Below the pieces are notes generated by a model. The model saw only the letters and a list, made by a program, of their open reading frames with translations. It was not told the origin of the DNA and ran no database searches. Below are positions 1 through 64,000 of a stretch of 64,000 nucleotides of DNA, piece by piece. The DNA comes from Pseudomonadota bacterium (GTDB taxonomy: Bacteria > Pseudomonadota > Gammaproteobacteria > Xanthomonadales > Ahniellaceae). The position numbers and the translations under genes are program-made. The stretch spans positions 380,134 through 444,133 of the forward strand of contig JALHNO010000001.1 of NCBI GenBank assembly GCA_022843465.1, given 5' to 3'. Numbering within the stretch: position 1 is the first letter of the stretch; every line of letters starts with the position of its first letter.

Positions 1-625
1 CGCCCTACGCGCTGCACCGTCAACGTCAACATCAAGCGAGTAGGTCGGGTCCCGCGAAGCGGTACCCGACGTCGGAGTGTCCGCAGCATCAAGCCCCGCG
101 ACCACAACCTCCGCAACCAAAACCGGAGCAACCGTCGCTACGCCGTTCCATGCGCGCAGAAGAAATCGGCGAGACGGCGCGGCGGATACCGCTGCGCGGG
201 ATCCGCCCTACGCGCTACACCGTCAACGTCAACATCAAGCGAGTAGGTCGGGTCCCGCGAAGCGGTACCCGACGTCGGAGTGTCCGCAGCATCAAGCCCC
301 GCGACCACAACCTCCGCAACCACAACCGGAGCAACCGTCGCTACGCCGTTCCATGCGCGCAGGAGAAATCGGCGAGACCGCGCGGCGGATACCGCTGCGC
401 GGGATCCGCCCTACGCGCTGCACCGTCAACGTCAACATCAAGCGAGTAGGTCGGGTCCCGCGAAGCGGTACCCGACGTCGGAGTGTCCGCAGCATCAAGC
501 CCCGCGACCACAACCTCCGCAACCACAACCGTAGCAACCATCGCCACGTCGCTCGATACTCGCAGAAGAAATCGGCGAGACCGCGCGGCGGATACCGCTG
601 CGCGGGATCCGCCCTACGCGCTACA
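1..625. repeat. 203-bp tandem repeat of paired GTAG-type REP palindromes
   Basis: Three full units with starts near 1, 204 and 407 and a fourth beginning near 610; the array runs off the left edge of the window. Each unit holds two imperfect palindromes in opposite orientation. One reads GTAG then GTCGGGTCCCGC, a 3-nt loop and GCGGTACCCGAC. The other, on the minus strand, reads GTAG then GGCGGATCCCGC, loop and GCGGTATCCGCC. Pairs 2 and 6 of the two stems differ by compensating changes, and both keep the same C/T mismatch. A GTAG head on a short hairpin is the hallmark of REP elements mobilised by RAYT transposases. No RAYT gene lies in the window. Reading frames through the array are low-complexity and are not genes. 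Confidence 0.85.
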
Positions 626-699
626 TCAAAGGCAAGAGCAGCGCGGCAAGCCACGCTCTACATACAGCAAAGGCATGAGCAGCATGGTCGCCGGACAGG

Positions 700-1524
700 C
701 TAGTCGGTAACCCGCTGCGGATGCGTGTACAGATTCATCCGCTGATCGCGGGCAAACGCAAGCAGGCTGAGTCCGCATTGCTCGGCGAGTTCGATGGCGG
801 CATGGGTGGGTGCGGAAACCGCAGCCAGCAGGCCAATGCCGGCGCTGGCGGCCTTGTGCACCAGTTCCCAGGAAGCACGCGAACTGATCACCACGAAGCC
901 GTCCGGATTGCCGGCACGCGCACGCGCCCCGATCAGCTTGTCGAGCGCGCTGTGGCGGCCGACATCCTCGCGCACCAGCAGTCCCTGTGCGGAAGCAAAC
1001 CCGGCGGCGTGGACGCCACCGCTGATCTGGTTGAGCGGCTGGGCCTGCGCAAGCGACTGCAATGCCGCCGCGATCGCGGCGCGGCTGTAGCGGGGATCGC
1101 GATTGAGCGGACGGAGCGGCATGCGCAGCGCTGCCTCCAGCGACTCGACGCCGCATAGACCGCAGGCACTGTTGCCCAGCCGCTGGCGGGCATCCCGCTG
1201 CAAGCTATCGAAGCGCTCCTGCGTGATCAGCATCTCGACGACATGGCCGCGGTCGCGATGGACGATCTCGATGCACTGCCACTCGTCGATCGACGCGACG
1301 ATGCCCTCGCTCAGTGAGTAGCCGAGCGCGAAATCTTCAAGATCCCGTGCCGTCGCCATCATCACGCTGTGCGCCACGCCGTTGTAGACCAGGGCAATCG
1401 GAGACTCGTCGATCACCTGATCGACCGTCTGTTCGCTGCGACCATCGAGCAGGCGGCGTACCTCTACAGCGTGCAGGCCCGAGTCCGCTGAGCCACCGAT
1501 ATCGGTATCAGGAAGCGCGGACAT
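700..1524 (-). CDS. fdhD: FdhD, sulfurtransferase for formate dehydrogenase maturation
   Basis: 274 residues. FdhD carries sulfur from the cysteine desulfurase IscS to the molybdenum cofactor of formate dehydrogenases in the cytoplasm, which they need for activity. The hallmark pair of cysteines is present as C121-G-L-C124, followed by the conserved stretch GVHAAGFA and later REDVGRHSALDKLIG, which are typical of the family. The start at 1524 overlaps the last 17 bases of the upstream oxidoreductase, so the two are probably translated from one mRNA. A longer reading frame extends upstream of this start but lies inside the oxidoreductase gene and does not look like FdhD. Pairing with a YdeP-type oxidoreductase suggests that protein is its client; this is inference. 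Confidence 0.93.
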   Translation of the reverse strand: MSALPDTDIGGSADSGLHAVEVRRLLDGRSEQTVDQVIDESPIALVYNGVAHSVMMATARDLEDFALGYSLSEGIVASIDEWQCIEIVHRDRGHVVEMLITQERFDSLQRDARQRLGNSACGLCGVESLEAALRMPLRPLNRDPRYSRAAIAAALQSLAQAQPLNQISGGVHAAGFASAQGLLVREDVGRHSALDKLIGARARAGNPDGFVVISSRASWELVHKAASAGIGLLAAVSAPTHAAIELAEQCGLSLLAFARDQRMNLYTHPQRVTD

Positions 1525-3772
1525 CGCCTGCACTCGCGACCAGACGTACCGGAATCGACTTCGACGCCGGCGTGCCGGCGCGCTCGGCGACATGATCGAG
1601 AGGTACCAGGGGATTGGTTTCCGGGTAGTAACTCGCCACACAGCCCGCCGGTATCGCGTATTCGACCAGGGTGAAGCCGCACACGCGACGCTCGCCGTCA
1701 TGCCAGACCGAGACCAGATCGACCAGGGCACCGGCCTTGAATCCCAACCTTGCCAGATCCTCGCTGGAGATGAAGCAGACCCGGCGCAGGCCGCGCACGC
1801 CGCGATAGCGGTCATCGAGGCCATAGATCGTGGTGTTGTACTGGTCGTGCGAACGCAGCGTCATCAATTGCAGCAACTGCGGATTCTGCGCCTGCTCACC
1901 GCGATCGACGATCAGCGCATGCGGCAGCAGCAGGGCCTTTGCCTGCGCATTCGGAAACTGCCGTTGTCGCGCCGGATGCGCAAGATGAAAACCACCGGGC
2001 TGACGCACCCGCGCATTGAAATCCTCGAAACCCGGAATCACCCGGGCGATGCGCGCGCGGATGCGGTCATAGTCTTCGATCAACGCGAGCCAGGGCGTGC
2101 GACTCTGCGGCAGTGCCGCCGCCGCCATCCGCGCCACGATGGCGGGCTCCGACAGCAGGTGGCCGGAAGCCGGCGCCTTCATGCCGGACGAAAGATGCAC
2201 CATGCTCATCGAATCCTCGACGCTCACTGACTGAGCGCCACTGGCCTGCCTATCCACTTCGGTGCGTCCGAGGCAGGGCAGGATCAGCGCCTCGCGGCCG
2301 TGCACCAGGTGCGAACGATTGAGCTTGGTCGAAACGTGCACGGTCAGCGCGCACCGGCGCAAAGCGGCCTGGGTCAATGCGGTGTCAGGTGTCGCTGCGG
2401 CAAAGTTGCCGCCCATCGCAATGAACACCTGGATATCGCCACGGTGCATGGCCGAGATGGCAGCGACCACATCGTGACCCGGCGCGCGCGGCGGTGCGAA
2501 GTCGAATTCGGCGCCGAGACGATCCAGAAATTCCGCCGTGGGCTTCTCGTAGATGCCCATCGTGCGGTCGCCCTGCACATTGGAATGCCCGCGCACCGGA
2601 CACGGCCCGGCGCCCGGCCTGCCGATATTGCCGCGCAGCAGCAGCAGGTTCATCAGCATCTGGATGGTCGCAACGCCGCGTCGATGCTGGGTGATGCCCA
2701 TGCCCCAGCAGAAGATCGTCGCGCGGCTGTCGCGATAGATTGCCGCGGCTGCTTCGATATCGGCACGGCTGAGGCCGCTATCGGCCTCGATCTCGGACCA
2801 CTCGCTGCTGCGCACACTTGCCGAGAGTTCCGCCAGTCCCAGCGTATGCGCGTTGAGGAAATCATGGTCGATTGCGTCGGCTTCGATCAAAAGCTTGCAG
2901 ATGCCGATCAGCATCGCCAGATCGCCACCGATCCGCGGCTGGAAATAGCGCGAGGCGATCTCGGTGCTCGATCCGGTCAGCATGTCGCGCGGACTCTGCG
3001 GATGCGCAAAGCGCTCCAGGCCGCGCTCGCGCAGCGGGTTGACCGCGACGATGCGACAGCCGCGTTTGGCCGCAGCACGCAGTTCGCCCAGCATGCGCGG
3101 ATGATTGGTGCCGGGGTTCTGGCCGAACACGAAAATCGCATCGGCGTGCTCGAAATCCTCCAGCGTCACCGAGCCCTTGCCGCTGCCGATCTGCTCGGTG
3201 AGCGCCACACCGGAAGCCTCGTGGCAGAGATTGGAACAATCCGGCAGGTTATTGGTACCGAACTCACGGACAAACAACTGGTACAGGAAGGCCGCCTCGT
3301 TCGAGGTCCTGCCTGAGGTGTAGAACGCCGCCTGATCGGGCGAGGCCAGTGCCTGCAGATGCTGGGCGATCAAAGCGAATGCCGCGTCCCACTCGATTGG
3401 CACATAGCGATCGCTGGCGGCGTCATAGCGCATCGGCTCGGTCAGTCGGCCCTGCGCCTCCAGCCAGATATCGTCGTGGGCGGCGAGCTCGGAGACCGTA
3501 TGCATCGCGAAAATTTCCCGCGTGACCCGATGCGCAGTGATCTCGGCGGCGACTGCCTTGACCCCGTTCTCGCAGAACTCGAAGGTCGAATTGGGATTGC
3601 GATCCGGCCAGGCACAGCCCGGACAGTCGAAGCCATCGACCTTGTTCGTGCGCAGCATCGTGCCCGCGCCGATCGTCAGCACACCCTCATCGCGCAGCGC
3701 CTGCCAGGATCGCTTCAGCGAATCCCAGCCGCCTGCCGGCTTGTCATAGGGTTTGATCGAACGCTCACTCAT
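1508..3772 (-). CDS. FdhF/YdeP-family molybdopterin oxidoreductase
   Basis: 754 residues, the usual length for the formate-dehydrogenase-alpha-like YdeP group. It should bind a bis-molybdopterin guanine dinucleotide cofactor and act in the cytoplasm, since no twin-arginine signal is seen. The N-terminus has C50-P-G-C53 and C67, so only three cysteines are visible where the classical [4Fe-4S] motif has four. The motif NLCHEASG follows near residue 180, in the region of the metal-ligating residue of formate dehydrogenases, and FVFGQNPGTNHPR lies in the cofactor domain. Members of this subgroup are routinely called formate dehydrogenases, but the substrate is unproven; E. coli YdeP is linked to acid resistance. 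It overlaps fdhD at its 3' end, which supports maturation by FdhD. Confidence 0.9.
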   Translation of the reverse strand: MSERSIKPYDKPAGGWDSLKRSWQALRDEGVLTIGAGTMLRTNKVDGFDCPGCAWPDRNPNSTFEFCENGVKAVAAEITAHRVTREIFAMHTVSELAAHDDIWLEAQGRLTEPMRYDAASDRYVPIEWDAAFALIAQHLQALASPDQAAFYTSGRTSNEAAFLYQLFVREFGTNNLPDCSNLCHEASGVALTEQIGSGKGSVTLEDFEHADAIFVFGQNPGTNHPRMLGELRAAAKRGCRIVAVNPLRERGLERFAHPQSPRDMLTGSSTEIASRYFQPRIGGDLAMLIGICKLLIEADAIDHDFLNAHTLGLAELSASVRSSEWSEIEADSGLSRADIEAAAAIYRDSRATIFCWGMGITQHRRGVATIQMLMNLLLLRGNIGRPGAGPCPVRGHSNVQGDRTMGIYEKPTAEFLDRLGAEFDFAPPRAPGHDVVAAISAMHRGDIQVFIAMGGNFAAATPDTALTQAALRRCALTVHVSTKLNRSHLVHGREALILPCLGRTEVDRQASGAQSVSVEDSMSMVHLSSGMKAPASGHLLSEPAIVARMAAAALPQSRTPWLALIEDYDRIRARIARVIPGFEDFNARVRQPGGFHLAHPARQRQFPNAQAKALLLPHALIVDRGEQAQNPQLLQLMTLRSHDQYNTTIYGLDDRYRGVRGLRRVCFISSEDLARLGFKAGALVDLVSVWHDGERRVCGFTLVEYAIPAGCVASYYPETNPLVPLDHVAERAGTPASKSIPVRLVASAGDVRAS

Positions 3773-3871
3773 CAGCAGACCTGTTGCAGTGCGGGTGCGC
3801 CGGCATGGTCGGCGACGTCCGGTGCTCTACGTTACTCGTCTGCGCGGCAAAGAGGTATCCGCGACTTCCCG

Positions 3872-5347
3872 CTACAGGCCGCCCGCAGCCTCGGCGACGG
3901 CACGAAACAAGGCGCGGCCCTTGTTCATGGTCTCTTTCCATTCCAGTTCGGGCACCGAATCGGCGACGACGCCGCCGGCGGCCTGTACATGCAGTTGACC
4001 ATCCTTGATCACGGCGGTGCGGATGGCGATGGCGAGATCGGCCTGATCGTCCCAGCCCCAGTAGCCGACGGCGCCGCCATACACGCCGCGTTTGACCGGT
4101 TCGAGTTCGGCGATCACTTCCATCGCGCGCACCTTGGGTGCGCCGGTCAGGGTGCCGGCCGGAAAGGTGGCGCGCAGCACATTCATGAAATTGATGCCGG
4201 GTTTGATCCGGCCGACCACTTCGCTGACGATATGCATCACATGCGAGTAACGCTCGATGATCATCTGCTCGGTGACCTGCACCGAGCCGGTCTCGCTGAT
4301 CCGGCCGACATCATTGCGGCCGAGATCGATCAGCATCAGATGCTCGGCACGCTCCTTGGGATCGGCGAGCAGTTCGGCTTCCATCGCGAGGTCTTCGGCA
4401 TCGCTGCGGCCGCGACGCCGGGTGCCGGCAATCGGCCGCACCACGACCTGGCCGCCCTGGGCGCGCACCAGGATCTCTGGAGACGAGCCGACAATCTGGG
4501 CATCGCCGAGATCGATGAAATACATGTACGGCGAGGGATTGAGTCCACGCAGCGCGCGATAGACATCGAGCGGGCGCGCACGATAGGGCACCGACAGGCG
4601 CTGACTGATCTGCACCTGGAAGACATCGCCGGCGAGCACATAGTCCTTGCCACGCGCGACTGCAGCGAGGTACTCGTCCTTGGGAAAGCTCGACACGAAA
4701 TGCGATTCGTCGATAGCGGTGCCATCAACGAGTTCCGGGTAGGCAGCGCCGGACTGGCGCAGCCGACGCGCGAGTGAGTCGAGTCTGCGCACGGCGCGTG
4801 GATAGGCACGCGGATCGGCAGGATCGGCATTGACGATCAGATAGAGCTTGCCGCGCAGATTGTCGAATACCGCCAGTTCCTCAGCAAGCATCAGGCAGAT
4901 GTCGGGCATGCCGAGGCGATCATCATTGTTGACTGCGGCGAGCTTGGGTTCGATATAGCGCGCGCACTCGTAGCCGAAATAACCCACCCAGCCGCCATGG
5001 AATTTGGGCAGACCATCGATTGCCGGCACCGAGTAGCGCGCCTTGATCCGCTCGAGTTCGGCGAGTGGGTCGGCTACCTCGCGCTCATTGACGATGACGC
5101 CTTCCTCTTCTTCGACCACACGATTGCCGAATACTTTCAGCACATGGCGCGCCGGCAGGCCGATGATGGAATGGCGACCCCAGCGTGAACCGCCCTCGAC
5201 CGACTCGAACAGATACGAGTACGGGCCATCGGCGAGCTTGAGAAAGACCGACAGCGGGGTATCGAGATCCGACAGCACCTCGCGCACGACCGGTATGCGG
5301 TTGTGACCGGCGGCGACATGGGCATCGAATTGGGCTTGACTGAGCAT
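3872..5347 (-). CDS. trpE: Anthranilate synthase component I
   Basis: 491 residues from the ATG at 5347, chosen because MLSQAQFDAHVAAG is the usual start of the family and GGA lies just upstream; an in-frame ATG at 5395 would add 16 residues. TrpE converts chorismate to anthranilate, using ammonia from the TrpG glutaminase. The chorismate-binding domain is intact: RPIAGTRRRG, LIDLGRNDVGRI and the signature FPAGTLTGAPKVRAME. The N-terminal FES motif matches the tryptophan feedback site. No trpG, trpD or trpC follows: a 99-bp gap leads into the oxidoreductase on the same strand, so the rest of the pathway must be elsewhere. No attenuator-like leader peptide was recognised upstream. Confidence 0.95.
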   Translation of the reverse strand: MLSQAQFDAHVAAGHNRIPVVREVLSDLDTPLSVFLKLADGPYSYLFESVEGGSRWGRHSIIGLPARHVLKVFGNRVVEEEEGVIVNEREVADPLAELERIKARYSVPAIDGLPKFHGGWVGYFGYECARYIEPKLAAVNNDDRLGMPDICLMLAEELAVFDNLRGKLYLIVNADPADPRAYPRAVRRLDSLARRLRQSGAAYPELVDGTAIDESHFVSSFPKDEYLAAVARGKDYVLAGDVFQVQISQRLSVPYRARPLDVYRALRGLNPSPYMYFIDLGDAQIVGSSPEILVRAQGGQVVVRPIAGTRRRGRSDAEDLAMEAELLADPKERAEHLMLIDLGRNDVGRISETGSVQVTEQMIIERYSHVMHIVSEVVGRIKPGINFMNVLRATFPAGTLTGAPKVRAMEVIAELEPVKRGVYGGAVGYWGWDDQADLAIAIRTAVIKDGQLHVQAAGGVVADSVPELEWKETMNKGRALFRAVAEAAGGL

Positions 5348-5431
5348 GGCTGGTTCCGTGGCTAGTGCGATCCGCTCGATTCTAGTGTGCAACACTGCAC
5401 CAGGGCCGGCGTGATCCGTTGCGGGCTTGTA

Positions 5432-7450
5432 TCAACGCGGCATTCCGCGCAGTTTGAGGCGAAACTCGACGCCGGCATCGCTGGCCAGATTGACCGCACT
5501 GGCACTGCCATTGTGCGAGGCGGCGATCAGTCGCACGATGTAGAGACCGAGACCCAGATGCGGCACTTCGCCGGCGGCGCGCAGCGAACCGGTATCGCGC
5601 ACGCTGACCAGGGAATCGAACAGGCGCTCCTGCATTTTCGCCGGCAGCGGTGGTCCGGAATTGGCGACCGCGATTTCGGCACTGTCGCCATCGCGCGAGA
5701 GCTTGATCCGGATCCAGCCGTCCTCGCGGGCAAAACCCTTGGCATTGTCGAACAGTTTGTCGAGTGCCTGGGCGATCAGTTCCGGCGCGCCGTGGAAGCG
5801 GATGGGTTGGTCGGGCAGCATCACATGCAGGGTGCGCTTGCCAGCCAGCTGACGGTAGGACTCGGCACAGCCGCGCACGACTTCGGTGAGATCGAAATCC
5901 TCGCCCTCGGCAGAGTTGATCGCCTTCTCCATCCGGCTTGCTTCCGACATGCTGCGCAGGATGCCCCAGAGCCGATCGGCGCCATCGCGGGCGCGTTCGG
6001 CATAGACCCGTGCCGATTCCGGCAGGCTCTCGTGATCGAGGTTGTCCAGCGAGGAACGCACAATGGCCAATGGCGTATTGAGCTCATGCGAGAGCTTGGT
6101 CGCCAGGGTCTTCAGATAATCGTTGTAGCCGCCAATCTCATCGAGCAGTCGGGCAAAGCTGCGCGACAGGTCGCCGATTTCATCAGTTGCCGCCAGATGC
6201 GGCAGTTTCGGATCGAGCCGGCCATCGGGCTTGAGCACGCGTTCAGTCGCGTAGTGCAGGCGGCGGATGCGCCAGCTGAGCACGCCGGCGAATCCGAACA
6301 GCACCAGTCCGGCGACCAGCACCGCCAGCAGACTGACCGCGATCAACTCGGCGACCGCGCGATTGGCCAGTACCAGCAGGGCCTCACTGGGTCGCTCGTA
6401 GACGAGGGCAGCACGGGTATCGCCACTCCAGCGCATCGGCACCGAGGCCGAAACGATCACCGCGCGTTCATTCGCCGACGGCCGCCAGACGCTGGCTGGC
6501 AGGCCGGACAGCGCCGTCCAGACCTCATCGGCATCGAGTTTTTCCAGATCCCAGGCATAGTCCTCGGCGCGACTGAGCGGTGGCGCCAGCAGCAGCCGAT
6601 AGAGCAGGGCATACCAGCGGTTGCGGGTGGAGCCGGGCGCGTTGCGCTCCGGCACATTGAGGCCGCCGGCCTTGGCCAGCACGCGACCCTCGGAATCGAC
6701 CAGACGCAGGCGGGTGCCTTCGCTGAGCAGGGCGCGCATCGCCTTGACCATCGCGCCCTCGGGCCACCACAACGTGGTCGGGAAGCCGACGCCGGGTACC
6801 GGATCGAACAGCAGCCAGGCACTGCGCGCGCCATCAGTCTCGCTGTCGAGCATTTCGATGATCAGGCCATCGCCATCGCGACCGCCGCCGAGGGCGAATT
6901 CGATGCGATAGCCCTGCTGGGTTTCCTGCCATTCGCCGCGCAGGCTGAGTGCGGCCTCGGGCGGATCGGCCAGCACCTGCAGCGCGCCGGGAGCGGCATT
7001 GCCGAGCCGGAAGCGGCGTGCCCGCGCGCCCTCACCGATGCGCAGACTGATTTCGTCACCGCGACTGTCGTGGGCGATATCAATCCGCCGTCGGCTGCCG
7101 TCGACCACTTCGATCACGCCGAACAGGGTCTCGCCGCGCGCCGCCAGGCGCAGGTTCAAGCGGCCATCGCTGCGGGCGAACGGCTTGAGCTGCTCGACTT
7201 CCCAGTCATCGGCGCTGCCATCGAGCAGCAGCACGCGCGGTGCTTCGCGCAGCGCAATCAGTCGGCCCGCGGTGGGCACCATCGGTGCAGTCGCGATCAG
7301 CGCCTGCGCAATCGCCTGGGCCGACGACAGCTGGGCCTGCTCCTGGCCCTGGCGCAGCAGCAGTTCCATCTGTTTGACGAACTGGAATCCCGCCCACGGC
7401 AGAACCAGGGCGACCAGGGCGACCAGCAGCAATTTGACGCGTAGTGACAT
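5432..7450 (-). CDS. pdsS: PdsS-type sensor histidine kinase
   Basis: 672 residues. A transmembrane segment spans about residues 6-24, followed by a large periplasmic region (about 25-360) that opens with LRQGQEQAQLSSAQAIA and contains a CBM9-like stretch around LDGSADDWE (76-84). A second membrane segment spans about 366-394, then HAMP, then the kinase core with H455 in the H box LSHELNTP, an N box at ALDKLFDNA and a G box at LGLGLYIV. The architecture and N-terminal pattern match the kinase of the 'proteobacterial dedicated sortase system' as I remember that family. It autophosphorylates on H455 and should pass the phosphate to the response regulator encoded 237 bp upstream on the same strand. 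The stimulus is unknown. Neither sortase nor PdsO-like protein is visible in the window. Confidence 0.8.
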   Translation of the reverse strand: MSLRVKLLLVALVALVLPWAGFQFVKQMELLLRQGQEQAQLSSAQAIAQALIATAPMVPTAGRLIALREAPRVLLLDGSADDWEVEQLKPFARSDGRLNLRLAARGETLFGVIEVVDGSRRRIDIAHDSRGDEISLRIGEGARARRFRLGNAAPGALQVLADPPEAALSLRGEWQETQQGYRIEFALGGGRDGDGLIIEMLDSETDGARSAWLLFDPVPGVGFPTTLWWPEGAMVKAMRALLSEGTRLRLVDSEGRVLAKAGGLNVPERNAPGSTRNRWYALLYRLLLAPPLSRAEDYAWDLEKLDADEVWTALSGLPASVWRPSANERAVIVSASVPMRWSGDTRAALVYERPSEALLVLANRAVAELIAVSLLAVLVAGLVLFGFAGVLSWRIRRLHYATERVLKPDGRLDPKLPHLAATDEIGDLSRSFARLLDEIGGYNDYLKTLATKLSHELNTPLAIVRSSLDNLDHESLPESARVYAERARDGADRLWGILRSMSEASRMEKAINSAEGEDFDLTEVVRGCAESYRQLAGKRTLHVMLPDQPIRFHGAPELIAQALDKLFDNAKGFAREDGWIRIKLSRDGDSAEIAVANSGPPLPAKMQERLFDSLVSVRDTGSLRAAGEVPHLGLGLYIVRLIAASHNGSASAVNLASDAGVEFRLKLRGMPR

Positions 7451-7515
7451 CAGGCCATCATACGGGGGCTAGTCCGGATATTTCACACTTCAACCCCGCC
7501 GTGTTGGGCAGGATC

Positions 7516-7539
7516 CCCTCGCCCGCTTGCGGGAGAGGG
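7516..7539. repeat. Stem-loop of the CCCGCTTGCGGG family between pdsR and pdsS
   Basis: An 11-bp near-perfect palindrome with one mismatch (arms CCCTCGCCCGC and GCGGGAGAGGG, 2-nt centre). It belongs to the same dispersed family as the hairpins in the 47.3-49.3 kb cluster. It lies in the 237-bp gap between the regulator gene and the kinase gene and could lower transcription of the kinase relative to the regulator. No clear U-tract follows, so I do not call it a terminator. Confidence 0.6.
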
Positions 7540-7687
7540 CCAGGGTGAGGGAAACCTGCGCCACATCGCCGTGCTTGCGCGCAGTCATCAAAGAAGGACC
7601 AGGGCGGGCAGGCTGCGTCGCCGTCATCCGCAAGCGCCGGCGCGGATCATCTCCGGACAAGCAGCCGGGCGACCGCTGTGCCGATGA

Positions 7688-8377
7688 TCAGGGCTTCCAG
7701 CGATAGCCGGCGCCATGCACGGTATCGATCTCGTCAAAGTTGGCATCGATGGCGATGAACTTCTTGCGGATGCGCTTGATATGCGAGGTGATCGTGGCGT
7801 CGTCGACCACGACCTGGGCATCGCGCATCAGCTGGTCGCGCGACTTCACATGACCCGGGTGGCGCACCATCGTATGCACCATCCAGAATTCGGTCACGGT
7901 CAGCGGTACCTCGATCTCGTTCCAGGTCACCAGCATGCGCTCGGGCAGCAGGGCAAGCTGGCCCTGGCGCAGCACGGCCTCGGCACCCTGCGGCCGGCGC
8001 AGCGCATCGATCCGGCGGAACAGGGTATTGATGCGCGCGGTCAGATGCGGCAACGAGACATCCTTGGTCAGATAGTCATCGGCGCCCAGGCGCAGGCCCG
8101 AGATGATGTCGAAGTCGGAATCGCGCGCGGTCAGGAAGATGATCGGCAGGGTCGCCGACTTCTGGCGCAGTTCCCGGCAGAGTTCGAAGCCGCCCTCGGG
8201 TTCATCACCGAGGCCGATGTCGATCAGCACCAGATCCGGCAGCCGCACATCGAAACCGCGGCTGGCCTCGGGGCGTGACGAGTACGACTGCACCTCGAAA
8301 CCCAGTCGGCGCAGCGCGTCGGTGTAATTGGCGCGGATGGCGGGTTCGTCTTCGACGATGGCAATGGCACGGCCCAT
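7688..8377 (-). CDS. pdsR: PdsR-type OmpR-family response regulator
   Basis: 229 residues from the ATG at 8377, which has an AGGAG ribosome-binding site 6 bases upstream; the frame is open further upstream but that part runs towards the repeat array. The receiver domain has the acidic pair D10/E11, the phosphoacceptor D53 in LIDIGLGDE, T83 and K105. The C-terminal winged-helix domain ends HGAGYRWKP. The segments GGFELCREL and FLTARDSDFDIISGLRLGADDYLTKD are close to what I recall of the regulator of the proteobacterial dedicated sortase system. It precedes the kinase gene on the same strand and is its likely partner. Target promoters cannot be deduced from this window. Confidence 0.82.
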   Translation of the reverse strand: MGRAIAIVEDEPAIRANYTDALRRLGFEVQSYSSRPEASRGFDVRLPDLVLIDIGLGDEPEGGFELCRELRQKSATLPIIFLTARDSDFDIISGLRLGADDYLTKDVSLPHLTARINTLFRRIDALRRPQGAEAVLRQGQLALLPERMLVTWNEIEVPLTVTEFWMVHTMVRHPGHVKSRDQLMRDAQVVVDDATITSHIKRIRKKFIAIDANFDEIDTVHGAGYRWKP

Positions 8378-8496
8378 GGGCAACTCCTCTCTTCGTTCTC
8401 GGCCCCAGCTTAGTTTCGTGCTCGCATGAGCCACAACCGGCGACCGCGACACGCCACCAAAAAGGCCGGATTGGTCGGCCGTGTGCGCTTATTCCG

Positions 8497-9100
8497 CCTG
8501 CCGGTATCCACCGGGCGCCGCAGGAGCGGCGCCCTCCATTCGATCCAGTGTGCGGGGATGGAGGGCCGCGCTCCCGCGCGGCCGCTCCGGGCTTGCGCTG
8601 CGCAACACCCACATCGCGCTGCCTGGGCCAATGGCCTGCCGGCCTCCACCAGGCGCCGCAGGCGCGGCGCCCTCGATTCGATCCGGGCGTGCGGGATGGA
8701 GGGCCGCGCTCCCGCGCGGCCGCTTCGGGCTTGCGCTGCGCAACACCCACATCGTCGCCTGGGCCAATGGCCTGCCGGTATCCACCAGGCGCCGCAGGCG
8801 CGGCGCCCTCGATTCGATCCGGGCGTGCGGGATGGAGGGCCGCGCTCCCGCGCGGCCGCTTCGGGCTTGCGCTGCGCAACACCCACATCGTCGCCTGGGC
8901 CAATGGCCTGCCGGTATCCACCAGGCGCCGCAGGCGCGGCGCCCTCCATTCGATCCAGTGTGCGGGGTTGGAGGGCCGCGCTCCCGCGCGGCCGCTCTGG
9001 GCTTGCGCTGCGCATCGCGCACATCGTTGCGCACATCGTTGCCCGGGCGTATGGCCTGCTGGCATCCACCAGGCGCCGCAGGAGCGGCGCACTCCATCCT
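8497..9100. repeat. Tandem array of about 136-bp GC-rich repeats
   Basis: Units begin near 8497, 8635, 8771, 8907 and 9055, giving spacings of 138, 136, 136 and 148 bp; the fifth unit is truncated. Each contains two GC-rich palindromes, GGCGCCGCAGGCGCGGCGCC and GGGCCGCGCTCCCGCGCGGCC. The middle units are nearly identical, which suggests recent amplification. The array fills the 728-bp interval between the start of pdsR and the end of the YqjK-like gene. Long reading frames cross it on both strands, but they repeat with the array and are not credible genes. Confidence 0.85.
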
Positions 9101-9105
9101 GGCAG

Positions 9106-9396
9106 TCAGTCTGCCCGGCCGCGCCGCGCCGCGCGCAGTATGCCGACGACGGACCATGCCATCGCCAGCCCCTTGATGGCGCGCGGTCCCAGTAGTCTGG
9201 CGGTAATCATCGAGCCGAGTGCCGCCGCCAACTGCGGTCGTTGCGTCAGGAACCGCATGGTATTGCTGCGCGGATACTCGCCCAAGCCCGCTGCGGGTGG
9301 ATCGATACGCAGCGCAATCTCGGCGCGCTGCACCTGCAGCTGGCGCCGCAGCGCTTCCCTGCGTTCACGCAGTGCCTGGCTGTCGACCGCTTTCAC
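9106..9396 (-). CDS. YqjK-like small protein
   Basis: 96 residues from a GTG at 9396 that overlaps the TGA of the upstream gene (GTGA), a sign of translational coupling. The N-terminal half is charged and helical (LRERREALRRQLQVQRAEIALRI is not a membrane segment), followed by a weakly hydrophobic stretch around LAMAWSVVGILRAARR. In enterobacteria yqjD, yqjE and yqjK form one operon; the order here is the same, which is the main support for the call. The function of YqjK is not established. The gene ends only a few bases from the 136-bp repeat array. Confidence 0.6.
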   Translation of the reverse strand: MKAVDSQALRERREALRRQLQVQRAEIALRIDPPAAGLGEYPRSNTMRFLTQRPQLAAALGSMITARLLGPRAIKGLAMAWSVVGILRAARRGRAD

Positions 9397-9824
9397 AGCC
9401 GACCCTTGAGCATCTCCAGATCCGCGGCCAGCTCTTCCCTGCTTGCAGCGAACGCCAGTTGGCCCTGCGCGGCGAGATGCTGCAGCCGGTGCCAGGCGAT
9501 CCCTGCGCAGATTGCGTAGACGACGATGACTGCCATGACGGCGGGAACGCGATAAAGCGTGTCCCAGGTGAGCGCGAGCACCAGGACGCCGACGAACAAC
9601 AACAGACAAAGCAGGGCGGCATACCCGAGTGCGGCTGCGGTCGCCAAGCGAAGCAGGCGGGATTTCTCCTCCTGCCACTCCACCTGGGCCAGCTCGGAAT
9701 GCAGCGACGCCTGTGAAAACAGCGCGCCCCCGGCCGCGCCCAGCACGCGTAGCGTCCTCAGCGGATGGAAGGCGGTAGCCGCCGCCGACTCGACAACACC
9801 GGGTGGAACGCCTGGATTTTCCAT
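9393..9824 (-). CDS. YqjE-family (phage-holin superfamily III-like) membrane protein
   Basis: 143 residues with two adjacent hydrophobic segments, at about residues 62-85 (AAALGYAALLCLLLFVGVLV) and 91-108, flanked by charged helices, as in YqjE and PF07332-type proteins. Despite the holin family name these are housekeeping inner-membrane proteins, and there is no prophage here. It lies 34 bp downstream of the YqjD/ElaB homologue and overlaps the YqjK-like gene, so the three are probably one transcript. A role in anchoring YqjD-type proteins or in stress adaptation is plausible but inferred. Confidence 0.82.
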   Translation of the reverse strand: MENPGVPPGVVESAAATAFHPLRTLRVLGAAGGALFSQASLHSELAQVEWQEEKSRLLRLATAAALGYAALLCLLLFVGVLVLALTWDTLYRVPAVMAVIVVYAICAGIAWHRLQHLAAQGQLAFAASREELAADLEMLKGRL

Positions 9825-9858
9825 TGCGTACTCCGCGCTCAGTCAGCCGTCAGCGGTT

Positions 9859-10203
9859 TCAGTTGCGCCGTGTCAGTGCAAAGCCGACCAGAAACGCGAT
9901 GGCAGCGCTGGCGCCGATCACTTTCCAGGGCTGCTCGTGGACATAACGATCGGTCGCCTTGGCGCCCTTTTTCGCGCGGCCGGCAACATCATGCGCCATG
10001 CCCGACACCGATTCCCGTGCCGAGGCGATGCGTGCGCTGAGCTTGGCCTTGGCGCGCGCCAGTTCGTCGCCGGTCAACGAGGTCGTCTGCTTGACCAGGT
10101 CGTCGATATCTTCGAGAACGTTGTGGAATTCGCGCGATGCGTTGGCGCCAAATTCGCTGACGGCACCTTTCAGATCGGTTGGATTGTGCGTACTGTTTGT
10201 CAT
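9859..10203 (-). CDS. YqjD/ElaB family (DUF883) membrane-anchored protein
   Basis: 114 residues from the ATG at 10203, which has AGGAG 7 bases upstream; an earlier ATG at 10239 lacks such a site. The protein is a long amphipathic helix (about 15-80) ending in a single C-terminal membrane segment with the family signature VHEQPWKVIGASAAIAFLVG. E. coli YqjD and ElaB are tail-anchored inner-membrane proteins that bind stationary-phase ribosomes. It is first of the yqjD-yqjE-yqjK-like set. Confidence 0.9.
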   Translation of the reverse strand: MTNSTHNPTDLKGAVSEFGANASREFHNVLEDIDDLVKQTTSLTGDELARAKAKLSARIASARESVSGMAHDVAGRAKKGAKATDRYVHEQPWKVIGASAAIAFLVGFALTRRN

Positions 10204-10539
10204 GTGGGACTCCTGTGAGATGACCGTGGCATTGTTCAACCGCGACTCGATGGCGAGCGCAACCGCGTTCGTCCGCTGACGGTGTGGTTGGCAGTCACTG
10301 TAGACCCGTCGGTACTGATCGATCAGTGCGCCAACGTACCCAGCTGCGATCGCCGGGCACGTTCCGCATGCTTCGTGCGGTTTCGATCGGGCCGCAGTGC
10401 GACTGGCCGCGACAAAGATGCGGCATCAAGGCGCCAGGGCTGCGCCGCGTGCGCGTGGCCCGGCGATCCAGACTGCGTCAGTGCTGGGCGTATCGGCGCG
10501 ACAACGTGGCGAACGCCGCCATCGTCGTCGCAACAATGA
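10204..10539. other. Intergenic region, no gene recognised
   Basis: 336 bp between the start of the DUF883 gene and the end of the ice-binding-like gene, both on the minus strand. It must hold the promoter of the yqjDEK-like operon. I see no convincing promoter boxes, terminator or repeat in it. Confidence 0.5.
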
Positions 10540-11415
10540 TCAGCGTCGCCACGCCGGCACTGCGGCCAGTGCGAGTACCGCGGCGATCAACATGAACAGA
10601 CTCCAGATTGAGGACGCAGGTACCGGGATCGGTGGCACTGTGCCGGCTCCGCCGGTGCAAGCCGAGATCAGACCGGTATCCAGGGTCACCGCACCATTGC
10701 GCGCAAGAACGCGACCCGCGGTGCTGGCCCCGGTGTTGAGTGTGATGCTATCGAGGGCGAGGATGGAGCCGATGAAATCGGTGCCGGTGCCGAGGGTTGC
10801 CGAACTGCCTATCTGCCAGAACACATTGCAGCTCTGGCCGCCATTGATCACGGCGACCGTGGCATTGCTGGCTGTTGTAAGCGAACTGCCGGCCTGGAAA
10901 ACGAAGACCGCATCGGGATCGCCCTGGGCATCAAGGGTCAGCGTTCCGGTCAGTCCCAGCGACGAAGCCGAGCAGTACACGCCGGGCGCCAGGGTGGATC
11001 CGCCCAGATCCGCAGAAATGGTCACCGCGCAGGTACGACCGGCGGCATCGTTGTAGGCGGTGGTCAGGTCGTTCTTGGCCTGTAGCGCCACGCCGTCAGC
11101 GAAATGCGTGGATCCGTTTACCACGCCGGGCGGGAACCCGGTCACCGAGCTGGCGTTGCCGGGATGGATGCCGAGGTCGCCGTTGATGATGGTTGGCCCG
11201 GTATTGCTGATGGCCGAGCCTCCGAGCACGCCAAAATCGGCCGCTGTTCCCATGGTGACCGTCTGTGCCGCCAGCGGCGCGGTCAGCGTCACAGCTGCCA
11301 GGGCGGCGACGCAGGCCAGCCACTGGCCAACACTCTGCCGGCGACGCGAGTCGGGCGTGCCGAGGATCCGGACTGCGCTGCGCGAGTGGGTGAGTCGGGT
11401 GGCGATCATGTGCAT
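10540..11415 (-). CDS. DUF3494 ice-binding-like secreted protein with IPTL-CTERM-like tail
   Basis: 291 residues, starting at 11415 with AGGA seven bases upstream. An N-terminal basic region leads to a signal segment at about 32-50 ending in APLAAQT. The DUF3494 beta-helix domain follows: ADFGVLGGSAISNTGPTIINGDLGIHPG near the start and VFVFQAGSSLTTASNATVAVINGG in the middle are typical. The C-terminus has PIPVPASSIW, then a hydrophobic helix and the basic end PAWRR, which resembles the IPTL-CTERM sorting signal processed by exosortase H. DUF3494 proteins bind ice or act as adhesins; which applies here is unknown. No exosortase is in the window. Confidence 0.85.
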   Translation of the reverse strand: MHMIATRLTHSRSAVRILGTPDSRRRQSVGQWLACVAALAAVTLTAPLAAQTVTMGTAADFGVLGGSAISNTGPTIINGDLGIHPGNASSVTGFPPGVVNGSTHFADGVALQAKNDLTTAYNDAAGRTCAVTISADLGGSTLAPGVYCSASSLGLTGTLTLDAQGDPDAVFVFQAGSSLTTASNATVAVINGGQSCNVFWQIGSSATLGTGTDFIGSILALDSITLNTGASTAGRVLARNGAVTLDTGLISACTGGAGTVPPIPVPASSIWSLFMLIAAVLALAAVPAWRR

Positions 11416-11637
11416 GGTTTGTCCTGGATGATCTGGTCCGAGCCGCTCCGCGCGGAATGCGCGGTCGGTTCTGAGTGCCAGAAGTCTTCAGGGTGCGCGC
11501 TCGCCGTCGTGCTCTCAGTGCGCTGGCGCACGCCTGCGGTCTCGAACATGCTGCACGGCCGCCAACCGCGCACTTCATCGATCCCTTCGCCACTTCACGG
11601 ATGCGCGGTGGCTGCTGGCGAACCCGGTGTTGCGCGG

Positions 11638-12597
11638 TCAGGGGGCGGGCGCCTTGCCCGGCGGATCGACTTCCTCTGGTTCGGCCGTGCGCGCGGCATC
11701 GATCTTGGCCTCGGCCTTGACCACGGTCTCGCCCACGGTCGGCAGCAGGTTCGGTGATGCCAGCAACAGATAGGGATCGATGCGTGCACCCATCCAGCGC
11801 ATACCGAGATGCAGATGCGGCCCGGTCGAGCGTCCGCTTGATCCGACCTTGCCGAGCGTCTGGCCACGCTTGATTTCATCGCCGGCTGCGACGAGAAGTT
11901 CCGACATATGGAAATTCATGCTGACCAGTCCACCGCCGTGATCAACGAAAACCGAATGGCCAGTAAAGAACTGGTCCTCGGCGAGCAGGACCTTGCCATC
12001 GGCAACGGCCTTCACCGCCGTGCCCATCGCGACCGGCGCATCACGCCCGGTGTGCTGACTCTTGCGGACGCCGTTGAAAAGACGCCGACTGCCGAAGTCA
12101 TTTTCGCTGGCCGGCATGTTGGCCGGCTGGGCAAGCGGCAGCGAGAATTGCGCGGGACCGGGTTTGCCCTTGAACAGCGCGAGGACGCGGGCGCGCTCCT
12201 CGATATGGCGGTTGCGGTTTGCCTCCGACAGTTCGACATAGGTGTCGTCCGGCAAAGTGATTTCGACCTCGGGAAACTCGACGGCTTCCACAGTCAATGA
12301 GCCGAGGTGCTGTTTTCCGTCCTGGTCGTACAGGGCGATCTCGTGGACACCGGGTTTGGCGCGCAGATCGATCGGGTAATAGCAGACTGCGTCCACGGCC
12401 GGATAGCGCTTGCCCATGATGGCGCAGTCTTCGGCAGCCAGTCCGGTCCAGCGCGCGACGCCGCCCTGCGCCACCAGGCCGGTTGGCGCGGCATGCGCCA
12501 GCGCGCTGACCAGCAAGGCCAGCGCGGTCCAGCCTGCGGTTGCGGCAACGCGCGCAGCGCCTTGCCGTTCGGTGCCAGGGACGGCGTCGGCGCGCAT
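11638..12597 (-). CDS. M23-family peptidoglycan metallopeptidase, secreted
   Basis: 319 residues. A signal peptide is predicted at about 20-37 (ALALLVSALAHAAP). Residues 38-170 form a beta-rich N-terminal domain of the type seen before periplasmic LytM domains, including DTYVELSEANRNRHIEERARV. The C-terminal M23 domain has zinc ligands H and D in SQHTGRDAP and the HLHLG motif (GPHLHLGMRW), so it should be an active Zn-dependent endopeptidase acting on peptidoglycan cross-links or peptides. Its acidic-proline tail is probably disordered. It ends 222 bp from the ice-binding-like gene on the same strand. Confidence 0.93.
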   Translation of the reverse strand: MRADAVPGTERQGAARVAATAGWTALALLVSALAHAAPTGLVAQGGVARWTGLAAEDCAIMGKRYPAVDAVCYYPIDLRAKPGVHEIALYDQDGKQHLGSLTVEAVEFPEVEITLPDDTYVELSEANRNRHIEERARVLALFKGKPGPAQFSLPLAQPANMPASENDFGSRRLFNGVRKSQHTGRDAPVAMGTAVKAVADGKVLLAEDQFFTGHSVFVDHGGGLVSMNFHMSELLVAAGDEIKRGQTLGKVGSSGRSTGPHLHLGMRWMGARIDPYLLLASPNLLPTVGETVVKAEAKIDAARTAEPEEVDPPGKAPAP

Positions 12598-12600
12598 CGT

Positions 12601-12759
12601 CTAGATCCTGCCCATCAGGACGAGAACCAGCAGGATGACCAGGACCAGGCCAAGTCCGCCGCTGGGTCCGTAGCCCCAGGAGCGGCTATGGCCCCAGCGT
12701 GGCAGGGCACCGACCAGCACGAGCACGATGAGGATCAACAGCAGGGTACCGATGGTCAT
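12601..12759 (-). CDS. DUF3309-type 52-residue membrane protein
   Basis: 52 residues, MTIGTLLLILIVLVLVGALP at the start, then WGHSRSWGYGPSGG and a second hydrophobic segment ending VLMGRI. This two-helix hairpin with a Trp/Tyr/Gly-rich turn matches DUF3309. It lies 3 bp upstream of the M23 peptidase start and may be cotranscribed with it. The family is of unknown function and is often seen among stress and envelope genes. Confidence 0.85.
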   Translation of the reverse strand: MTIGTLLLILIVLVLVGALPRWGHSRSWGYGPSGGLGLVLVILLVLVLMGRI

Positions 12760-12847
12760 TTGAGTTCTCTCAGAGTGGGGTGTCGGGACCGCAGGGACAG
12801 TGCGCTGATCGTGAACGCAATGCGGGCCAGAAGGTGCGACGGTAGGC

Positions 12848-13006
12848 CTACCAGTTCATCGATGCGCCGCTGCGGCCCACGAGTCCCAGAATGCCGATGA
12901 TGATCAGGTAGATCGCGACGATGAAGTTGAGCAGCTTGGGTCGGACCAGGATCAGGATGCCTGCCAGCAGGGCGAGAATCGGTGCAATGCTCAGGTGGAT
13001 ATTCAT
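12848..13006 (-). CDS. DUF3096-type 52-residue membrane protein
   Basis: 52 residues beginning MNIHLSIAPILALLAGILIL, with a second hydrophobic segment LLNFIVAIYLIIIGILGLVG. The pattern P-x-L-A-x-x-A-G-I-L-I-L..RP matches DUF3096. It is separated by 88 bp from the DUF3309 gene, on the same strand. Function unknown; the two micro-proteins probably share the same regulation as the envelope genes downstream. Confidence 0.85.
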   Translation of the reverse strand: MNIHLSIAPILALLAGILILVRPKLLNFIVAIYLIIIGILGLVGRSGASMNW

Positions 13007-13314
13007 GGGCTTCCCTCGAGTGGTTGTTCTTGATGACCGTCATCGGCACTCCGCAGGAGATCCCCCAGCGGCAGCCGCGCGGACAATGTGCCCCCTGGCG
13101 GCGAGTGGGTCGGTGCGATGGCACACCGACTTCGCAGATTGGCCATGCCGATTGCAGCCGCAGCGGACGCTCAAGGCAGTCGCGTATCGCGAATGGATCG
13201 CTGCCGGCTACGCTTTCGCTCGAGCCCGGAGTTGCAGCAGTGAGTTCGCGCCTGAACAGATGGCAGCAGGAGCAGCGTCAGCTAAAGTCACCCTCGGCTT
13301 GCAGGAGACGCTCT
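13007..13314. other. Divergent promoter region, no gene recognised
   Basis: 308 bp between the DUF3096 gene (minus) and the glyoxalase-fold gene (plus). It should hold both promoters. I see no strong consensus boxes and no repeat. A plus-strand frame crosses it into the glyoxalase-fold gene, but its translation has no family features. Confidence 0.45.
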
Positions 13315-13701
13315 ATGCAGATGACACGGATGATTCCCATGCTGGCGGTGGCCAGCATGCCGGCCAGTGTGGCGTTCTACCTGAAGCTGGGTTTCAGTGT
13401 GGAGCAAAGGCGTGACGACTGGCGCTGGGCGATGCTCGTGTTTGGCGATTGTCGTTTGATGCTGGATGAGTCGATCAATCTGCATGCCGGCATGCCGCGC
13501 ATGGGCGTGCTGTACCTGTACCCCGATGACGTTCTCGCCTATCACCAGATGTTGCGCGGGAATGCTGTCAACGTACCCGACCTCGACGCCACTTTCTACG
13601 GCATGACCGAGTTCCGCTTCAATGATCCCGACGGCAATCGTCTGTGGGTCGGACAGGCGCCAGCGAGCAGCGACGAAGGCACCAGCGCAGCGCAAGTGTA
13701 G
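13315..13701 (+). CDS. Glyoxalase/bleomycin-resistance fold (VOC) protein
   Basis: 128 residues from the ATG at 13315 with GGAG about 8 bases upstream. It shows the VOC pattern: MLAVASMPASVAFYLKLGFSVEQR at the start, RLMLDES in the middle and the closing FNDPDGNRLWVGQA with its metal-site-like region. It is short and probably works as a dimer; members of this family are mostly antibiotic-binding or dioxygenase-like proteins, and the substrate cannot be read. Its stop codon TAG (13699-13701) is part of the GTAGG head of the first REP of the adjoining array. Confidence 0.85.
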   Translation: MQMTRMIPMLAVASMPASVAFYLKLGFSVEQRRDDWRWAMLVFGDCRLMLDESINLHAGMPRMGVLYLYPDDVLAYHQMLRGNAVNVPDLDATFYGMTEFRFNDPDGNRLWVGQAPASSDEGTSAAQV

Positions 13702-14210
13702 GCGGCCCGAAGCGGGCCGACCTTTCCCGGGCAGGATCACCGCAACGGTCGCGCCGCCTCGGCGCTCCCACGTAGGAGGCCCGAGGCGGGCCGACCGTGA
13801 TTTCGCAGGATGACCGCAACGGTCGCGCTGCCTCGGCGCTCCTACTGCTTGCTCGGATTCGGCGTGCTCTCGTGGGAGGCCCGAGGCGGGCCGACCGTGA
13901 TTTCGCAGGATGACCGCAACGGTCGCGCCGCCTCGGCGCTCCTACTGCTTGCTCGGATTCGGCGTGCTCTCGTGGGAGGCCCGAAGCGGGCCGACCGTGA
14001 TTTCGCAGGATGACCGCAACGGTCGCGCCGCCTCGGCGCTCCTACTGCTTGCTCGGATTCGGCGTGCTCTCGTGGGAGGCCCGAGGCGGGCCGACCGTGA
14101 TTTCGCAGGATGACCGCAACGGTCGCGCCGCCTCGGCGCTCCTACTGCTTGCTCGGATTCGGCGTGCTCTCGTGGGAGGCCCGAGGCGGGCCGACCGCGG
14201 ACTGCGTGCG
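13698..14210. repeat. 100-bp tandem REP-pair array between two convergent genes
   Basis: A partial unit at about 13698-13810 followed by units with an exact 100-bp period (the sequence TGACCGCAACGG recurs at 13811, 13911, 14011 and 14111). Each unit contains a plus-strand hairpin GAGGCCCGAGGCGGGCC and, facing it, a minus-strand GTAGGAGCGCCGAGGCGGCGC palindrome. These are again GTAG-headed REPs in opposed pairs, of a different sequence family from the array at 1-625. The array separates the glyoxalase-fold gene from the Ser/Thr kinase gene and overlaps the kinase's last codons. Confidence 0.88.
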
Positions 14211-17036
14211 CAGAAACCTGCTGAGCGGATGCTCAGTGCCGCGCAACTTCGCTACCGCGGCAATGTGGGTGCGCCATTCGCCTGCATGCTGCTGTGCCGG
14301 GGCGGAACAGTAGGCGGCCAGGGCCTCAAGCTCGATTCTGCTGAGTGCCTGCGCCTCGCTGTAGCCACGCAGTGCGGTCTCGATCAGCGCCAGGCCGCGA
14401 GCTCGATCATCGGCGCCCAGGCACAGCGCGAGGCCAAGCCAGACCTGGGTGTCGCTGCGCAATGGATGTGCTGCCGGCAACTGCGCTCGAGTCTCCTGGG
14501 CCGATTGCAGGTATTGGAGCGCCCGCATGCGATCACCCTTCCAGATGGCGAGCCGGCCGAGATTGGTCAGGGTGAAGCCGATATTGACGTGGTCCGGACC
14601 GAGCGCATGCTTCTGTAAGCGCAGTGCCTCTTCAAATCTCTCCATCGCCGCGGCGTAGTCGCCGCTCTGTTCTTCCACCAGCCCGAGGTTATTGAGGTTG
14701 GCAGCGAGCTTGGGGTGCTGGTCGCCGAGTGCGTGGCGGTGGATGTCGAGCGCGCGCTGAAACAATCGCCGTGCCTCGGCAAAGTCACGCTGCGACTGCC
14801 GGACCAGACCGAGATTGTTCAGTGTCTTGGCCAGTATTGGGCTGTCAGCGGGCAGCACGCGCTCGAAGATTTCCCTGGCTTCGAGCAGATGCGGCAGGGC
14901 CTGTTCGGGCGCACCCTGGTCGATGAAAACGGCGCCAAGATTGCTCAGCGAATCGGCACTGAGCCGGTGGCCGACGCCGAGGACCTGACGCCGAATCGCC
15001 AGACCTTCCTCGATCAGCTTCTGTGCCTCGCCATAGCGTCCCATCGCGTGTGCGAGCACGCCGTGGGCATCCAGGGTGCGCGCGAGTTCAGGCAAGTCCG
15101 GCGGTTGCTCGGTGCGGCGCAGCCGCAGCGCGCGGGCGTAGTAGCGCGTGCTCTCGTCGAAGTCGCCCGCGACCCAGTACCAGGAGCCCAGACGCAGCGC
15201 ACAGTCAGCGCGATCATCGATGCTGGCCGCGGGGTGCCCATTGAGCGCCGTGTCGGCGCGCCTGAACATCACGCCGGCCTGCGCGCGTTCACCCAGTGAT
15301 TGCAGGCTGCCGGCCAGCAGCTTGGTGGTGCGTGCGGCTTCCAGTGACTGCGCCGGGCCGAGCTGTTCGAATGCCCGCAGTGATGCCTGCAGGGCATCCC
15401 GGGCCGCCGCGTTGCTGCCTTGCAGTTCGAGCACATTGCCGAGATCGCGCAGGCGCTCGGCGTGCAGCAGAGGTTCCGCGGCGGGATCGATCAGCTGGGC
15501 CGATTCCTCCAGCAAGTGCAGCGCAACCGGATAGGCGCCGAGGTTGCGATAGACACGCGCAAGCGAAATGAGCAGTCGCGCGCGTACCGCTGGCAGCATC
15601 TGCCGCTCACCGGCCAGGCGTTCGCGACCCTGGTCGAGCATCTCGCGGGCGCTGACATCGCGGCCTTCGGCCTGGGTGCGATCGGCGAGTTCAAACATGC
15701 CGGCCAGGAAGCCGGCGACGCGATCGGCCTGCGCGCGTTGTTCGAGGCTGGCGCTGAGCGCCGCGCGGGTGCGTTGCGATTCGATCCCGAGGCGCAGCGC
15801 AAAGCCGGCGAGCAGCAGCAGGACGCCAGCAGCGACGCTGTAGCCCAGCCAGTAGCGGCGCAGGGATTTTCCAAACCGGTAGCGGAGCGTCGGCGGTCGC
15901 GCCTGCACCGGCTGATGAAGGCGCAGCCGGCGCAGATCGTCAGCGAGCGCCAATGCGTTCGGGTAGCGTTGGTCCGGATGCGCCGCCATCGCCCGCCGCA
16001 CGATCCAGTCGAGTTCATCGGGAATCGCTTCCGCCGCAAATCGCACCGATGCGTCGGCGGGTGCCGGTTCGCTTTGCGCAGCTGCCGCCAGCGCGTGGCG
16101 GCGCGCCGCCACGGCGAGCGGCAGCGGGGCTTCCTGCTCGATCCGTTCGGCCAGGCGCTCCGGTGATTCCTGCGACGGTGCATGCGGCGATGCTCCGGCG
16201 ATCAGTTCGTACAGCAGCACGCCGAGCGCGTAGATGTCGGTTGCCGTGCTGACCGCCTGTCCGCGCAGCTGCTCGGGGCTGGCATAGCGCGGCGTCATCG
16301 CCGCCTGGCCAATCTGGATGGTGGCGTCAGCAGCTGAAGCTTCTGAATCGATCCACTTGGCAATCCCGAAATCCAGCAGCACCGGCTGGCCCTCGGCATT
16401 GACCAGCACATTGCCCGGCTTGATGTCGCGATGCACGATCAGATGCCGGTGGGCGTGGTCGATGGCTCCAGCCAGTTGCTCGATCATCTGCAGGCGTGCG
16501 GCCAAGGGCAGACCGTGCTGACGGCACCAGACATCAATCGGCGCGCCCTCGATATATTCCATCACCAGATAGGGCCAGCCCTGTGCCGTGGTGCCACCGT
16601 CGAGCAGGCGTGCGATGTTGGGATGCTGCAGTCCCGCCATGATCTGGCGTTCGCGGCGAAAACGCACGAGCGCCGCCGGTCGCAGGCGCTCCGGTGCGAC
16701 CAGTTTCAGCGCCACCCGATGCCGGTACTCGCCATCGTCGCGTTCGGCTTCGTATACCGCGCCCATGCCGCCGTGACCGATCTCGCGCAGCAGCAGATAC
16801 ACGCCGACGCGATCGCCGGGCCGGAGACCCGGAATTTCGTCGACCTGAATCAGGGGTCGGTCGAGCACACCGTCGGCGCGTTCGTGCGCGTCGAGCAGGG
16901 CGGCGATTTCGGCGGCTTGGCCGGGCGCGGTTTCGGCGAGCCGGCGCAACCAGTTCGCGCGCGCGGCCGCGTCAAGTTCGAGTGCTTGGTGAAACAGCGA
17001 CCAGTTGGCTTCCCAGGACGAGTCCATTGCCGTCAT
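14142..17036 (-). CDS. Transmembrane Ser/Thr protein kinase with C-terminal TPR domain
   Basis: 964 residues. A short N-terminal helical region is followed by a Hanks-type kinase domain at about 79-350: GHGGMGAVYEA, K111 in VALKLV, catalytic HRDIKPGNVLV (D204) and DFGIAKW (222-224), all intact. A single membrane segment lies near 405-425 (YSVAAGVLLLLAGFALRLGI). The rest is tetratricopeptide repeats, several of the NLGLVxxxxGDYxxA kind. The gene is divergent from an ECF sigma factor of the PF07638 type, a pairing common in this order, and may act as its sensor or regulator. The last 19 codons are encoded by the neighbouring REP array, and the stop codon is that repeat's TAG. Confidence 0.93.
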   Translation of the reverse strand: MTAMDSSWEANWSLFHQALELDAAARANWLRRLAETAPGQAAEIAALLDAHERADGVLDRPLIQVDEIPGLRPGDRVGVYLLLREIGHGGMGAVYEAERDDGEYRHRVALKLVAPERLRPAALVRFRRERQIMAGLQHPNIARLLDGGTTAQGWPYLVMEYIEGAPIDVWCRQHGLPLAARLQMIEQLAGAIDHAHRHLIVHRDIKPGNVLVNAEGQPVLLDFGIAKWIDSEASAADATIQIGQAAMTPRYASPEQLRGQAVSTATDIYALGVLLYELIAGASPHAPSQESPERLAERIEQEAPLPLAVAARRHALAAAAQSEPAPADASVRFAAEAIPDELDWIVRRAMAAHPDQRYPNALALADDLRRLRLHQPVQARPPTLRYRFGKSLRRYWLGYSVAAGVLLLLAGFALRLGIESQRTRAALSASLEQRAQADRVAGFLAGMFELADRTQAEGRDVSAREMLDQGRERLAGERQMLPAVRARLLISLARVYRNLGAYPVALHLLEESAQLIDPAAEPLLHAERLRDLGNVLELQGSNAAARDALQASLRAFEQLGPAQSLEAARTTKLLAGSLQSLGERAQAGVMFRRADTALNGHPAASIDDRADCALRLGSWYWVAGDFDESTRYYARALRLRRTEQPPDLPELARTLDAHGVLAHAMGRYGEAQKLIEEGLAIRRQVLGVGHRLSADSLSNLGAVFIDQGAPEQALPHLLEAREIFERVLPADSPILAKTLNNLGLVRQSQRDFAEARRLFQRALDIHRHALGDQHPKLAANLNNLGLVEEQSGDYAAAMERFEEALRLQKHALGPDHVNIGFTLTNLGRLAIWKGDRMRALQYLQSAQETRAQLPAAHPLRSDTQVWLGLALCLGADDRARGLALIETALRGYSEAQALSRIELEALAAYCSAPAQQHAGEWRTHIAAVAKLRGTEHPLSRFLRTQSAVGPPRASHESTPNPSKQ

Positions 17037-17135
17037 CCGAGGTCAATGCGGACATCCTAGCCGCAGAACGTGTCTCCGCGAGATACGCCGACGCGATCAC
17101 GCCAAGGAATGATGCGCCATCCTACAATTCCCAGC

Positions 17136-17693
17136 ATGCCTGCGCCGGATACCGACATCACCGAATTGCTGCGCGCCGCCGCGACCGGCGACGGCGCCGC
17201 CGAGTCGGAGCTGTTCCGCGTGCTCTACGCCGAACTGAAGTCACTGGCTTCGGCGCGACTTGCACGCGAATTTGGCGCCAACACCCTGAGTGCGACGGGT
17301 CTGGTCCATGAGGCCTATCTGCGCCTGACGGGATCGCGCCTGCCGGAGTTCAATGATCGTCGCCACTTCATGGCGATCGCGGCGACGGTGATGCGCCGGG
17401 TGCTGGTCGATCGCGCCCGCAGCGCCGGCCGCAGCAAGCGCGGCGATGGATTGGTCGCGCTGACCCTCGATGACGCCCAGAGCCTTGCCGTCGACGCCCG
17501 CGACTTGATCGAACTGGACGATGCGCTGCAGCGTCTCTTCGAGCGCGATCCGATGATGGCGCGGGTGGTCGAGTTGCGCTATTTCGCCGGTCTTGATGTC
17601 GAGCAGACTGCCGCGGCACTGGACTCTTCACCGCGTTCGGTCAATCGCGCCTGGACCGCGGCGCGGGCCTGGTTGCTTCGCGAAATGGGTTGA
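17136..17693 (+). CDS. ECF sigma factor of the PF07638 / TIGR02999 type
   Basis: 185 residues from the ATG at 17136; in-frame ATGs upstream (17070, 17112) would add residues without family similarity. The region 2 signature reads LVHEAYLRLTG...FNDRRHFMAIAATVMRRVLVDRAR and region 4 reads VVELRYFAGLDVEQTAAALDSSPRSVNRAWTAARAWL, both typical of this group. It directs RNA polymerase core to a specific regulon. There is no classical anti-sigma gene next to it. The divergent Ser/Thr kinase starts 99 bp away and is the probable partner. Confidence 0.92.
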   Translation: MPAPDTDITELLRAAATGDGAAESELFRVLYAELKSLASARLAREFGANTLSATGLVHEAYLRLTGSRLPEFNDRRHFMAIAATVMRRVLVDRARSAGRSKRGDGLVALTLDDAQSLAVDARDLIELDDALQRLFERDPMMARVVELRYFAGLDVEQTAAALDSSPRSVNRAWTAARAWLLREMG

Positions 17694-17856
17694 TGCTGTC
17701 GGCTGTCGGGCGCCGCGCAATCGCCGCGCGCTGGTGTCGTTCGCGGGTTCTTTCCGATCCGCGCAGTAACGCTGAACGCGACGCTGGATTCCCCGAGTGG
17801 CTGCCGGCGCAGGCGCAACACCGATGCTGCTGCGCAGTCTGGACGACCCTGTTCAA

Positions 17857-18006
17857 GGAATCTCTGAATAAGTCCCCAGCCGCGATCGCCCCCTGAGTCA
17901 GGGGGCGGCTTTCAACAGCGGAGCTGGTCAAAACCGCAGGTCGTTGGGGTTTGGCAAACACCATGCTGGGTAGCGAAGACGTTGCGAAGACCTGTTCAGA
18001 GGTTCC
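17857..18006. mobile_element. 150-bp MITE-like element with 19-bp terminal inverted repeats
   Basis: The left end (17857-17875) reads GGAATCTCTGAATAAGTCC and the inverse of the right end (17988-18006) reads GGAACCTCTGAACAGGTCT, matching at 15 of 19 positions. There is no coding capacity. Inside is a perfect 9-bp stem with almost no loop (17888-17906, GCCCCCTGA/TCAGGGGGC). The ends resemble those of IS5-like transposases, but I cannot name the parent. Target duplication is not clear. The element fills much of the 383-bp gap between the ECF sigma gene and the methyltransferase; the remaining 17694-17856 and 18007-18076 show nothing recognisable. Confidence 0.6.
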
Positions 18007-18076
18007 CCAAGGCGGATATTTCGACAGCTGCCGCGATAGCAGATAGCCTGATCCTCCCCGTCCGGATCGGACCCGC

Positions 18077-18757
18077 ATGCCCGGCTATGAGTTGAAGACC
18101 GTGGCCGTGCCGATTGGCGGACGCGAGTATCTATTGTGCATCCTCTCCGATCACCAGCAGTTTGCTGCCGATCTTGGTGCGGCAGAACTTGCCGGCATTT
18201 CCTCGGCGACCTGGCCGCATTTCGGCCAGCTCTGGCCGGCGGGCAGTGTGCTGGCGGAACATCTTGCCGGCCTCGCGCTCGCGGGCAAACGCATTCTCGA
18301 GATCGGCTGCGGCATGGCGCTGTCGAGTCTGGTCCTGCATCGACTCGGGGCTGACATCACCGCCAGCGATCATCATCCACTCGCCGGCGAGTTTCTCGCA
18401 CGCAATTGCCTGCTCAACGACCTGCCGCCGCTGCCCTACGTCGATGCCCACTGGGATCGTCCGGATGCCAGCCTCGGCGCATTCGATCTGATCGTCGCCA
18501 GCGATGTGCTGTACGAACGTGGTCACGCCCAGGGCATCGCCGATTTCATCGAGCGTCATTGTGCTGCCGATGGCCGCGTGATCATCGCCGACCCCGGTCG
18601 TGGCAATGCCGGTGCACTGCGTCGTCTGCTGCTGGTACAGGGTTTCGTCTGTCACGAAGAGCGGCTCGCTTTCGTCGCAGGAGCACTGCCGCCGCATCGC
18701 GGAATGTTGCTCAGTTTCCAGCGCGGCCGAGTTGCCGTCGAGCTTGCGGCGGAGTGA
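18077..18757 (+). CDS. Class I SAM-dependent protein-type methyltransferase
   Basis: 226 residues. Motif I is ILEIGCGMALSSLVLHRLGA, followed by the acidic residue region ITASDHHP, and the post-I motif is FDLIVASDVLYE. The -ASDVLYE- ending and the preceding ATWPHFGQLWPAGSVLAEHL resemble the METTL21/ETFB-lysine methyltransferase group (Methyltransf_16), so a protein lysine substrate is likelier than a small molecule. It stands alone: no operon partner is visible upstream (MITE) and the downstream lipase has its own promoter. Confidence 0.85.
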   Translation: MPGYELKTVAVPIGGREYLLCILSDHQQFAADLGAAELAGISSATWPHFGQLWPAGSVLAEHLAGLALAGKRILEIGCGMALSSLVLHRLGADITASDHHPLAGEFLARNCLLNDLPPLPYVDAHWDRPDASLGAFDLIVASDVLYERGHAQGIADFIERHCAADGRVIIADPGRGNAGALRRLLLVQGFVCHEERLAFVAGALPPHRGMLLSFQRGRVAVELAAE

Positions 18758-18819
18758 TGGTTGGGCGCTTGTGCGTGGCGCCTGCGCAGTGAAATTGTTG
18801 CAGCGCAAAACAAGCGCTT

Positions 18820-19942
<1,123 letters not shown>

Positions 19943-20020
19943 TCCCACCTGCACGACCGCCCGCCTGTACGGCAGTGGCGGTCGCGCATCGGTATACCTG
20001 ACGCCAGTGAGCATCCGGCG

Positions 20021-21061
20021 ATGTTTCGATCTATCCGCGTCGTAGCAGGCGCCCTGATCCTGATTGCGCTCAGTGCCCTTTGGCTGTGGCATGGCGCCGC
20101 CGCGCCCGACCAGCCCGCGGTAGCGATCGCTGCCGGGCCCGAGCAAGCGCAGCTACTCGACAGGGATTCCGCCAATTCCGGCCCTGATCTCGCCAGCGCG
20201 CTGCCGCCGCGGCAGCATTCGCTGTCCGCAACGGATGCGCAACGGCAGTCCGGTTGGCCGGCCTCACTGCAGGGCAGCACACCCGATGGCGAGGTGCTCG
20301 TCGGCGCCGATGGTCGTGTCATTCCCGGCATCGGGCTGCGCCGGCTGTTTGACTATTTTCTGAGCACCATCGGTGAGCTTGATGTGCCGGCGATTCGCGC
20401 CCTGCTGCTTGCCCATGTCCGCGATCTGCACGGCGCGGCCGTGGCGCAGGAAGTCGCCGGTCTGTTCGACCAGTACATCGACTACCAGCGCGCACTCAGT
20501 GACGCCGAGTCATTGCTGCCGCGTGATCTGCAGGCGCGACTCGAATTCGCCAAACAATTGCGGCGACGCCATTTCGACGCCGCCAGCGCCGAGGCATTTT
20601 TCGGTGAAGAAGAGGCCTATGCAGAATACACGCTGGAACGCATGCGCATCGCTCGCGATACTGCGCTGGACGAGGCGGAGCGCACTGCTCAGCTGAAGGC
20701 ACTCGAAGCTACGCTCAGCGCGTCGCAGCTGGCCAGCATGCGCGAGGCGCGCAGCGCCCAGCTCATCGAGGAGCAATCACGTCAGTTCGAAGCGCTGGCT
20801 GTCGATCCCGGCGCACGCTTCGATGAACGCAGCGCGCTTTACGGCGAGGCCGCCGCGACGCGTCTGGCCGATCTTGATCGCGAGCGCGCCGCCTGGGAGC
20901 AACGCGTGCTCGCCTATCGGCAGGCCCGCGATGCGATCCAGCGCAATGCCGCTTTCAGCGCCCAGCAGCGGGCGCAGGCGATTGCCGAACTCCGATCACG
21001 AAGTTTCGACGCCCACGAGGCGCGTCGGATTCAGTCATTGGAAGCGATCGGTCAGATCTGA
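20021..21061 (+). CDS. lifO: Lipase-specific foldase (lipase chaperone)
   Basis: 346 residues. An N-terminal membrane anchor (about 7-24) holds it in the inner membrane, followed by an Ala/Pro-rich linker of about 70 residues and then the helical foldase domain. The family motif RxxFDY-F-L-S-x-x-G-E is present as R107-R-L-F110-D-Y-F-L-S-T-I-G-E. The remainder is long amphipathic helices that wrap around the lipase. It folds the neighbouring lipase in the periplasm before secretion. The two genes are adjacent on the same strand and very probably cotranscribed. Confidence 0.94.
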   Translation: MFRSIRVVAGALILIALSALWLWHGAAAPDQPAVAIAAGPEQAQLLDRDSANSGPDLASALPPRQHSLSATDAQRQSGWPASLQGSTPDGEVLVGADGRVIPGIGLRRLFDYFLSTIGELDVPAIRALLLAHVRDLHGAAVAQEVAGLFDQYIDYQRALSDAESLLPRDLQARLEFAKQLRRRHFDAASAEAFFGEEEAYAEYTLERMRIARDTALDEAERTAQLKALEATLSASQLASMREARSAQLIEEQSRQFEALAVDPGARFDERSALYGEAAATRLADLDRERAAWEQRVLAYRQARDAIQRNAAFSAQQRAQAIAELRSRSFDAHEARRIQSLEAIGQI

Positions 21062-21086
21062 TGGGTGCGTTGGTTGGCGTTCAAAC

Positions 21087-21299
21087 TCAGGACTTGCGGC
21101 CGCCAACCAGCAGCAGACCGGCGCCAATCACGATGGCGCCGACGCCAGCCCAGACCGGCACATTGACGGTTTCCTTGTCCTTGATCGAGAACTCGATCGG
21201 ACCGATCTTGGCGTCGTGGCTTTCCTTGGTGTAGCTGAAGCTGCCGTAGACCAGGCCGAGGATGCCGGCGATGAGGAGGATGATTCCTGCGATTTTCAT
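21087..21299 (-). CDS. Small two-helix membrane protein, unknown function
   Basis: 70 residues: a hydrophobic segment MKIAGIILLIAGILGLVYG, a polar stretch (HDAKIGPIEFSIKDKETVNV) and a second hydrophobic segment WAGVGAIVIGAGLLLVGG, ending RKS. Proteins of this pattern are widespread in Proteobacteria and carry no assigned function. It is convergent with the foldase gene (26 bp apart) and 172 bp from the next gene upstream. I do not assign it to the antiporter operon, which ends at 21471. Confidence 0.75.
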   Translation of the reverse strand: MKIAGIILLIAGILGLVYGSFSYTKESHDAKIGPIEFSIKDKETVNVPVWAGVGAIVIGAGLLLVGGRKS

Positions 21300-21470
21300 G
21301 GGTACGACTCCAACGGGTGGCGGTGAGGCCGGGAGGGAAAACAGCGAAGCCGGCTGACGTTTGCACCGGTCAGGACGGCTCTGCCAAGGATGGCATTGAA
21401 TACCACGGCGCGTGCCATCACGTCGGTGCTCCAGCGCACTGCAATTCGGCCAGTTGCGCACGGCAGACCG

Positions 21471-23162
21471 TCAGATCAGATGACGCCAGATCAGCAGGGC
21501 CAGCGCCAGCAGGACGCCGAGCGCCATCGCGCCAGTCGTCCAGCTGGCCACAATCCAGCCCGAGGGCCGATGCGGCGCCACGACGAGGCGCTGCCAAAGT
21601 GTGGACAGACGTCCCAGTGCGCCGTCGATGGCATCATCGATGTGCCGCCACAACCGCAACCAGGCGTGCAGCAGAGCGGGCACGAGGACGCGATACAGCC
21701 AGTCGGCATCCAGGCTGATCGTCAAGGTCCGCTTCATCCACGGCAACATGACGAAGAACGCCAGGCCGGCAAACAGCAGCAATTGCAGCTGGGTGATGAC
21801 ATGTCCTGCGGTGTACGGCACGTAGGCCACCGGATACGGGAGCAGGGCGTACAGGGCCGATGGTGCGCAACCGATCGCGATACAGGCGAAGGCCATCAGC
21901 AGCATGGCGGCGCGCATGTTCCAGGGCGGCTCGGCCGGGCGCATGCCGGAGTCCTTCTGGAAGAACACGAACCACGGGAACTTGATGCCGGCGTGCAGAA
22001 AGACGCCGGCCGAAGCCGCGGTCAGCAGATACCAGACCAGGGCAAGATGCTGATCGGCGGCACCTTGCGCAATCATCGATTTGGAAATGAATCCCGAGGT
22101 GAACGGAAACGAGGAAATTGCCAATGCCCCGACAATCGCGCAGATCGTCGTCAGCGGCATCGACTGGTAGAGCCCGCCCAGTTCGCTGCAGCGGCGCTTG
22201 CCGGTCTGCATCAGCACCGCGCCCGCGGTCATGAACAGCAGGCCCTTGTAGATGATGTGGGCGAAGGCATGCGCGGCCGCGCCATTGAGCGCCATCTCGG
22301 TGCCGATGCCGATGCCGACCAGCATGAAGCCGACCTGGTTGACGATCGAGTAGGCCAGGATACGCCGCATATCGTTCTCGAGCAGCGCATAGATGATGCC
22401 GTAGAAAATCATCACCAGGCCGACCACGATCAGCAGTTGCGTGCCTGGGAACATCAGGATCAGGGCCAGCACCGCTGCCTTGGTGGTGAACGCCGAAAGA
22501 AACACCGAGCCGCTCGGACTCGCCTCCGGATAGGCATCGGAAATCCAGGCCGCCAGCGGCGGCGCCGCGGCATTGATCAGAATGCCCAACAGGATCAGCC
22601 AGCTGTCCCAACCGGCGAGCACCAGCGGGCGCAGATCGATCGAACCGCTGTGCAGGATCAATCCGACGATGCCAAGCTTGAGCAGCACCCCGCCGAGCAG
22701 ATGCAGGGCGGCATAGCGCAGGCCGGCGCGGCGCGCAGCATCACCACCGGCAGACCAGATCACCAGGGTGGAACACAGCGCCATCAGTTCCCAGAACAGG
22801 AAGAAGCTGATCAGATCGCCGGCAAAGCAGACGCCGATCGCGCCACCGGCATAGGCATAGGCGGCGGACAGTTCATACCAGCTGGCCTGACGCAGCGCGT
22901 AGAGACCACCGGCAAAGGCCATCAAGGCAAAGATGGTCGCGAACAGCCGGCGCACGCGGTCGGCCTCGACCAGTTCCAGCGAGTAGCCGAGGAAGGGCGC
23001 GCTCTGCAGTACGCCATCGCCCAGTTGCCAGATCGCCCATAGCGTACACAGCGGTGTCGCCAGTATCAGCAGCGCCTGCCAGCGGCCACGCAGCACGCTG
23101 ATCAGCAGGGCGCCGATCAGCATCAGGAGGGCGGGTGGCCAGACCAGATCAGTCATCGGCAT
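21471..23162 (-). CDS. Third NuoL/M/N-type subunit of the Mrp-like complex
   Basis: 563 residues with about 14 hydrophobic segments, making it a proton-conducting antiporter subunit of the complex I/Mrp superfamily. The discontinuous helix region is visible in ILAYSIVNQVGFMLVGIGIG, and SFPFTSGFISKSMIAQGA is typical of the second antiporter half. It is longer than the other two because of a C-terminal extension with a predicted amphipathic helix and final membrane anchor (LGVLLALALLIWRHLI). It is the last gene of the operon. A start at 23156 (second Met) is equally possible. Confidence 0.85.
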   Translation of the reverse strand: MPMTDLVWPPALLMLIGALLISVLRGRWQALLILATPLCTLWAIWQLGDGVLQSAPFLGYSLELVEADRVRRLFATIFALMAFAGGLYALRQASWYELSAAYAYAGGAIGVCFAGDLISFFLFWELMALCSTLVIWSAGGDAARRAGLRYAALHLLGGVLLKLGIVGLILHSGSIDLRPLVLAGWDSWLILLGILINAAAPPLAAWISDAYPEASPSGSVFLSAFTTKAAVLALILMFPGTQLLIVVGLVMIFYGIIYALLENDMRRILAYSIVNQVGFMLVGIGIGTEMALNGAAAHAFAHIIYKGLLFMTAGAVLMQTGKRRCSELGGLYQSMPLTTICAIVGALAISSFPFTSGFISKSMIAQGAADQHLALVWYLLTAASAGVFLHAGIKFPWFVFFQKDSGMRPAEPPWNMRAAMLLMAFACIAIGCAPSALYALLPYPVAYVPYTAGHVITQLQLLLFAGLAFFVMLPWMKRTLTISLDADWLYRVLVPALLHAWLRLWRHIDDAIDGALGRLSTLWQRLVVAPHRPSGWIVASWTTGAMALGVLLALALLIWRHLI

Positions 23163-23164
23163 GC

Positions 23165-23434
23165 TCAGTCGCGCTCATAATAGTCCTCGCGTCGCTTGAG
23201 TACGTAACCGATCAGTTTGGCAACCACGACCATCACCACACAACTGAGAAAGCCGAAGATCGCGTAGAAGGCCGTCCAGCCATCGGCACCGAAGTGCGGA
23301 TGCAGTTCGACCAGGAATTCAGCTGCGATGGTCAGCAGCAGGATGCCGGCGAACAGCCACCAGAGTCGGCGGATAGTGGCCGGTTGCTGCAGCCAGTGGA
23401 GCGTCTGCGGTTTTGTCGGCTCGGGCTGGCTCAT
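23165..23434 (-). CDS. Small accessory membrane protein of the Mrp-like operon
   Basis: 89 residues with two membrane segments (WWLFAGILLLTIAAEFLVEL and FYAIFGFLSCVVMVVVAKLIG) separated by a short polar loop HPHFGADGW. The C-terminus is charged (KRREDYYERD). It overlaps the upstream subunit by 4 bp and sits 2 bp before the next. It matches no family I can name, but its fixed place between two large antiporter subunits suggests a structural role in the complex. Confidence 0.8.
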   Translation of the reverse strand: MSQPEPTKPQTLHWLQQPATIRRLWWLFAGILLLTIAAEFLVELHPHFGADGWTAFYAIFGFLSCVVMVVVAKLIGYVLKRREDYYERD

Positions 23435-24888
23435 GGTGCGGCTCCCGTCAGACTGCGTGTCAACGCCAGGATCGGCGCATGAAAGAAAAACATCAGCACG
23501 CTGGCTGCCGCCGTGCTGACCAGGGCGACTCGCATCGGCCAGGGTGCCTCGCCATGGGCGCGGCCCTCGGGCGCGCGAAAAAACGCGCGGTGCAGGATCG
23601 GCAACATGTAGAAGGCATTCAGCGCGGTCGACAGCACGATCACCGCCAGCACAAAGTAGAGATCAGCCTGATAGGCACCCGCGATGATGAACCACTTGGA
23701 GACGAAGCCGGCGCTGGGTGGGACACCGATCATCGTGAGGGCGCCGATCGCGAACGCGGCCATTGTCCACGGCATGCGCCGGCCCATGCCGTCGAGTTCG
23801 GAGACCTGGGTACGGTGGGCCGCGACATAGATGGCGCCGGCCGCAAAGAACAGGGTGATCTTGCCGAAGGCATGGGCAACCATGTGCAGACCGGCGCCCG
23901 TCAGCGCCAGCGGCGCCAGCGCCAGGGTCGCCATGACGATATAGGACAGCTGGCTGATCGTGGAATACGCCAGCAGGCGCTTGATATTGTCCTGGCGCAG
24001 CGCCACCACCGAGGCCGCAATCACGGTGAATCCTGCCAGATAGACCAGATACCGTTGCGCTGGAACGGTGCCGAGAAATCCCGTTCCGAAAATGTAGACC
24101 ACCACCTTGGTGATGGTGAACACGCCCGCCTTGACCACCGCCACCGCGTGCAGCAATGCGGACACCGGTGTCGGCGCCACCATCGCCGCCGGCAGCCAGC
24201 GATGCATCGGCATGACCGCGGCCTTGCCAACGCCGAGCACGAACATCAGCAGCAGCAGACCCGCCAGCGCGGGCGCAAGCTTGCCCTCCAGGATGCCGCC
24301 CGCAGTGAACTGCAGGGTGCCGGCGACGTGCAGGGTCCACAGCATCGCCGGCAGCAGCAGGCCGATCGAAGTGGCGAGCAGCACGCCCAGGTAGACGCGG
24401 CCACCACGCACGGCACCGCGATTGCCGATATGGGTGACCAGCGGATAGGTCGACAGCGTCAGCACTTCGTAGAATACGAACAGCGTCAGCAGATTGCCCG
24501 CCATCGCAATGCCCATGGTGGCGCTGATGGCGACGCAGAACCAGAAGTGGAAGCGGGTCTGGTGTTCCTCCTTGCGCGCGCGCAGGTAACCGATCGCGTA
24601 CAGCGACGTCGGCAACCAGAGTCCGCTGGCGAGCACGGCGAACAGGGCGCCTAGGGGTTCGATCTCGAACATCAGATCGAGGCCGGGCAGCAGGGTCAGC
24701 AGGTCCAGTCGCAGCAGGTTGCCCTCACGGAACTGCAGCAGCAGCGCCAGCGCGCTGGTGAACGACAGCGCCGCGGTCAGCACCAGGATCAGTTCGCGCA
24801 ATCGCGGTCGACGATGCGCCAGCAGCAGCATGCCGCCGCCGACCAGCGGCAGACACAGGCAGCTCAACATCAGCAGTTGCGGGCTCAC
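23431..24888 (-). CDS. MrpD-type antiporter subunit (second copy)
   Basis: 485 residues from a GTG at 24888 that overlaps the TGA of the preceding gene (GTGA). About 14 membrane segments. The proton-channel signatures VGKAAVMPMHRWLPAAMVAPTPVSALLHAVAVVKAG and LLAYSTISQLSYIVMATLAL are intact, including the lysines and His of the conserved helices, and the closing part has GVPPSAGFVSKWF. In complex I and Mrp such subunits each carry one proton path. It is one of three in this operon. Confidence 0.9.
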   Translation of the reverse strand: MSPQLLMLSCLCLPLVGGGMLLLAHRRPRLRELILVLTAALSFTSALALLLQFREGNLLRLDLLTLLPGLDLMFEIEPLGALFAVLASGLWLPTSLYAIGYLRARKEEHQTRFHFWFCVAISATMGIAMAGNLLTLFVFYEVLTLSTYPLVTHIGNRGAVRGGRVYLGVLLATSIGLLLPAMLWTLHVAGTLQFTAGGILEGKLAPALAGLLLLMFVLGVGKAAVMPMHRWLPAAMVAPTPVSALLHAVAVVKAGVFTITKVVVYIFGTGFLGTVPAQRYLVYLAGFTVIAASVVALRQDNIKRLLAYSTISQLSYIVMATLALAPLALTGAGLHMVAHAFGKITLFFAAGAIYVAAHRTQVSELDGMGRRMPWTMAAFAIGALTMIGVPPSAGFVSKWFIIAGAYQADLYFVLAVIVLSTALNAFYMLPILHRAFFRAPEGRAHGEAPWPMRVALVSTAAASVLMFFFHAPILALTRSLTGAAP

Positions 24889-26357
24889 GGCGGGCCAGCC
24901 ATCAGCACGCGCATGCCGGACTCGGCCATCGCTACGCTCAGTCGGGTGTCGATGCCGAACCAGATATTGGCCAGCACCAGCAGCCACAGGGGTACCAGCA
25001 TCGACAGCGGGGCTTCTTCGCGACGCTGGGATTCATTGGGCGCAAAATAGGCCAGCGCCACCACCCGCCAGACGTAGATCAAAGCCATCAGCGAGGCGAC
25101 CAGAATCAGGATCACCAGCGGCCACCAGCCGGCCTCAAGGGCCGCCAGCACCAGATACCACTTGCTGATGAAACCGGCGGTCAGGGGCACGCCGATCAGG
25201 CTGAGTCCAGCGACGACAAAGGCCGCCGCCGTCCACGGCATGCGGCGGCCGAGACCGCGGATCGCATCGAGATCGGTGCGGCCGACGCGCAGCATCACGC
25301 AGCCCATCGCCATGAACAGCGCGCCTTTCATCAGCGCATGATTGAACAGGTGCAGCAGACTCGCGGTCAGTCCAATCGGTGTAGCCAGGGCCGCACCGAG
25401 CACGATGTAACCGACCTGGGCGACGCTCGAGTAGGCCAGAATGCCTTTGACATCCCGTTGCTGCATGGCGGCCAGCGATGCTGAGAGCATTGCCGCAGCA
25501 GCGAGCGCCAGCAGCACCTCATTCAACTCCAGCCGGCCAAACGCAAAGCCGACGCCGAAGATGTCGAACACAAAGCGCAGCATCAGATAGATCGCCACCT
25601 TGGTGGCGGTTGCCGGCAGGAATGCGCTGATCGCCGAAGGCGCGAAGCGATAGGCATTGGGCAGCCACAGATGCAAGGGGAACAAGGCCATCTTGATGCC
25701 GAGGCCGACCATGACCAGGGTGATCGCGGTCTGCGCGGTTCGGGTATCGGCGACCGCGGGCAGACGCGCGGCCAGATCCTGCATGTTCAGTGTGCCGGTC
25801 AACGCATACAGCAGGCCGATGCCGATCAGGTAGAGGGTGGCGCCGATGCTGCCGAGAACCAGATAACGGTAGGCAGCCAGCAGGGCGCGACGATCGCGTC
25901 CGAAGGCGATCAGGCCATAGGTGGCGAGCGAGGAAATCTCCAGGAAGACGAATACATTGAAGACATCCCCGGTTGCCACGATGCCGAGCAATCCGGTGAT
26001 CAGCAGCAGCAGCAATGCGAAGAAGCCGGGCTGCCGGTCGGCATCTATCTCGTCCTGCACACTGCGCCCGGAGAATGGCAGCACGCAGGCAGCGATCGCG
26101 GCGACCAGCACCTGCACAAGGGCATTGAGGCCATCGAGCCGGTACTCGATACCGATCGGTGCCGGCCAGCCACCGAGGGCATAACTGATCGTGCCTTCGG
26201 CATGGACGCGAATCAGCAGGCTCGCTGCGATTGCCAGGACCGCCCAGCTGACCGCGGTCGCCAGCAGCCAGGCCTGCCGGCCGCGCGGCAACATGCTGCA
26301 GATCGGCGCGGCCAGCATGGGCAGGACCACCAGCAGGATCGGCAAATGCTCGCGCAT
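24885..26357 (-). CDS. mrpD: MrpD/MnhD antiporter subunit (first copy)
   Basis: 490 residues, about 14 membrane segments. VGLGIKMALFPLHLWLPNAYRFAPSAISAFLPATATKVAIY and ILAYSSVAQVGYIVLG are standard MrpD signatures; ITGLLGIVATGDVFNVFVFLEISSLATYGLIAFG is highly typical of the Mrp D subunit. It overlaps MrpC by one base. Of the three large subunits this is the closest to classical MrpD. Confidence 0.93.
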   Translation of the reverse strand: MREHLPILLVVLPMLAAPICSMLPRGRQAWLLATAVSWAVLAIAASLLIRVHAEGTISYALGGWPAPIGIEYRLDGLNALVQVLVAAIAACVLPFSGRSVQDEIDADRQPGFFALLLLLITGLLGIVATGDVFNVFVFLEISSLATYGLIAFGRDRRALLAAYRYLVLGSIGATLYLIGIGLLYALTGTLNMQDLAARLPAVADTRTAQTAITLVMVGLGIKMALFPLHLWLPNAYRFAPSAISAFLPATATKVAIYLMLRFVFDIFGVGFAFGRLELNEVLLALAAAAMLSASLAAMQQRDVKGILAYSSVAQVGYIVLGAALATPIGLTASLLHLFNHALMKGALFMAMGCVMLRVGRTDLDAIRGLGRRMPWTAAAFVVAGLSLIGVPLTAGFISKWYLVLAALEAGWWPLVILILVASLMALIYVWRVVALAYFAPNESQRREEAPLSMLVPLWLLVLANIWFGIDTRLSVAMAESGMRVLMAGPP

Positions 26358-26758
26358 CAGGGGTGCTCGTCCTGGTCGTCGAAGTCATGGTGCGGCTCGA
26401 GATCCTCCACCTCGTCGGCAAGCGACGCGAGTTCGGCCTCGTCGATGCTGCCGTAGCGCTCGCGAATGCGCACCACCAGAGCCAGTCCGAGCGCGGTGGT
26501 CGCAACGCCAACGACGATGGCGGTGAGAATCAGTACATGCGGCAGCGGATTGGAATAGCGCTCGGCGCCTTCGGTCAGAATGGGCACCTGGGCATTGCGG
26601 ACAAATCCGAAGCTGATGTACAGGAAGAACACCGCCGTCTGCAGCAGGGTGATCCCGATCAGCTTGCGCATCAGATCGCTCTGCGCAATGGCCATGTAGA
26701 GACCGGTCATCATCACGACGATCACCGCCCAGTAATTGAAATGCGCCAGCCAGCTCAT
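26357..26758 (-). CDS. mrpC: MrpC/MnhC (NuoK-like) subunit
   Basis: 133 residues with three membrane segments. LIGITLLQTAVFFLYISFG and PLPHVLILTAIVVGVATTALGLALVVRI are the NuoK/MrpC hallmarks. The C-terminal tail is long and acidic (EAELASLADEVEDLE..), longer than in Bacillus MrpC. It is coupled to MrpB by a 4-bp overlap. Confidence 0.93.
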   Translation of the reverse strand: MSWLAHFNYWAVIVVMMTGLYMAIAQSDLMRKLIGITLLQTAVFFLYISFGFVRNAQVPILTEGAERYSNPLPHVLILTAIVVGVATTALGLALVVRIRERYGSIDEAELASLADEVEDLEPHHDFDDQDEHP

Positions 26759-27177
26759 GCGTCGTGACCGCGTTGCTGGAAGCTGTAGGCGAGCAGGATC
26801 ATCACCGCAGCGACGGTGATGCCGACGCCCGCCTCGACCAGCAGGATGCCCAGATGCTGTCCGGCGACGGCGTTGTCGGCGAGTACGTCATAGTCGAGGT
26901 AGCGGCCACCCGCCAACAGCGAGGCGACGCCGACGCCGGCATAGATCAGCACCCCCAGCGCGGCACCGATCTTCAGGACCGCCGTCGGTATGAAATGTTC
27001 GGTCGCGGCGTGACCGAAGACCAGCAGATGCAGGATCACCGCGGCGGCAAAGATCACACCGGCCTGGAAACCGCCGCCGGGTCCGAAGTCGCCATGGAAT
27101 TGCACGTAGAACGCGAACAGCAGGACCAGTGGAATCAGGAATTTTGCGACGATGCTGAGGATCAGGTGCGACTTCAT
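26755..27177 (-). CDS. mrpB: MrpB/MnhB subunit
   Basis: 140 residues, four membrane segments. FYVQFHGDFGPGGGFQAGVIFAAAVIL is the MnhB signature (GPGGGFQAG), and it closes with LLVEAGVGITVAAVMILLAYSF. Its ATG overlaps the TGA of the MrpA-type C-terminal gene. In Mrp complexes MrpB sits beside MrpA. Confidence 0.94.
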   Translation of the reverse strand: MKSHLILSIVAKFLIPLVLLFAFYVQFHGDFGPGGGFQAGVIFAAAVILHLLVFGHAATEHFIPTAVLKIGAALGVLIYAGVGVASLLAGGRYLDYDVLADNAVAGQHLGILLVEAGVGITVAAVMILLAYSFQQRGHDA

Positions 27178-27713
27178 CGGGCGTCCCGCTCCTCGTCCTT
27201 CCGGCGCGGCCGGCCAATCAGCAGCAGTACCGCGAGCCCGGCGGTGAATACGACGACGACTTCACCCAGGGTATCGAAGCCGCGATAGCTGGCGAGCACC
27301 GCCGTTACCACATTGGGCACGCCGATTTCCCGTTCGGTCTGTTCAAGATAATGGTTGCCGACATGTTGATGCACCGGATTCTCCGCCGCGCCAAAGGGCG
27401 GCAGATCGAGAGTGCCGTAGGCGAGCAGGCCGCCACAGAGCAGCACCACGATCAGCGCCGGCCAGGCGACCCGGCGCGGCTGCGGCCGAACCGGCGCGAC
27501 GGCGTGCAGCGCTGCCAGCATCAGCAGGGTCGAGATCCCGGCACCGACCGCTGCTTCGGTGAATGCGACATCGGCAGCGTCGAGCAGCAGGAACAGGCAG
27601 GCCGAGATCAGACTCGACAGTCCGGTCAGCATCACCGCAGTCAGGGTGTCGCGACTGCGCACGATGGCGATCGCAGTGATCGCAAGAAACAGCAACAGCA
27701 GCAAGCTGATCAT
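27174..27713 (-). CDS. MrpA C-terminal half (DUF4040 + MbhE-like) as a separate protein
   Basis: 179 residues from the ATG at 27713. Residues 1-75 are a DUF4040 domain (LSSLISACLFLLLDAADVAFTEAAVGAGISTLLMLAAL) and the C-terminal part is MbhE-like (YLEQTEREIGVPNVVTAVLASYRGFDTLGEVVVVF). In classical Mrp systems these are the last two domains of the large MrpA; here they stand alone and no NuoL-like MrpA N-terminal part is fused. This matches the split arrangement of Mbh/Mbx-type and some proteobacterial clusters. It overlaps MrpG and MrpB by 4 bp each. Confidence 0.9.
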   Translation of the reverse strand: MISLLLLLFLAITAIAIVRSRDTLTAVMLTGLSSLISACLFLLLDAADVAFTEAAVGAGISTLLMLAALHAVAPVRPQPRRVAWPALIVVLLCGGLLAYGTLDLPPFGAAENPVHQHVGNHYLEQTEREIGVPNVVTAVLASYRGFDTLGEVVVVFTAGLAVLLLIGRPRRKDEERDAR

Positions 27714-28042
27714 GGCGTCGATGGCGGCGTGCTCCCGGTGCTGCTGGCCTGCCAGGGACGCAGGCCTGCGTTGAATGCGGTATTGGCCAGCGCATGACAG
27801 GAAGTCGGGCTGGTGAACATCAGGAACATGAAGATCAGCGCCAGCTTCACGCTGGCCAGGGTCGGCCCGAAGTGGATCGCGAGCCCGCCCAGGAACAGCG
27901 CGCTGCACAGGGTGTCGGTGACGCCGGCAGCATGCAATCGGGTGTAGAAGTCCGGCATCCGGTGCAGGCCAATGCCACCGATCACACCGAGCAGGGCGCC
28001 ACTGCCCAGCAGCAGGGCGGCGATGATGCCGAGCAGGCTCAT
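27710..28042 (-). CDS. mrpG: MrpG/MnhG subunit
   Basis: 110 residues, three membrane segments. GSGALLGVIGGIGLHRMPDFYTRLHAAGVTDTL is the MnhG signature, and SVKLALIFMFLMFTSPTSCHALANTAF closes the core. It overlaps MrpF and the DUF4040 gene by 4 bp each. Confidence 0.94.
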   Translation of the reverse strand: MSLLGIIAALLLGSGALLGVIGGIGLHRMPDFYTRLHAAGVTDTLCSALFLGGLAIHFGPTLASVKLALIFMFLMFTSPTSCHALANTAFNAGLRPWQASSTGSTPPSTP

Positions 28043-28317
28043 GGCGGCGGTCCCGGTTTGGATTCGCTGACACCACTGACCTCGTGATAGCGCAGCAGGG
28101 CGATCACGCCGATGAAGTTGATCAGCGCATAGAGCAGGGCAATGTCCAGATAATCACCACGCCCGACCAGGGCCGCGACCAGGGCAATGAACAGCACGGT
28201 CTTGGTGCCAAACATGTTGACCGCGAGGATGCGGTCGTACAGGGTCGGTCCGAGCAGGGCACGCGCCAGCGCCAATGCCATCGAGACCAGGACCGCAATG
28301 CCGGCGGCGGCCAGCAT
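28039..28317 (-). CDS. mrpF: MrpF/MnhF subunit
   Basis: 92 residues, three membrane segments: ALALARALLGPTLYDRILAVNMFGTKTV is the MnhF signature (DRILAVN) and GDYLDIALLYALINFIGVIALLRY closes it. The ATG shares its A with the TGA of mrpE. Confidence 0.94.
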   Translation of the reverse strand: MLAAAGIAVLVSMALALARALLGPTLYDRILAVNMFGTKTVLFIALVAALVGRGDYLDIALLYALINFIGVIALLRYHEVSGVSESKPGPPP

Positions 28318-28799
28318 CAGCCTCCGCCTCCAGTGATTGGCTGCGGAATCATCGCGTCGATTTCGCCGGCACGAACGCCGGCCGCGGATTGTTCGGTCAG
28401 GGCATGTACGGTCAGAGTGGCGCCTGCGAGCGCCACCGTGACAGTTCCCGGTGTCAGTGTGATCGAATTGGCCAGGATCACTTGACCGAGTTCCGAATGC
28501 TGGCGGCTGGAAATTTCCAGCATCTGCGGTCGCAGATGGCGCGCGGGTGCCGCGATCGCCGCCACCACCTGAAGATTCGAGACCACGATCTCGCGCAGCA
28601 GCTTCAGCCAGAATCCCGGCAACAGCCAGGCCAGCTGCAGTGGTTGCGCCTCGGCGCCGATCAGGCGCATGCGCCTAGCCAGCGCGGCGCTGGCGAGCAC
28701 CGAGCCGAGCCCGAGCAGCAGCAGCAGGGGCTGCGTCATGCCCGAAAGCGACCACCAGAGCGCGCTGAGCATCGCCAACAAAGCGATCAGGTATTTCAT
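28317..28799 (-). CDS. mrpE: MrpE/MnhE subunit
   Basis: 160 residues from the ATG at 28799; the frame is open further upstream but without similarity. Membrane segments MKYLIALLAMLSALWWSLSG and TQPLLLLLGLGSVLASAALA are followed by LPGFWLKLLREIVVSNLQVV and the conserved LANSITLTPGTVTVALAGATLTVHAL of MnhE. First gene of the ten-gene operon, so its upstream region must carry the promoter. The complex should exchange monovalent cations for protons across the inner membrane; the ion cannot be read from sequence. Confidence 0.93.
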   Translation of the reverse strand: MKYLIALLAMLSALWWSLSGMTQPLLLLLGLGSVLASAALARRMRLIGAEAQPLQLAWLLPGFWLKLLREIVVSNLQVVAAIAAPARHLRPQMLEISSRQHSELGQVILANSITLTPGTVTVALAGATLTVHALTEQSAAGVRAGEIDAMIPQPITGGGG

Positions 28800-28833
28800 T
28801 GCGGTTCCGACACCTGCTGCATACCAATGCAGG

Positions 28834-28862
28834 AGTCTGCCCCGCGGGTGCCGGCATTGCAA
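28834..28862 (-). promoter_or_regulatory. Possible sigma-70 promoter of the Mrp-like operon
   Basis: On the minus strand TTGCAA (28862-28857) is followed after 17 bp by CAGACT (28839-28834), 34 bp before the mrpE ATG. The -35 is 4/6 and the -10 is only 3/6 to consensus, so this is the best candidate seen, not a firm call. Confidence 0.3.
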
Positions 28863-28930
28863 GGCAAAACGGTCGCGCGTGCCGGGTATCGCCAGCTGAG
28901 CGTCAGACTCGGTCACAACGGCGCGTGAAA

Positions 28931-29989
28931 TCAGCGTTGTTGCGTCGCGCAGGCACGCGCGGCTTCACATAACCTCAACACCTCGACGGCATCGTGTGCA
29001 GATACCGGGGGCGCTGCGCCCGTGCGCAGTGCGCGTGCAACCGCCGGATAGTAATCGCACCAGCGGCCGCGCAGACTGGCCAGCGAATGCGCGCCGCGCG
29101 CATCGATCAGCTGACCCCATTCGGATTCCGGCTCGGCACCCAGGCGAGGATCGTCAGCGCGCATGCCGGCGCGCAGCGCATCCTCCTGGCCATCGAGGCC
29201 TGGCTTGACGTAGGCGGCGCGATCACCCAGTACGCGCAGGCGCGGCCCGGCGTGGATGGCGCGGCTGCTCATCCACAGATGCGAGCGGGTGCCGCTGACA
29301 TGCCGGAGCGCGACGAAGGCATCATCTTCGACCGTCGCCTCGGGATGACGGCAATCCAGTTCGGCGTGCACGCGCTGCACCGGCCCGAACAATTGCACGG
29401 CCTGATCGATCAGATGGCTGCCGAGATCGAGCAGGACACCGCCGCCCTCGGCGGGATCCGATTGCTGGCGCCAGCCAGCGCGAAGCTGCGGACGCCAGCG
29501 TTCGAAGCGGGATTCAAAGCGATGCACCTTGCCCAGCACGCCATCTGCGATCAACTGCTGCACGGTCAGAAACTCGCTGTCCCAGCGACGGTTGTGGAAT
29601 ACCGTCAGCAGCAGGCCACGGGCCGCAGCGAATTCGGCCAGCGCGGTCGCCTCGGCCGCGGTCACCGCCAGCGGCTTGTCGACCACTACCGCCAGCCCGG
29701 CCTGCAGCGCGCGCATCGCAAGCGGCGCATGACTGCGGTTGCTGCTGGCGATGACGATCAGGTCGAAGTCGCGCGAAAACAGAGCCTCGCTGTCAGCGAG
29801 CACGCGTGCCTGGGGATGCTGTTCGCGCACCTGTTGCGCGCGCCCTGGGTCAGCGGTGACGACGGCGGTGAGACAAAGATCTGGCGTGGCCGCGATCAGC
29901 GGCGCGTGAAACACCGAGCCGGCCAGTCCATAGCCGATCAAGCCGACCTGCAACGGCCCCTGTCTGCGGGCGCGCGCGGTCTCATTCAT
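28931..29989 (-). CDS. Gfo/Idh/MocA-family NAD(P)-dependent oxidoreductase
   Basis: 352 residues from the ATG at 29989. Rossmann fold VGLIGYGLAGSVFHAPLI at the N-terminus, then VDKPLAVTAAEATALAEFA with the family EKP-type motif (here DKP), and the C-terminal half FHNRRWDSEFLTV...GGGVLLDLGSHLIDQAVQLFG, whose GSHLID contains the conserved His/Asp. It resembles the YdgJ/MviM-like group acting on sugars or cyclitols; the substrate is not known. Its start overlaps the end of the GNAT gene by 8 bp. Confidence 0.92.
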   Translation of the reverse strand: MNETARARRQGPLQVGLIGYGLAGSVFHAPLIAATPDLCLTAVVTADPGRAQQVREQHPQARVLADSEALFSRDFDLIVIASSNRSHAPLAMRALQAGLAVVVDKPLAVTAAEATALAEFAAARGLLLTVFHNRRWDSEFLTVQQLIADGVLGKVHRFESRFERWRPQLRAGWRQQSDPAEGGGVLLDLGSHLIDQAVQLFGPVQRVHAELDCRHPEATVEDDAFVALRHVSGTRSHLWMSSRAIHAGPRLRVLGDRAAYVKPGLDGQEDALRAGMRADDPRLGAEPESEWGQLIDARGAHSLASLRGRWCDYYPAVARALRTGAAPPVSAHDAVEVLRLCEAARACATQQR

Positions 29990-30491
29990 CACGGAAAAAC
30001 AGGCGCGAAGGCTGATCGTAGCCCGGTGTCTGCAGCAGGCGGTCGAAGCGAAAACCGATCTGCAGCAGCAGCCGTATGGATTCGGGATTCTCCAGTGCCG
30101 TGGTGGCCAGAATCGTGCGCAACCCAAGCCGGGTTCGGCCATCGTCCAGCACCGCCAGCGCCGCCTCGCGCGCATAGCCACGCGACCAGTATTCGGGCAG
30201 CAAGGCGAAGCCGATATCGGGGTGATCGAGATAGGGTCGTTGCAGCAGACCGCAGATGCCAATGCCCGGACCGTCATCGCGCAAGGCGACCCGGTTCAGC
30301 CCGAAACCGAACTGCTGGTAACTGGCGACCGGCCCACTCTGGATATAGGCACGGGCGTCCTCGAGACTGCGCACGCCGCGATCGCCGATGTTGCGCAGAA
30401 AGGATTCCTCGTTCAGAAGCCTGAGGATCATGGGCGCATCGTCGGCGTCGAGATGGCGCAGAATCAGGCGTTCGGTCGTCAGCTGGAACAT
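29982..30491 (-). CDS. GNAT acetyltransferase, RimJ/RimL-like
   Basis: 169 residues. TERLILRHLDADDAPMILRLLN at the start, GICGLLQRPYLDHPDIGFALLPEYWSRGYAREAA with the acetyl-CoA loop, and TALENPESIRLLLQIGFRFD at the end are the standard RimJ/RimL layout. It transfers acetyl from acetyl-CoA to an amine, in ribosomal-protein-type homologues an N-terminal amino group. It overlaps the oxidoreductase downstream and is divergent from the RcnB-like gene 242 bp away; that gap shows no recognisable site beyond GC-rich inverted repeats near 30525-30610. Confidence 0.92.
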   Translation of the reverse strand: MFQLTTERLILRHLDADDAPMILRLLNEESFLRNIGDRGVRSLEDARAYIQSGPVASYQQFGFGLNRVALRDDGPGIGICGLLQRPYLDHPDIGFALLPEYWSRGYAREAALAVLDDGRTRLGLRTILATTALENPESIRLLLQIGFRFDRLLQTPGYDQPSRLFFRDE

Positions 30492-30733
30492 GGGCAGACA
30501 GTTCTGGGACAGGGCCCAAGCCTAGCGACTTCGGCCCGGCTTGCGCAGCGCCAGCCTGCTGGCGCGACGGCGCGCCCTGCGGCGACGCTGCGAGCAAGCT
30601 GAACGGCCTGCTTCGGCGCGCAAAAAAGTTAAAGATCATTCAGTGCTGTGGCCGCACTCTGTGTACACCGAAGCGTCGGCCGGTTCTGTCCGACATCGCC
30701 ATTCCGCGAGGATTGGCACCGAGGAGTTGAGCA

Positions 30734-31747
30734 ATGAACAGATTGATGGCGATGACGATGACGGCGCTGCTGGCCAGCACGGCTTCCCTGTCGGTAGTTG
30801 CACAGGGTGCCCGCGCCGAACTGGAACGCCAGGGCCGTGCCGAGCGCGGCGACTCTTCGCGTGGCCAGTCCGATTCCGGCCGCGGTGGCGAGGCCAAGGC
30901 TCCGCGTGGCGATGATGGCCAAAGCGGTGGCCGCAGCGGCTACGCCGGGCGCAGCGAAGGCCGCGGCGGCGATGCCTTCGCGGGTGGCCATTCCGGCGGC
31001 GGTGATCGCGGCGGCTATGCCCGCGGTGGTCGTGAAGATGCAGTGGAAGCCCGCAGTGGCCAGCAGAACAGCGGCTTCGGTTTCAATGGCTTCAACGGTC
31101 AGTCCGGCGCTGGTGATCACGGTGGCCGTGCCCGCGGTGGTCGCGAAGATGCGGTGCAGGCGCGCACTGGCCAGCAGAACAGCGGCTTCGGCTTCAATGG
31201 CTTCAACAATGGACAGACCAGAGACGATGGTCGCGGTCAGGCGCCTGTCTACAGCGCCAACCAGGCTTCGCACCGTGGCGACGGTTACCGTGGCGGCAAC
31301 CAGTACGGCTACCAGGGCCGCGGCCGCGATCGTGACTACGGCCATGACAACTATGGCCAAAACAACTACCAGAACCATGGCAGCCGGCATGGCCGCGACT
31401 ACTGGGCCGATGGCCGCAGCGGCCGCCATGAGCGCCGCTGGGATGGCTACCACAACCACAACTGGAGCCGCGGCCCGTATTACTACGGCTACGACTGGGG
31501 CAAGCGCTACCGTGCGCCGAGCTACTACGTCCGTCCGTATGGCTACTACTCGCGCGCCTGGCGGGTCGGCTATACCCTGCCGCGCTCGTACTATGGCCCG
31601 ACCTACTATGTCGACTATCGCCCGTACGGACTGGCACCTCCGCCTTATGGGTACCGCTGGGTGCGGGTCGACGATGACGTCCTGCTGATCGCGATCGCCA
31701 GCGGCCTGATCGCCGACATCATCACTGATTTCTACTACTACGACTGA
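30734..31747 (+). CDS. RcnB-family secreted Gly/Tyr-rich protein
   Basis: 337 residues from the ATG at 30734, with GAGGAG 8 bases upstream. Signal peptide about 1-28. Residues 29-210 are low-complexity Gly/Ser/Arg and contain two nearly identical copies of GGREDAV-A-R-GQQNSGFGFNGFN (about 97-122 and 134-160). The C-terminal part is Tyr/Arg-rich and ends in the RcnB motif PPYGYRWVRVDDDVLLIAIASGLIADII. E. coli RcnB is a periplasmic regulator of nickel/cobalt export, but there is no rcnA nearby, and the low-complexity region is not a feature of that protein. The metal role is inference from the C-terminal family only. Confidence 0.8.
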   Translation: MNRLMAMTMTALLASTASLSVVAQGARAELERQGRAERGDSSRGQSDSGRGGEAKAPRGDDGQSGGRSGYAGRSEGRGGDAFAGGHSGGGDRGGYARGGREDAVEARSGQQNSGFGFNGFNGQSGAGDHGGRARGGREDAVQARTGQQNSGFGFNGFNNGQTRDDGRGQAPVYSANQASHRGDGYRGGNQYGYQGRGRDRDYGHDNYGQNNYQNHGSRHGRDYWADGRSGRHERRWDGYHNHNWSRGPYYYGYDWGKRYRAPSYYVRPYGYYSRAWRVGYTLPRSYYGPTYYVDYRPYGLAPPPYGYRWVRVDDDVLLIAIASGLIADIITDFYYYD

Positions 31748-31785
31748 TCCGGCGGGCAGTTGCCCGAACCGCCCAGGCAGTTTCG

Positions 31786-31810
31786 GAAAGCGCCGCTCTG
31801 CGGCGCTTTC
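31786..31810 (+). terminator. Likely terminator of the RcnB-like gene
   Basis: An 11-bp perfect stem GAAAGCGCCGC with loop TCT, 39 bp after the stop codon, followed by a T-containing but broken tract (TGCTTTCTGG). The rest of the 247-bp gap to the next gene shows nothing recognisable. Confidence 0.65.
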
Positions 31811-31994
31811 TGCTTTCTGGATCCGACCGCATCGGCCTGCTGCCAGCGCCGGAGCGGGATACACAGCGGCAACCGCGACCGTAGCCGTAGCCGCCACGGC
31901 GCGGGCGCCGCCCGCGTCCTGCCCCAACGTGGCCGGTCCGCGGCCAGATTGCGGACAGCTGATTCCACCAGCATGACTACCATCAAGATGATGG

Positions 31995-32828
31995 ATGACC
32001 ACAATGCGGGCACAATGGTTTGGCGGCGCGCTTGCCGCAGCGACGCTGACGACGATGCTGATGGCGCTGGCCGTCGCCGATGATGGCGGCGAAAGCCGGC
32101 GAGAGGGCTTCGCCGAATGGTTTGACCACTATGGTGTGCGTGGCACCCTGGTGCTCTGTCGCGATGCCCAGAGCGAGTGCGCGGTACACAATCCGGAACG
32201 CGCGCATCAGCGCTTCTCGCCGGCCTCGACCTTCAAGATCGTCAACGCCCTGGTCGGTCTGGATGAGGCTGCGGTCGCCGATCAACACGAGATCATGCGC
32301 TGGGATGGCAGCAAGCAGCGCATCAAGGCCTGGGAACGTGATCACGATCTGGCCAGCGCCATGCGCGTGTCGGCGGTCTGGTTCTATCAGGAGTTGGCAC
32401 GCCGCATCGGCCGCGATCGCATGCAGAACTGGCTGGACCGGATCAACTACGGCAATCAGCGTATCGGCCGCGCCGTCGACAGCTTCTGGCTGGATGGCTC
32501 GCTGACTGTTTCCGCCGAGGAACAGATCGATCTGCTGCGTGAACTGCGCGCGGGCAGCCTGCCCTTCAGCGAGCGCAGCCAGCGCATCGTGCGCGAGACC
32601 CTGATCCGTGCCCGCGGCGACGACTTTGTCGTCCATGCCAATACCGGCTGGAACGACACCTATCATGTCGGCTGGTTTGTTGGCTGGGTCGAGCGCGCCG
32701 ACGCGACCCACTACTTCGCACTGAACATCGACATCCATCAGGCCGCCGATGCCGCGGCGCGCATCAACCTGATCGAGGACGTGCTCGAACAACGCGGGCT
32801 GCTGCCGGTGGGTACCGAGCTGGAGTAA
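31995..32828 (+). CDS. Class D beta-lactamase homologue with altered KTG motif
   Basis: 277 residues; a start at 32004 (second in-frame ATG) is possible. Signal-like segment about 9-28. Class D motifs: S78-T-F-K81 (nucleophile and the lysine that is carbamylated in OXA enzymes), S126-A-V128, Y152-G-N154, with WFYQELARRIG between them as in OXA enzymes. The third motif, normally K-T-G, reads N216-T-G218. The conserved lysine helps bind the carboxylate of beta-lactams, so either activity is weak or the protein is a penicillin-binding relative. It lies alone between other chromosomal genes with no mobile element adjacent. Confidence 0.88.
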   Translation: MTTMRAQWFGGALAAATLTTMLMALAVADDGGESRREGFAEWFDHYGVRGTLVLCRDAQSECAVHNPERAHQRFSPASTFKIVNALVGLDEAAVADQHEIMRWDGSKQRIKAWERDHDLASAMRVSAVWFYQELARRIGRDRMQNWLDRINYGNQRIGRAVDSFWLDGSLTVSAEEQIDLLRELRAGSLPFSERSQRIVRETLIRARGDDFVVHANTGWNDTYHVGWFVGWVERADATHYFALNIDIHQAADAAARINLIEDVLEQRGLLPVGTELE

Positions 32829-32847
32829 GGCTCGGTCGGGCGCGCGA

Positions 32848-33468
32848 TCAGGCTTCCAGTTGGGCTTTCAGACGATCCAGTGCCTGTCCCCAGGCTTGCC
32901 GATAGCCATCGGCCTCGGCCCGCGTCTGCAGTCGATCGATGGTCACCATCACCGTGCACTTGGCACCGCTCGGCGCGAACTTGATCTCGATCGGCGCCGG
33001 CATGGTCAATGCCTCATCCTCCCAGATCAGTCGGATGTTCTTCCCGGGATTGACCTTCTTGATGCTGGCGCGATTGCCATCGGCATTGCGCCAGTGGCCG
33101 CCGTCAGCAAGCTTGACATCGTGGCCCGGGCCGAACCAGCGGTCGAGCGCGGCATTGCCATTGAACGCGGCAAAGCAGGCATCGGCATCCGCCTTGATGC
33201 TCTTGGTCGCGCAGATCGTGTAGCCCTTGGGCTTGCCATCCTTCTCCACCACGTTGCGGGCGACTTCGTATTCGTTGTTGATCGTGGTCGCCCACCAGGG
33301 GTCGACTTTCAATTCTCCGGCCATCCAGTTGCCGATATCCCGACGTCCCAGGCTGGCACCGCCGCGGGCATCGATCAGCTTGAACCACTCGCCCAGGGTC
33401 TTGCCAGTGGCTGCCTTGCAGCTTTCATCGCCGACCGCATGGTCGGACTTGCGTTCAATCTTCATCAT
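32848..33468 (-). CDS. DUF4287-like + SRPBCC (AHSA1-type) protein
   Basis: 206 residues. The N-terminal part has GKTLGEWFKLIDARGG...GRRDIGNWMAGELKVDPWWATTINNEYE, a DUF4287-like module, and the C-terminal part an AHSA1/SRPBCC fold (FGPGHDVKLADGGHWRNADGNRASIKKVNPGKNIRLIWEDEAL). Such proteins bind hydrophobic ligands; no enzymatic role is known. It lies 46 bp downstream of the DUF1761 gene on the same strand. Confidence 0.85.
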   Translation of the reverse strand: MMKIERKSDHAVGDESCKAATGKTLGEWFKLIDARGGASLGRRDIGNWMAGELKVDPWWATTINNEYEVARNVVEKDGKPKGYTICATKSIKADADACFAAFNGNAALDRWFGPGHDVKLADGGHWRNADGNRASIKKVNPGKNIRLIWEDEALTMPAPIEIKFAPSGAKCTVMVTIDRLQTRAEADGYRQAWGQALDRLKAQLEA

Positions 33469-33514
33469 CGTGCTCCGGTAGCGGGACCGACGGCAGCTGA
33501 CACGTTCTTGATGC

Positions 33515-33913
33515 TCAGGGCCACAGTGCCAGGATCAGGCCGATCAGGGTGAACTGCAGCGTGTGATAGCCGCCATTGATCAGAAAGAGCTTGAGGCTGC
33601 GCCGCTCGAACAGGTAGTTGATACCGAAAGATGAAGTGACCCAGCACAGGCCGGCCGCCGAGCCGGCGCCCAGACCCAGAGCGAGCGGAGGCCGCGGCCC
33701 GAGGAAGAGCGCAAACACCACCGCAGCAATCAGACTGAGCACAAAGGCCAGGCCGAAGATCAGCGCCATATTGGCATTCTTCATCTGTTCGTCGGTAACG
33801 CCGGATTCGCGTTGCCAGGCCTTGGCGAACAACAGCGGCGAGTACCACAGGCCACCGAGCAGGAAGCTGGCGAGTGCGGCAGCGACTACGGCGAAATAAT
33901 TGACTTCAGGCAT
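33515..33913 (-). CDS. DUF1761 membrane protein
   Basis: 132 residues, four membrane segments: NYFAVVAAALASFLLGGLWYSPLLFAKAWQRESG is the DUF1761 opening (GGLWYSP..F.K.W), and SFGINYLFERRSLKLFLINGGYHTLQFTLIGLILALWP the closing. Function unknown. It is probably cotranscribed with the SRPBCC gene and lies downstream of the AraC regulator across a 243-bp gap in which I see nothing definite. Confidence 0.9.
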   Translation of the reverse strand: MPEVNYFAVVAAALASFLLGGLWYSPLLFAKAWQRESGVTDEQMKNANMALIFGLAFVLSLIAAVVFALFLGPRPPLALGLGAGSAAGLCWVTSSFGINYLFERRSLKLFLINGGYHTLQFTLIGLILALWP

Positions 33914-34156
33914 CTCGGTTCCCCTTGCTGTGGTGTGTGCGTTGAAGTATCTGCGGAAAGACTGCGCCGGTCTTGGAAAAATGTCACCTGAAAAACTTGC
34001 GACTGGTCATCGCGGCGTCCGCGGTGGTGGGCTTGATGCGCGCCAAGCTCCGATGAACCAGCGGGTTTTCGCCCGCTGACACAGGGCGCTGGCGGCGGCG
34101 GATCGGGGCACTGGGCAACGAGGACGGCGCCGGCGATGCTGCGACCGACCCCAGGC

Positions 34157-35035
34157 TCAGCAGACCACCACGCTGCCGGCATCGGGCCTGGGTTTGCGCA
34201 GCAATTCACCCGGTGCGTAGCCGCTGAAGGCGCGGAATTCGTTGATCAGATGTGACTGGTCGTAGTAACCGCAGTGATCGGCCAGTTCGGCCCAGGGCAC
34301 CTTGTCGCTGCGGCCAAGCAGATCCATGGCGCCACGAAAGCGATGGACGCGTGCCAATGCCTTGGCACTCATGCCGACCTGGCGCAGAAACAGCTGGCCG
34401 ATGTGCTTGCGGGTGAAGCCGGTCTCGCGCGCCAGCGTCGCGATCGGGATGCGGCCATTGCTCGCCGCGATGCGATCGACCGCCCAGCGCACGGCCGGAT
34501 GCACGATGCTCCTGGGCGACAGCCGTGCCAGCAGCCAGCGCTCGACGATGCAGAAACGGCTGGCAAAATCCGCTGTGTTGAGCAGTCGTTCGCGCAATTG
34601 CAGCGCGCCATCGCCGAGCGCATCGGCGAGGGCGATGATGCGATCGCTCAATCCTTCCAGTCGCTCGCCCAGCCAGGGATAGGCGCCGAGCGCGGAAAAT
34701 GCCACTCCGAGCAGCGCATTGCCTTGCGGTGCCTCGGTATCGATCGGGCCCTGATGCAGGCCGGCGTACCAGATGTCGCGGAACGGGACGTGGCGCTCGG
34801 GCGGCCCCGGTTCGATCCGGTATTGCGTCGGACCGAGATTGATCAGCAGCTGGCTCTGACCCGATGGCAGGATGCGATCACGCTGATAGCTGACCGAGCC
34901 CTCACCATACCAGAGCGTGCTGACGATGCCAGCCAGTCGTGGATCGCAACGCCACAATGAAACCTGCCAATCACCCAGTGGTGATTGGTGCACGAAGGTC
35001 TGCAGTCGGGTCTGCTCAGCGGGCAAGGCGGGCAT
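34157..35035 (-). CDS. AraC-family transcriptional regulator with DUF6597-like N-terminus
   Basis: 292 residues from the ATG at 35035. An N-terminal beta-barrel-like sensor (LAGIVSTLWYGEG...LPSGQSQLLINLGPTQYRI) precedes the AraC domain: RIPIATLARETGFTRKHIGQLFLRQVGMSAKALARVHRFRGAMDLL and the second helix-turn-helix ELADHCGYYDQSHLINEFRAFSGYAPGELL. Regulators of this type often sit next to the genes they control; the DUF1761/SRPBCC pair downstream is the obvious candidate, by position only. Confidence 0.88.
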   Translation of the reverse strand: MPALPAEQTRLQTFVHQSPLGDWQVSLWRCDPRLAGIVSTLWYGEGSVSYQRDRILPSGQSQLLINLGPTQYRIEPGPPERHVPFRDIWYAGLHQGPIDTEAPQGNALLGVAFSALGAYPWLGERLEGLSDRIIALADALGDGALQLRERLLNTADFASRFCIVERWLLARLSPRSIVHPAVRWAVDRIAASNGRIPIATLARETGFTRKHIGQLFLRQVGMSAKALARVHRFRGAMDLLGRSDKVPWAELADHCGYYDQSHLINEFRAFSGYAPGELLRKPRPDAGSVVVC

Positions 35036-35154
35036 CCTGCGCTGATCGCGGGCGCGATCGCCGGTGGCCGCAATATACCGCGTCAGTGCGCTCGATCGGC
35101 AAACCTGTCGTTGCGGTTGTGACGGCGCACTGCCCTGCGCCCGAGCGGCGACCA

Positions 35155-35607
35155 TCAACGGCAGCTTTCGGCGGATTCCTTCCAGACCACCGGCTCCCAG
35201 TAACCACCGCCACGGATATCCAGCCGCTTGCTGCGAATGAACTTCGCGGCAACCCGGTAGGTGATGCCGGGCTCGGCATCGATCTCGAGCGTCTTGTAGC
35301 GATTGCTGCGGCGGCCATCGCGGTCGCGTTGCTGCGCCGGGCTGAACTCGCGGGCGTCGATCGCCTCGGCCAGCTTGAGCACATGGCGTCCCGGTTCGAT
35401 GCGCCAGCTGGTCGAGTCCAATGGTCCCGGCATGCCGCCGTCGACGCCGATCAGGACCGCGCGGTGCAGATCCTGCTTGCGCGGGGCGATGTCGAAGGTG
35501 CTGATGCGCGCGCAGGTGTCGCTGGCCTGCGCCTGAGCCGGGGCGAGGCTCGCGCCGGCGCCGGTCAATGCCAACAGTACGCTGAGTACACAGGCTTGGG
35601 TTTTCAT
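35155..35607 (-). CDS. Secreted protein homologous to the C-terminal domain of the PDZ protein
   Basis: 150 residues from the ATG at 35607 with AAGGAG 8 bases upstream. Signal peptide about 1-28, ending PAQAQASD. After it the protein is one domain whose layout matches the last 125 residues of its neighbour: a first Cys in CARI (CGRI in the neighbour), a GGMPGPLDS region (GGPLNS-like), GRHVLKLAEAIDAREF, RYKTLEIDAEPGITYRVAAKFIR and YWEPVVWKESAESCR at the end, with the two Cys probably bridged. Function unknown. The last gene of the ECF operon. Confidence 0.8.
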   Translation of the reverse strand: MKTQACVLSVLLALTGAGASLAPAQAQASDTCARISTFDIAPRKQDLHRAVLIGVDGGMPGPLDSTSWRIEPGRHVLKLAEAIDAREFSPAQQRDRDGRRSNRYKTLEIDAEPGITYRVAAKFIRSKRLDIRGGGYWEPVVWKESAESCR

Positions 35608-35687
35608 GGTCTGTCTCCTTGCAGGGGTGTTGAATGGAGTGGCGTGGCGGGCGAATGCCTCGATGTGCGGCCGCTGAACACGCCGTG

Positions 35688-36566
35688 TCAGCGACAGCCT
35701 TCCTCGAATTCCTTCCAGATCACCGGCTCCCAGTACGACTGATCCTTCACCGAGCTGGCGCGGTCCTTGTGGAAACGCGCGCCGATCCGATAGGTCGTAT
35801 TGGCGGCAACTTCGATTTCCAGGATCTTGAAGCGCTCGTGGCGTTGCTGCTGCCGACGATGATTGCTGGCGGCGCCCCAGAAGCGGTCGTCGGGGATTTC
35901 CTCGCTGACCTTGATCAGGTGGCGGCCGGCGCTCAGGCGATAGACGCCATCCAGGCTGTTGAGCAAGGGGCCGCCGAGACGGCCATCGATGCTGTGCAGA
36001 AAGATCGGATAGATCGATTCGCTGACCGGAGGCTTCAGTGCCAGATTGATCCGCCCGCAACCGCCTGCTGCAGGCAGGGGCGAGATGCTGAGCCGATAGG
36101 CCGGCGTTTCCACGCGATCGAGTGCGCCGCTCAGGGTCAGCTGTTCGCCCCCGCGTTGCACCTGCAGGGCGAGCCTGCCGGCGTCGGCCTGCACGGCATC
36201 GTGCAATGTCTTGGCGCTGGCTTCCCCGGCGGTGAACTGGTGCCCATTGACCTGCATCAGGCGATCGCCGACGCGCAATTGCAGGCGTGCCGCCGCGCCG
36301 CCCGGCGTGATCGCCAGGATCTGTGGCAGGCCGCCATCGGCCGGCCGCGCGTCCACCACTGCGCCCAGTTCATGGCGCGCCTGTGCCGCGCGTTCGATGA
36401 CCAGGGGTGAGCCATCGGCGTTCGCCGGCGCAAACTCGGCGACCGCGCGCACCGCATCATCCAGCAGGACATCGGCTTCGGCTGCGCTCAGGTCGAGGGC
36501 GCCGAGCAACAGGCCAAGCGCGAGTCCGATACGAAGCGAGGTGTTACAGGCGGATGATGCGGTCAT
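35688..36566 (-). CDS. Secreted PDZ-domain protein of the ECF operon
   Basis: 292 residues from the ATG at 36566, with GGAG upstream; it overlaps the anti-sigma gene by 23 bp. Signal peptide about 1-28. A PDZ-like domain follows (ILAITPGGAAARLQLRVGDRLMQVNGHQF, about 77-105), then a C-terminal domain of about 125 residues shared with the next gene: CGRIN, GGPLLNSLDGVYRLSAGRHLIKV, FKILEIEVAANTTYRIGARF and QSYWEPVIWKEFEEGCR. No protease triad is seen, so the PDZ is probably a ligand-binding or regulatory part. Its place after the ECF sigma/anti-sigma pair suggests it is part of the same response. Confidence 0.82.
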   Translation of the reverse strand: MTASSACNTSLRIGLALGLLLGALDLSAAEADVLLDDAVRAVAEFAPANADGSPLVIERAAQARHELGAVVDARPADGGLPQILAITPGGAAARLQLRVGDRLMQVNGHQFTAGEASAKTLHDAVQADAGRLALQVQRGGEQLTLSGALDRVETPAYRLSISPLPAAGGCGRINLALKPPVSESIYPIFLHSIDGRLGGPLLNSLDGVYRLSAGRHLIKVSEEIPDDRFWGAASNHRRQQQRHERFKILEIEVAANTTYRIGARFHKDRASSVKDQSYWEPVIWKEFEEGCR

Positions 36567-36963
36567 CTTCAATACTCCGGGTTGCGGTGGTGCTGGTGGC
36601 ATGTTCGCGGGCCAGCCACAGGGCCTGGATCTGTTCGGGATCAGCGGCATGGTCATAGGCCGACTGCAATTGATGATCGATCGCGCGCAGATCGGGCTCG
36701 CTGGCCGGTGCTGTCGCCATTGCGGCGGTCGCTTGCGTGACCTGTGCGGGGTCCGGCATTGACAGCTTCAGCACAGCGATCATGGCGACAGCGGCCACCG
36801 CGCCCGTCGCCGCCCATTGCCGGCGCAGTCGGCGCCGCTGGCGGGTGCGCTCGATTCTCGACCACAGCGCCGTAGATGCCTCGGGGATCGGCAGTCCGGC
36901 AAGATGGATACGCAGCGGATCGCGCTGGGCAAGGACTTCACTTTGGTCGACCGGGATATTCAT
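36544..36963 (-). CDS. Single-pass anti-sigma-like protein
   Basis: 139 residues: a cytoplasmic N-terminus of about 50 residues rich in Arg (LWSRIERTRQRRRLRRQW), one membrane segment (WAATGAVAAVAMIAVLKLSM) and an extracytoplasmic tail of about 65 residues (ATAPASEPDLRAIDHQLQSAYDHAADP...). No zinc-type HxxxCxxC motif is present, so it is not a ZAS anti-sigma, but size, topology and position next to an ECF gene support the call. The start codon directly follows the sigma gene's stop. Confidence 0.68.
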   Translation of the reverse strand: MNIPVDQSEVLAQRDPLRIHLAGLPIPEASTALWSRIERTRQRRRLRRQWAATGAVAAVAMIAVLKLSMPDPAQVTQATAAMATAPASEPDLRAIDHQLQSAYDHAADPEQIQALWLAREHATSTTATRSIEDDRIIRL

Positions 36964-37518
36964 TCACGCGGACTCCTGCTGGATCTCTCGGCGCAGACGC
37001 TCGAGGCTGCGCGCGAGTATCGACTTGGACCAACTCTCGGTCTGGCCGTAAAGACGGGCGATCTCGCCATGGGCATAACCTTCCATCTCGTGCAGCCAGA
37101 CCACCGAACGCGCCCTGGGCGCCAGTCGGGCGAGCAGGCCCAGGGCTTCGATCTGATCGGTCTGATGTCCGGATGGCGCGGGCAGGGCGTCGATGGCATC
37201 GGCATCCGCCGACCAGCGCGTCTCGGCGCGCAGTCGATCGATGCACTGGTTGACCAGCATGCGCTTGAGCCAGATACCGAAGGGCGCGTCGCCGCGGTAG
37301 TGATGGATTTTCTCGAAGGCGCGTACGAAGCAATCATGGACGGCGTCTTCTGCCGCCGCATGACGACCGAGTATGCGCAGCGCCAGAGCCAGGCCCGCTT
37401 GTGCGTAGCAGTCGTAGATCGCTGCAAAGGCGGCGCGGTCGTTGCGCTGCGCGCGGGCCAGGATGGCGGCGTCGAGTTCGGTGCTGAATCCGGTTTCATT
37501 GTGCATCGCTGATTTCAA
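36964..37518 (-). CDS. ECF-family RNA polymerase sigma factor
   Basis: 184 residues; a start at the second Met (MHNETG) is possible. Region 2 reads RNDRAAFAAIYDCYAQAGLALALRILGRHAAAEDAVHDCFVRAFEKIHHYRGDAPFGIWLKRMLVNQCIDRLRAE and region 4 HEMEGYAHGEIARLYGQTESWSKSILARSLERLRRE. It heads a four-gene operon: sigma, anti-sigma-like protein, PDZ protein, paralogous secreted protein. It is divergent from oleC; the 212-bp gap holds a CCGGAACGCTCCGG palindrome that includes a GGAAC ECF-like -35 element, but no convincing -10. Confidence 0.92.
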   Translation of the reverse strand: MKSAMHNETGFSTELDAAILARAQRNDRAAFAAIYDCYAQAGLALALRILGRHAAAEDAVHDCFVRAFEKIHHYRGDAPFGIWLKRMLVNQCIDRLRAETRWSADADAIDALPAPSGHQTDQIEALGLLARLAPRARSVVWLHEMEGYAHGEIARLYGQTESWSKSILARSLERLRREIQQESA

Positions 37519-37730
37519 CTGGGCTTATCGGAACGGACGAACCAGGAGGACGGATCGTTGCAGGTTGCGCTCGACAGTCGAAGTTTCACCGGAGCGTTCC
37601 GGTAGCCCCTAGGACTTCTGGGCAGCGGACCCGGGGCCGAATGCGCCGGGTTGGCGACGTTTTGTCACGTTGCCTGCACATCGCCGTCGCTGGACTCGCC
37701 ATTCCAGCCTAGGCAAGCCACAATTGCTGC

Positions 37731-39389
37731 ATGACGGAATTCTGCAATATCGCCAGCCACCTCGGCGAGGAGGCCAGTCGCCAGCCCGATCGGCCGGCCA
37801 TCCATTGTCCCGTGCGCTTCGGCGGCAAGGGCATGCCCCAGTATCGGAGCATGAACTTTGCCGAACTCGCCGCCGAGACCGATCTGATCGCGGCCGGACT
37901 GGTCGCCAGCGGCATCGGCCGCGGCGTGCGGACGGCGCTGATGGTGCGTCCCTCGATCGAATTGTTCGTGCTGATGTTTGCCTTGTTCAAGGCTGGCGCG
38001 GTGCCGGTGCTGATCGACCCGGGGATCAATCGCCGTCAGCTCAAACAGTGCCTGAAGGAAGCCGCACCGGAAGCCTTCATCGGCGTGCCGCTGGCGCAGG
38101 CCGCGAGTGTGCTGCTGGGCTGGGCACGTGGCAGCATACGGCGCCGGGTCACCGTCAATGGCCGGCGCTGGCTCTGGGGCGGCCGTACCTATGCCGGCGT
38201 GCGTGCGCTCGGCGCCCGTCAGCCGGCGTTCCGGATTGCCGATACCCGTCAGGCCGAACTGGCTGCCATCCTGTTCACCAGCGGTGCCACCGGAGTCCCC
38301 AAGGGCGTCGAGTACACCCATGGCCAGTTCGCCGCCCAGGTTGATCTGATCCGCAGTGCCTTCGGCATCTGGCCCGGCGAGGTCGATCTGCCGACCTTTC
38401 CACCGTTCGCCCTGTTCGATCCGGCCCTGGGCATGACCAGTGTGATTCCGGACATGGACCCCACGCGTCCGGCACAGGCCGATCCGGCCAAGCTGGTCGC
38501 AGCCATCGAACGCAATGGCGTCACCACGATGTTTGGTTCGCCTGCCCTGATCGATGTGCTGGCGCGCTACGGCGAGGCCAATGGCATCAAGCTCAATACC
38601 CTGCGCCGGGTCATCTCCGCAGGGGCACCGGTGCCCCCGGAGACCGTGGCCCGGCTGATGAAGGTGCTCAAGCCCAAGGCCCAGGTGTTCACTCCCTATG
38701 GTGCGACCGAGTGTCTGCCGGTGTGCGCGATCGACGGCCGCGAGATTCTTGCGGTCTCGCATCTGACCGCCGAGGGCGCGGGTATCTGTGTCGGCACTCC
38801 GCTGCCGGAAAATTCCGTGCAACTGATCCGCATCGATGACAGCGAAGTGCACGAGATCAGTTTCGCAAATCGGGTGCCGCCCGGTGGGGTCGGCGAAATC
38901 GTCGTGCGTGGGCCCAGCATGAGTCAGCGCTACTACGGTCGACCCGAGGCCAACCGCCTCGGCAAGATCCTGACCCACGAGGGCATCTGGCATCGCATGG
39001 GCGATCTCGGCCGCTTCGATGCCGATGGTCGGCTCTGGTACCTCGGCCGCAAGGCGCACCGGGTCGAAACCGGCAATGGCCAGTTTCTGCCGGAGCCGGT
39101 GGAAGGCATCTTCAATGCCCACCCCGCGGTGCGGCGCAGCGCCCTGGTTGCCCTGGTCGATCGTGACGGCCGCCGCATGGCCGGCGTCTGCGTTGAATTG
39201 CGCCAGAACACAAGTGCCGGCGACTGGACGCCGATCCGCAACGAACTGCGCCAGATTGGCGCACGCCACGCGATCACCTCGGCGATCCGGCATTTCTTTC
39301 TGCATCCAGGCTTTCCGGTTGATATCCGCCACAACGCCAAGATCGATCGCCAGGCGCTCACCGTCTGGGCGCAGCGCAAGCAGATCTGA
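37731..39389 (+). CDS. oleC: OleC, beta-lactone synthetase (AMP-forming ligase family)
   Basis: 552 residues. Acyl-CoA-synthetase fold: AILFTSGATGVPKGVEYTHGQF (P-loop), FTPYGATECLPVCA (A5-type motif), RMGDLGRFDADGRLWYLGRKAHRV (A7-A8). OleC turns 2-alkyl-3-hydroxyalkanoates into cis-beta-lactones, the third step of long-chain olefin synthesis. The gene is followed 213 bp later by oleD on the same strand. Neither OleA (thiolase-like) nor OleB (hydrolase) precedes or follows it here, although the adjacent hydrolase gene at 40734 should be compared with OleB. Confidence 0.9.
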   Translation: MTEFCNIASHLGEEASRQPDRPAIHCPVRFGGKGMPQYRSMNFAELAAETDLIAAGLVASGIGRGVRTALMVRPSIELFVLMFALFKAGAVPVLIDPGINRRQLKQCLKEAAPEAFIGVPLAQAASVLLGWARGSIRRRVTVNGRRWLWGGRTYAGVRALGARQPAFRIADTRQAELAAILFTSGATGVPKGVEYTHGQFAAQVDLIRSAFGIWPGEVDLPTFPPFALFDPALGMTSVIPDMDPTRPAQADPAKLVAAIERNGVTTMFGSPALIDVLARYGEANGIKLNTLRRVISAGAPVPPETVARLMKVLKPKAQVFTPYGATECLPVCAIDGREILAVSHLTAEGAGICVGTPLPENSVQLIRIDDSEVHEISFANRVPPGGVGEIVVRGPSMSQRYYGRPEANRLGKILTHEGIWHRMGDLGRFDADGRLWYLGRKAHRVETGNGQFLPEPVEGIFNAHPAVRRSALVALVDRDGRRMAGVCVELRQNTSAGDWTPIRNELRQIGARHAITSAIRHFFLHPGFPVDIRHNAKIDRQALTVWAQRKQI

Positions 39390-39602
39390 GGGCGCATATC
39401 CATCGTCGGGCACTGGCCCTACACTTTGAGGGCCCGTGTCGATTGAGCGAGCGGGCCTGCTGGGCGCTTCGGATCGCATGCTGATCGGTACCGCGCGGAT
39501 CGCACGACAGACAACGACAATCCGGCGACGACGACCGGATCGCAATACGCCCTGGTTCGCCTGCTCGCGAGTGCCAGGGCAAGGGCAGGAAGGGAGTGCA
39601 GC

Positions 39603-40610
39603 ATGAAAGTACTGGTCACTGGCGGCGGCGGATTTCTCGGCGCGCAGATCTGCAAGCAATTGCGTTTTCGCGGCCATGAGGTCGTCAGCATCGCGCGCAA
39701 CAAGTATCCGGCACTGGAACAGCTCGATATCCGTCAGGTCGTTGGCGATGTCAGCGCCTTCGATCCGATGCTCAATGCCAGCAAGGGCTGCGATGCGGTG
39801 ATCCATACCGCGGCGCGCGCCGGCATCGGCGGCAGCCTGGCCGAGTATTCCAGCACCAATATCGGCGGCACGGTCGCCGTACTTGGCGCCTGTGAAATGA
39901 ATGGCGTCGGCAAGATCGTCTACACCTCGACACCCAGTGTGGTGCATACCGGCGAAGACATCGAGAATGGCGATGAGTCGATGCCGCATGCGACCCGGTT
40001 TCACGCCCACTATCCCGCCACCAAGGCGGCGGCCGAGCGTCAGATCCTGGCTGCCAATGGTCCCAACCTGGCGACGGTCGCGCTGCGCCCGCACCTGATC
40101 TGGGGTCCCGGCGACAATCATCTGCTGCCGCGGCTGGTACAGCGCGCGCGCGCCGGCAAGCTGCGCTTCGTCGGTCCCTCGAAGAAAATCGACACGGTGT
40201 ACATCGACAATGCCGTGCAGGCGCATCTCGATGCCCTCGATCGGCTCGAGGTCGGCGCGCCCTGTGCCGGCAAGGCCTACTTCATTTCCCAGGGCCAGCC
40301 GATCGCGCTCGATGAAATGGTCAACAAGCTGTTGAAGGCCGCGGGCATGCCAGCAGAAACACGACGGGTTTCGGTCACCATGGCCAGGACCATGGGCTTT
40401 CTGTTCGAGCACTGGTACCAGCTCACCGGCAATCGCGGTGAGCCGCCGATGACACGCTTCCTTGCCGAGCAACTGTCGACGGCGCACTGGTTCAATATCG
40501 GCGCCGCCCGTCGCGACCTCGGCTACCAGCCCAAGGTCACCCTGATCGAGGGCATGGTGCGGGTCAGCGAGTGGTGGCTGCGCGAGGGCAAGTTCAAGTA
40601 CGCCCCGTGA
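39603..40610 (+). CDS. oleD: OleD, 2-alkyl-3-oxoalkanoate reductase
   Basis: 335 residues, extended short-chain dehydrogenase fold. NADP-binding VLVTGGGGFLGAQICKQL, catalytic tyrosine and lysine in HYPATKAAAE, with the serine in TSTPSVVHTG. It reduces 2-alkyl-3-ketoalkanoates to the hydroxy acids that OleC activates. The chromosomal oleC-oleD pair is what identifies it; on its own it would be called an SDR family epimerase/reductase. Confidence 0.9.
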   Translation: MKVLVTGGGGFLGAQICKQLRFRGHEVVSIARNKYPALEQLDIRQVVGDVSAFDPMLNASKGCDAVIHTAARAGIGGSLAEYSSTNIGGTVAVLGACEMNGVGKIVYTSTPSVVHTGEDIENGDESMPHATRFHAHYPATKAAAERQILAANGPNLATVALRPHLIWGPGDNHLLPRLVQRARAGKLRFVGPSKKIDTVYIDNAVQAHLDALDRLEVGAPCAGKAYFISQGQPIALDEMVNKLLKAAGMPAETRRVSVTMARTMGFLFEHWYQLTGNRGEPPMTRFLAEQLSTAHWFNIGAARRDLGYQPKVTLIEGMVRVSEWWLREGKFKYAP

Positions 40611-40733
40611 TCCAGGCCTACAGGTGCTGCAGACGTCGCGGTGGCGCCGGACCCGGTCACATCCGGCTGTCCTGCCGAGCGCATTGTCGTCGTCGCCACT
40701 TGCCAATCACGCCGAAGTCATAACACTGTTCCG

Positions 40734-41579
40734 ATGTTGAAGAAGCTGGCCGTAACCTCCGCTGATGGCGCCTGTGCCGAACTGATCCTGCATGCGCCTG
40801 AGGCTGCTCGCGTCTGGCTGTACTGGTGTCCGGCGCTGGGCGTGACGGCACGGCAGTACCGCGTGTTCGCCGAGGCCATGGCCGATGCTGGCATCGCGGT
40901 GGCGACACACGAGTGGCGCGGCGGCGGATCCAGCGATCGGCGGGCGGCGCGAGCGCGCAACTGGGGTTACCGTGAGTTGCTCGACGATATCGCCGCCGGC
41001 GTTGCCCAACTGCGCGCCGAGTGTGCCCCCGCGCGGATCGCCATTGGTGGACATAGTCTGGGTGGACAGCTGGCCGCGCTGGCGCTGGCACGCGATCCCG
41101 CACTCGCCGATCGCATCGTGCTGATCGGCAGCGGCATGCCCTGGTGGCAGGCATTCCCCGTATGGCAGCGACCGCTGTTGCTGGCGGTGTTCGTGTGGTT
41201 CCGCTCGCTGGCGGCCATCTTCGGCTGGTTTCCGGGGCGCCGGGTGGGCTTCGCTGGCGACGAGGCGCGCGGTGTCATTCGCGACTGGGCGCGTACCGGG
41301 ATCAGCGGACGCTATCGTGCCGACGGTCTGACGCTCGATTTCGACGCTGCGCTGCGTGCAGTCCGACAGCCTGGCTGGGCTGCGCATCTGCAGCAGGATC
41401 GGCTGGCGCCGACACGTTCGCTGCGCGAACTGCAATCGCGTTTGCCGGCGGTGGCATGGACCAACGAGGAGTTCGCCGCTGCGCAGTTCGAGACGCAACG
41501 GGCGACACATTTTTCCTGGATGAAGGATCCGCAACCGGTCGCGGCGGCACTTTCGGCGTGGCTGCACGCGACTGAATGA
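40734..41579 (+). CDS. Alpha/beta hydrolase
   Basis: 281 residues from the ATG at 40734. Lid/oxyanion part WLYWCPALGVTARQYRVFAEAMADAGI, nucleophile elbow GGHSLGGQLAALAL and closing region RATHFSWMKDP with a His. Related to serine-esterase-like hydrolases such as YheT-type proteins. It is 124 bp downstream of oleD on the same strand, so a role with the ole genes is possible, but OleB has a haloalkane-dehalogenase-like fold with an Asp nucleophile and this protein has Ser. Confidence 0.85.
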   Translation: MLKKLAVTSADGACAELILHAPEAARVWLYWCPALGVTARQYRVFAEAMADAGIAVATHEWRGGGSSDRRAARARNWGYRELLDDIAAGVAQLRAECAPARIAIGGHSLGGQLAALALARDPALADRIVLIGSGMPWWQAFPVWQRPLLLAVFVWFRSLAAIFGWFPGRRVGFAGDEARGVIRDWARTGISGRYRADGLTLDFDAALRAVRQPGWAAHLQQDRLAPTRSLRELQSRLPAVAWTNEEFAAAQFETQRATHFSWMKDPQPVAAALSAWLHATE

Positions 41580-41630
41580 ATCACCGAGGCTCGGAGCGCC
41601 ATGGCCGGCGCTGCGTCCGGATCGTCGCGC

Positions 41631-42317
41631 TCAGCCCGTGCGTGTTTCCGGCTGTGGCTGGGTGGGGGCCCCCGCCCGCGCCAGCCAGTTGAGTACCGGC
41701 TGCCATTCATCGCGGCAGGGCGCCAATGCCGCACTCTGGTAGTCGAAGATGCCGCGCCCGAGCGCACCTGCCAGCACATAGGCCTGGGTATCGCGCAAAC
41801 TGGTCAGCACCTGAAACGGCATGTCATCGCTGTGCGCCATGAAATCACGCGCCGCCAGCGTGCGCGTCTTCACCCGGTTCGCAATCAGCCCAACGCGCAC
41901 GGTACCGCTGCGTACCGCCGGCGAATTGCGCAACTCGTTGAGAAAGCCCTGGGTGGCGCGCATATCGATCGCCGAGGGTACGATCGGTATCAAGACGGTG
42001 TCACAGCGGCGCAGGTACTCGGAAATCTGGTGATTGCGCAGTCCGGCGGGCGTATCGACCAGCATCACATCGGTGGTCGGCGGAATCCGCAGCGTCCAGC
42101 CCTGGGTCAGGCCATGACCGACATCGGAACTCGGCATCACCGGTATTGCGGGCAGCAGGTTGCCGCGCGCGGCAGCCCAGTCGACGCTGGAACCCTGGCT
42201 GTCGGCATCGATCAGCCAGACCTTGCGGCCGGCATGCGCGAGCGCGACGGCGAGGTTGGTGGTCACGGTGGTCTTGCCGCAACCGCCTTTGGAGCTGGCG
42301 ATCAGGATGCGCTGCAT
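41631..42317 (-). CDS. ParA-family ATPase
   Basis: 228 residues. Deviant Walker A with the signature lysine, KGGCGKTT, in IASSKGGCGKTTVTTNLAVALAHAG; Walker A' in LIDADSQGSSVDW, and VMLVDTPAGL as Walker B. It lacks the N-terminal DNA-binding region of plasmid ParA. No parB follows, so it is probably an orphan ParA/MinD-like positioning ATPase. It is convergent with the hydrolase gene. Confidence 0.88.
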   Translation of the reverse strand: MQRILIASSKGGCGKTTVTTNLAVALAHAGRKVWLIDADSQGSSVDWAAARGNLLPAIPVMPSSDVGHGLTQGWTLRIPPTTDVMLVDTPAGLRNHQISEYLRRCDTVLIPIVPSAIDMRATQGFLNELRNSPAVRSGTVRVGLIANRVKTRTLAARDFMAHSDDMPFQVLTSLRDTQAYVLAGALGRGIFDYQSAALAPCRDEWQPVLNWLARAGAPTQPQPETRTG

Positions 42318-42375
42318 GGTGGACTCGAATCCATGCCAACAAATCTACCGGCATCGCAGAGATTATGGGACCGGC

Positions 42376-42774
42376 TCATGTGCGTCGCTCGGACCAGGCC
42401 AGGGCCAGCCAGCCCGCGATCAGACAGATTCCGCCCACCGGTGTGAGCATGCCGATTGGCCGTGGCGCCGACAGCGCCAGTGCAAACAGGCTGCCGCTGA
42501 AAATGACGAGGCCGGACAGGAACAGCAGGGCTGCGACGCGTCCGCGCCAGTCTTCGACGCCGCTCTGGCTGCGCACCGCGAACAAGGCCGCCAGCACATG
42601 CCAGAACAGATAGTTCACCGCCGTCTGCCAGATCGCCACTTGCGCCGGCTCCAGACTGTCACGCAGGGCATGCGCGCCAAACGCCCCGGTGAGCACAGCC
42701 GTTGCGCCGAACAGGGCAGCGGCTTGGCGCAGACGGACTGAGCTGGGCAACATCGCGATAGTCTCCTGAAACAT
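42376..42774 (-). CDS. DUF423 membrane protein
   Basis: 132 residues, four membrane segments: AAALFGATAVLTGAFGAHALRDSLEPAQVAIWQTAVNYLFWHVLA and FSGSLFALALSAPRPIGMLTPVGGICLIAGWLALAW are classic for DUF423 (YwdK-like). Function unknown. Divergent from the first TonB-like gene; the 84-bp gap must hold both promoters. Confidence 0.93.
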   Translation of the reverse strand: MFQETIAMLPSSVRLRQAAALFGATAVLTGAFGAHALRDSLEPAQVAIWQTAVNYLFWHVLAALFAVRSQSGVEDWRGRVAALLFLSGLVIFSGSLFALALSAPRPIGMLTPVGGICLIAGWLALAWSERRT

Positions 42775-42858
42775 TGCCGGAACGGCAGCTGACTGCAGTC
42801 GTGACTGTAGCGCGGTTTAACAGACACTTAGCAGCGGGCCAGCTATCAAGCCCGACCC

Positions 42859-43584
42859 ATGCTGCCTGCCGACTACCCCTTTGAGCTTCGCACGCGCACG
42901 CCGCCTACCTGGGGGCTGCGTCTGCTGCGCATCCTGGGGCTGGCGCTCAGTCTGGTTCTGCATCTGGGCGTGCTGCTGTATCTGCTGACGCCGGTCGCGC
43001 CGATGCCGCGTCAGAGCCGAATCGTGTCGCCGTCGGCCAGCAGTCTGCAGGTGGTGCTGCTCGATCTGGCGCCACCTGCAATGCCGTTCGAATCGGTGGC
43101 GCCCATCACCGAATCCGAGCCACCGAAGCAGCAGCCAGTCGTCCCTCCCGCACGTCCGGCCGCGCCCGCGCGCACCGAGTCAAAACCGGCGGCGCCGATA
43201 CCCGAGGATGCGCCGGTGTCCGCCGCGCAGTTGTTTGGCGGAATCGAAGGGGCAGCGCAGGACCTCACAGCCCGTGATCGGCCAGCGGCCGGCGCCGGCA
43301 TGCCCAGTGCGCGCGCGCGCCTGCCTGGCAGCAGCGTACCGATCGTCGACCTTCCGGTGCGCTTCCGGCGGCGGCCCACGCCGCAGCAGGTGTCAATGTA
43401 TCTGGCGCAGATAGTGATCGGCACCATGGCGGGTTATCCCGACGACCTCAAGAGTGCCACGCAATTGCGCAGTCCCCTGCGTGACCTGACCGATGCGCAT
43501 ATCGGCAGCATTCGCGAACCCGAATGCAACGACCCCGAAGATCCGCTGCGCGATCCGCGTTGTCTGGAAACTCCGAGGCGCTGA
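42859..43584 (+). CDS. TonB-N-terminus-like membrane protein, paralogue 1
   Basis: 241 residues: a short cytoplasmic start, one membrane segment (ALSLVLHLGVLLYLLTPVA), a proline/alanine-rich linker (residues about 70-125, PKQQPVVPPARPAAPART..) and a C-terminal domain of about 110 residues ending CNDPEDPLRDPRCLETPRR. The N-terminal anchor plus Pro-rich spacer recalls TonB, but the C-terminal domain is not the TonB fold. It shares layout and the closing CNDPE-PL-D-RC motif with the gene at 43850. Function unknown. Confidence 0.75.
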   Translation: MLPADYPFELRTRTPPTWGLRLLRILGLALSLVLHLGVLLYLLTPVAPMPRQSRIVSPSASSLQVVLLDLAPPAMPFESVAPITESEPPKQQPVVPPARPAAPARTESKPAAPIPEDAPVSAAQLFGGIEGAAQDLTARDRPAAGAGMPSARARLPGSSVPIVDLPVRFRRRPTPQQVSMYLAQIVIGTMAGYPDDLKSATQLRSPLRDLTDAHIGSIREPECNDPEDPLRDPRCLETPRR

Positions 43585-43606
43585 GCAGTAGCCGTCGTCT
43601 ACGAGG

Positions 43607-43702
43607 GGATTTCATGGAACGGGGCTTGCCCCGCTGCCCTTGCTCTGGCTGCTCGTCGGCAATATTCCAGGAGAGCGCGGCAAGCCCCGCTCCATGAAAT
43701 CC
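43607..43702. repeat. Inverted repeat of 29-bp arms between the two paralogues
   Basis: Left arm 43607-43635 and right arm 43674-43702, identical at 27 of 29 positions as inverse complements; the arm core is GATTTCATGGA-CGGGGCTTG. The 38-bp spacer has no features. The stem would act as a hairpin in RNA or single-stranded DNA. It starts 22 bp after the first paralogue's stop codon. Confidence 0.7.
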
Positions 43703-43849
43703 ACTCTGGGGACAGAAGCACCTGCGTCCACCGCAACGCAGGCGCGCGAAGCGCGCCACAATGCCCCGACCCAATCAGCTGAACCGCGCGCAACAGCTCG
43801 TCATCGATTAACAGTCGCTTACAGTCGCGCAGGCTATCAAGCCCGGCCC

Positions 43850-44551
43850 ATGCTGATTCCTCCGCAAGACTTTGACTTCGTCGTTGCCACGCCAACTGCG
43901 CACCTGCGGGTAAGTGTCGGGCGCGTGGCGGGGCTTGCCATCAGCCTGATCCTGCATCTGGCCCTGCTGATGCAATTGACGCTACCGATTCAGCGTTACC
44001 CAAGGCCGGCATTGATCGAAGAAGATCGCCCGGCGATGAATCTGGTCCTGCTCGAGCCGGATGCAGCCCCGGCAGCGCCTGTTCAAATGGTGAACACGGA
44101 AGTCGCGGCCGTGGCGCCGAAGCCGGTCCGCAAGCCAACGCAGACGCAGGTAGTCTTCATCGAGCCGGCACGGCGCGATGCCCGCGTCGATGACTCTGCT
44201 GCCCGCGGCGCCACAGTGGACGCACCGCGACTCTTCAATGGAATCGAAGCCGCGGCTGCCGAGATCGTGGCCGCGGACCCACGTCTGCCCAACGCCGGGA
44301 TGCCAAGCGCACTGGGTCGGGTGCCCGGTCGTGCCGAGCCGTTCGTGCATCTTCCCCTGGTGCATCGCGAAGGGGGCAGCATGTCGCGCGCCCTCGCGGC
44401 CCTGGGTCGCCACATGATCGTCGGCGAACTCGACGACAATCCACTGCGTTCGAGTGCTGATCGCGCCGCCCGTGGCGGCCCTGAGCCGGTCTGCAATGAT
44501 CCCGAGAATCCGCTCGCCGACGAACGCTGCTGGCTGCCGCCCGAGCAATGA
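43850..44551 (+). CDS. TonB-N-terminus-like membrane protein, paralogue 2
   Basis: 233 residues from the ATG at 43850. Membrane segment LAISLILHLALLMQLTLPI, Pro/Ala-rich linker and a C-terminal domain with the order DAPRLFNGIEAAAAEI (the first paralogue has SAAQLFGGIEGAAQDL), then GMPSA-GR-PG (GMPSARARLPG in the other) and a closing CNDPENPLADERCW. The parallel order of motifs indicates gene duplication. The upstream leader is also alike: both have TTAACAG and CTATCAAGCCCG directly before the ATG. Function unknown. Confidence 0.75.
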   Translation: MLIPPQDFDFVVATPTAHLRVSVGRVAGLAISLILHLALLMQLTLPIQRYPRPALIEEDRPAMNLVLLEPDAAPAAPVQMVNTEVAAVAPKPVRKPTQTQVVFIEPARRDARVDDSAARGATVDAPRLFNGIEAAAAEIVAADPRLPNAGMPSALGRVPGRAEPFVHLPLVHREGGSMSRALAALGRHMIVGELDDNPLRSSADRAARGGPEPVCNDPENPLADERCWLPPEQ

Positions 44552-44679
44552 AGCGCAGACGGTAGCAAGGTCGCGCACGAAACAGCCCAGTCCGGTCACG
44601 ACCGGGCGCTATCATGCGAACATCCGCGCCAGCGGCGAACAGGGGCTGCAGCCCTGGCATACCAATCCGGGTTCCAAGC

Positions 44680-46452
44680 ATGTCGATCGAAGCGCTACAG
44701 ATCCTGATCATTGTCGTGCTGGCGGTGATTCTCTTCGTCACCGAGAAACTGCCCGTGGATGTGGTGGGCCTCGGCGTGCTTGCCGCGCTGGTGATCCTGC
44801 AGCTGGTGACGCCAGCCGAAGGCCTGTCGGGATTCAGCAGCACCGCCACGGTGACGGTTGCTGCAATGTTCGTGCTCAGCGAGGGTCTGCGCGAAACCGG
44901 GGTTCTGGATCGCCTGGCGCGATTGTTTGTGCGAGCGGCGCACTGGCCCTGGCTGCTGACGCTTGCCATGATGCTGATCATCGGCGCCATCTCGGCCTTC
45001 ATCAACAATACCGCTGCCGTCGCGATCTTTCTGCCGCTGGTGTTGGCGGCGGCGCGCATGCGCAAGATCGCGCCCTCCAAATTGTTGATCCCGCTGTCGT
45101 ACGCCGCGCAGTTCGGTGGTGTCTGCACCCTGATCGGAACCTCGACCAATATCCTGGTCAGCAATATCGCCGAGCAACAGGGCCTGCGCGCCTTTTCCAT
45201 GTTCGAGCTCGGCCAGGTTGGCTTGCCGCTGTTCGCCGCCGGCGTGATCTTCCTCACCTTGTTTGGCCGCTGGCTGCTGCCCAATCATCCCGACCGCAGC
45301 CTGCCCGACAGCTATGGCATCGGCGACTATGTGACGGATCTGCGCGTCCGTGCTGGATCGTCGCTGATTGGCAAGAATCTGCGCGAGTCGCGCTTCGGAG
45401 AGGATGAAGGCCTGCAGGTACTGGAACTGCTGCGTGACGAACATCGTCTCTGGTCGCGGCGGGTCGATGCCATCCGCGCCGGCGACGTGATACGCGTTGC
45501 TGCGCCGCTCGACAAATTGCAGGCGCTGCGTTCGCGGACAGGCATCGAGATCGACGCCGAGTTTCTGGCCACCGATGCTTCGGTCAGCAGTCATGGCGGT
45601 CAACTGATCGAGGTACTGATCGCGCCACATTCAAGATTGCATGGCAACCGTCTTGGCGTGCTCGCGGACGAACTGGCCCAGCATGCGCGCATCGTCGCAG
45701 TGCGTCATCGTGGCCAATCCGTTCAAGGCAGCGCGCTTGACGACATCCTGTTGGCTTCAGGCGATGCGGTACTGCTGCTGGTGCCGGCCGATCAGGTCGA
45801 GCATGTTCGCGCAATGAAGGATCTGGTCCTGCTCAACGCCCAGAGTGCGCAGAAAAAGACCCGGCTGCTCGCCTTCGTCGCTCTTTCGATCATGGTGGCC
45901 GTTGTGGTGCTGGCCTCGATCAACCTGATTCCGATCGCAATTACCGCGGTGACCGGTGCCACCCTGATGGTGGCGACCGGTTGTCTCCGTCGCGAACAGG
46001 CCTACCGTGCCATCGAGTGGCCGGTGATCGTGCTGCTTGGTAGCCTGATACCGCTTGGGGTGGCTCTGCAGAAGCATGGCATTGCCACCGGTGCGGCCGA
46101 GCATGCGGTCGCCCTGCTCGGTGGCTACGGGCCGATCGCCCTGCTCGCTGCGATCTATCTCGCGACAGCGCTGTTGACCGAGATCATGAGCAACAACGCG
46201 ACCGCGGTGCTGCTGGCACCGGTCGCGATCTCGACGGCGCACTCGCTGGGTCTGGATCCGATTCCATTCCTGATCGCGGTCACCATCGCTGCCTCGACAA
46301 GTTTTGCCACGCCCGTGGGCTATCAGACCAATACCATGGTGTTCGCCGCCGGCGGTTATCGCTTCCGGGATTTCATGCGGATCGGCATTCCGCTCAACGT
46401 CGTGTTCTTCGCCATCAGCATCTGGCTGATCCCGAAATTCTGGCCATTCTGA
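44680..46452 (+). CDS. SLC13/DASS-type permease with two TrkA-C domains
   Basis: 590 residues from the ATG at 44680. Two halves of the ArsB/NhaD permease fold flank a central cytoplasmic part: SAFINNTAAVAIFLPLVLAAAR and GVCTLIGTSTNILVS (first half, SNT-like motif), TEIMSNNATAVLLAPVAIS and ATPVGYQTNTMVFAAGGYRFRDFMRIG (second half). The central part has two TrkA-C-like domains (GSSLIGKNLRES, SRLHGNRLGVLADEL) typical of this subgroup. Probably a divalent-anion or sulfate/dicarboxylate symporter; the substrate is not readable. Confidence 0.92.
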   Translation: MSIEALQILIIVVLAVILFVTEKLPVDVVGLGVLAALVILQLVTPAEGLSGFSSTATVTVAAMFVLSEGLRETGVLDRLARLFVRAAHWPWLLTLAMMLIIGAISAFINNTAAVAIFLPLVLAAARMRKIAPSKLLIPLSYAAQFGGVCTLIGTSTNILVSNIAEQQGLRAFSMFELGQVGLPLFAAGVIFLTLFGRWLLPNHPDRSLPDSYGIGDYVTDLRVRAGSSLIGKNLRESRFGEDEGLQVLELLRDEHRLWSRRVDAIRAGDVIRVAAPLDKLQALRSRTGIEIDAEFLATDASVSSHGGQLIEVLIAPHSRLHGNRLGVLADELAQHARIVAVRHRGQSVQGSALDDILLASGDAVLLLVPADQVEHVRAMKDLVLLNAQSAQKKTRLLAFVALSIMVAVVVLASINLIPIAITAVTGATLMVATGCLRREQAYRAIEWPVIVLLGSLIPLGVALQKHGIATGAAEHAVALLGGYGPIALLAAIYLATALLTEIMSNNATAVLLAPVAISTAHSLGLDPIPFLIAVTIAASTSFATPVGYQTNTMVFAAGGYRFRDFMRIGIPLNVVFFAISIWLIPKFWPF

Positions 46453-46583
46453 GCGCTTGTGCCCGAGTTCCCGTGCACAGGCCGCGACTTCACCGCGGGT
46501 TCATCGCCACGCATTAGCATGCGCCCGCTGCCTGGCGTACCTCGCCATGGCTGGAATTTCGCATTGCACACAAGGAGTCGTAC

Positions 46584-47288
46584 ATGACCAGAACCCTCAT
46601 CGCTGCCGCCCTGCTGTCGGCACTCGCAACCACCGCGCAGGCCAAGGACTGGTCCGGCGCCGGCGAACTTGGCTTGGTGATTTCCAGCGGAAACTCCGAC
46701 ACCTCGACCATCAATGCCAAGCTCGGCCTGAAGCACGAAGGTCAGGACTGGGTGCACGAAGGCAACATTCTCGCGCTGCGCGCCGAGGGCGATGACCAGG
46801 TCACCGCCGAGCGCTGGGAAGTTGCCGCGAAGTCCAGCCACAAGATCAATGACATGAGCTATCTCTACGGATCCTATCGTCACGAAGACGACAACTTCGC
46901 CCCGTTTGAACGCCAGACCACGGTCGCCATCGGTTACGGCCGCGAGCTGATCAAGAACGACGTCAGCCAGCTCAAGTTCGAAGCCGGCCCCGGTTACAAG
47001 TGGGTCGATCCGGTCAGCACCGAAGTGTCCTCGCAGGGCGAACTGGTTTTGCGTGGCAATGTCGATTACAAGCGCAAGCTCAACGAAAACGTCTCCTTCT
47101 ACAACCTGTTCCTGGTGGAAAGCGGCCAGGACAACACGTTCGCCCAGAACGACATCGGCATGCAGCTGAAGATGTTCGAGCGCTACGCGCTGAAGGTCGG
47201 TCTGCTGGCGCGCCACAACACCGATGTCGCTGCGCCGATCAAGAAGACCGATACCTTGACCACCGTCAATCTGGTCTACAGCTTCTGA
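46584..47288 (+). CDS. DUF481 outer-membrane beta-barrel protein (YdiY-like)
   Basis: 234 residues, start with AAGGAG upstream. Signal peptide about 1-20 (ATTAQAKD). WSGAGELGLVISSGNSDTSTINAKLGLKHE opens the barrel and the last residues (TVNLVYSF) end in the aromatic typical of outer-membrane beta-barrels. DUF481 proteins have been described as salt-induced outer-membrane proteins. It is followed by a strong hairpin (47295-47320) and then the large repeat cluster. Confidence 0.94.
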   Translation: MTRTLIAAALLSALATTAQAKDWSGAGELGLVISSGNSDTSTINAKLGLKHEGQDWVHEGNILALRAEGDDQVTAERWEVAAKSSHKINDMSYLYGSYRHEDDNFAPFERQTTVAIGYGRELIKNDVSQLKFEAGPGYKWVDPVSTEVSSQGELVLRGNVDYKRKLNENVSFYNLFLVESGQDNTFAQNDIGMQLKMFERYALKVGLLARHNTDVAAPIKKTDTLTTVNLVYSF

Positions 47289-47294
47289 TTTTCT

Positions 47295-47320
47295 CCCTTC
47301 TCCCGCCTGCGGGAGAAGGG
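47295..47320 (+). terminator. Hairpin after the DUF481 gene
   Basis: Perfect 12-bp stem CCCTTCTCCCGC with a two-base centre, 6 bp after the stop codon. It has no U-tract but is the first of a series of such hairpins, and probably serves as the gene's 3' end. Confidence 0.55.
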
Positions 47321-48060
47321 CCGGGGATGAGGGCCGCTTTGCCCCCTTCGCCCGCTTGCGGGAGAAGGGCCGGGGATGAGGGCGAGGTTGCGATGCCGGT
47401 CGGTCCTCGCTTGAACCGTAGGATGTGCTGAGGCCGCAGGCCGAAGCGCATCAATTGGCGGAAGCTCGGTACTGTTCGAACTCGTCGAACTCGTCGAACT
47501 CGTCACGAACATCCAGAGCCAGCTTGCTCCGCAAGCGCCATCGCTGCGCGATGCCACAGATCTTTCACCGCTTGCGCTTTGCCCCCTTCGCCCGCTTGCG
47601 GGAGAAGGGCCGGGGATGAGGGCGACGCTGCGATTCCGCTCGATCGACGCCGGAATCGTAGGATGTGCTGAGGCCGCAGGCCGAAGCGCATCAATTCAAT
47701 CGGACTCGATATCGTTCGAACTGGTCGAACTGGTCGCGAAGATCAAGAGCCAGCATGCTTCGCATGCGCCATCGCTGCGCGATGCCAAAGAGCTTTCACT
47801 CGCTTACGCGAGCGAGTTACCTTTTCTTGCGTGGCCAAGAAAAGGTAACCCAAAAGAAGGCCACCCCACAGCGCCGCCCTCCAGGCATCCTGCCTTCCGG
47901 GTTCGTGCTCGGTGGCCGCGGTCGACGATTGCACGTCCCTGTGCAAGCGTCGACTGGCCGCATCCATGCGGCCACACTTCGTGCTATTCCGTCCACCGAT
48001 CACCGGCGCAGAGGGGCCCCGTTGAAGAGCGCGCGCTTCCTGCGCGCAGACGCCAGAGCC

Positions 48061-48150
48061 AAAGCCAAAGCCAAAGCCAAAGCCAAAGCCAAAGCCAAAG
48101 CCAAAGCCAAAGCCAAAGCCAAAGCCAAAGCCAAAGCCAAAGCCAAAGCC
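48061..48150. repeat. AAAGCC hexanucleotide array, 15 copies
   Basis: Fifteen perfect copies of AAAGCC over 90 bp, preceded by one variant (AGAGCC). It sits at the axis of the large inverted repeat. Being a 6-bp unit it can change copy number without shifting frame, though no gene here uses it. Confidence 0.95.
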
Positions 48151-48728
48151 GAGATCCCGGCTGCCTCGCTCTGCTCCTGAGCTTCTGCGCGCCGGGAGCG
48201 CGCTTCTTTTCCCAAGGGGCCCCTCAGCGCCGGTGATCGGTGGTCGCGATCAGCACGCAGTGTGGCCGCATGGATGCGGCCAGTCGGCGATCGCACAAGG
48301 ATGTGCGCCCGCCGACCAGCGAGCACCGAGCACGTACCCGGAAGGCAGGATGCCTGAAGGGCGGCGCTGTGGGGTGGCCTTCTCTTTGGTTACTTTCTCT
48401 TGGCCACGCAAGAGAAAGTGACTCGCTCGCGTAAGCGAGTGAAAGCTCTGTGTCGGCGCGCAGCGACGGCGCTTGCGGAGCAAGCTGGCCCTGGATCTTC
48501 GTGACAAGTTCGAACGGTATCGGATGTGCCTGAATTGATGCGCTTCGGCCTGCGGCCTCAGCACATCCTACGGTTCCGGCGTCGTTCGAGCGGAATCGCG
48601 GCCTCGCCCTCATCCCCGGCCCTTCTCCCGCAAGCGGGCGAAGGGGGCAAGGCGTAAGCGAGTGAAAGCTCTTTGGCATCGCAGAGCGATGACGCATGCG
48701 AAGCATGCTGGCTCTGGATCTTCGTGAT

Positions 48729-48853
48729 GAGTTCGACGAGTTCGACGAGTTCGACGAGTTCGACGAGTTCGACGAGTTCGACGAGTTCGACGAGTTCGAC
48801 GAGTTCGACGAGTTCGACGAGTTCGACGAGTTCGACGAGTTCGACGAGTTCGA
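48729..48853. repeat. 9-bp GAGTTCGAC VNTR, 13 copies
   Basis: Thirteen full copies of GAGTTCGAC and a partial one. The same position in the other four copies of the module holds only one to three copies, so this is one expanded instance of a dispersed variable element. Confidence 0.95.
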
Positions 48854-49282
48854 AGCGTACCGAGCTTCCGCCAATTGATGCGCTTCGGCCTGCGGCCTCA
48901 GCACATCCTACGATTCCGGCGACGACTGGTCGGTATCGCGGGGTTGCCCTCATCCCCGGCCCTTCTCCCGCAAGCGGGCGAAGGGGGAAAGGCACAAGCG
49001 AGCGATGGTTCTTCGGCATCGCGCAGCGATGACGCATGCGGAGCAAGCTGGCTCTGGATCCTGGTGACCAGTTCGACCAGTTCGAACGATATCGAGACCG
49101 ATTGAATTGATGCGCTTCGGCCTGCGGCCTCAGCACATCCTACGGTTCAATCGTAGAGCAGACGGTATCGCAGCGACTCCCTCATCCCCGACCCTTCTCC
49201 CGCAAGCGGGCGAAGGGGGCAAAGCGGCGCTCATCCCCGACCCTTCTCCCGCTTGCGGGAGAAGGGGGCCAAGCGCAAGGTC

Positions 49283-51085
49283 TTAGCCGCGTTTCATGAA
49301 CTGGAAGAACTCGTCATTGGTCTTGGTGTTCTTCATCTTGTCGAGCAGGAACTCGACCGCCGCCAATTCATCCATCGGATGCAGCAGCTTGCGCAGGATC
49401 CAGATTTTCTGCAGGCGTTCGGCTTCGATCAGCAGTTCTTCGCGGCGGGTGCCCGAGCGATTGATATTGATCGCCGGGTAGACGCGCTTCTCGGCGATGC
49501 GGCGGTCCATGTGGACTTCCATATTGCCGGTGCCCTTGAACTCTTCGTAGATCACCTCGTCCATCTTCGAACCGGTTTCAACCAGGGCGGTGGCGAGGAT
49601 GGTCAGTGAACCGCCTTCCTCGGCCTTGCGGGCGGCGCCGAAGAAACGCTTCGGACGCTGCAGCGCATTGGCGTCGACGCCACCGGTGAGCACCTTGCCG
49701 GAGGCTGGTACCACGGTGTTGTAGGCGCGCGCCAGACGGGTGATGGAGTCGAGCAGGATCACCACGTCCTTCTTGTGTTCGACCAGGCGCTTGGCGCGCT
49801 CGATCACCATTTCGGCGACCTGCACATGGCGGGCGGCGGGTTCATCGAAGGTCGAGCTGATGACTTCGGCGCGTACGCTGCGCTGCATCTCGGTGACTTC
49901 TTCCGGACGCTCATCGATCAGCAGGATGATCAGATGCACTTCCGGATGGTTGTGCACGATCGCCTGGGCGATGTTCTGCAGCATCATCGTCTTGCCCGCT
50001 TTCGGCGGCGAGACAATCAGACCACGCTGGCCCTTGCCGACCGGTGACACCAGATCGAGGATGCGACCGGTGATGTCTTCCGACGAGCCATTGCCGCGCT
50101 CGAGATGGAAGGCCTGGCGCGGAAACAGCGGCGTCAGGTTTTCGAACAGCACCTTGTTCTTCGAGGCTTCCGGCGGCTCGCCATTGATCTCGTTGACCTT
50201 GAGCAGGGCGACGTAACGCTCGCCGTCCTTCGGTGAGCGGATCTTTCCGGTGATGTAGTCGCCGGTGCGCAGATTGAAGCGGCGGATCTGGCTGGGGCTG
50301 ACATAGATGTCGTCCGGGCCGGCGAGGTAACTGGAATCGAAGGCGCGCAGGAAGCCGAAGCCGTCTTGCAGGATTTCGACCACGCCCTCGCCATCGATGC
50401 CTTCCGGGGTACGTGTCAGCACTTTCAGGATCGAGAAGGTGACGTCCTGCTTGCGGGCACGGGCGACGCCTTCCTGGATGCCGATGGCCTCGGCCAGTTC
50501 GACCAGCTGCGCAGCCGACATGCGGCGCACGGCATTGAGGCTGGTCGGTGCATCCGCCGGAATGGTGTAGCGCTGGTTGAGCGGCGCCTGATTGCCCGGC
50601 TCGATGTTCTCGCCATCGCCGCCGCTGTCACTCATGCCGGCGCGATTGAGTTGCTGGTTGCCGCGCTCGGGGCGCTCCTGGCGCTCGCCACGGTCCGGCC
50701 GTTCGCCACGTTCGCCGCCGCGTTCGCCGCCGCGTTCGCGGTCGAAGCGGCCGCGGCGGTTGTTGCGGCGCTCGTTGCGCGAGGGGCGCGGATTGTTTCC
50801 GCCACCGCCATTGCCGTTGTCCTGCGTCGGCGCAGCGCCCGCTTCGCCGGAGTTGGCTTCGCCGCCACCTCCGCCTGTGTTGTCGCTGCTGCTGGCTGAG
50901 GGCGCCGCAGGCTGCGCGGGCGCTGCCTCGGTGCTCGCGGCTGCTGGCTTGGCGGGTTTTTCGTTATGGTTTTCTGAGCCGGATGCCGGCTGGGGATCAA
51001 GCACGTCTGAATCGCGCATGGTGCGCTGGGTCTCAAGAGATGAAGGGGGACTGGAGGGCGGCTGCGGAACCTTTCGTCCCGTCAT
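49283..51085 (-). CDS. rho: Transcription termination factor Rho with long N-terminal extension
   Basis: 600 residues; a start at 51019 (MRDSDVL) is equally possible and would give 578. Residues about 20-165 are an unstructured Gly/Asn/Arg-rich extension (including runs of [17 protein letters not shown]) absent from E. coli Rho (419 residues). From about 180 the standard protein follows: primary RNA-binding domain with [16 protein letters not shown], Walker [29 protein letters not shown] and the arginine-finger region [14 protein letters not shown]. It terminates transcription at C-rich unstructured RNA. It reads towards the repeat cluster, whose hairpin at 49241-49266 lies right after its stop. 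Confidence 0.96.
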
Positions 51086-51260
51086 CTGATCGCCGCGCAG
51101 ACAGAGTCTGACTTTTGATCAAGCGCCGGGAATGATGCATCCGGCGAACTGGATGGCACCTTAGCAAGCATTTGCCGCCGGGTAAAGCCATCATCTGCCG
51201 CAGCCTGAACAGCGCCCGGCCGCGAGCCGGCGCTGGCCGCGTTGCCGCCCGCGAAAGACA

Positions 51261-52235
51261 GTGGCTAGACTGCGCCGCTGCATGCGTGGCGTGCGTCGTG
51301 GTCGGACCCTTGTGAAGTGGATTTCAGAACTCGTCGAGTTGCGCGATCAGATCCTGCACCCGCTGGTGGCCAGCCTGTTGCCGTGGCACTCCAGCCTGCG
51401 CTACGCGCATGCGCTGAGTCGCCGATTGGGACGGCTCGGCGACCACGCCGGACGCAGCCGCAGTGGCGCCGCAGCCGCCATCGGCGCCCAGGCGGATGCC
51501 GCATTTGCGCGGCGTGCGCTGTGGGTGCGTCTGCTCGATCTGATTGACGCGCCGTTGTCGCTGTTGCCTGGTGATCGCCACCTGCGCCGGCACTGGCGTG
51601 TGCTCGGCCAGTGGCCGGATCAGCCCTGTCTGGTTGTTTCGTTGCACTACGGCAATGGCATGTTTCCGATGCGCCATTTCCGGCTCTCCGGTCAGCGCGC
51701 CCACATGATCCTGGAACGCGTCGACCCGGTCTGCTTCAAGGGCCGGCCGCTGTCGCGCTGGATCGCCTGGTTCAGGCGTCGCTGCGTCGAGCGGGCGATG
51801 GGCGGCGAGGTGATCTTCTCGGGTGGCGCGCGTCGTCGTTGCCTGGATGCGCTGGCCGCCGGCGACAGCATTTTCGCGCTGCTGGACAACCCGCAGGGAC
51901 TGCAGCGCGGCATGGTGCCGGTGCAACTGTTCGGCCGCCGCATCGCCCTGCATACCGGCATTCTCGAACTGGCGCGCTCGGCTGCTGTCCCTGTCGTGCC
52001 GATGCTGTCGATGGTCGGCGATGGCCGCCGGCGCGAGATCCACATCGGCCCGGTCATTGACGCGCATTCAGCGCCGGAACTGGGTATCGCGCTGGCGCAA
52101 TGGTTTGCGCCCCTGGTCGAGTCGGATACGGCCGCCTGGCACTTCTGGCCGCATCTGCAGCAGTTCGAACAGGCGGTCAGCAGCTTGCTCGATGCCAACG
52201 CGGCGCAGTCAACAGTCCAGCCAGCCGACACCTGA
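51261..52235 (+). CDS. LpxL/HtrB-like acyltransferase homologue, catalytic motif altered
   Basis: 324 residues (start uncertain; internal GTG at 51312 gives a product beginning MKWISELVEL). The lysophospholipid-acyltransferase region reads CLVVSLHYGNGMFPMRHF, where lipid-A acyltransferases have H-x4-(D/E): here H129-Y-G-N-G-M134, so the acidic residue is replaced by Met. GDSIFALLDNPQGLQ and VPVVPMLSMVGDGRRREIHIGPVI follow as in the family. It may therefore be inactive or modify something else. It lies divergent from rho, and the next gene is convergent with it. Confidence 0.72.
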   Translation: MARLRRCMRGVRRGRTLVKWISELVELRDQILHPLVASLLPWHSSLRYAHALSRRLGRLGDHAGRSRSGAAAAIGAQADAAFARRALWVRLLDLIDAPLSLLPGDRHLRRHWRVLGQWPDQPCLVVSLHYGNGMFPMRHFRLSGQRAHMILERVDPVCFKGRPLSRWIAWFRRRCVERAMGGEVIFSGGARRRCLDALAAGDSIFALLDNPQGLQRGMVPVQLFGRRIALHTGILELARSAAVPVVPMLSMVGDGRRREIHIGPVIDAHSAPELGIALAQWFAPLVESDTAAWHFWPHLQQFEQAVSSLLDANAAQSTVQPADT

Positions 52236-52240
52236 TCGGC

Positions 52241-53449
52241 TCAATCTGGCTTGCGTAGATAAGCACTCACGTAAAGCTCGTTGATCGCCAGGTCCTGCAT
52301 CGGATAGTGCTGGATTTCCGGCGTGTATTCGATTCGATCAGCAGTGCGCAACGCTACCCGCCAGGGCTCGAAGCCGAGTGCACGCAACTCCTGCTCGAAG
52401 CCCGACACGGTGATCGGATTGAGCTCGGTGAACCACTGCCAGTATTCCGCCGAACTCGCGACGTGTCCGCTGCGGTCCATCCGTCTGGGTTCCGACGAGA
52501 GAATGAACTCGCGCAGTTTCTCGCGCGGCATCTTCAGATGGAACAGCGACTCATCGGAGAATTCGCCGAGATGGCTGCCGGCATCCGAGTAGAACAGACC
52601 CGGATGCACGAAGAACAGGCCGCCATCGCGCAGCACGCGGCGGATCTCCGCCAGCGCCTGGGCATAGCCGCCGGCGATATGCTCGAGCGAACCCCAGCTG
52701 ATCACCACATCGAAGCTGTTGTCGGCATAGGGCAGGGCATTGGCATCGACGGCATCGAAGCGCAGGCAGGACGGAATCAGTGAGGCCGGCAGCCGATTCT
52801 CGGCAAGAATTTCGGGCAGGCGATCGAAGCCGCGAAACGGATCGGCGCCGACCAGCAGTTCCGGCGCACAGCGCAGGGCGATGCCAAGATCGGTGATGCC
52901 ATCACCGCAGCCAACGTCGAGAATGCGACCTTGCAACAGCGGCGAGTTGCCCAGCATGTAGCTGATCACGGTTTCAGCGGCGTGGTCGAAGTGGCGGTGG
53001 AACCAGTCGTTACTGCCGCGGTGCCAGCCCAGTGATTCGATCGCCGGTGTATCAGCGCCGGATTCGATCTGCCAGCTGCCCTGCAGCGGCCGTGGTGCAC
53101 TGGCGTCGCTGAGCACGAAGTCAGCCGCGCTGGCCGCGTACTTGGTCGAGACGCCGAGACGGTTGGCCCAGAGATCGGCGATCAAGCGGTACGGGCCGCC
53201 GGTCAGATGCAGGGCGCCGCACAGCCAGCGCACACGATAGTTGCCTGCGGGCAGCCAGCGCACACCGATCTGCTGACGCAGATTGCCAGCGTAGACCATG
53301 CTGCCGTCGCTGGCGCAGATGCCTACGCTGACATCAGGATCGAAGACCAGATCGGCGGTCACGACCAGATCAATGGTCACGATCAGGGGCTGCCCAGCCT
53401 GGGGCTGCGCAGGCACGTCCAGCGACTGGAAACGAAGCGGTTCGCTCAT
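52241..53449 (-). CDS. Methyltransferase with N-terminal Wzt-type beta-sandwich domain
   Basis: 402 residues from the ATG at 53449. Residues about 1-125 resemble the C-terminal carbohydrate-binding domain of Wzt O-antigen transporters (VTIDLVVTADLVFDPDVSVGICASDGSMVYAGN... GPYRLIADLW). From about 170 follows a class I methyltransferase: RILDVGCGDGITDLGIAL, DANALPYADNSFDVVISWGSLEHI. A sugar-binding domain on a methyltransferase suggests capping or modification of a surface polysaccharide; this is inference. It is convergent with the acyltransferase homologue. Confidence 0.82.
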   Translation of the reverse strand: MSEPLRFQSLDVPAQPQAGQPLIVTIDLVVTADLVFDPDVSVGICASDGSMVYAGNLRQQIGVRWLPAGNYRVRWLCGALHLTGGPYRLIADLWANRLGVSTKYAASAADFVLSDASAPRPLQGSWQIESGADTPAIESLGWHRGSNDWFHRHFDHAAETVISYMLGNSPLLQGRILDVGCGDGITDLGIALRCAPELLVGADPFRGFDRLPEILAENRLPASLIPSCLRFDAVDANALPYADNSFDVVISWGSLEHIAGGYAQALAEIRRVLRDGGLFFVHPGLFYSDAGSHLGEFSDESLFHLKMPREKLREFILSSEPRRMDRSGHVASSAEYWQWFTELNPITVSGFEQELRALGFEPWRVALRTADRIEYTPEIQHYPMQDLAINELYVSAYLRKPD

Positions 53450-53505
53450 CGACAAAGCGGCTGGCGGATCCGGGCGCCCGGCGGGCGCACGCACCGCGCG
53501 GCGTC

Positions 53506-53835
53506 TCAGGCCAGCTGCTTGTCGATCAACTGGGTCAGCGTGGCCTTGTTGACCGCGCCGACCTGGGTTGCCTGGACCTTGCCGTCCTTGAAGATCATCA
53601 GGGTCGGAATGCCGCGGATGCCATAGGTGCGCGGCGTCTTCTGCGACAGGTCGACATTGACCTTGACCACCTTCAGCCGGCCCTGATAACTCTCGGCGAG
53701 TTCATCGAGCATCGGCGCGATCGCCTTGCAGGGCGCGCACCATTCGGCCCAGAAATCGACCAGTACGGGTTCGCTGGACTGCAGGACCGTGCTATCGAAA
53801 CTCGCATCATCGGCGTGGCTGACATGTGGATTCAC
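53506..53835 (-). CDS. trxA: Thioredoxin
   Basis: 109 residues from a GTG at 53835 with AGGAG about 6 bases upstream; there is no ATG in a better position. The active site is WCAPCK (E. coli has WCGPCK), then cis-Pro in [10 protein letters not shown]. The usual gammaproteobacterial neighbourhood is kept in part: trxA next to rho and divergent from rhlB, but here two unrelated genes lie between trxA and rho. Confidence 0.96.
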
Positions 53836-54257
53836 AAAACTCTCCTGATTGGATGCGGGCTGACCCGCATAGTGCTCCGGTGCTACCCGGCCTGACTCGG
53901 CTCGCCTTGCGGCTTGCCGAATGCTACGACATTGACCTCGCCTCCCGAGGTCGGAATGCGGGCACGCGGAATGCGGTTGGGGCGACATCACGCGGGATTC
54001 ACGTCCATCCCGACCGGTTGCAACTGCGGCGAGCGGCCTTGACAGCCCTCGGCCCGCAGCGAAACCGGTTACACTGCACGGGATACGACCGGCCGGAACT
54101 GCAGAATCTTTCCGCTGTGTCGTGCTCCGGCAATGGCTGCTCGACGCCGCGGGGATTCTCGCCCCCATCGTGCCTTCGATCAAGCCAGCGCCCAGACGTG
54201 CAATTTCACATGCGGCCGCCCCGGCGCTGCACAAGTCCCCCGGGATCAGGATACACA
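53836..54257. other. Divergent promoter region of trxA and rhlB
   Basis: 422 bp with no gene. It carries TTGACA at 54039-54044 and TTACAC at 54069-54074, too far apart for one normal promoter (24 bp). No repeat or hairpin stands out. Confidence 0.4.
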
Positions 54258-55979
54258 GTGTCTGACAAAACGCTTACCGACGTGGTTTTCGAGAGTTTCG
54301 ATCTGCACCCCAGCCTGCTCCAGGGCCTGAACGAGGCCGGATTTCTGCGCTGCACACCGATCCAGGCGATGAGCCTGCCGCTGACGCTGGCGGGCAAGGA
54401 TGTTGCCGGACAGGCGCAGACCGGCACCGGCAAGACCGCCGCCTTCCTGGTTGCTCTGTACAACCGGTTGCTGACCGGACCGGCACATCCGGAGCGCCGC
54501 GCCCACGACCCGCGCGCGGTCATCCTGGCGCCGACCCGCGAGCTGGCGATCCAGATCGACAAGGATGCCCAGCAGATCGGCCGCCATACCGGACTCCGGC
54601 TGGCCCTGATCTATGGCGGTGTCGATTACGACAAGCAGCGCAAGCTGCTGGAGGATGGCGTCGACATCATCATCGCCACGCCCGGCCGCCTGATCGATTT
54701 TCTGCGGCAGCAGGCGGTGAGCTTCCGCGCCGTCGAGATGATGATCATGGATGAGGCCGATCGCATGTTCGACCTCGGCTTCATCAAGGACATCCGTTTC
54801 CTGCTGCGGCGCATGCCGGGCGCCAGCGAACGCCAGAACCTGCTGTTCTCGGCGACCCTCAGCCATCGCGTGCTGGAACTTGCCTACGAACACATGAACG
54901 AGCCGGAAAAGCTCGTCATCGAGACCGAGACCATCACCGCCGCGCGCGTGCGCCAGCTGGTCTATTTCCCGGCAACCGAAGAAAAGCTGCCCCTGCTGCT
55001 GGGCCTGCTGGCGCGCATGGATGCCAACCGCAGCATGGTCTTCGTCAATACCAAGATGGGCTGCGAACGGGTGGCCCGCACACTCGAGCGCGCGGGCTAC
55101 AAGGTCGGCGTGCTGTCCGGCGACGTCCCGCAAAAGAAGCGCGAGACCCTGCTCGGCCTGTTCGTCAAGGGCGAGCTGAGCCTGCTGGTGGCGACCGATG
55201 TCGCGGCGCGCGGCCTGCACATCCCGGGCGTCAGTCATGTCTTCAACTACGACCTGCCGTTCGATGCGGAGGATTATGTCCATCGCATCGGCCGCACCGC
55301 GCGGCTCGGCGCCGAGGGCGATGCGCTGAGCTTCGCCTGCGACGAGTATGCGATGAGCCTGCCGGATATCGAGGCCTTCATCGAACAGAAGATACCGGTC
55401 GCTGCCTACGACGCTACCCTGTTGTTGCCGCTGCCGCGCAGCGCGCCCAAGCCGACCGGTGATGGTGCCGCGGCGCCGAGCCTGATCGAGGATGCCCTGG
55501 CCGATGCCGCCGCCGAGCGCAAGAAGCGCCGCGAGCGCGATCAGCGCGATGGCAAACGCAGCGGCGGTGGCCGCTCGGGAACGGGCAGTTCGCCTTCGCG
55601 TTCCAGCGGTCCTGGCGGGCGCTCGGGTTCAAGTTCTGGCGGTGGTCGCGGCCCGGAGCGTTCGCGCTCGGGCGAGCCGCGGCGGGATTCTGCCGGGACC
55701 GCCCAAGCACAGCGCGATCCGGCTGCTGTACGGCCGCCAGCTGCGGCATCAGCTCCAGCGACGGCTGCCGTGGCCGGCGCCGAGGCCGGCACCGAGCGTA
55801 CCCGCAAGCGGCGTCGGCGTCCGCGTGGTGAACGTCGCATCGACAGCAATGAGGCCGGCGCCAACGTCGCCAATAACGCGGCAACGCCTGCCGACGCGCC
55901 ACTGCCCCTGCTGACCCGGATCAAGCAGAAGCTCAAGTCCTGGATGCAGCGGCTGCCGACACCGGGCAAACGTCACTGA
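54258..55979 (+). CDS. rhlB: RhlB-type DEAD-box RNA helicase with long basic tail
   Basis: 573 residues from a GTG at 54258 (E. coli RhlB has 421). Q motif [20 protein letters not shown], Walker [13 protein letters not shown] in [18 protein letters not shown] in LFSATLS, and [10 protein letters not shown]. The tail from about 420 is basic and low-complexity ([20 protein letters not shown].., [12 protein letters not shown]). RhlB works in the RNA degradosome with RNase E. An ATG-rich longer frame upstream is not credible. Confidence 0.94.
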
Positions 55980-56020
55980 GTACACGCCGCGCGCTGCGGC
56001 GTGCGGATTGAGGCGATTTG

Positions 56021-57604
56021 CTAAGCGAATCGCTCAGGCACCGCAACCAGCAGGGCCCGGGTCAGTTCGTGCCGGGGCGCCGCCAGTACATCTGCTGTGC
56101 GGCCGGCTTCGACGATGCGACCGCGATCGAGCACGATCAGCTGATCGGCGATGAAACTCATCGCAGCCAGATCGTGGCCGATGAAGATCAGACCGAGTCC
56201 ACGCTGATCGCGCAGATCGGCCAGCAGATTCAGAACGCCGGCCTGCACCGAAACATCGAGCGCTGAGATCGCCTCATCGCAGATCAGCAGTTCCGGCGAG
56301 GTCGCCAGCGCGCGCGCAATCGCCACGCGTTGCTGCTGACCGCCCGACAATTGATGCGGATAGCGATCGATCAGGGCCGCATCGAGTTGTACCGCGTGCA
56401 GCAATTCAAGGATGCGGGCTTCACGCGCCGCGCGGTCGGCCACCAGTGCGTGCAGGTCCAGCGCTTCGCCGATGCAGTCGCGCACGCGCTGGCGCGGATC
56501 GAGCGCACTGCCAGGGTCCTGGAACACCACCTGCACGCGCCGCCGCCACTGGCGCAAGGCGCTGCCGCGCAGACGCCGCGGATCGGCGCCGGCAATCTGC
56601 ATGCGCTCGGCATCCGCGGCATGCAAGGACAGCAGGGTACGCGCCAGTGTCGACTTGCCGCTGCCCGAAACCCCGATGATGCCGAGCGTTTCACCGGCGC
56701 GCAGCGAGAGCGCAACACCTGCCAGGGCGGTGCGATCGGCATGGCGCGCGGCCAGGCCCTGGACATCGACCAGGACGGCGCCCGCGGCCGGGCGCGCAGG
56801 GGTCGAAACAGCAGTCGCGCCCAGTCGCGCCGGATTGCCACCCAGACCGGGTCGACTGGCGAGCAGCAGTCGCACATAGGCCTGCTCCGATGCGAGTACG
56901 CTGGCGGTCGCGCCCTGGGCTTCGACACGGCCCCGGCGCAGTACCAGCAGATCATCGGCGAGCGCCGCAACCGCAGCGAGGTCGTGGCTGACCAGGACGA
57001 GGGCGAGGCCGCGTTCCTGCTTGAGGCGTCGCAGCAGGGCCAGCACACCGCTGCTGGCCAGGGTATCGAGGGCACTGGTCGGCTCGTCGCAGATCAGCAG
57101 CTTCGGTCCGGCCGCCAAGGCCAGCGCGATCATCAGGCGCTGCCGCTGACCACCGGAAAGTTGATGCGGGTGCCGGCGCAGGAACCCCGGATCACTCGGC
57201 AATCCGACTTCGGCCAGTGCCGGTGACATGGCGGAATCTTCCACCAGCATCTCGCGCAACTGTGCCTGCACGCTGCGCAGCGGATGCAGGCTCGTCGCGG
57301 CATCCTGAAAGATGTAGCCGATCGTGCGGCCGCGCAGGCCGCGCCAGGCCGGCTCATCATCGAACGCCAGGCCACGACCGGCAAGGCGCAGCGTGCCGGT
57401 CTGCTCGACGGTGCGCGCGTGCAGCCCGATCAGCGCCAGTGCCAGGCTGGACTTGCCACTGCCGGACTCGCCGACGATGCCCAGACAGTGCCCACTGTGC
57501 AGGCCGACCGAGATCTGATTCAGTGCCCAGTCCGTCGCGCCCGGATAGCGCAGACTGAACTGCACCAACTCCAGTAGCGGCGGCGCTCCAGCGCCTGCGC
57601 TCAT
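56021..57604 (-). CDS. ABC transporter ATPase, two nucleotide-binding domains (peptide type)
   Basis: 527 residues, two ATPase domains in one chain. Domain 1: GIVGESGSGKSSLALAL, LSGGQRQRLMIALALA, LLICDEPTSALD. Domain 2: GIIGVSGSGKSTLARTL, LSGGQQQRVAIARAL, LLICDEAISALD. In domain 2 Walker B is DEA instead of DEP, still with the catalytic Glu. The layout is that of GsiA/YejF-type peptide and glutathione importers. It overlaps the permease gene by 4 bp. The operon has only one permease and no binding protein. Confidence 0.9.
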   Translation of the reverse strand: MSAGAGAPPLLELVQFSLRYPGATDWALNQISVGLHSGHCLGIVGESGSGKSSLALALIGLHARTVEQTGTLRLAGRGLAFDDEPAWRGLRGRTIGYIFQDAATSLHPLRSVQAQLREMLVEDSAMSPALAEVGLPSDPGFLRRHPHQLSGGQRQRLMIALALAAGPKLLICDEPTSALDTLASSGVLALLRRLKQERGLALVLVSHDLAAVAALADDLLVLRRGRVEAQGATASVLASEQAYVRLLLASRPGLGGNPARLGATAVSTPARPAAGAVLVDVQGLAARHADRTALAGVALSLRAGETLGIIGVSGSGKSTLARTLLSLHAADAERMQIAGADPRRLRGSALRQWRRRVQVVFQDPGSALDPRQRVRDCIGEALDLHALVADRAAREARILELLHAVQLDAALIDRYPHQLSGGQQQRVAIARALATSPELLICDEAISALDVSVQAGVLNLLADLRDQRGLGLIFIGHDLAAMSFIADQLIVLDRGRIVEAGRTADVLAAPRHELTRALLVAVPERFA

Positions 57605-58449
57605 GGCGGCGGGTCCGCACGCGCCGACAGGGTCCGCTGCAGGGCATCGCCGAGCACGGTCAGCGCAGCGAGCAGAGCAACCAGGAACAGCGCCGGCGCG
57701 ATCAGCACCCAGGGTGCATCGGTCAGTTCCTGCGCGCCCTCGGACAACAGGGTGCCCAGGCTGACCGCCGGCTCATCGATGCCGAGGCCGAGGAAACTGA
57801 GAAAGCTCTCGACCAGGATCGCCTGGGGAATCGCCAGACTCAGATAGACCACCGCAAAACCGAGCACATTGGGCAGGATGTGGCGAAACAGGATCCAGCC
57901 GGGTCCGGCACCGAGCGCACGCGCCGCGTCGATGAAGGGCAGGGCGCGCAGGCGGGCTGCCTCGGCGCGCACCATGCGCGCGAGATCGAGCGCCACATAG
58001 CCGCCGATCGCCCCGATCAGCAGGGCCGGATGGCGACCGAACAGGGTCAGCAGCAGGATCACGATCAGCAGAAAGGGCAGGGCCGAAACCACATCGAGCG
58101 CGCGCATCAGCAGACGCTCGATGGCGCCGCCGCGGCTGCCGGCATAGGCGCCATAGAGCAGGCCGAGCGCCAAGGCGAGAGCGCCCGAGCCGAGGGCGAC
58201 CAGCAGGGAAATACGGCCACCCACGAGCGTGCGTACAAAGACATCGCGACCGATCGCATCGGTGCCGAGCCAGTGCGCGTGAGTGAGTTCCGGTGCGATC
58301 TGGATGCGCTCCCAGTCGGTGAACTCGGCATCGTAGGGGCTCAGCCAGGGTCCGAGCAGGGCGGTCGCGGTCAATGCCGCCAGCAGCCACAACGCCATTC
58401 GTGCTACGCGCGAGTTCAGGGTCTGTCGCAGACTGCTGGACCGGCTCAT
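57601..58449 (-). CDS. OppC/DppC-type peptide ABC permease
   Basis: 282 residues, about six membrane segments. HWLGTDAIGRDVFVRTLVGGRISLLVALGSGALAL is the OppC N-terminal signature, and RALGAGPGWILFRHILPNVLGFAVVYL the EAA loop that contacts the ATPase. The partner OppB/DppB permease and the substrate-binding protein are not in the window; the upstream gene is a GGDEF/EAL protein 5 bp away. Confidence 0.92.
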   Translation of the reverse strand: MSRSSSLRQTLNSRVARMALWLLAALTATALLGPWLSPYDAEFTDWERIQIAPELTHAHWLGTDAIGRDVFVRTLVGGRISLLVALGSGALALALGLLYGAYAGSRGGAIERLLMRALDVVSALPFLLIVILLLTLFGRHPALLIGAIGGYVALDLARMVRAEAARLRALPFIDAARALGAGPGWILFRHILPNVLGFAVVYLSLAIPQAILVESFLSFLGLGIDEPAVSLGTLLSEGAQELTDAPWVLIAPALFLVALLAALTVLGDALQRTLSARADPPP

Positions 58450-58454
58450 CGCGA

Positions 58455-61058
58455 TCAGATCGGTGGCAGCACCGATGCGAAATCCAGCTCGGCCAGCTTG
58501 CGCGGTTCACCCAGGTAATTGCCCTGGGCATAGGCAACGCCGCAATCGCGCAGGGCCTGCAGGGTGGCGAAGCTGTCGACGTGCTCGCCAATGACCGCGA
58601 GTTTCATCGAGCGTGCCAGACCGGCAATCGAGGCGACCATGGTGTGATCGAGATCGTTATCGGCCATGCCCTCGACGAAGCTGCCCTCGATCTTGACGAA
58701 GTCGACCGGCAGATGGCGCAGATGGGTGAACGAGGAGAAGCCGGTTCCAAAATCATCCAGCGCAAACCGGCAACCGAGATCGCGCAGCTGCTGCATGACC
58801 TTGCGCACCACGTGCATCGAGGTCATCTCGCTGGTTTCGGTGATCTCGAATACCAGGGCCCGCGCCGGCACGCTCGAAGCCTTGATCGCATTGATCACCA
58901 GGGCCATCGATTCGGGATCGGCCAGGGTCTGGTTGGACAGATTGATATTGAAGGCAATCCGGCCGAGCAGGGCCTCGTGACCGGACATCGCCTTGAGTGC
59001 GTGCTGCACCACCCAGAGGTCGATCTTCGGCATCATGCCGACGCGCTCGGCCAGCGGCACGAATACACTTGGCGCCACCACGTCGCCGCGGCGGTCGCGC
59101 ATGCGGATCAGGATTTCGAACAGGATCTCGGGACCGCCACTGCCCAGCCGCCAGCCATTGCGTACCTCGATGGCGGACTCGGTCTGCGCCAGTGCCGCCA
59201 GCGGCACAATCGGCTGCAGGTCGAATTCGAAACGGTTCTGCTCCAGTGCCTCGCGGAAACGCGAAGTCCAGCCGGCCTCGAGTTCGCGGGCGACACGGAC
59301 ATCGTGCTCACCGACATAGATCTGGGTCTGATCGCGGCCGCGATGCTTGGCGGTCTTGCAGGCCACCCGGGCGTGCTCGAGGGCATATTCTGCCGAGGGC
59401 GTTTCGCGCGACAACACCGCCACGCCGAGCGAGACCGTGGCATTGCGCTTGTGCCGGTTGGCGATGTAGTGGCACTGGTGGGCGAGCTCGCGGAAACCAT
59501 CGGCGATGGTGAACAGATTGTCGAGCGCTACTCCGGTCAGCAGCAGGGCCATGCGATCGCCCTCGAGCCGCGCCATCACATCGCCCTCGCGCAGGCGCTT
59601 GCTGTAGGCCTCGCCGATGTCGGCGACCAGTCGGTCACCGGCACTGACGCCACCGGCATCGATGATGTGGGTGTAGCGGTCGATATCGACGTAGAGAACG
59701 GCGGCATAGCCACCCTGCTCGCGCCGCTTCAGCAGCTCGTTGGTCAGGATCTGCGAGAAGTGACGGGCGTTGTACAGGCCGGTCAGCGAATCATGGATCA
59801 GTTCCCAGCGCAGGCGGTCGGCGCTCTTGCGCTCGGAGATGTCGCGGAACACGACCACCGAACCCTCGCGCTGGGCGCCGACCGACAGCGGCAGCACCGA
59901 GCATTCCACCGGCAAGGCCACGCGGGAATGATTCCAGAACACGGTCTCGAGATTATTCAGCGGTTCGCCACTGCGGTAGGCGCGGACCAGGGGCGAATCC
60001 TGTTCTTCGATCGGCTGGCCATCACCGGCAGAATGATGCACGACGGCGTGAGCCGGCAGGCCGATCAGGGAAGATTCGTCGTCGTGGCTGAGCAGGCGCA
60101 GGGCAGTCGGATTGACGAAGCTGATGCGGCCCTGCTCATCGACGCCGAACACGCCATCACCGACGGAACCGAGAATTCCCTCGAGTCGCTGCTTCTCCGA
60201 CTGCGAGGACTTCTGCATCTGAACCTGACGGGCGAGGCCATTGATGCGCGCAAGAAAGAGTTCCTTGGCCTCGTTCTTGAAGGTGCATTCGACCGCGCCC
60301 GCTTCCAGGCAGCGCTTGATGACATCCTCGCGATAGGTGCCGGTAATGATCGCGATCGCGGCCTGCGCGGTGGCCGGGTTGTGGCGCAATTTGCGGCAGA
60401 GCTCGTCGCCATTGCCATCAGGCAGGAAGTAGTCGATCACCATCAGATCGAAGTGGCTGTTGATCGCCTTCTGGTAGCCCTCGGAGATCGATCCGGCGGT
60501 TTCGGTCTGGTAGCCGTTGCGATCAAGCAGTTGTCTGTAGGCGAGTCGGACGCTGGCCGAGTCGTCGACGAACAGCACGCGCACACCGTTGGCCGGCTTG
60601 TGCGCACTGTCGGGCTGGAATGCCGGTGTGCCGGCCATCGCCGAACCCTTGTCGGCAGTCTCCGTCGGCGCGGGCTCGGGCGTTGGCGCGAGTTGCCGGA
60701 TGATCGCGGGGATCCGCGAGAAGTTGGCCCAGAGCAGGAAAGTCGTTTCGGGCCGGGCCGAGATGAAGCCATCGATCTCGGCGCTCTTCTCGTGCGCGAG
60801 CAGCAGCAGCGGCAGCTTGGCCTGACGCGGGCTGCGCAGAAACATCAGCAGGTCTTCGAAATCGCGCGTGCTGCGGGCCGGCGCGCCCAGCATGATCAGG
60901 CCGTAGGGCTGCCCCATGTCGGCAGCACGCTGCAGATGATCGAGGGTGTCAGCGTAGCTGGTCAGCTCCGCCCAGCTGCCAACCTGGGATGCCTGCAACG
61001 TACGTTGCAGCAAATGGTTCAGCGTCGCCGATCGTTCTACAACAAGAATCCCCGACAC
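58455..61058 (-). CDS. Receiver-PAS-GGDEF-EAL protein with degenerate GGDEF
   Basis: 867 residues from a GTG at 61058 with CGAGG upstream, chosen because SGILVVERSATLNHLLQ matches a receiver-like start; an ATG 141 bases upstream would add residues without similarity. Order: a receiver-like domain without a clear phosphoacceptor, a second receiver with LFVDDSASVRLAYRQLL and D-containing LMVIDYFLPDGNG, a PAS domain (GILGSVGDGVFGVDEQGRISFVNPTAL), a GGDEF domain whose signature reads LEGDR, so the cyclase should be inactive, and an EAL domain with the EIL variant that keeps the other acidic and Asn residues (NINLSNQ, EITETSE, DDFGTGFSS, VKIEGSF, GEHVDS). It probably degrades or senses c-di-GMP. 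Confidence 0.9.
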   Translation of the reverse strand: MSGILVVERSATLNHLLQRTLQASQVGSWAELTSYADTLDHLQRAADMGQPYGLIMLGAPARSTRDFEDLLMFLRSPRQAKLPLLLLAHEKSAEIDGFISARPETTFLLWANFSRIPAIIRQLAPTPEPAPTETADKGSAMAGTPAFQPDSAHKPANGVRVLFVDDSASVRLAYRQLLDRNGYQTETAGSISEGYQKAINSHFDLMVIDYFLPDGNGDELCRKLRHNPATAQAAIAIITGTYREDVIKRCLEAGAVECTFKNEAKELFLARINGLARQVQMQKSSQSEKQRLEGILGSVGDGVFGVDEQGRISFVNPTALRLLSHDDESSLIGLPAHAVVHHSAGDGQPIEEQDSPLVRAYRSGEPLNNLETVFWNHSRVALPVECSVLPLSVGAQREGSVVVFRDISERKSADRLRWELIHDSLTGLYNARHFSQILTNELLKRREQGGYAAVLYVDIDRYTHIIDAGGVSAGDRLVADIGEAYSKRLREGDVMARLEGDRMALLLTGVALDNLFTIADGFRELAHQCHYIANRHKRNATVSLGVAVLSRETPSAEYALEHARVACKTAKHRGRDQTQIYVGEHDVRVARELEAGWTSRFREALEQNRFEFDLQPIVPLAALAQTESAIEVRNGWRLGSGGPEILFEILIRMRDRRGDVVAPSVFVPLAERVGMMPKIDLWVVQHALKAMSGHEALLGRIAFNINLSNQTLADPESMALVINAIKASSVPARALVFEITETSEMTSMHVVRKVMQQLRDLGCRFALDDFGTGFSSFTHLRHLPVDFVKIEGSFVEGMADNDLDHTMVASIAGLARSMKLAVIGEHVDSFATLQALRDCGVAYAQGNYLGEPRKLAELDFASVLPPI

Positions 61059-61406
61059 AAGGCCTCGCTTTGTTTCACCGGTTCCGCGAAAGGGCCGGCA
61101 TTCCCCTGACGGCGCCGGAACAAGGATTCTCCCCAGCTTCGGGCCATTCTGGCAAGTCGGATGCGTGATGGCCCCGCCAGCCCACCGAACCCTCATCATA
61201 GCCGCGACCGGCCCCGTGTGCAGTCCGGGCCGCGCCGGAAGTCAGCCGCGCCGCTGCGATGGCCAGGAGCGGCAACGCCGGCTGCGATTGGCTGGCCTTC
61301 GGGCTGACCTGCCGGGTGGGCTCGACCGGGCGGCGAGCAGCTGGCGATTGCCGGGGATCGCCGGCGCGCTATTGTTACCGTTCCGAAGCGACTGACGGAC
61401 CCTCCG
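61059..61406. other. Divergent promoter region, no gene recognised
   Basis: 348 bp between the GGDEF/EAL gene (minus) and the DUF2721 gene (plus). GC-rich, no hairpin, no repeat. It should hold two promoters; no box stands out. Confidence 0.4.
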
Positions 61407-61892
61407 ATGTTTCCTGATGGTGGCACCTCCGGCATTGCCCATGCCATCCAGCTGGCGCTGGCACCGGTCTTTCTGCTGACCGCGATCAGCGCCTTGCTGG
61501 CGATGATGACCAGTCGACTGGCGCGCATCGTCGATCGCGCGCGTTTTCTCGAATCGCGCGTCATCGAAGACAGCGAGCAGGTCGAGAAGCAGCGTGCCGA
61601 ACTGGCCCTGATCGCGCGCCGCGCGCGCCTGGTCAGCTGGTCGATTGCGCTGTGCACCGCAGCCGCCCTGCTGGTGGCTGCCCTGGTCGCGATCCTGTTT
61701 CTGGGTGCCAGCTACGGATTCCGGGCCGGCATCCCGATCGCGGTGGTATTCATACTCTCGATGCTGGGACTGATCTGCTCGTTGTCGCTCTATCTGCGCG
61801 AGGTCTTCATCTCGACCCGCACCCTGCGTTTCGCCGGTTCGACCCTGCGCGAACTCAGTCGCGGCACTGGAGGCCGACCTGCCGACTCCTGA
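61407..61892 (+). CDS. DUF2721 membrane protein
   Basis: 161 residues, three membrane segments: AIQLALAPVFLLTAISALLAMMTSRLARIVDRARFLE is the DUF2721 opening, then VSWSIALCTAAALLVAALVAILFL and AVVFILSMLGLICSLSLYLREVFIS. Function unknown. It is convergent with the racemase gene. Confidence 0.93.
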   Translation: MFPDGGTSGIAHAIQLALAPVFLLTAISALLAMMTSRLARIVDRARFLESRVIEDSEQVEKQRAELALIARRARLVSWSIALCTAAALLVAALVAILFLGASYGFRAGIPIAVVFILSMLGLICSLSLYLREVFISTRTLRFAGSTLRELSRGTGGRPADS

Positions 61893-61910
61893 GCCGCGGC
61901 GCGTCGAGGT

Positions 61911-62603
61911 TCAGGCGAGAGCGAACTCGGCGGCGGCCTGCGCGTGCAGCGCCGTGGTATCGAACAGCGGCACGCTGCAATCGCTGGCGTCTACCAGCAG
62001 GGAAATCTCGGTGCAGCCGAGAATGATCGCTTCGGCGCCCAGGCCCACCAGTTCCGCCATGACCCGGCGGTAGTCCTGCTTCGACGCGGCTTCGACTCGA
62101 CCGAGACAGAGTTCTTCGTAGATCACCCGGTGTACACGCGCGCGTGCATCGGTGTCGGGGACGAGCACCTTCAGGCCGTGGCGATCCAGCAGGCGACCGC
62201 GATAGAACGCTTCCTCCATCGTGAAGCGCGTTCCAAGCAATCCCACCGTGGAGAACCCGGCCCGCCTGATCGCCAGCGCGGTTGGATCGGCGATATGCAG
62301 CAGGGGCAGCGGTATCGCTGCTTCGATATCGGCAGCCACCTTGTGCATGGTGTTGGTGCAGAGCACGATGCACTCGGCGCCGGCGGCGTGCAAGGCGCGT
62401 GCTGCTGCGGCCAGTAGCGCACCCGCGGCGTCCCAGTCCGCGCTGCGCTGCAGGCGCTCGATCTCGTGGAAGTCCACGCTGTACAGCACCAGCCGGGCGG
62501 AATGCAGGCCACCCAGGCGCGACTTCACCGCCTCATTGATTTGCCGGTAGTAGGGGATGGTCGACTCCCAACTCATGCCGCCGATCAGTCCGATCGTCTT
62601 CAT
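61911..62603 (-). CDS. Aspartate/glutamate racemase family protein
   Basis: 230 residues from the ATG at 62603. KTIGLIGGMSWESTIPYY at the start, cysteine 1 in IVLCTNTMHK and cysteine 2 in IILGCTEISLL, both catalytic positions of the PLP-independent racemases. Closest in layout to YgeA-type amino-acid racemases with broad specificity. Upstream on the same strand are the membrane protein and 2OG oxygenase genes. Confidence 0.95.
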   Translation of the reverse strand: MKTIGLIGGMSWESTIPYYRQINEAVKSRLGGLHSARLVLYSVDFHEIERLQRSADWDAAGALLAAAARALHAAGAECIVLCTNTMHKVAADIEAAIPLPLLHIADPTALAIRRAGFSTVGLLGTRFTMEEAFYRGRLLDRHGLKVLVPDTDARARVHRVIYEELCLGRVEAASKQDYRRVMAELVGLGAEAIILGCTEISLLVDASDCSVPLFDTTALHAQAAAEFALA

Positions 62604-62649
62604 CGCTGCGTTCCCAGGTGCGGGGTCGGCGAGCTTAGCCCGCCGCAAC

Positions 62650-63141
62650 TCAATGCGCCCGGTCTGCTGGCAACTGGCGCAATCCCCGGGCATCGACCAC
62701 ACGCCTGGCTTCGGCGTCGGCTGTGCCCAGTCCGGCAGTCGGCCCAAAAGCGGGATAGGCAAGCGCCACCAGAACGACGACGCCGGCCAGCAGGCAGACC
62801 AGGGCGAGCAGACGCAGATGCCGCAGCGCGCGCGGAACCGCCTGCTGGGCGAAGCGCTGATGCCAGCGCCAGGGAATCAGGCACAGGCCGAGCGTGGTGA
62901 TGATCAGCAGCCAGCCGAAGGCGGCAAACAGATCGGGCAAGGGCAGGTAAGGCGCGCAGCGCAGGAAGGCGGCACCGACAATCAATCGCAGCAGCAATTC
63001 CAGATAGTGCCGACCTGCCGAACCGGCATGGCCCAGCAGGAATTTCGAAGCCCGCTGTGGCCGCAGCAATGCCAGCACACCGAGTCCGATCAGGTACAGG
63101 CCGCAGACCAGAACCACGATCAAGGCGAGTGCATCAGGCAT
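62650..63141 (-). CDS. Membrane protein of unknown family
   Basis: 163 residues from the ATG at 63141, which overlaps the end of the oxygenase gene by 8 bp. Four hydrophobic segments (LALIVVLVCGLYLIGLGVLALL, YLELLLRLIVGAAFLRCA, LFAAFGWLLIITTLGLCLIP, RLLALVCLLAGVVVLVALAYP) and a soluble C-terminal tail. I do not recognise the family. The overlap suggests cotranscription with the oxygenase. Confidence 0.75.
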   Translation of the reverse strand: MPDALALIVVLVCGLYLIGLGVLALLRPQRASKFLLGHAGSAGRHYLELLLRLIVGAAFLRCAPYLPLPDLFAAFGWLLIITTLGLCLIPWRWHQRFAQQAVPRALRHLRLLALVCLLAGVVVLVALAYPAFGPTAGLGTADAEARRVVDARGLRQLPADRAH

Positions 63142-63559
63142 CGGGATTCTGCTCCGCATTCAGCGCTGTGCCCGGCCGCTCGACAAGGTGATTCTTGCCG
63201 TACACCCAGCCGAACGACAGCACGTAGCGGCTGCCGCCTGCGACCCGGGTGACACTGTGTTCACAGGCATCGGGACGGAACAACTTGATCCGCGCGCTTG
63301 CGTAGATCGGATTGGCGCAAATGAATTCACCGCCGGCACGCGGCGACTTCAGGATCAGATTGAGCCGGTAGTGACGACCCTGCTGCACTGGATCGGTATG
63401 CGGCGGCACGCTCGACCCCTCCGGGTACCTGATCAGGTAGGCGTCGAACGGCAATGGCCAGCGCGCAGTCAACAGCTGCATCTTGTCGTAGCCCGTGCCC
63501 TGCCGACCCGACTGCCAGCGGAAGGCGAGTCGGGCGTAGTGGCGCAATCCGGAGATCAT
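63134..63559 (-). CDS. 2OG-Fe(II) oxygenase-like protein
   Basis: 141 residues from the ATG at 63559. The Fe-binding H-x-D motif is in PPHTDPVQ and the distal His in CEHSVTRV; the 2-oxoglutarate Arg may be R in GGSRYVLSFGW. Short for the family, so it may lack the N-terminal beta-strands. Substrate unknown. It lies 17 bp downstream of the SnoaL gene on the same strand. Confidence 0.8.
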   Translation of the reverse strand: MISGLRHYARLAFRWQSGRQGTGYDKMQLLTARWPLPFDAYLIRYPEGSSVPPHTDPVQQGRHYRLNLILKSPRAGGEFICANPIYASARIKLFRPDACEHSVTRVAGGSRYVLSFGWVYGKNHLVERPGTALNAEQNPDA

Positions 63560-63576
63560 CGTGATGCGCGGCTGCG

Positions 63577-63966
63577 CTAAAGCATCGGCTGGCGATGCAG
63601 GTGGGTATCGGTGTACTGCTGGAAGGCGACGACCTTGCCGGCATTGAAGCGCCAGACATGGGCAAAGGGTGCCGTGAAACTCTTGCCGGTTGCCTTGAAC
63701 GTAGCGCTGTAGCTGCCGAGCGCCACCACCGTGTCGCCGTCGACGATGAACTCGGCGGGCACCGCCGTGAATCCGTCCCATTCGCCACCGAGCTTCATGA
63801 ACACCTGTTCGAGTACCGCCTGCGGTCCGACGTAGCTGCCGCCATAGGGACCGCCTTCGGCTTCGATCCAGTGGACGTCATCAGCAAGGACGGCCAGTAC
63901 CGCAGGAATGTCCCCTTTGCCGAATGCCGCGTAGGCAGCGCGTGCGATGTCCACAGCTGAAGTCAT
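63577..63966 (-). CDS. SnoaL/NTF2-like protein
   Basis: 129 residues. AYAAFGKGDIPAVLAVLADDVHWIEAEGGPYGG and FAHVWRFNAGKVVAFQQYTDT are the NTF2-like pattern of the SnoaL-like family. Such proteins are small alpha+beta barrels that bind or isomerise small molecules. It is first on the minus strand before the oxygenase, with 34 bp to the window edge. Confidence 0.9.
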   Translation of the reverse strand: MTSAVDIARAAYAAFGKGDIPAVLAVLADDVHWIEAEGGPYGGSYVGPQAVLEQVFMKLGGEWDGFTAVPAEFIVDGDTVVALGSYSATFKATGKSFTAPFAHVWRFNAGKVVAFQQYTDTHLHRQPML

Positions 63967-64000
63967 GGTCCGATCTCCCCTTGGATGATGCGTACAGGAT

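Follow-up and report, generated by a model that had tools for sequence, protein, structure and literature searches.

Among the described systems, the closest are RpoE-RseA-RseB of E. coli and AlgU-MucA-MucB of Pseudomonas, in which an ECF sigma factor, a one-pass anti-sigma factor and a secreted periplasmic partner are encoded in that order. According to the available text of PMC7400510, the anti-sigma factor of the RseA/RseB and MucA/MucB pairs is shielded by the secreted partner, which responds to lipids, and MucB combines lipid sensing with a redox-relevant disulfide. In that same text, the grip of RseB on RseA and of MucB on MucA relies on a helix contact instead of a PDZ domain holding a C-terminus. 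A periplasmic PDZ domain that reads C-terminal peptides is found in the HtrA-type proteases DegS and AlgW (PMC8103513, as far as its available text goes, and the structural matches given below). Moreover, 12 families comprised 93% of the proteins in the accessible part of a survey on PDZ proteins from microbes, and 7% remained unclassified (PMC6411480).

The window analysed here, a stretch of DNA of 64,000 nucleotides, contains an operon with the same order of sigma factor, one-pass membrane protein and secreted protein, followed by a second secreted protein. The first secreted protein, hereafter PDZ-X, joins a PDZ domain to a domain termed X, and the second, hereafter X-only, carries the X domain alone. 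PDZ-X differs from RseB and MucB in that neither Pfam nor NCBIfam gave a match to the RseB/MucB family up to E=1. It shares with DegS and AlgW the periplasmic PDZ domain and its fold but not the protease part, as a trypsin-like protease domain was absent from its 292 residues (Pfam gave the PDZ domain and two insignificant matches only). Furthermore, the ligand of DegS and AlgW is a misfolded outer-membrane protein, whereas the ligand proposed for PDZ-X is the anti-sigma factor itself. This architecture was not seen among the 12 PDZ families in the accessible part of the survey (PMC6411480).

On balance, we consider it somewhat probable that the four genes form an autoregulated ECF/anti-sigma switch, in which an RseB-like co-regulator docks by its PDZ domain on the tail of the anti-sigma factor. 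In the openly licensed PMC literature, no description of an ECF sigma/anti-sigma system with PDZ docking was found, nor any text combining 'PDZ-binding motif' with 'anti-sigma factor'; by comparison with the described pairs, a PDZ domain holding the anti-sigma factor's own C-terminus would be a new kind of contact. If true, it would provide a second way of linking anti-sigma factors to periplasmic sensors, through a short tail recognisable from the sequence, so that partner pairs would be predictable from genomes and the signalling contact would be open to a simple peptide assay. It would also give a first role to the X domain, which is found in many Gammaproteobacteria and reached no Pfam or NCBIfam cut-off.

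Operon layout, sigma factor and one-pass membrane protein

The four genes lie head to tail on the minus strand in the order ECF sigma factor, one-pass membrane protein, PDZ-X and X-only, and their coordinates and order confirmed the arrangement given in the original prediction. The sigma factor gene (36964..37506, minus strand) starts with ATG and encodes 180 amino acids, the start previously placed at 37518 being an upstream TTG in the same frame as the ATG at 37506. It adjoins the gene of the one-pass protein (36544..36963, minus strand, 139 amino acids) without any gap, and the latter overlaps the PDZ-X gene (35688..36566, minus strand, 292 amino acids) by 23 nt. The X-only gene (35155..35607, minus strand, 150 amino acids) follows after 80 nt. 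The signal peptides of both secreted proteins were called by eye. A simple scan of positions 34900-37800 detected no sigma-70-like promoters and two terminator-like sites, which lie on the plus strand and outside the 80-nt gap; thus, as far as the sequence goes, there was no sign of the separate transcripts that had been named as a possible refutation of the operon.

The first product is classified as an ECF sigma factor from its profile matches, with regions 2 and 4 scoring above curated cut-offs: Sigma70_r2 (E=1.6e-14, 53.9 bits, Pfam cut-off 24), Sigma70_r4_2 (E=2.7e-7, 30.6 bits, Pfam cut-off 25.7) and TIGR02937 (E=1e-17, 64.3 bits, cut-off 42.9).

The one-pass protein, with a single hydrophobic stretch at about residues 50-67 (read by eye), is taken as a putative anti-sigma factor from its position and topology. 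It could instead be a membrane anchor for PDZ-X, with the sigma factor controlled otherwise. This alternative draws on the weak match of the window protein to the NCBIfam anti-sigma family NF052375 (E=0.58, no anti-sigma family matching better) and on the zinc motif H-x3-C-x2-C, which was not present on inspection of its sequence. We nevertheless regard it as very improbable, as two relatives matched NF052375, though below its curated cut-off (L066 with E=4.7e-6 and L080 with E=0.0022; L083 gave no match), and H-x3-C-x2-C was found near the N-terminus of L066 and L083. We take it to be the motif of zinc anti-sigma factors (ZAS class); Pfam gave no zinc anti-sigma match for either protein. Moreover, the start of the one-pass gene touched or overlapped the sigma gene in the loci compared.

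The PDZ and X domains of the secreted proteins

The PDZ domain of PDZ-X covers about residues 55-153 (36108..36404, minus strand), placed by its PDZ_6 and structural matches. In the window protein, PDZ_6 matched with E=5e-6 and 26.6 bits, 0.4 under the cut-off of 27, and it was found at E<=0.05 in 30 of 31 family members, the best with 3.2e-9. The predicted model of PDZ-X had a mean pLDDT of 84.1, and its comparison by VIA-align with the PDZ domain of HtrA2 with a bound peptide (2pzd_A) gave a Z of 14.2 and an rmsd of 1.7 over 84 residues. The top structural matches were PDZ domains of HtrA2 and HtrA3, solved with C-terminal peptides derived from phage, and that of DegS with the peptide YQF. 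The chains matched included none like RseB, but being filled by PDZ chains, this fold comparison has no bearing on likeness to RseB. Although one Pfam match is weak, the relatives and the predicted structure make the predicted PDZ domain certain, and the PDZ-like domain originally read in one of the secreted proteins was thus borne out.

The X domain of PDZ-X extends over about residues 167-292 (35691..36068, minus strand), as delimited by BLASTP and an alignment of 34 rows taken from 24 loci and the window. A shared C-terminal domain with two conserved cysteines and the ending YWEPV-WKE..CR had been claimed for the two secreted proteins, and it proved to be real: the two X domains of the window were 35% identical over 127 residues (E=2e-25, BLASTP, single comparison), and both cysteines, one at the start of the domain and one at its end, were invariant in all 34 rows, together with W.P..W of YWEPVVWK, the rest of this motif being nearly so. 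The two invariant cysteines may form a disulfide.

As had been stated, no named family could be assigned to the X domain, and none was significant in Pfam, NCBIfam or PHROGs, the HMM searches reaching no Pfam or NCBIfam cut-off. The match to a known family that had been named as the other possible refutation thus did not appear in these searches. DUF2846 (PF11008) matched weakly in two of the 34 members (best E=0.016) and in none of the other 32, and the 34-member profile had no sequence match in the PDB at E<=1. The AlphaFold2 model of X-only was a beta-sandwich (mean pLDDT 86.8, pTM 0.74), for which Foldseek found nothing in the PDB at E<=0.001. By VIA-align, the best match was HGSNAT (8jl4_A; Z 5.7, rmsd 3.6, 88 aligned), followed by the N-domain of AlgF (6czt; Z 5.0, rmsd 3.3, 75 aligned), and the PepT1 ectodomain and transthyretin reached a Z of about 4 to 4.8. 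The predicted X fold would therefore be a common beta-sandwich with middling structural matches, among which no relative can be named.

Gene linkage and the C-terminal tail of the one-pass protein

Scanning a single genome for each species yielded 35 X loci. Among 398 searched genomes of the order, 97 had matches, of which 37 with weaker matches only (best E at least 1.4e-11) were left out of later counts. The X-bearing sources included Lysobacter, Dokdonella, Tahibacter, Chiayiivirga and Pseudomarimonas, as well as Pseudidiomarina, Kangiella, Glaciecola, Ningiella, Arsukibacterium and Shewanella. A sigma gene was present upstream of X in 27 of the 35 loci, all 27 having an ORF of the size of the one-pass protein between the sigma and PDZ-X genes. 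Of the remaining eight, three had the X gene near the contig start (L056, L075 and L079) and five were X-only genes standing alone (L069, L071, L084, L086 and L087). The order of sigma, one-pass and PDZ-X genes recurred in Lysobacterales and in Pseudidiomarina, Kangiella, Glaciecola, Ningiella and Arsukibacterium. The proposed look for the same order in other genomes was hence successful in Lysobacterales and marine genera. Of the original interpretation, the grouping of the sigma factor, its one-pass partner in the membrane and the secreted proteins of an unnamed domain is supported.

Linkage was counted in 92 sequences, namely the 89 loci L054-L142, L004, L005 and the window. Four duplicates (L078, L079, L089 and L101) were removed from the counts of tails, promoters and glycines given below, and L092 and L095 were also removed from the linkage count (six duplicates in all), leaving 102 X genes, 72 of PDZ-X and 30 of X-only. 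As many as 69 of the 72 PDZ-X genes followed sigma and one-pass genes, the other three, near contig starts, followed a one-pass gene, and none of the 72 lay away from a one-pass gene. Since the loci had been picked by their X domain and not by the sigma factor, this linkage was not built into the sample.

The one-pass protein of the window ends in I-I-R-L (codons at 36547..36558, minus strand), proposed as a PDZ ligand from the conservation of a C-terminal I, L or V. Seventy distinct operons with a one-pass protein were available, in 65 of which the first X gene encoded a PDZ domain. The C-terminus of the one-pass protein was I, L or V in 49 of these 65 (Met in one), often as T-R-I, compared with 4 of 67 sigma factors and 3 of 70 X proteins, whose C-termini were taken as controls. 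The tail fitted [ST]-x-hydrophobic in 22 of the 65 and hydrophobic-x-hydrophobic in 20. Moreover, among the last 12 positions the final one varied least, and it was kept even though the distance from the motif LW..R to the C-terminus varied from 14 to 32 residues across the 49 operons. Fisher's test on the tail counts gave 2e-17, a value that ignores kinship among sequences whose counts are not independent; because the sequences are related, more weight was given to the clusters at 45% identity, of which 28 of 35 ended in I, L or V by majority. Judged from these alignments, the tail is formed like a PDZ ligand.

The PDZ side was examined through the glycine of the carboxylate loop, glycine 68 in the window, which was kept in 67 of 70 PDZ domains, including all 53 whose partner ended in I, L, V or M. 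It was replaced by Asp in three of the 17 whose partner did not (L073, L076 and L102), losses that may represent one event. Tails other than I, L or V were found in 16 of the 65 operons, among them ten of Pseudidiomarina/Idiomarina type (one being a gammaproteobacterial MAG) and five of Lysobacter type (L073, L076, L096, L102 and L111). The ten Pseudidiomarina/Idiomarina-type operons kept an intact-looking PDZ domain and its glycine in spite of having no such tail, so that either a different contact is used there or the tail is not needed, and they are unexplained by the docking model.

Related operons with other tails were also found. On contig C6 of the window's own genome, a sister operon (L015) encodes a sigma factor, a one-pass protein ending in Y-P-I-N and a tandem-PDZ protein without X. 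This operon and its relatives (L007 and others) are alike to that of the window in gene order, ECF sigma factor, one-pass protein with a conserved C-terminus and PDZ protein, but differ in having two PDZ domains, no X domain and tails ending in N or D. In particular, the tails fitted Y/W-x-I/L-N/D in six of seven cases (the C6 operon and five relatives), the exception being L010. In a third sigma operon of the same genome, the one-pass protein ends in A-L-A-A and no PDZ gene occurs in the following 3.5 kb.

These tails bear on a different explanation, namely that the hydrophobic tail is recognised by PDZ domains of the cell's own RseP, DegS or AlgW-type proteases. The one-pass protein would then be a substrate prepared for regulated proteolysis, with PDZ-X shielding the tail or being an unrelated periplasmic chaperone. 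RseP reportedly favours a hydrophobic new C-terminus of RseA. Furthermore, in the available portions of the respective sources, the PDZ pair of RseP filters substrates (PMC7728848) and HtrA-type PDZ domains read hydrophobic C-termini (PMC8103513), as the structural matches found here also indicate. We consider this explanation unlikely, since the tails within one genome differ (Y-P-I-N in the sister operon, and A-L-A-A where a PDZ gene is missing) and the type of tail tracks the neighbouring PDZ domain, to which the absence of any PDZ-X gene located away from a one-pass gene is added. As every type of PDZ domain is accompanied by a tail of its own, docking on the neighbour is favoured over recognition by a shared protease.

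Docking of PDZ-X on the tail, the preferred reading, takes from the sequence the gene order, the conserved tails, the PDZ domain with its loop glycine, the X domain and the promoter motif described below, from which we infer the anti-sigma function, the binding of tail and PDZ domain, the sensing by X and the direction of control. The tail resembling a PDZ ligand and the conserved promoter, both missed in the original prediction, suggest the following mechanism. With its cytoplasmic N-terminal part, the one-pass protein would tether the sigma factor to the inner membrane, and its periplasmic part would run through a flexible stretch to a hydrophobic C-terminus that is free (I-I-R-L in the window and T-R-I in many relatives). 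PDZ-X would grip this C-terminus with its PDZ domain, and the beta-sandwich X domain, placed in this way on the anti-sigma factor, would be a co-regulator that senses a ligand or damage. This would be analogous to RseB on RseA and MucB on MucA, although with a different contact. On a signal at X, the complex would loosen or change and the anti-sigma factor would be cleaved or let go. Transcription of the operon by its own sigma factor would then start from TGCAACG-N16-CGTC, giving more of all four proteins. X-only, unable to dock, may act as a soluble decoy, partner or effector. More generally, and with the chances evenly balanced in our judgement, there may be a class of anti-sigma factors with a built-in C-terminal PDZ ligand, read by a co-encoded, protease-free PDZ-X protein with X as the sensor. 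Such plug-and-socket signalling would be used in Lysobacterales and marine Gammaproteobacteria, with sister systems using another tail and PDZ domain.

The promoter motif and the X-only genes

The predicted promoter of the operon, TGCAACG-N16-CGTC (37536..37562, minus strand), ends 29 nt before the ATG of the sigma gene and was the only match to the motif in the 64 kb, where 0.22 were expected. A word-pair scan of 66 upstream regions found GACG-N16-CGTC and its neighbours in 31 of them, whereas no pair exceeded 11 in three shuffles. In the same 66 regions, simple ECF promoter forms such as AAC-N-CGT showed no excess over shuffles. The fuller motif TGC[G/A]ACG-N16-CGT[C/A], which was composed after inspection of the very sequences scored, preceded the sigma gene in 40 of the 66 operons, the window included, 39 of them with a spacing of exactly 16 nt (200 shuffles of two-base blocks gave a mean of 1.0 and a largest value of 5). 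Among the 26 regions without the motif as first written, eight had CGCGAC at the same spacing, and the 18 with neither form belonged chiefly to marine genera. The motif was absent before the sister sigma genes L018 and L019, the upstream sequence of L006-L010 being too short. As the conserved motif lies before the operon's own sigma gene, self-activation is suggested.

A wider regulon was searched in the window's genome, with 11 promoter-pattern matches vs. 29 for the reversed control, and in six relatives, with 82 vs. 167. Since these matches did not exceed the control, a regulon beyond the operon was undetectable by the motif, and the stress response originally proposed would be a possible role of the operon. 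One candidate gene (C1:264918-265517), encoding a secreted protein that is presumably DUF922-like, had the motif 33 nt upstream. It was dropped because its homologues, found in eight places (L155-L162) in seven other genomes, were all without the motif.

The X-only genes were less tightly linked, 14 of 30 being associated with sigma and one-pass genes and 16 not. None of these 16 solitary genes had the promoter motif within 500 nt upstream, and no common theme was seen by eye among the genes flanking six of them. As X-only genes stand alone in 16 of 30 cases, the X domain can function without the switch. This suits the further possibility that PDZ-X and X-only are mere outputs of the sigma factor, that is, periplasmic binding or quality-control proteins made under stress with no part in sensing, as does their position downstream of the sigma factor and its partner in one apparent operon. 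Nonetheless, neither the tight linkage of PDZ-X to the switch nor the matching tails would be expected of a mere output, and we hold this possibility to be improbable, a little more so than recognition of the tail by proteases.

The original prediction had read the two secreted proteins as paired sensors or effectors. The PDZ-X part of that pair was constant, but the second X gene occurred only in some loci. PDZ-X followed by X-only was found in the window, L054, L055, L056 and L074, and X-only genes around a PDZ-X gene were also found in several genomes of one family. The X-only protein of the window was 59%, 57% and 53% identical to the products of the second genes of L054, L055 and L056, respectively, and 60% identical to the X domain that L062 carries in its PDZ-X protein, but 33% identical to the X domain of its own neighbour. 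Being closer to the X domains of other loci than to that of its neighbour, X-only points to a pair that predates these lineages and whose copies have diverged.

Copies of the X domain outside the window

In five loci from genomes of one family (L098, L100, L103, L107 and L108), the gene for the one-pass protein was directly followed by an X-only gene, encoding the shared C-terminal domain X without a PDZ domain, after which further X genes appeared, including PDZ-X, and the number of consecutive X copies ranged from 2 to 4. Moreover, a solitary X gene was observed in two Shewanella loci (L084 and L086, near 3914-4354), encoding a small protein whose start, judged by eye, was lipoprotein-like. 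A gene that we take by eye to be pdxJ-like was found close to both the operon of genome G007 (L004) and the solitary X gene of genome G374 (L119).

Sister operon with tandem PDZ domains

A sister operon lacking the X domain, in the order sigma factor, one-pass protein and tandem-PDZ protein, was present on contig C6 of the window's own genome (L015), as well as in L006-L010, L013 and L014. At the C-terminus of its one-pass protein stood a conserved motif particular to this operon type, which read Y/W-x-I/L-N/D in six of the seven proteins examined.

Genes flanking the sigma operon

Divergently from the sigma operon, the plus strand of the window carried genes for an OleC-like olefin beta-lactone synthetase (37731-39389; NF045786, E=1.7e-221) and the 2-alkyl-3-oxoalkanoate reductase OleD (39603-40610; NF042422, E=4.6e-133), both matches being under the equivalog cut-off. 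On the 3′ side of the operon, the minus strand encoded an AraC-type regulator (34157-35158), the N-terminal part of which corresponded to DUF6597.
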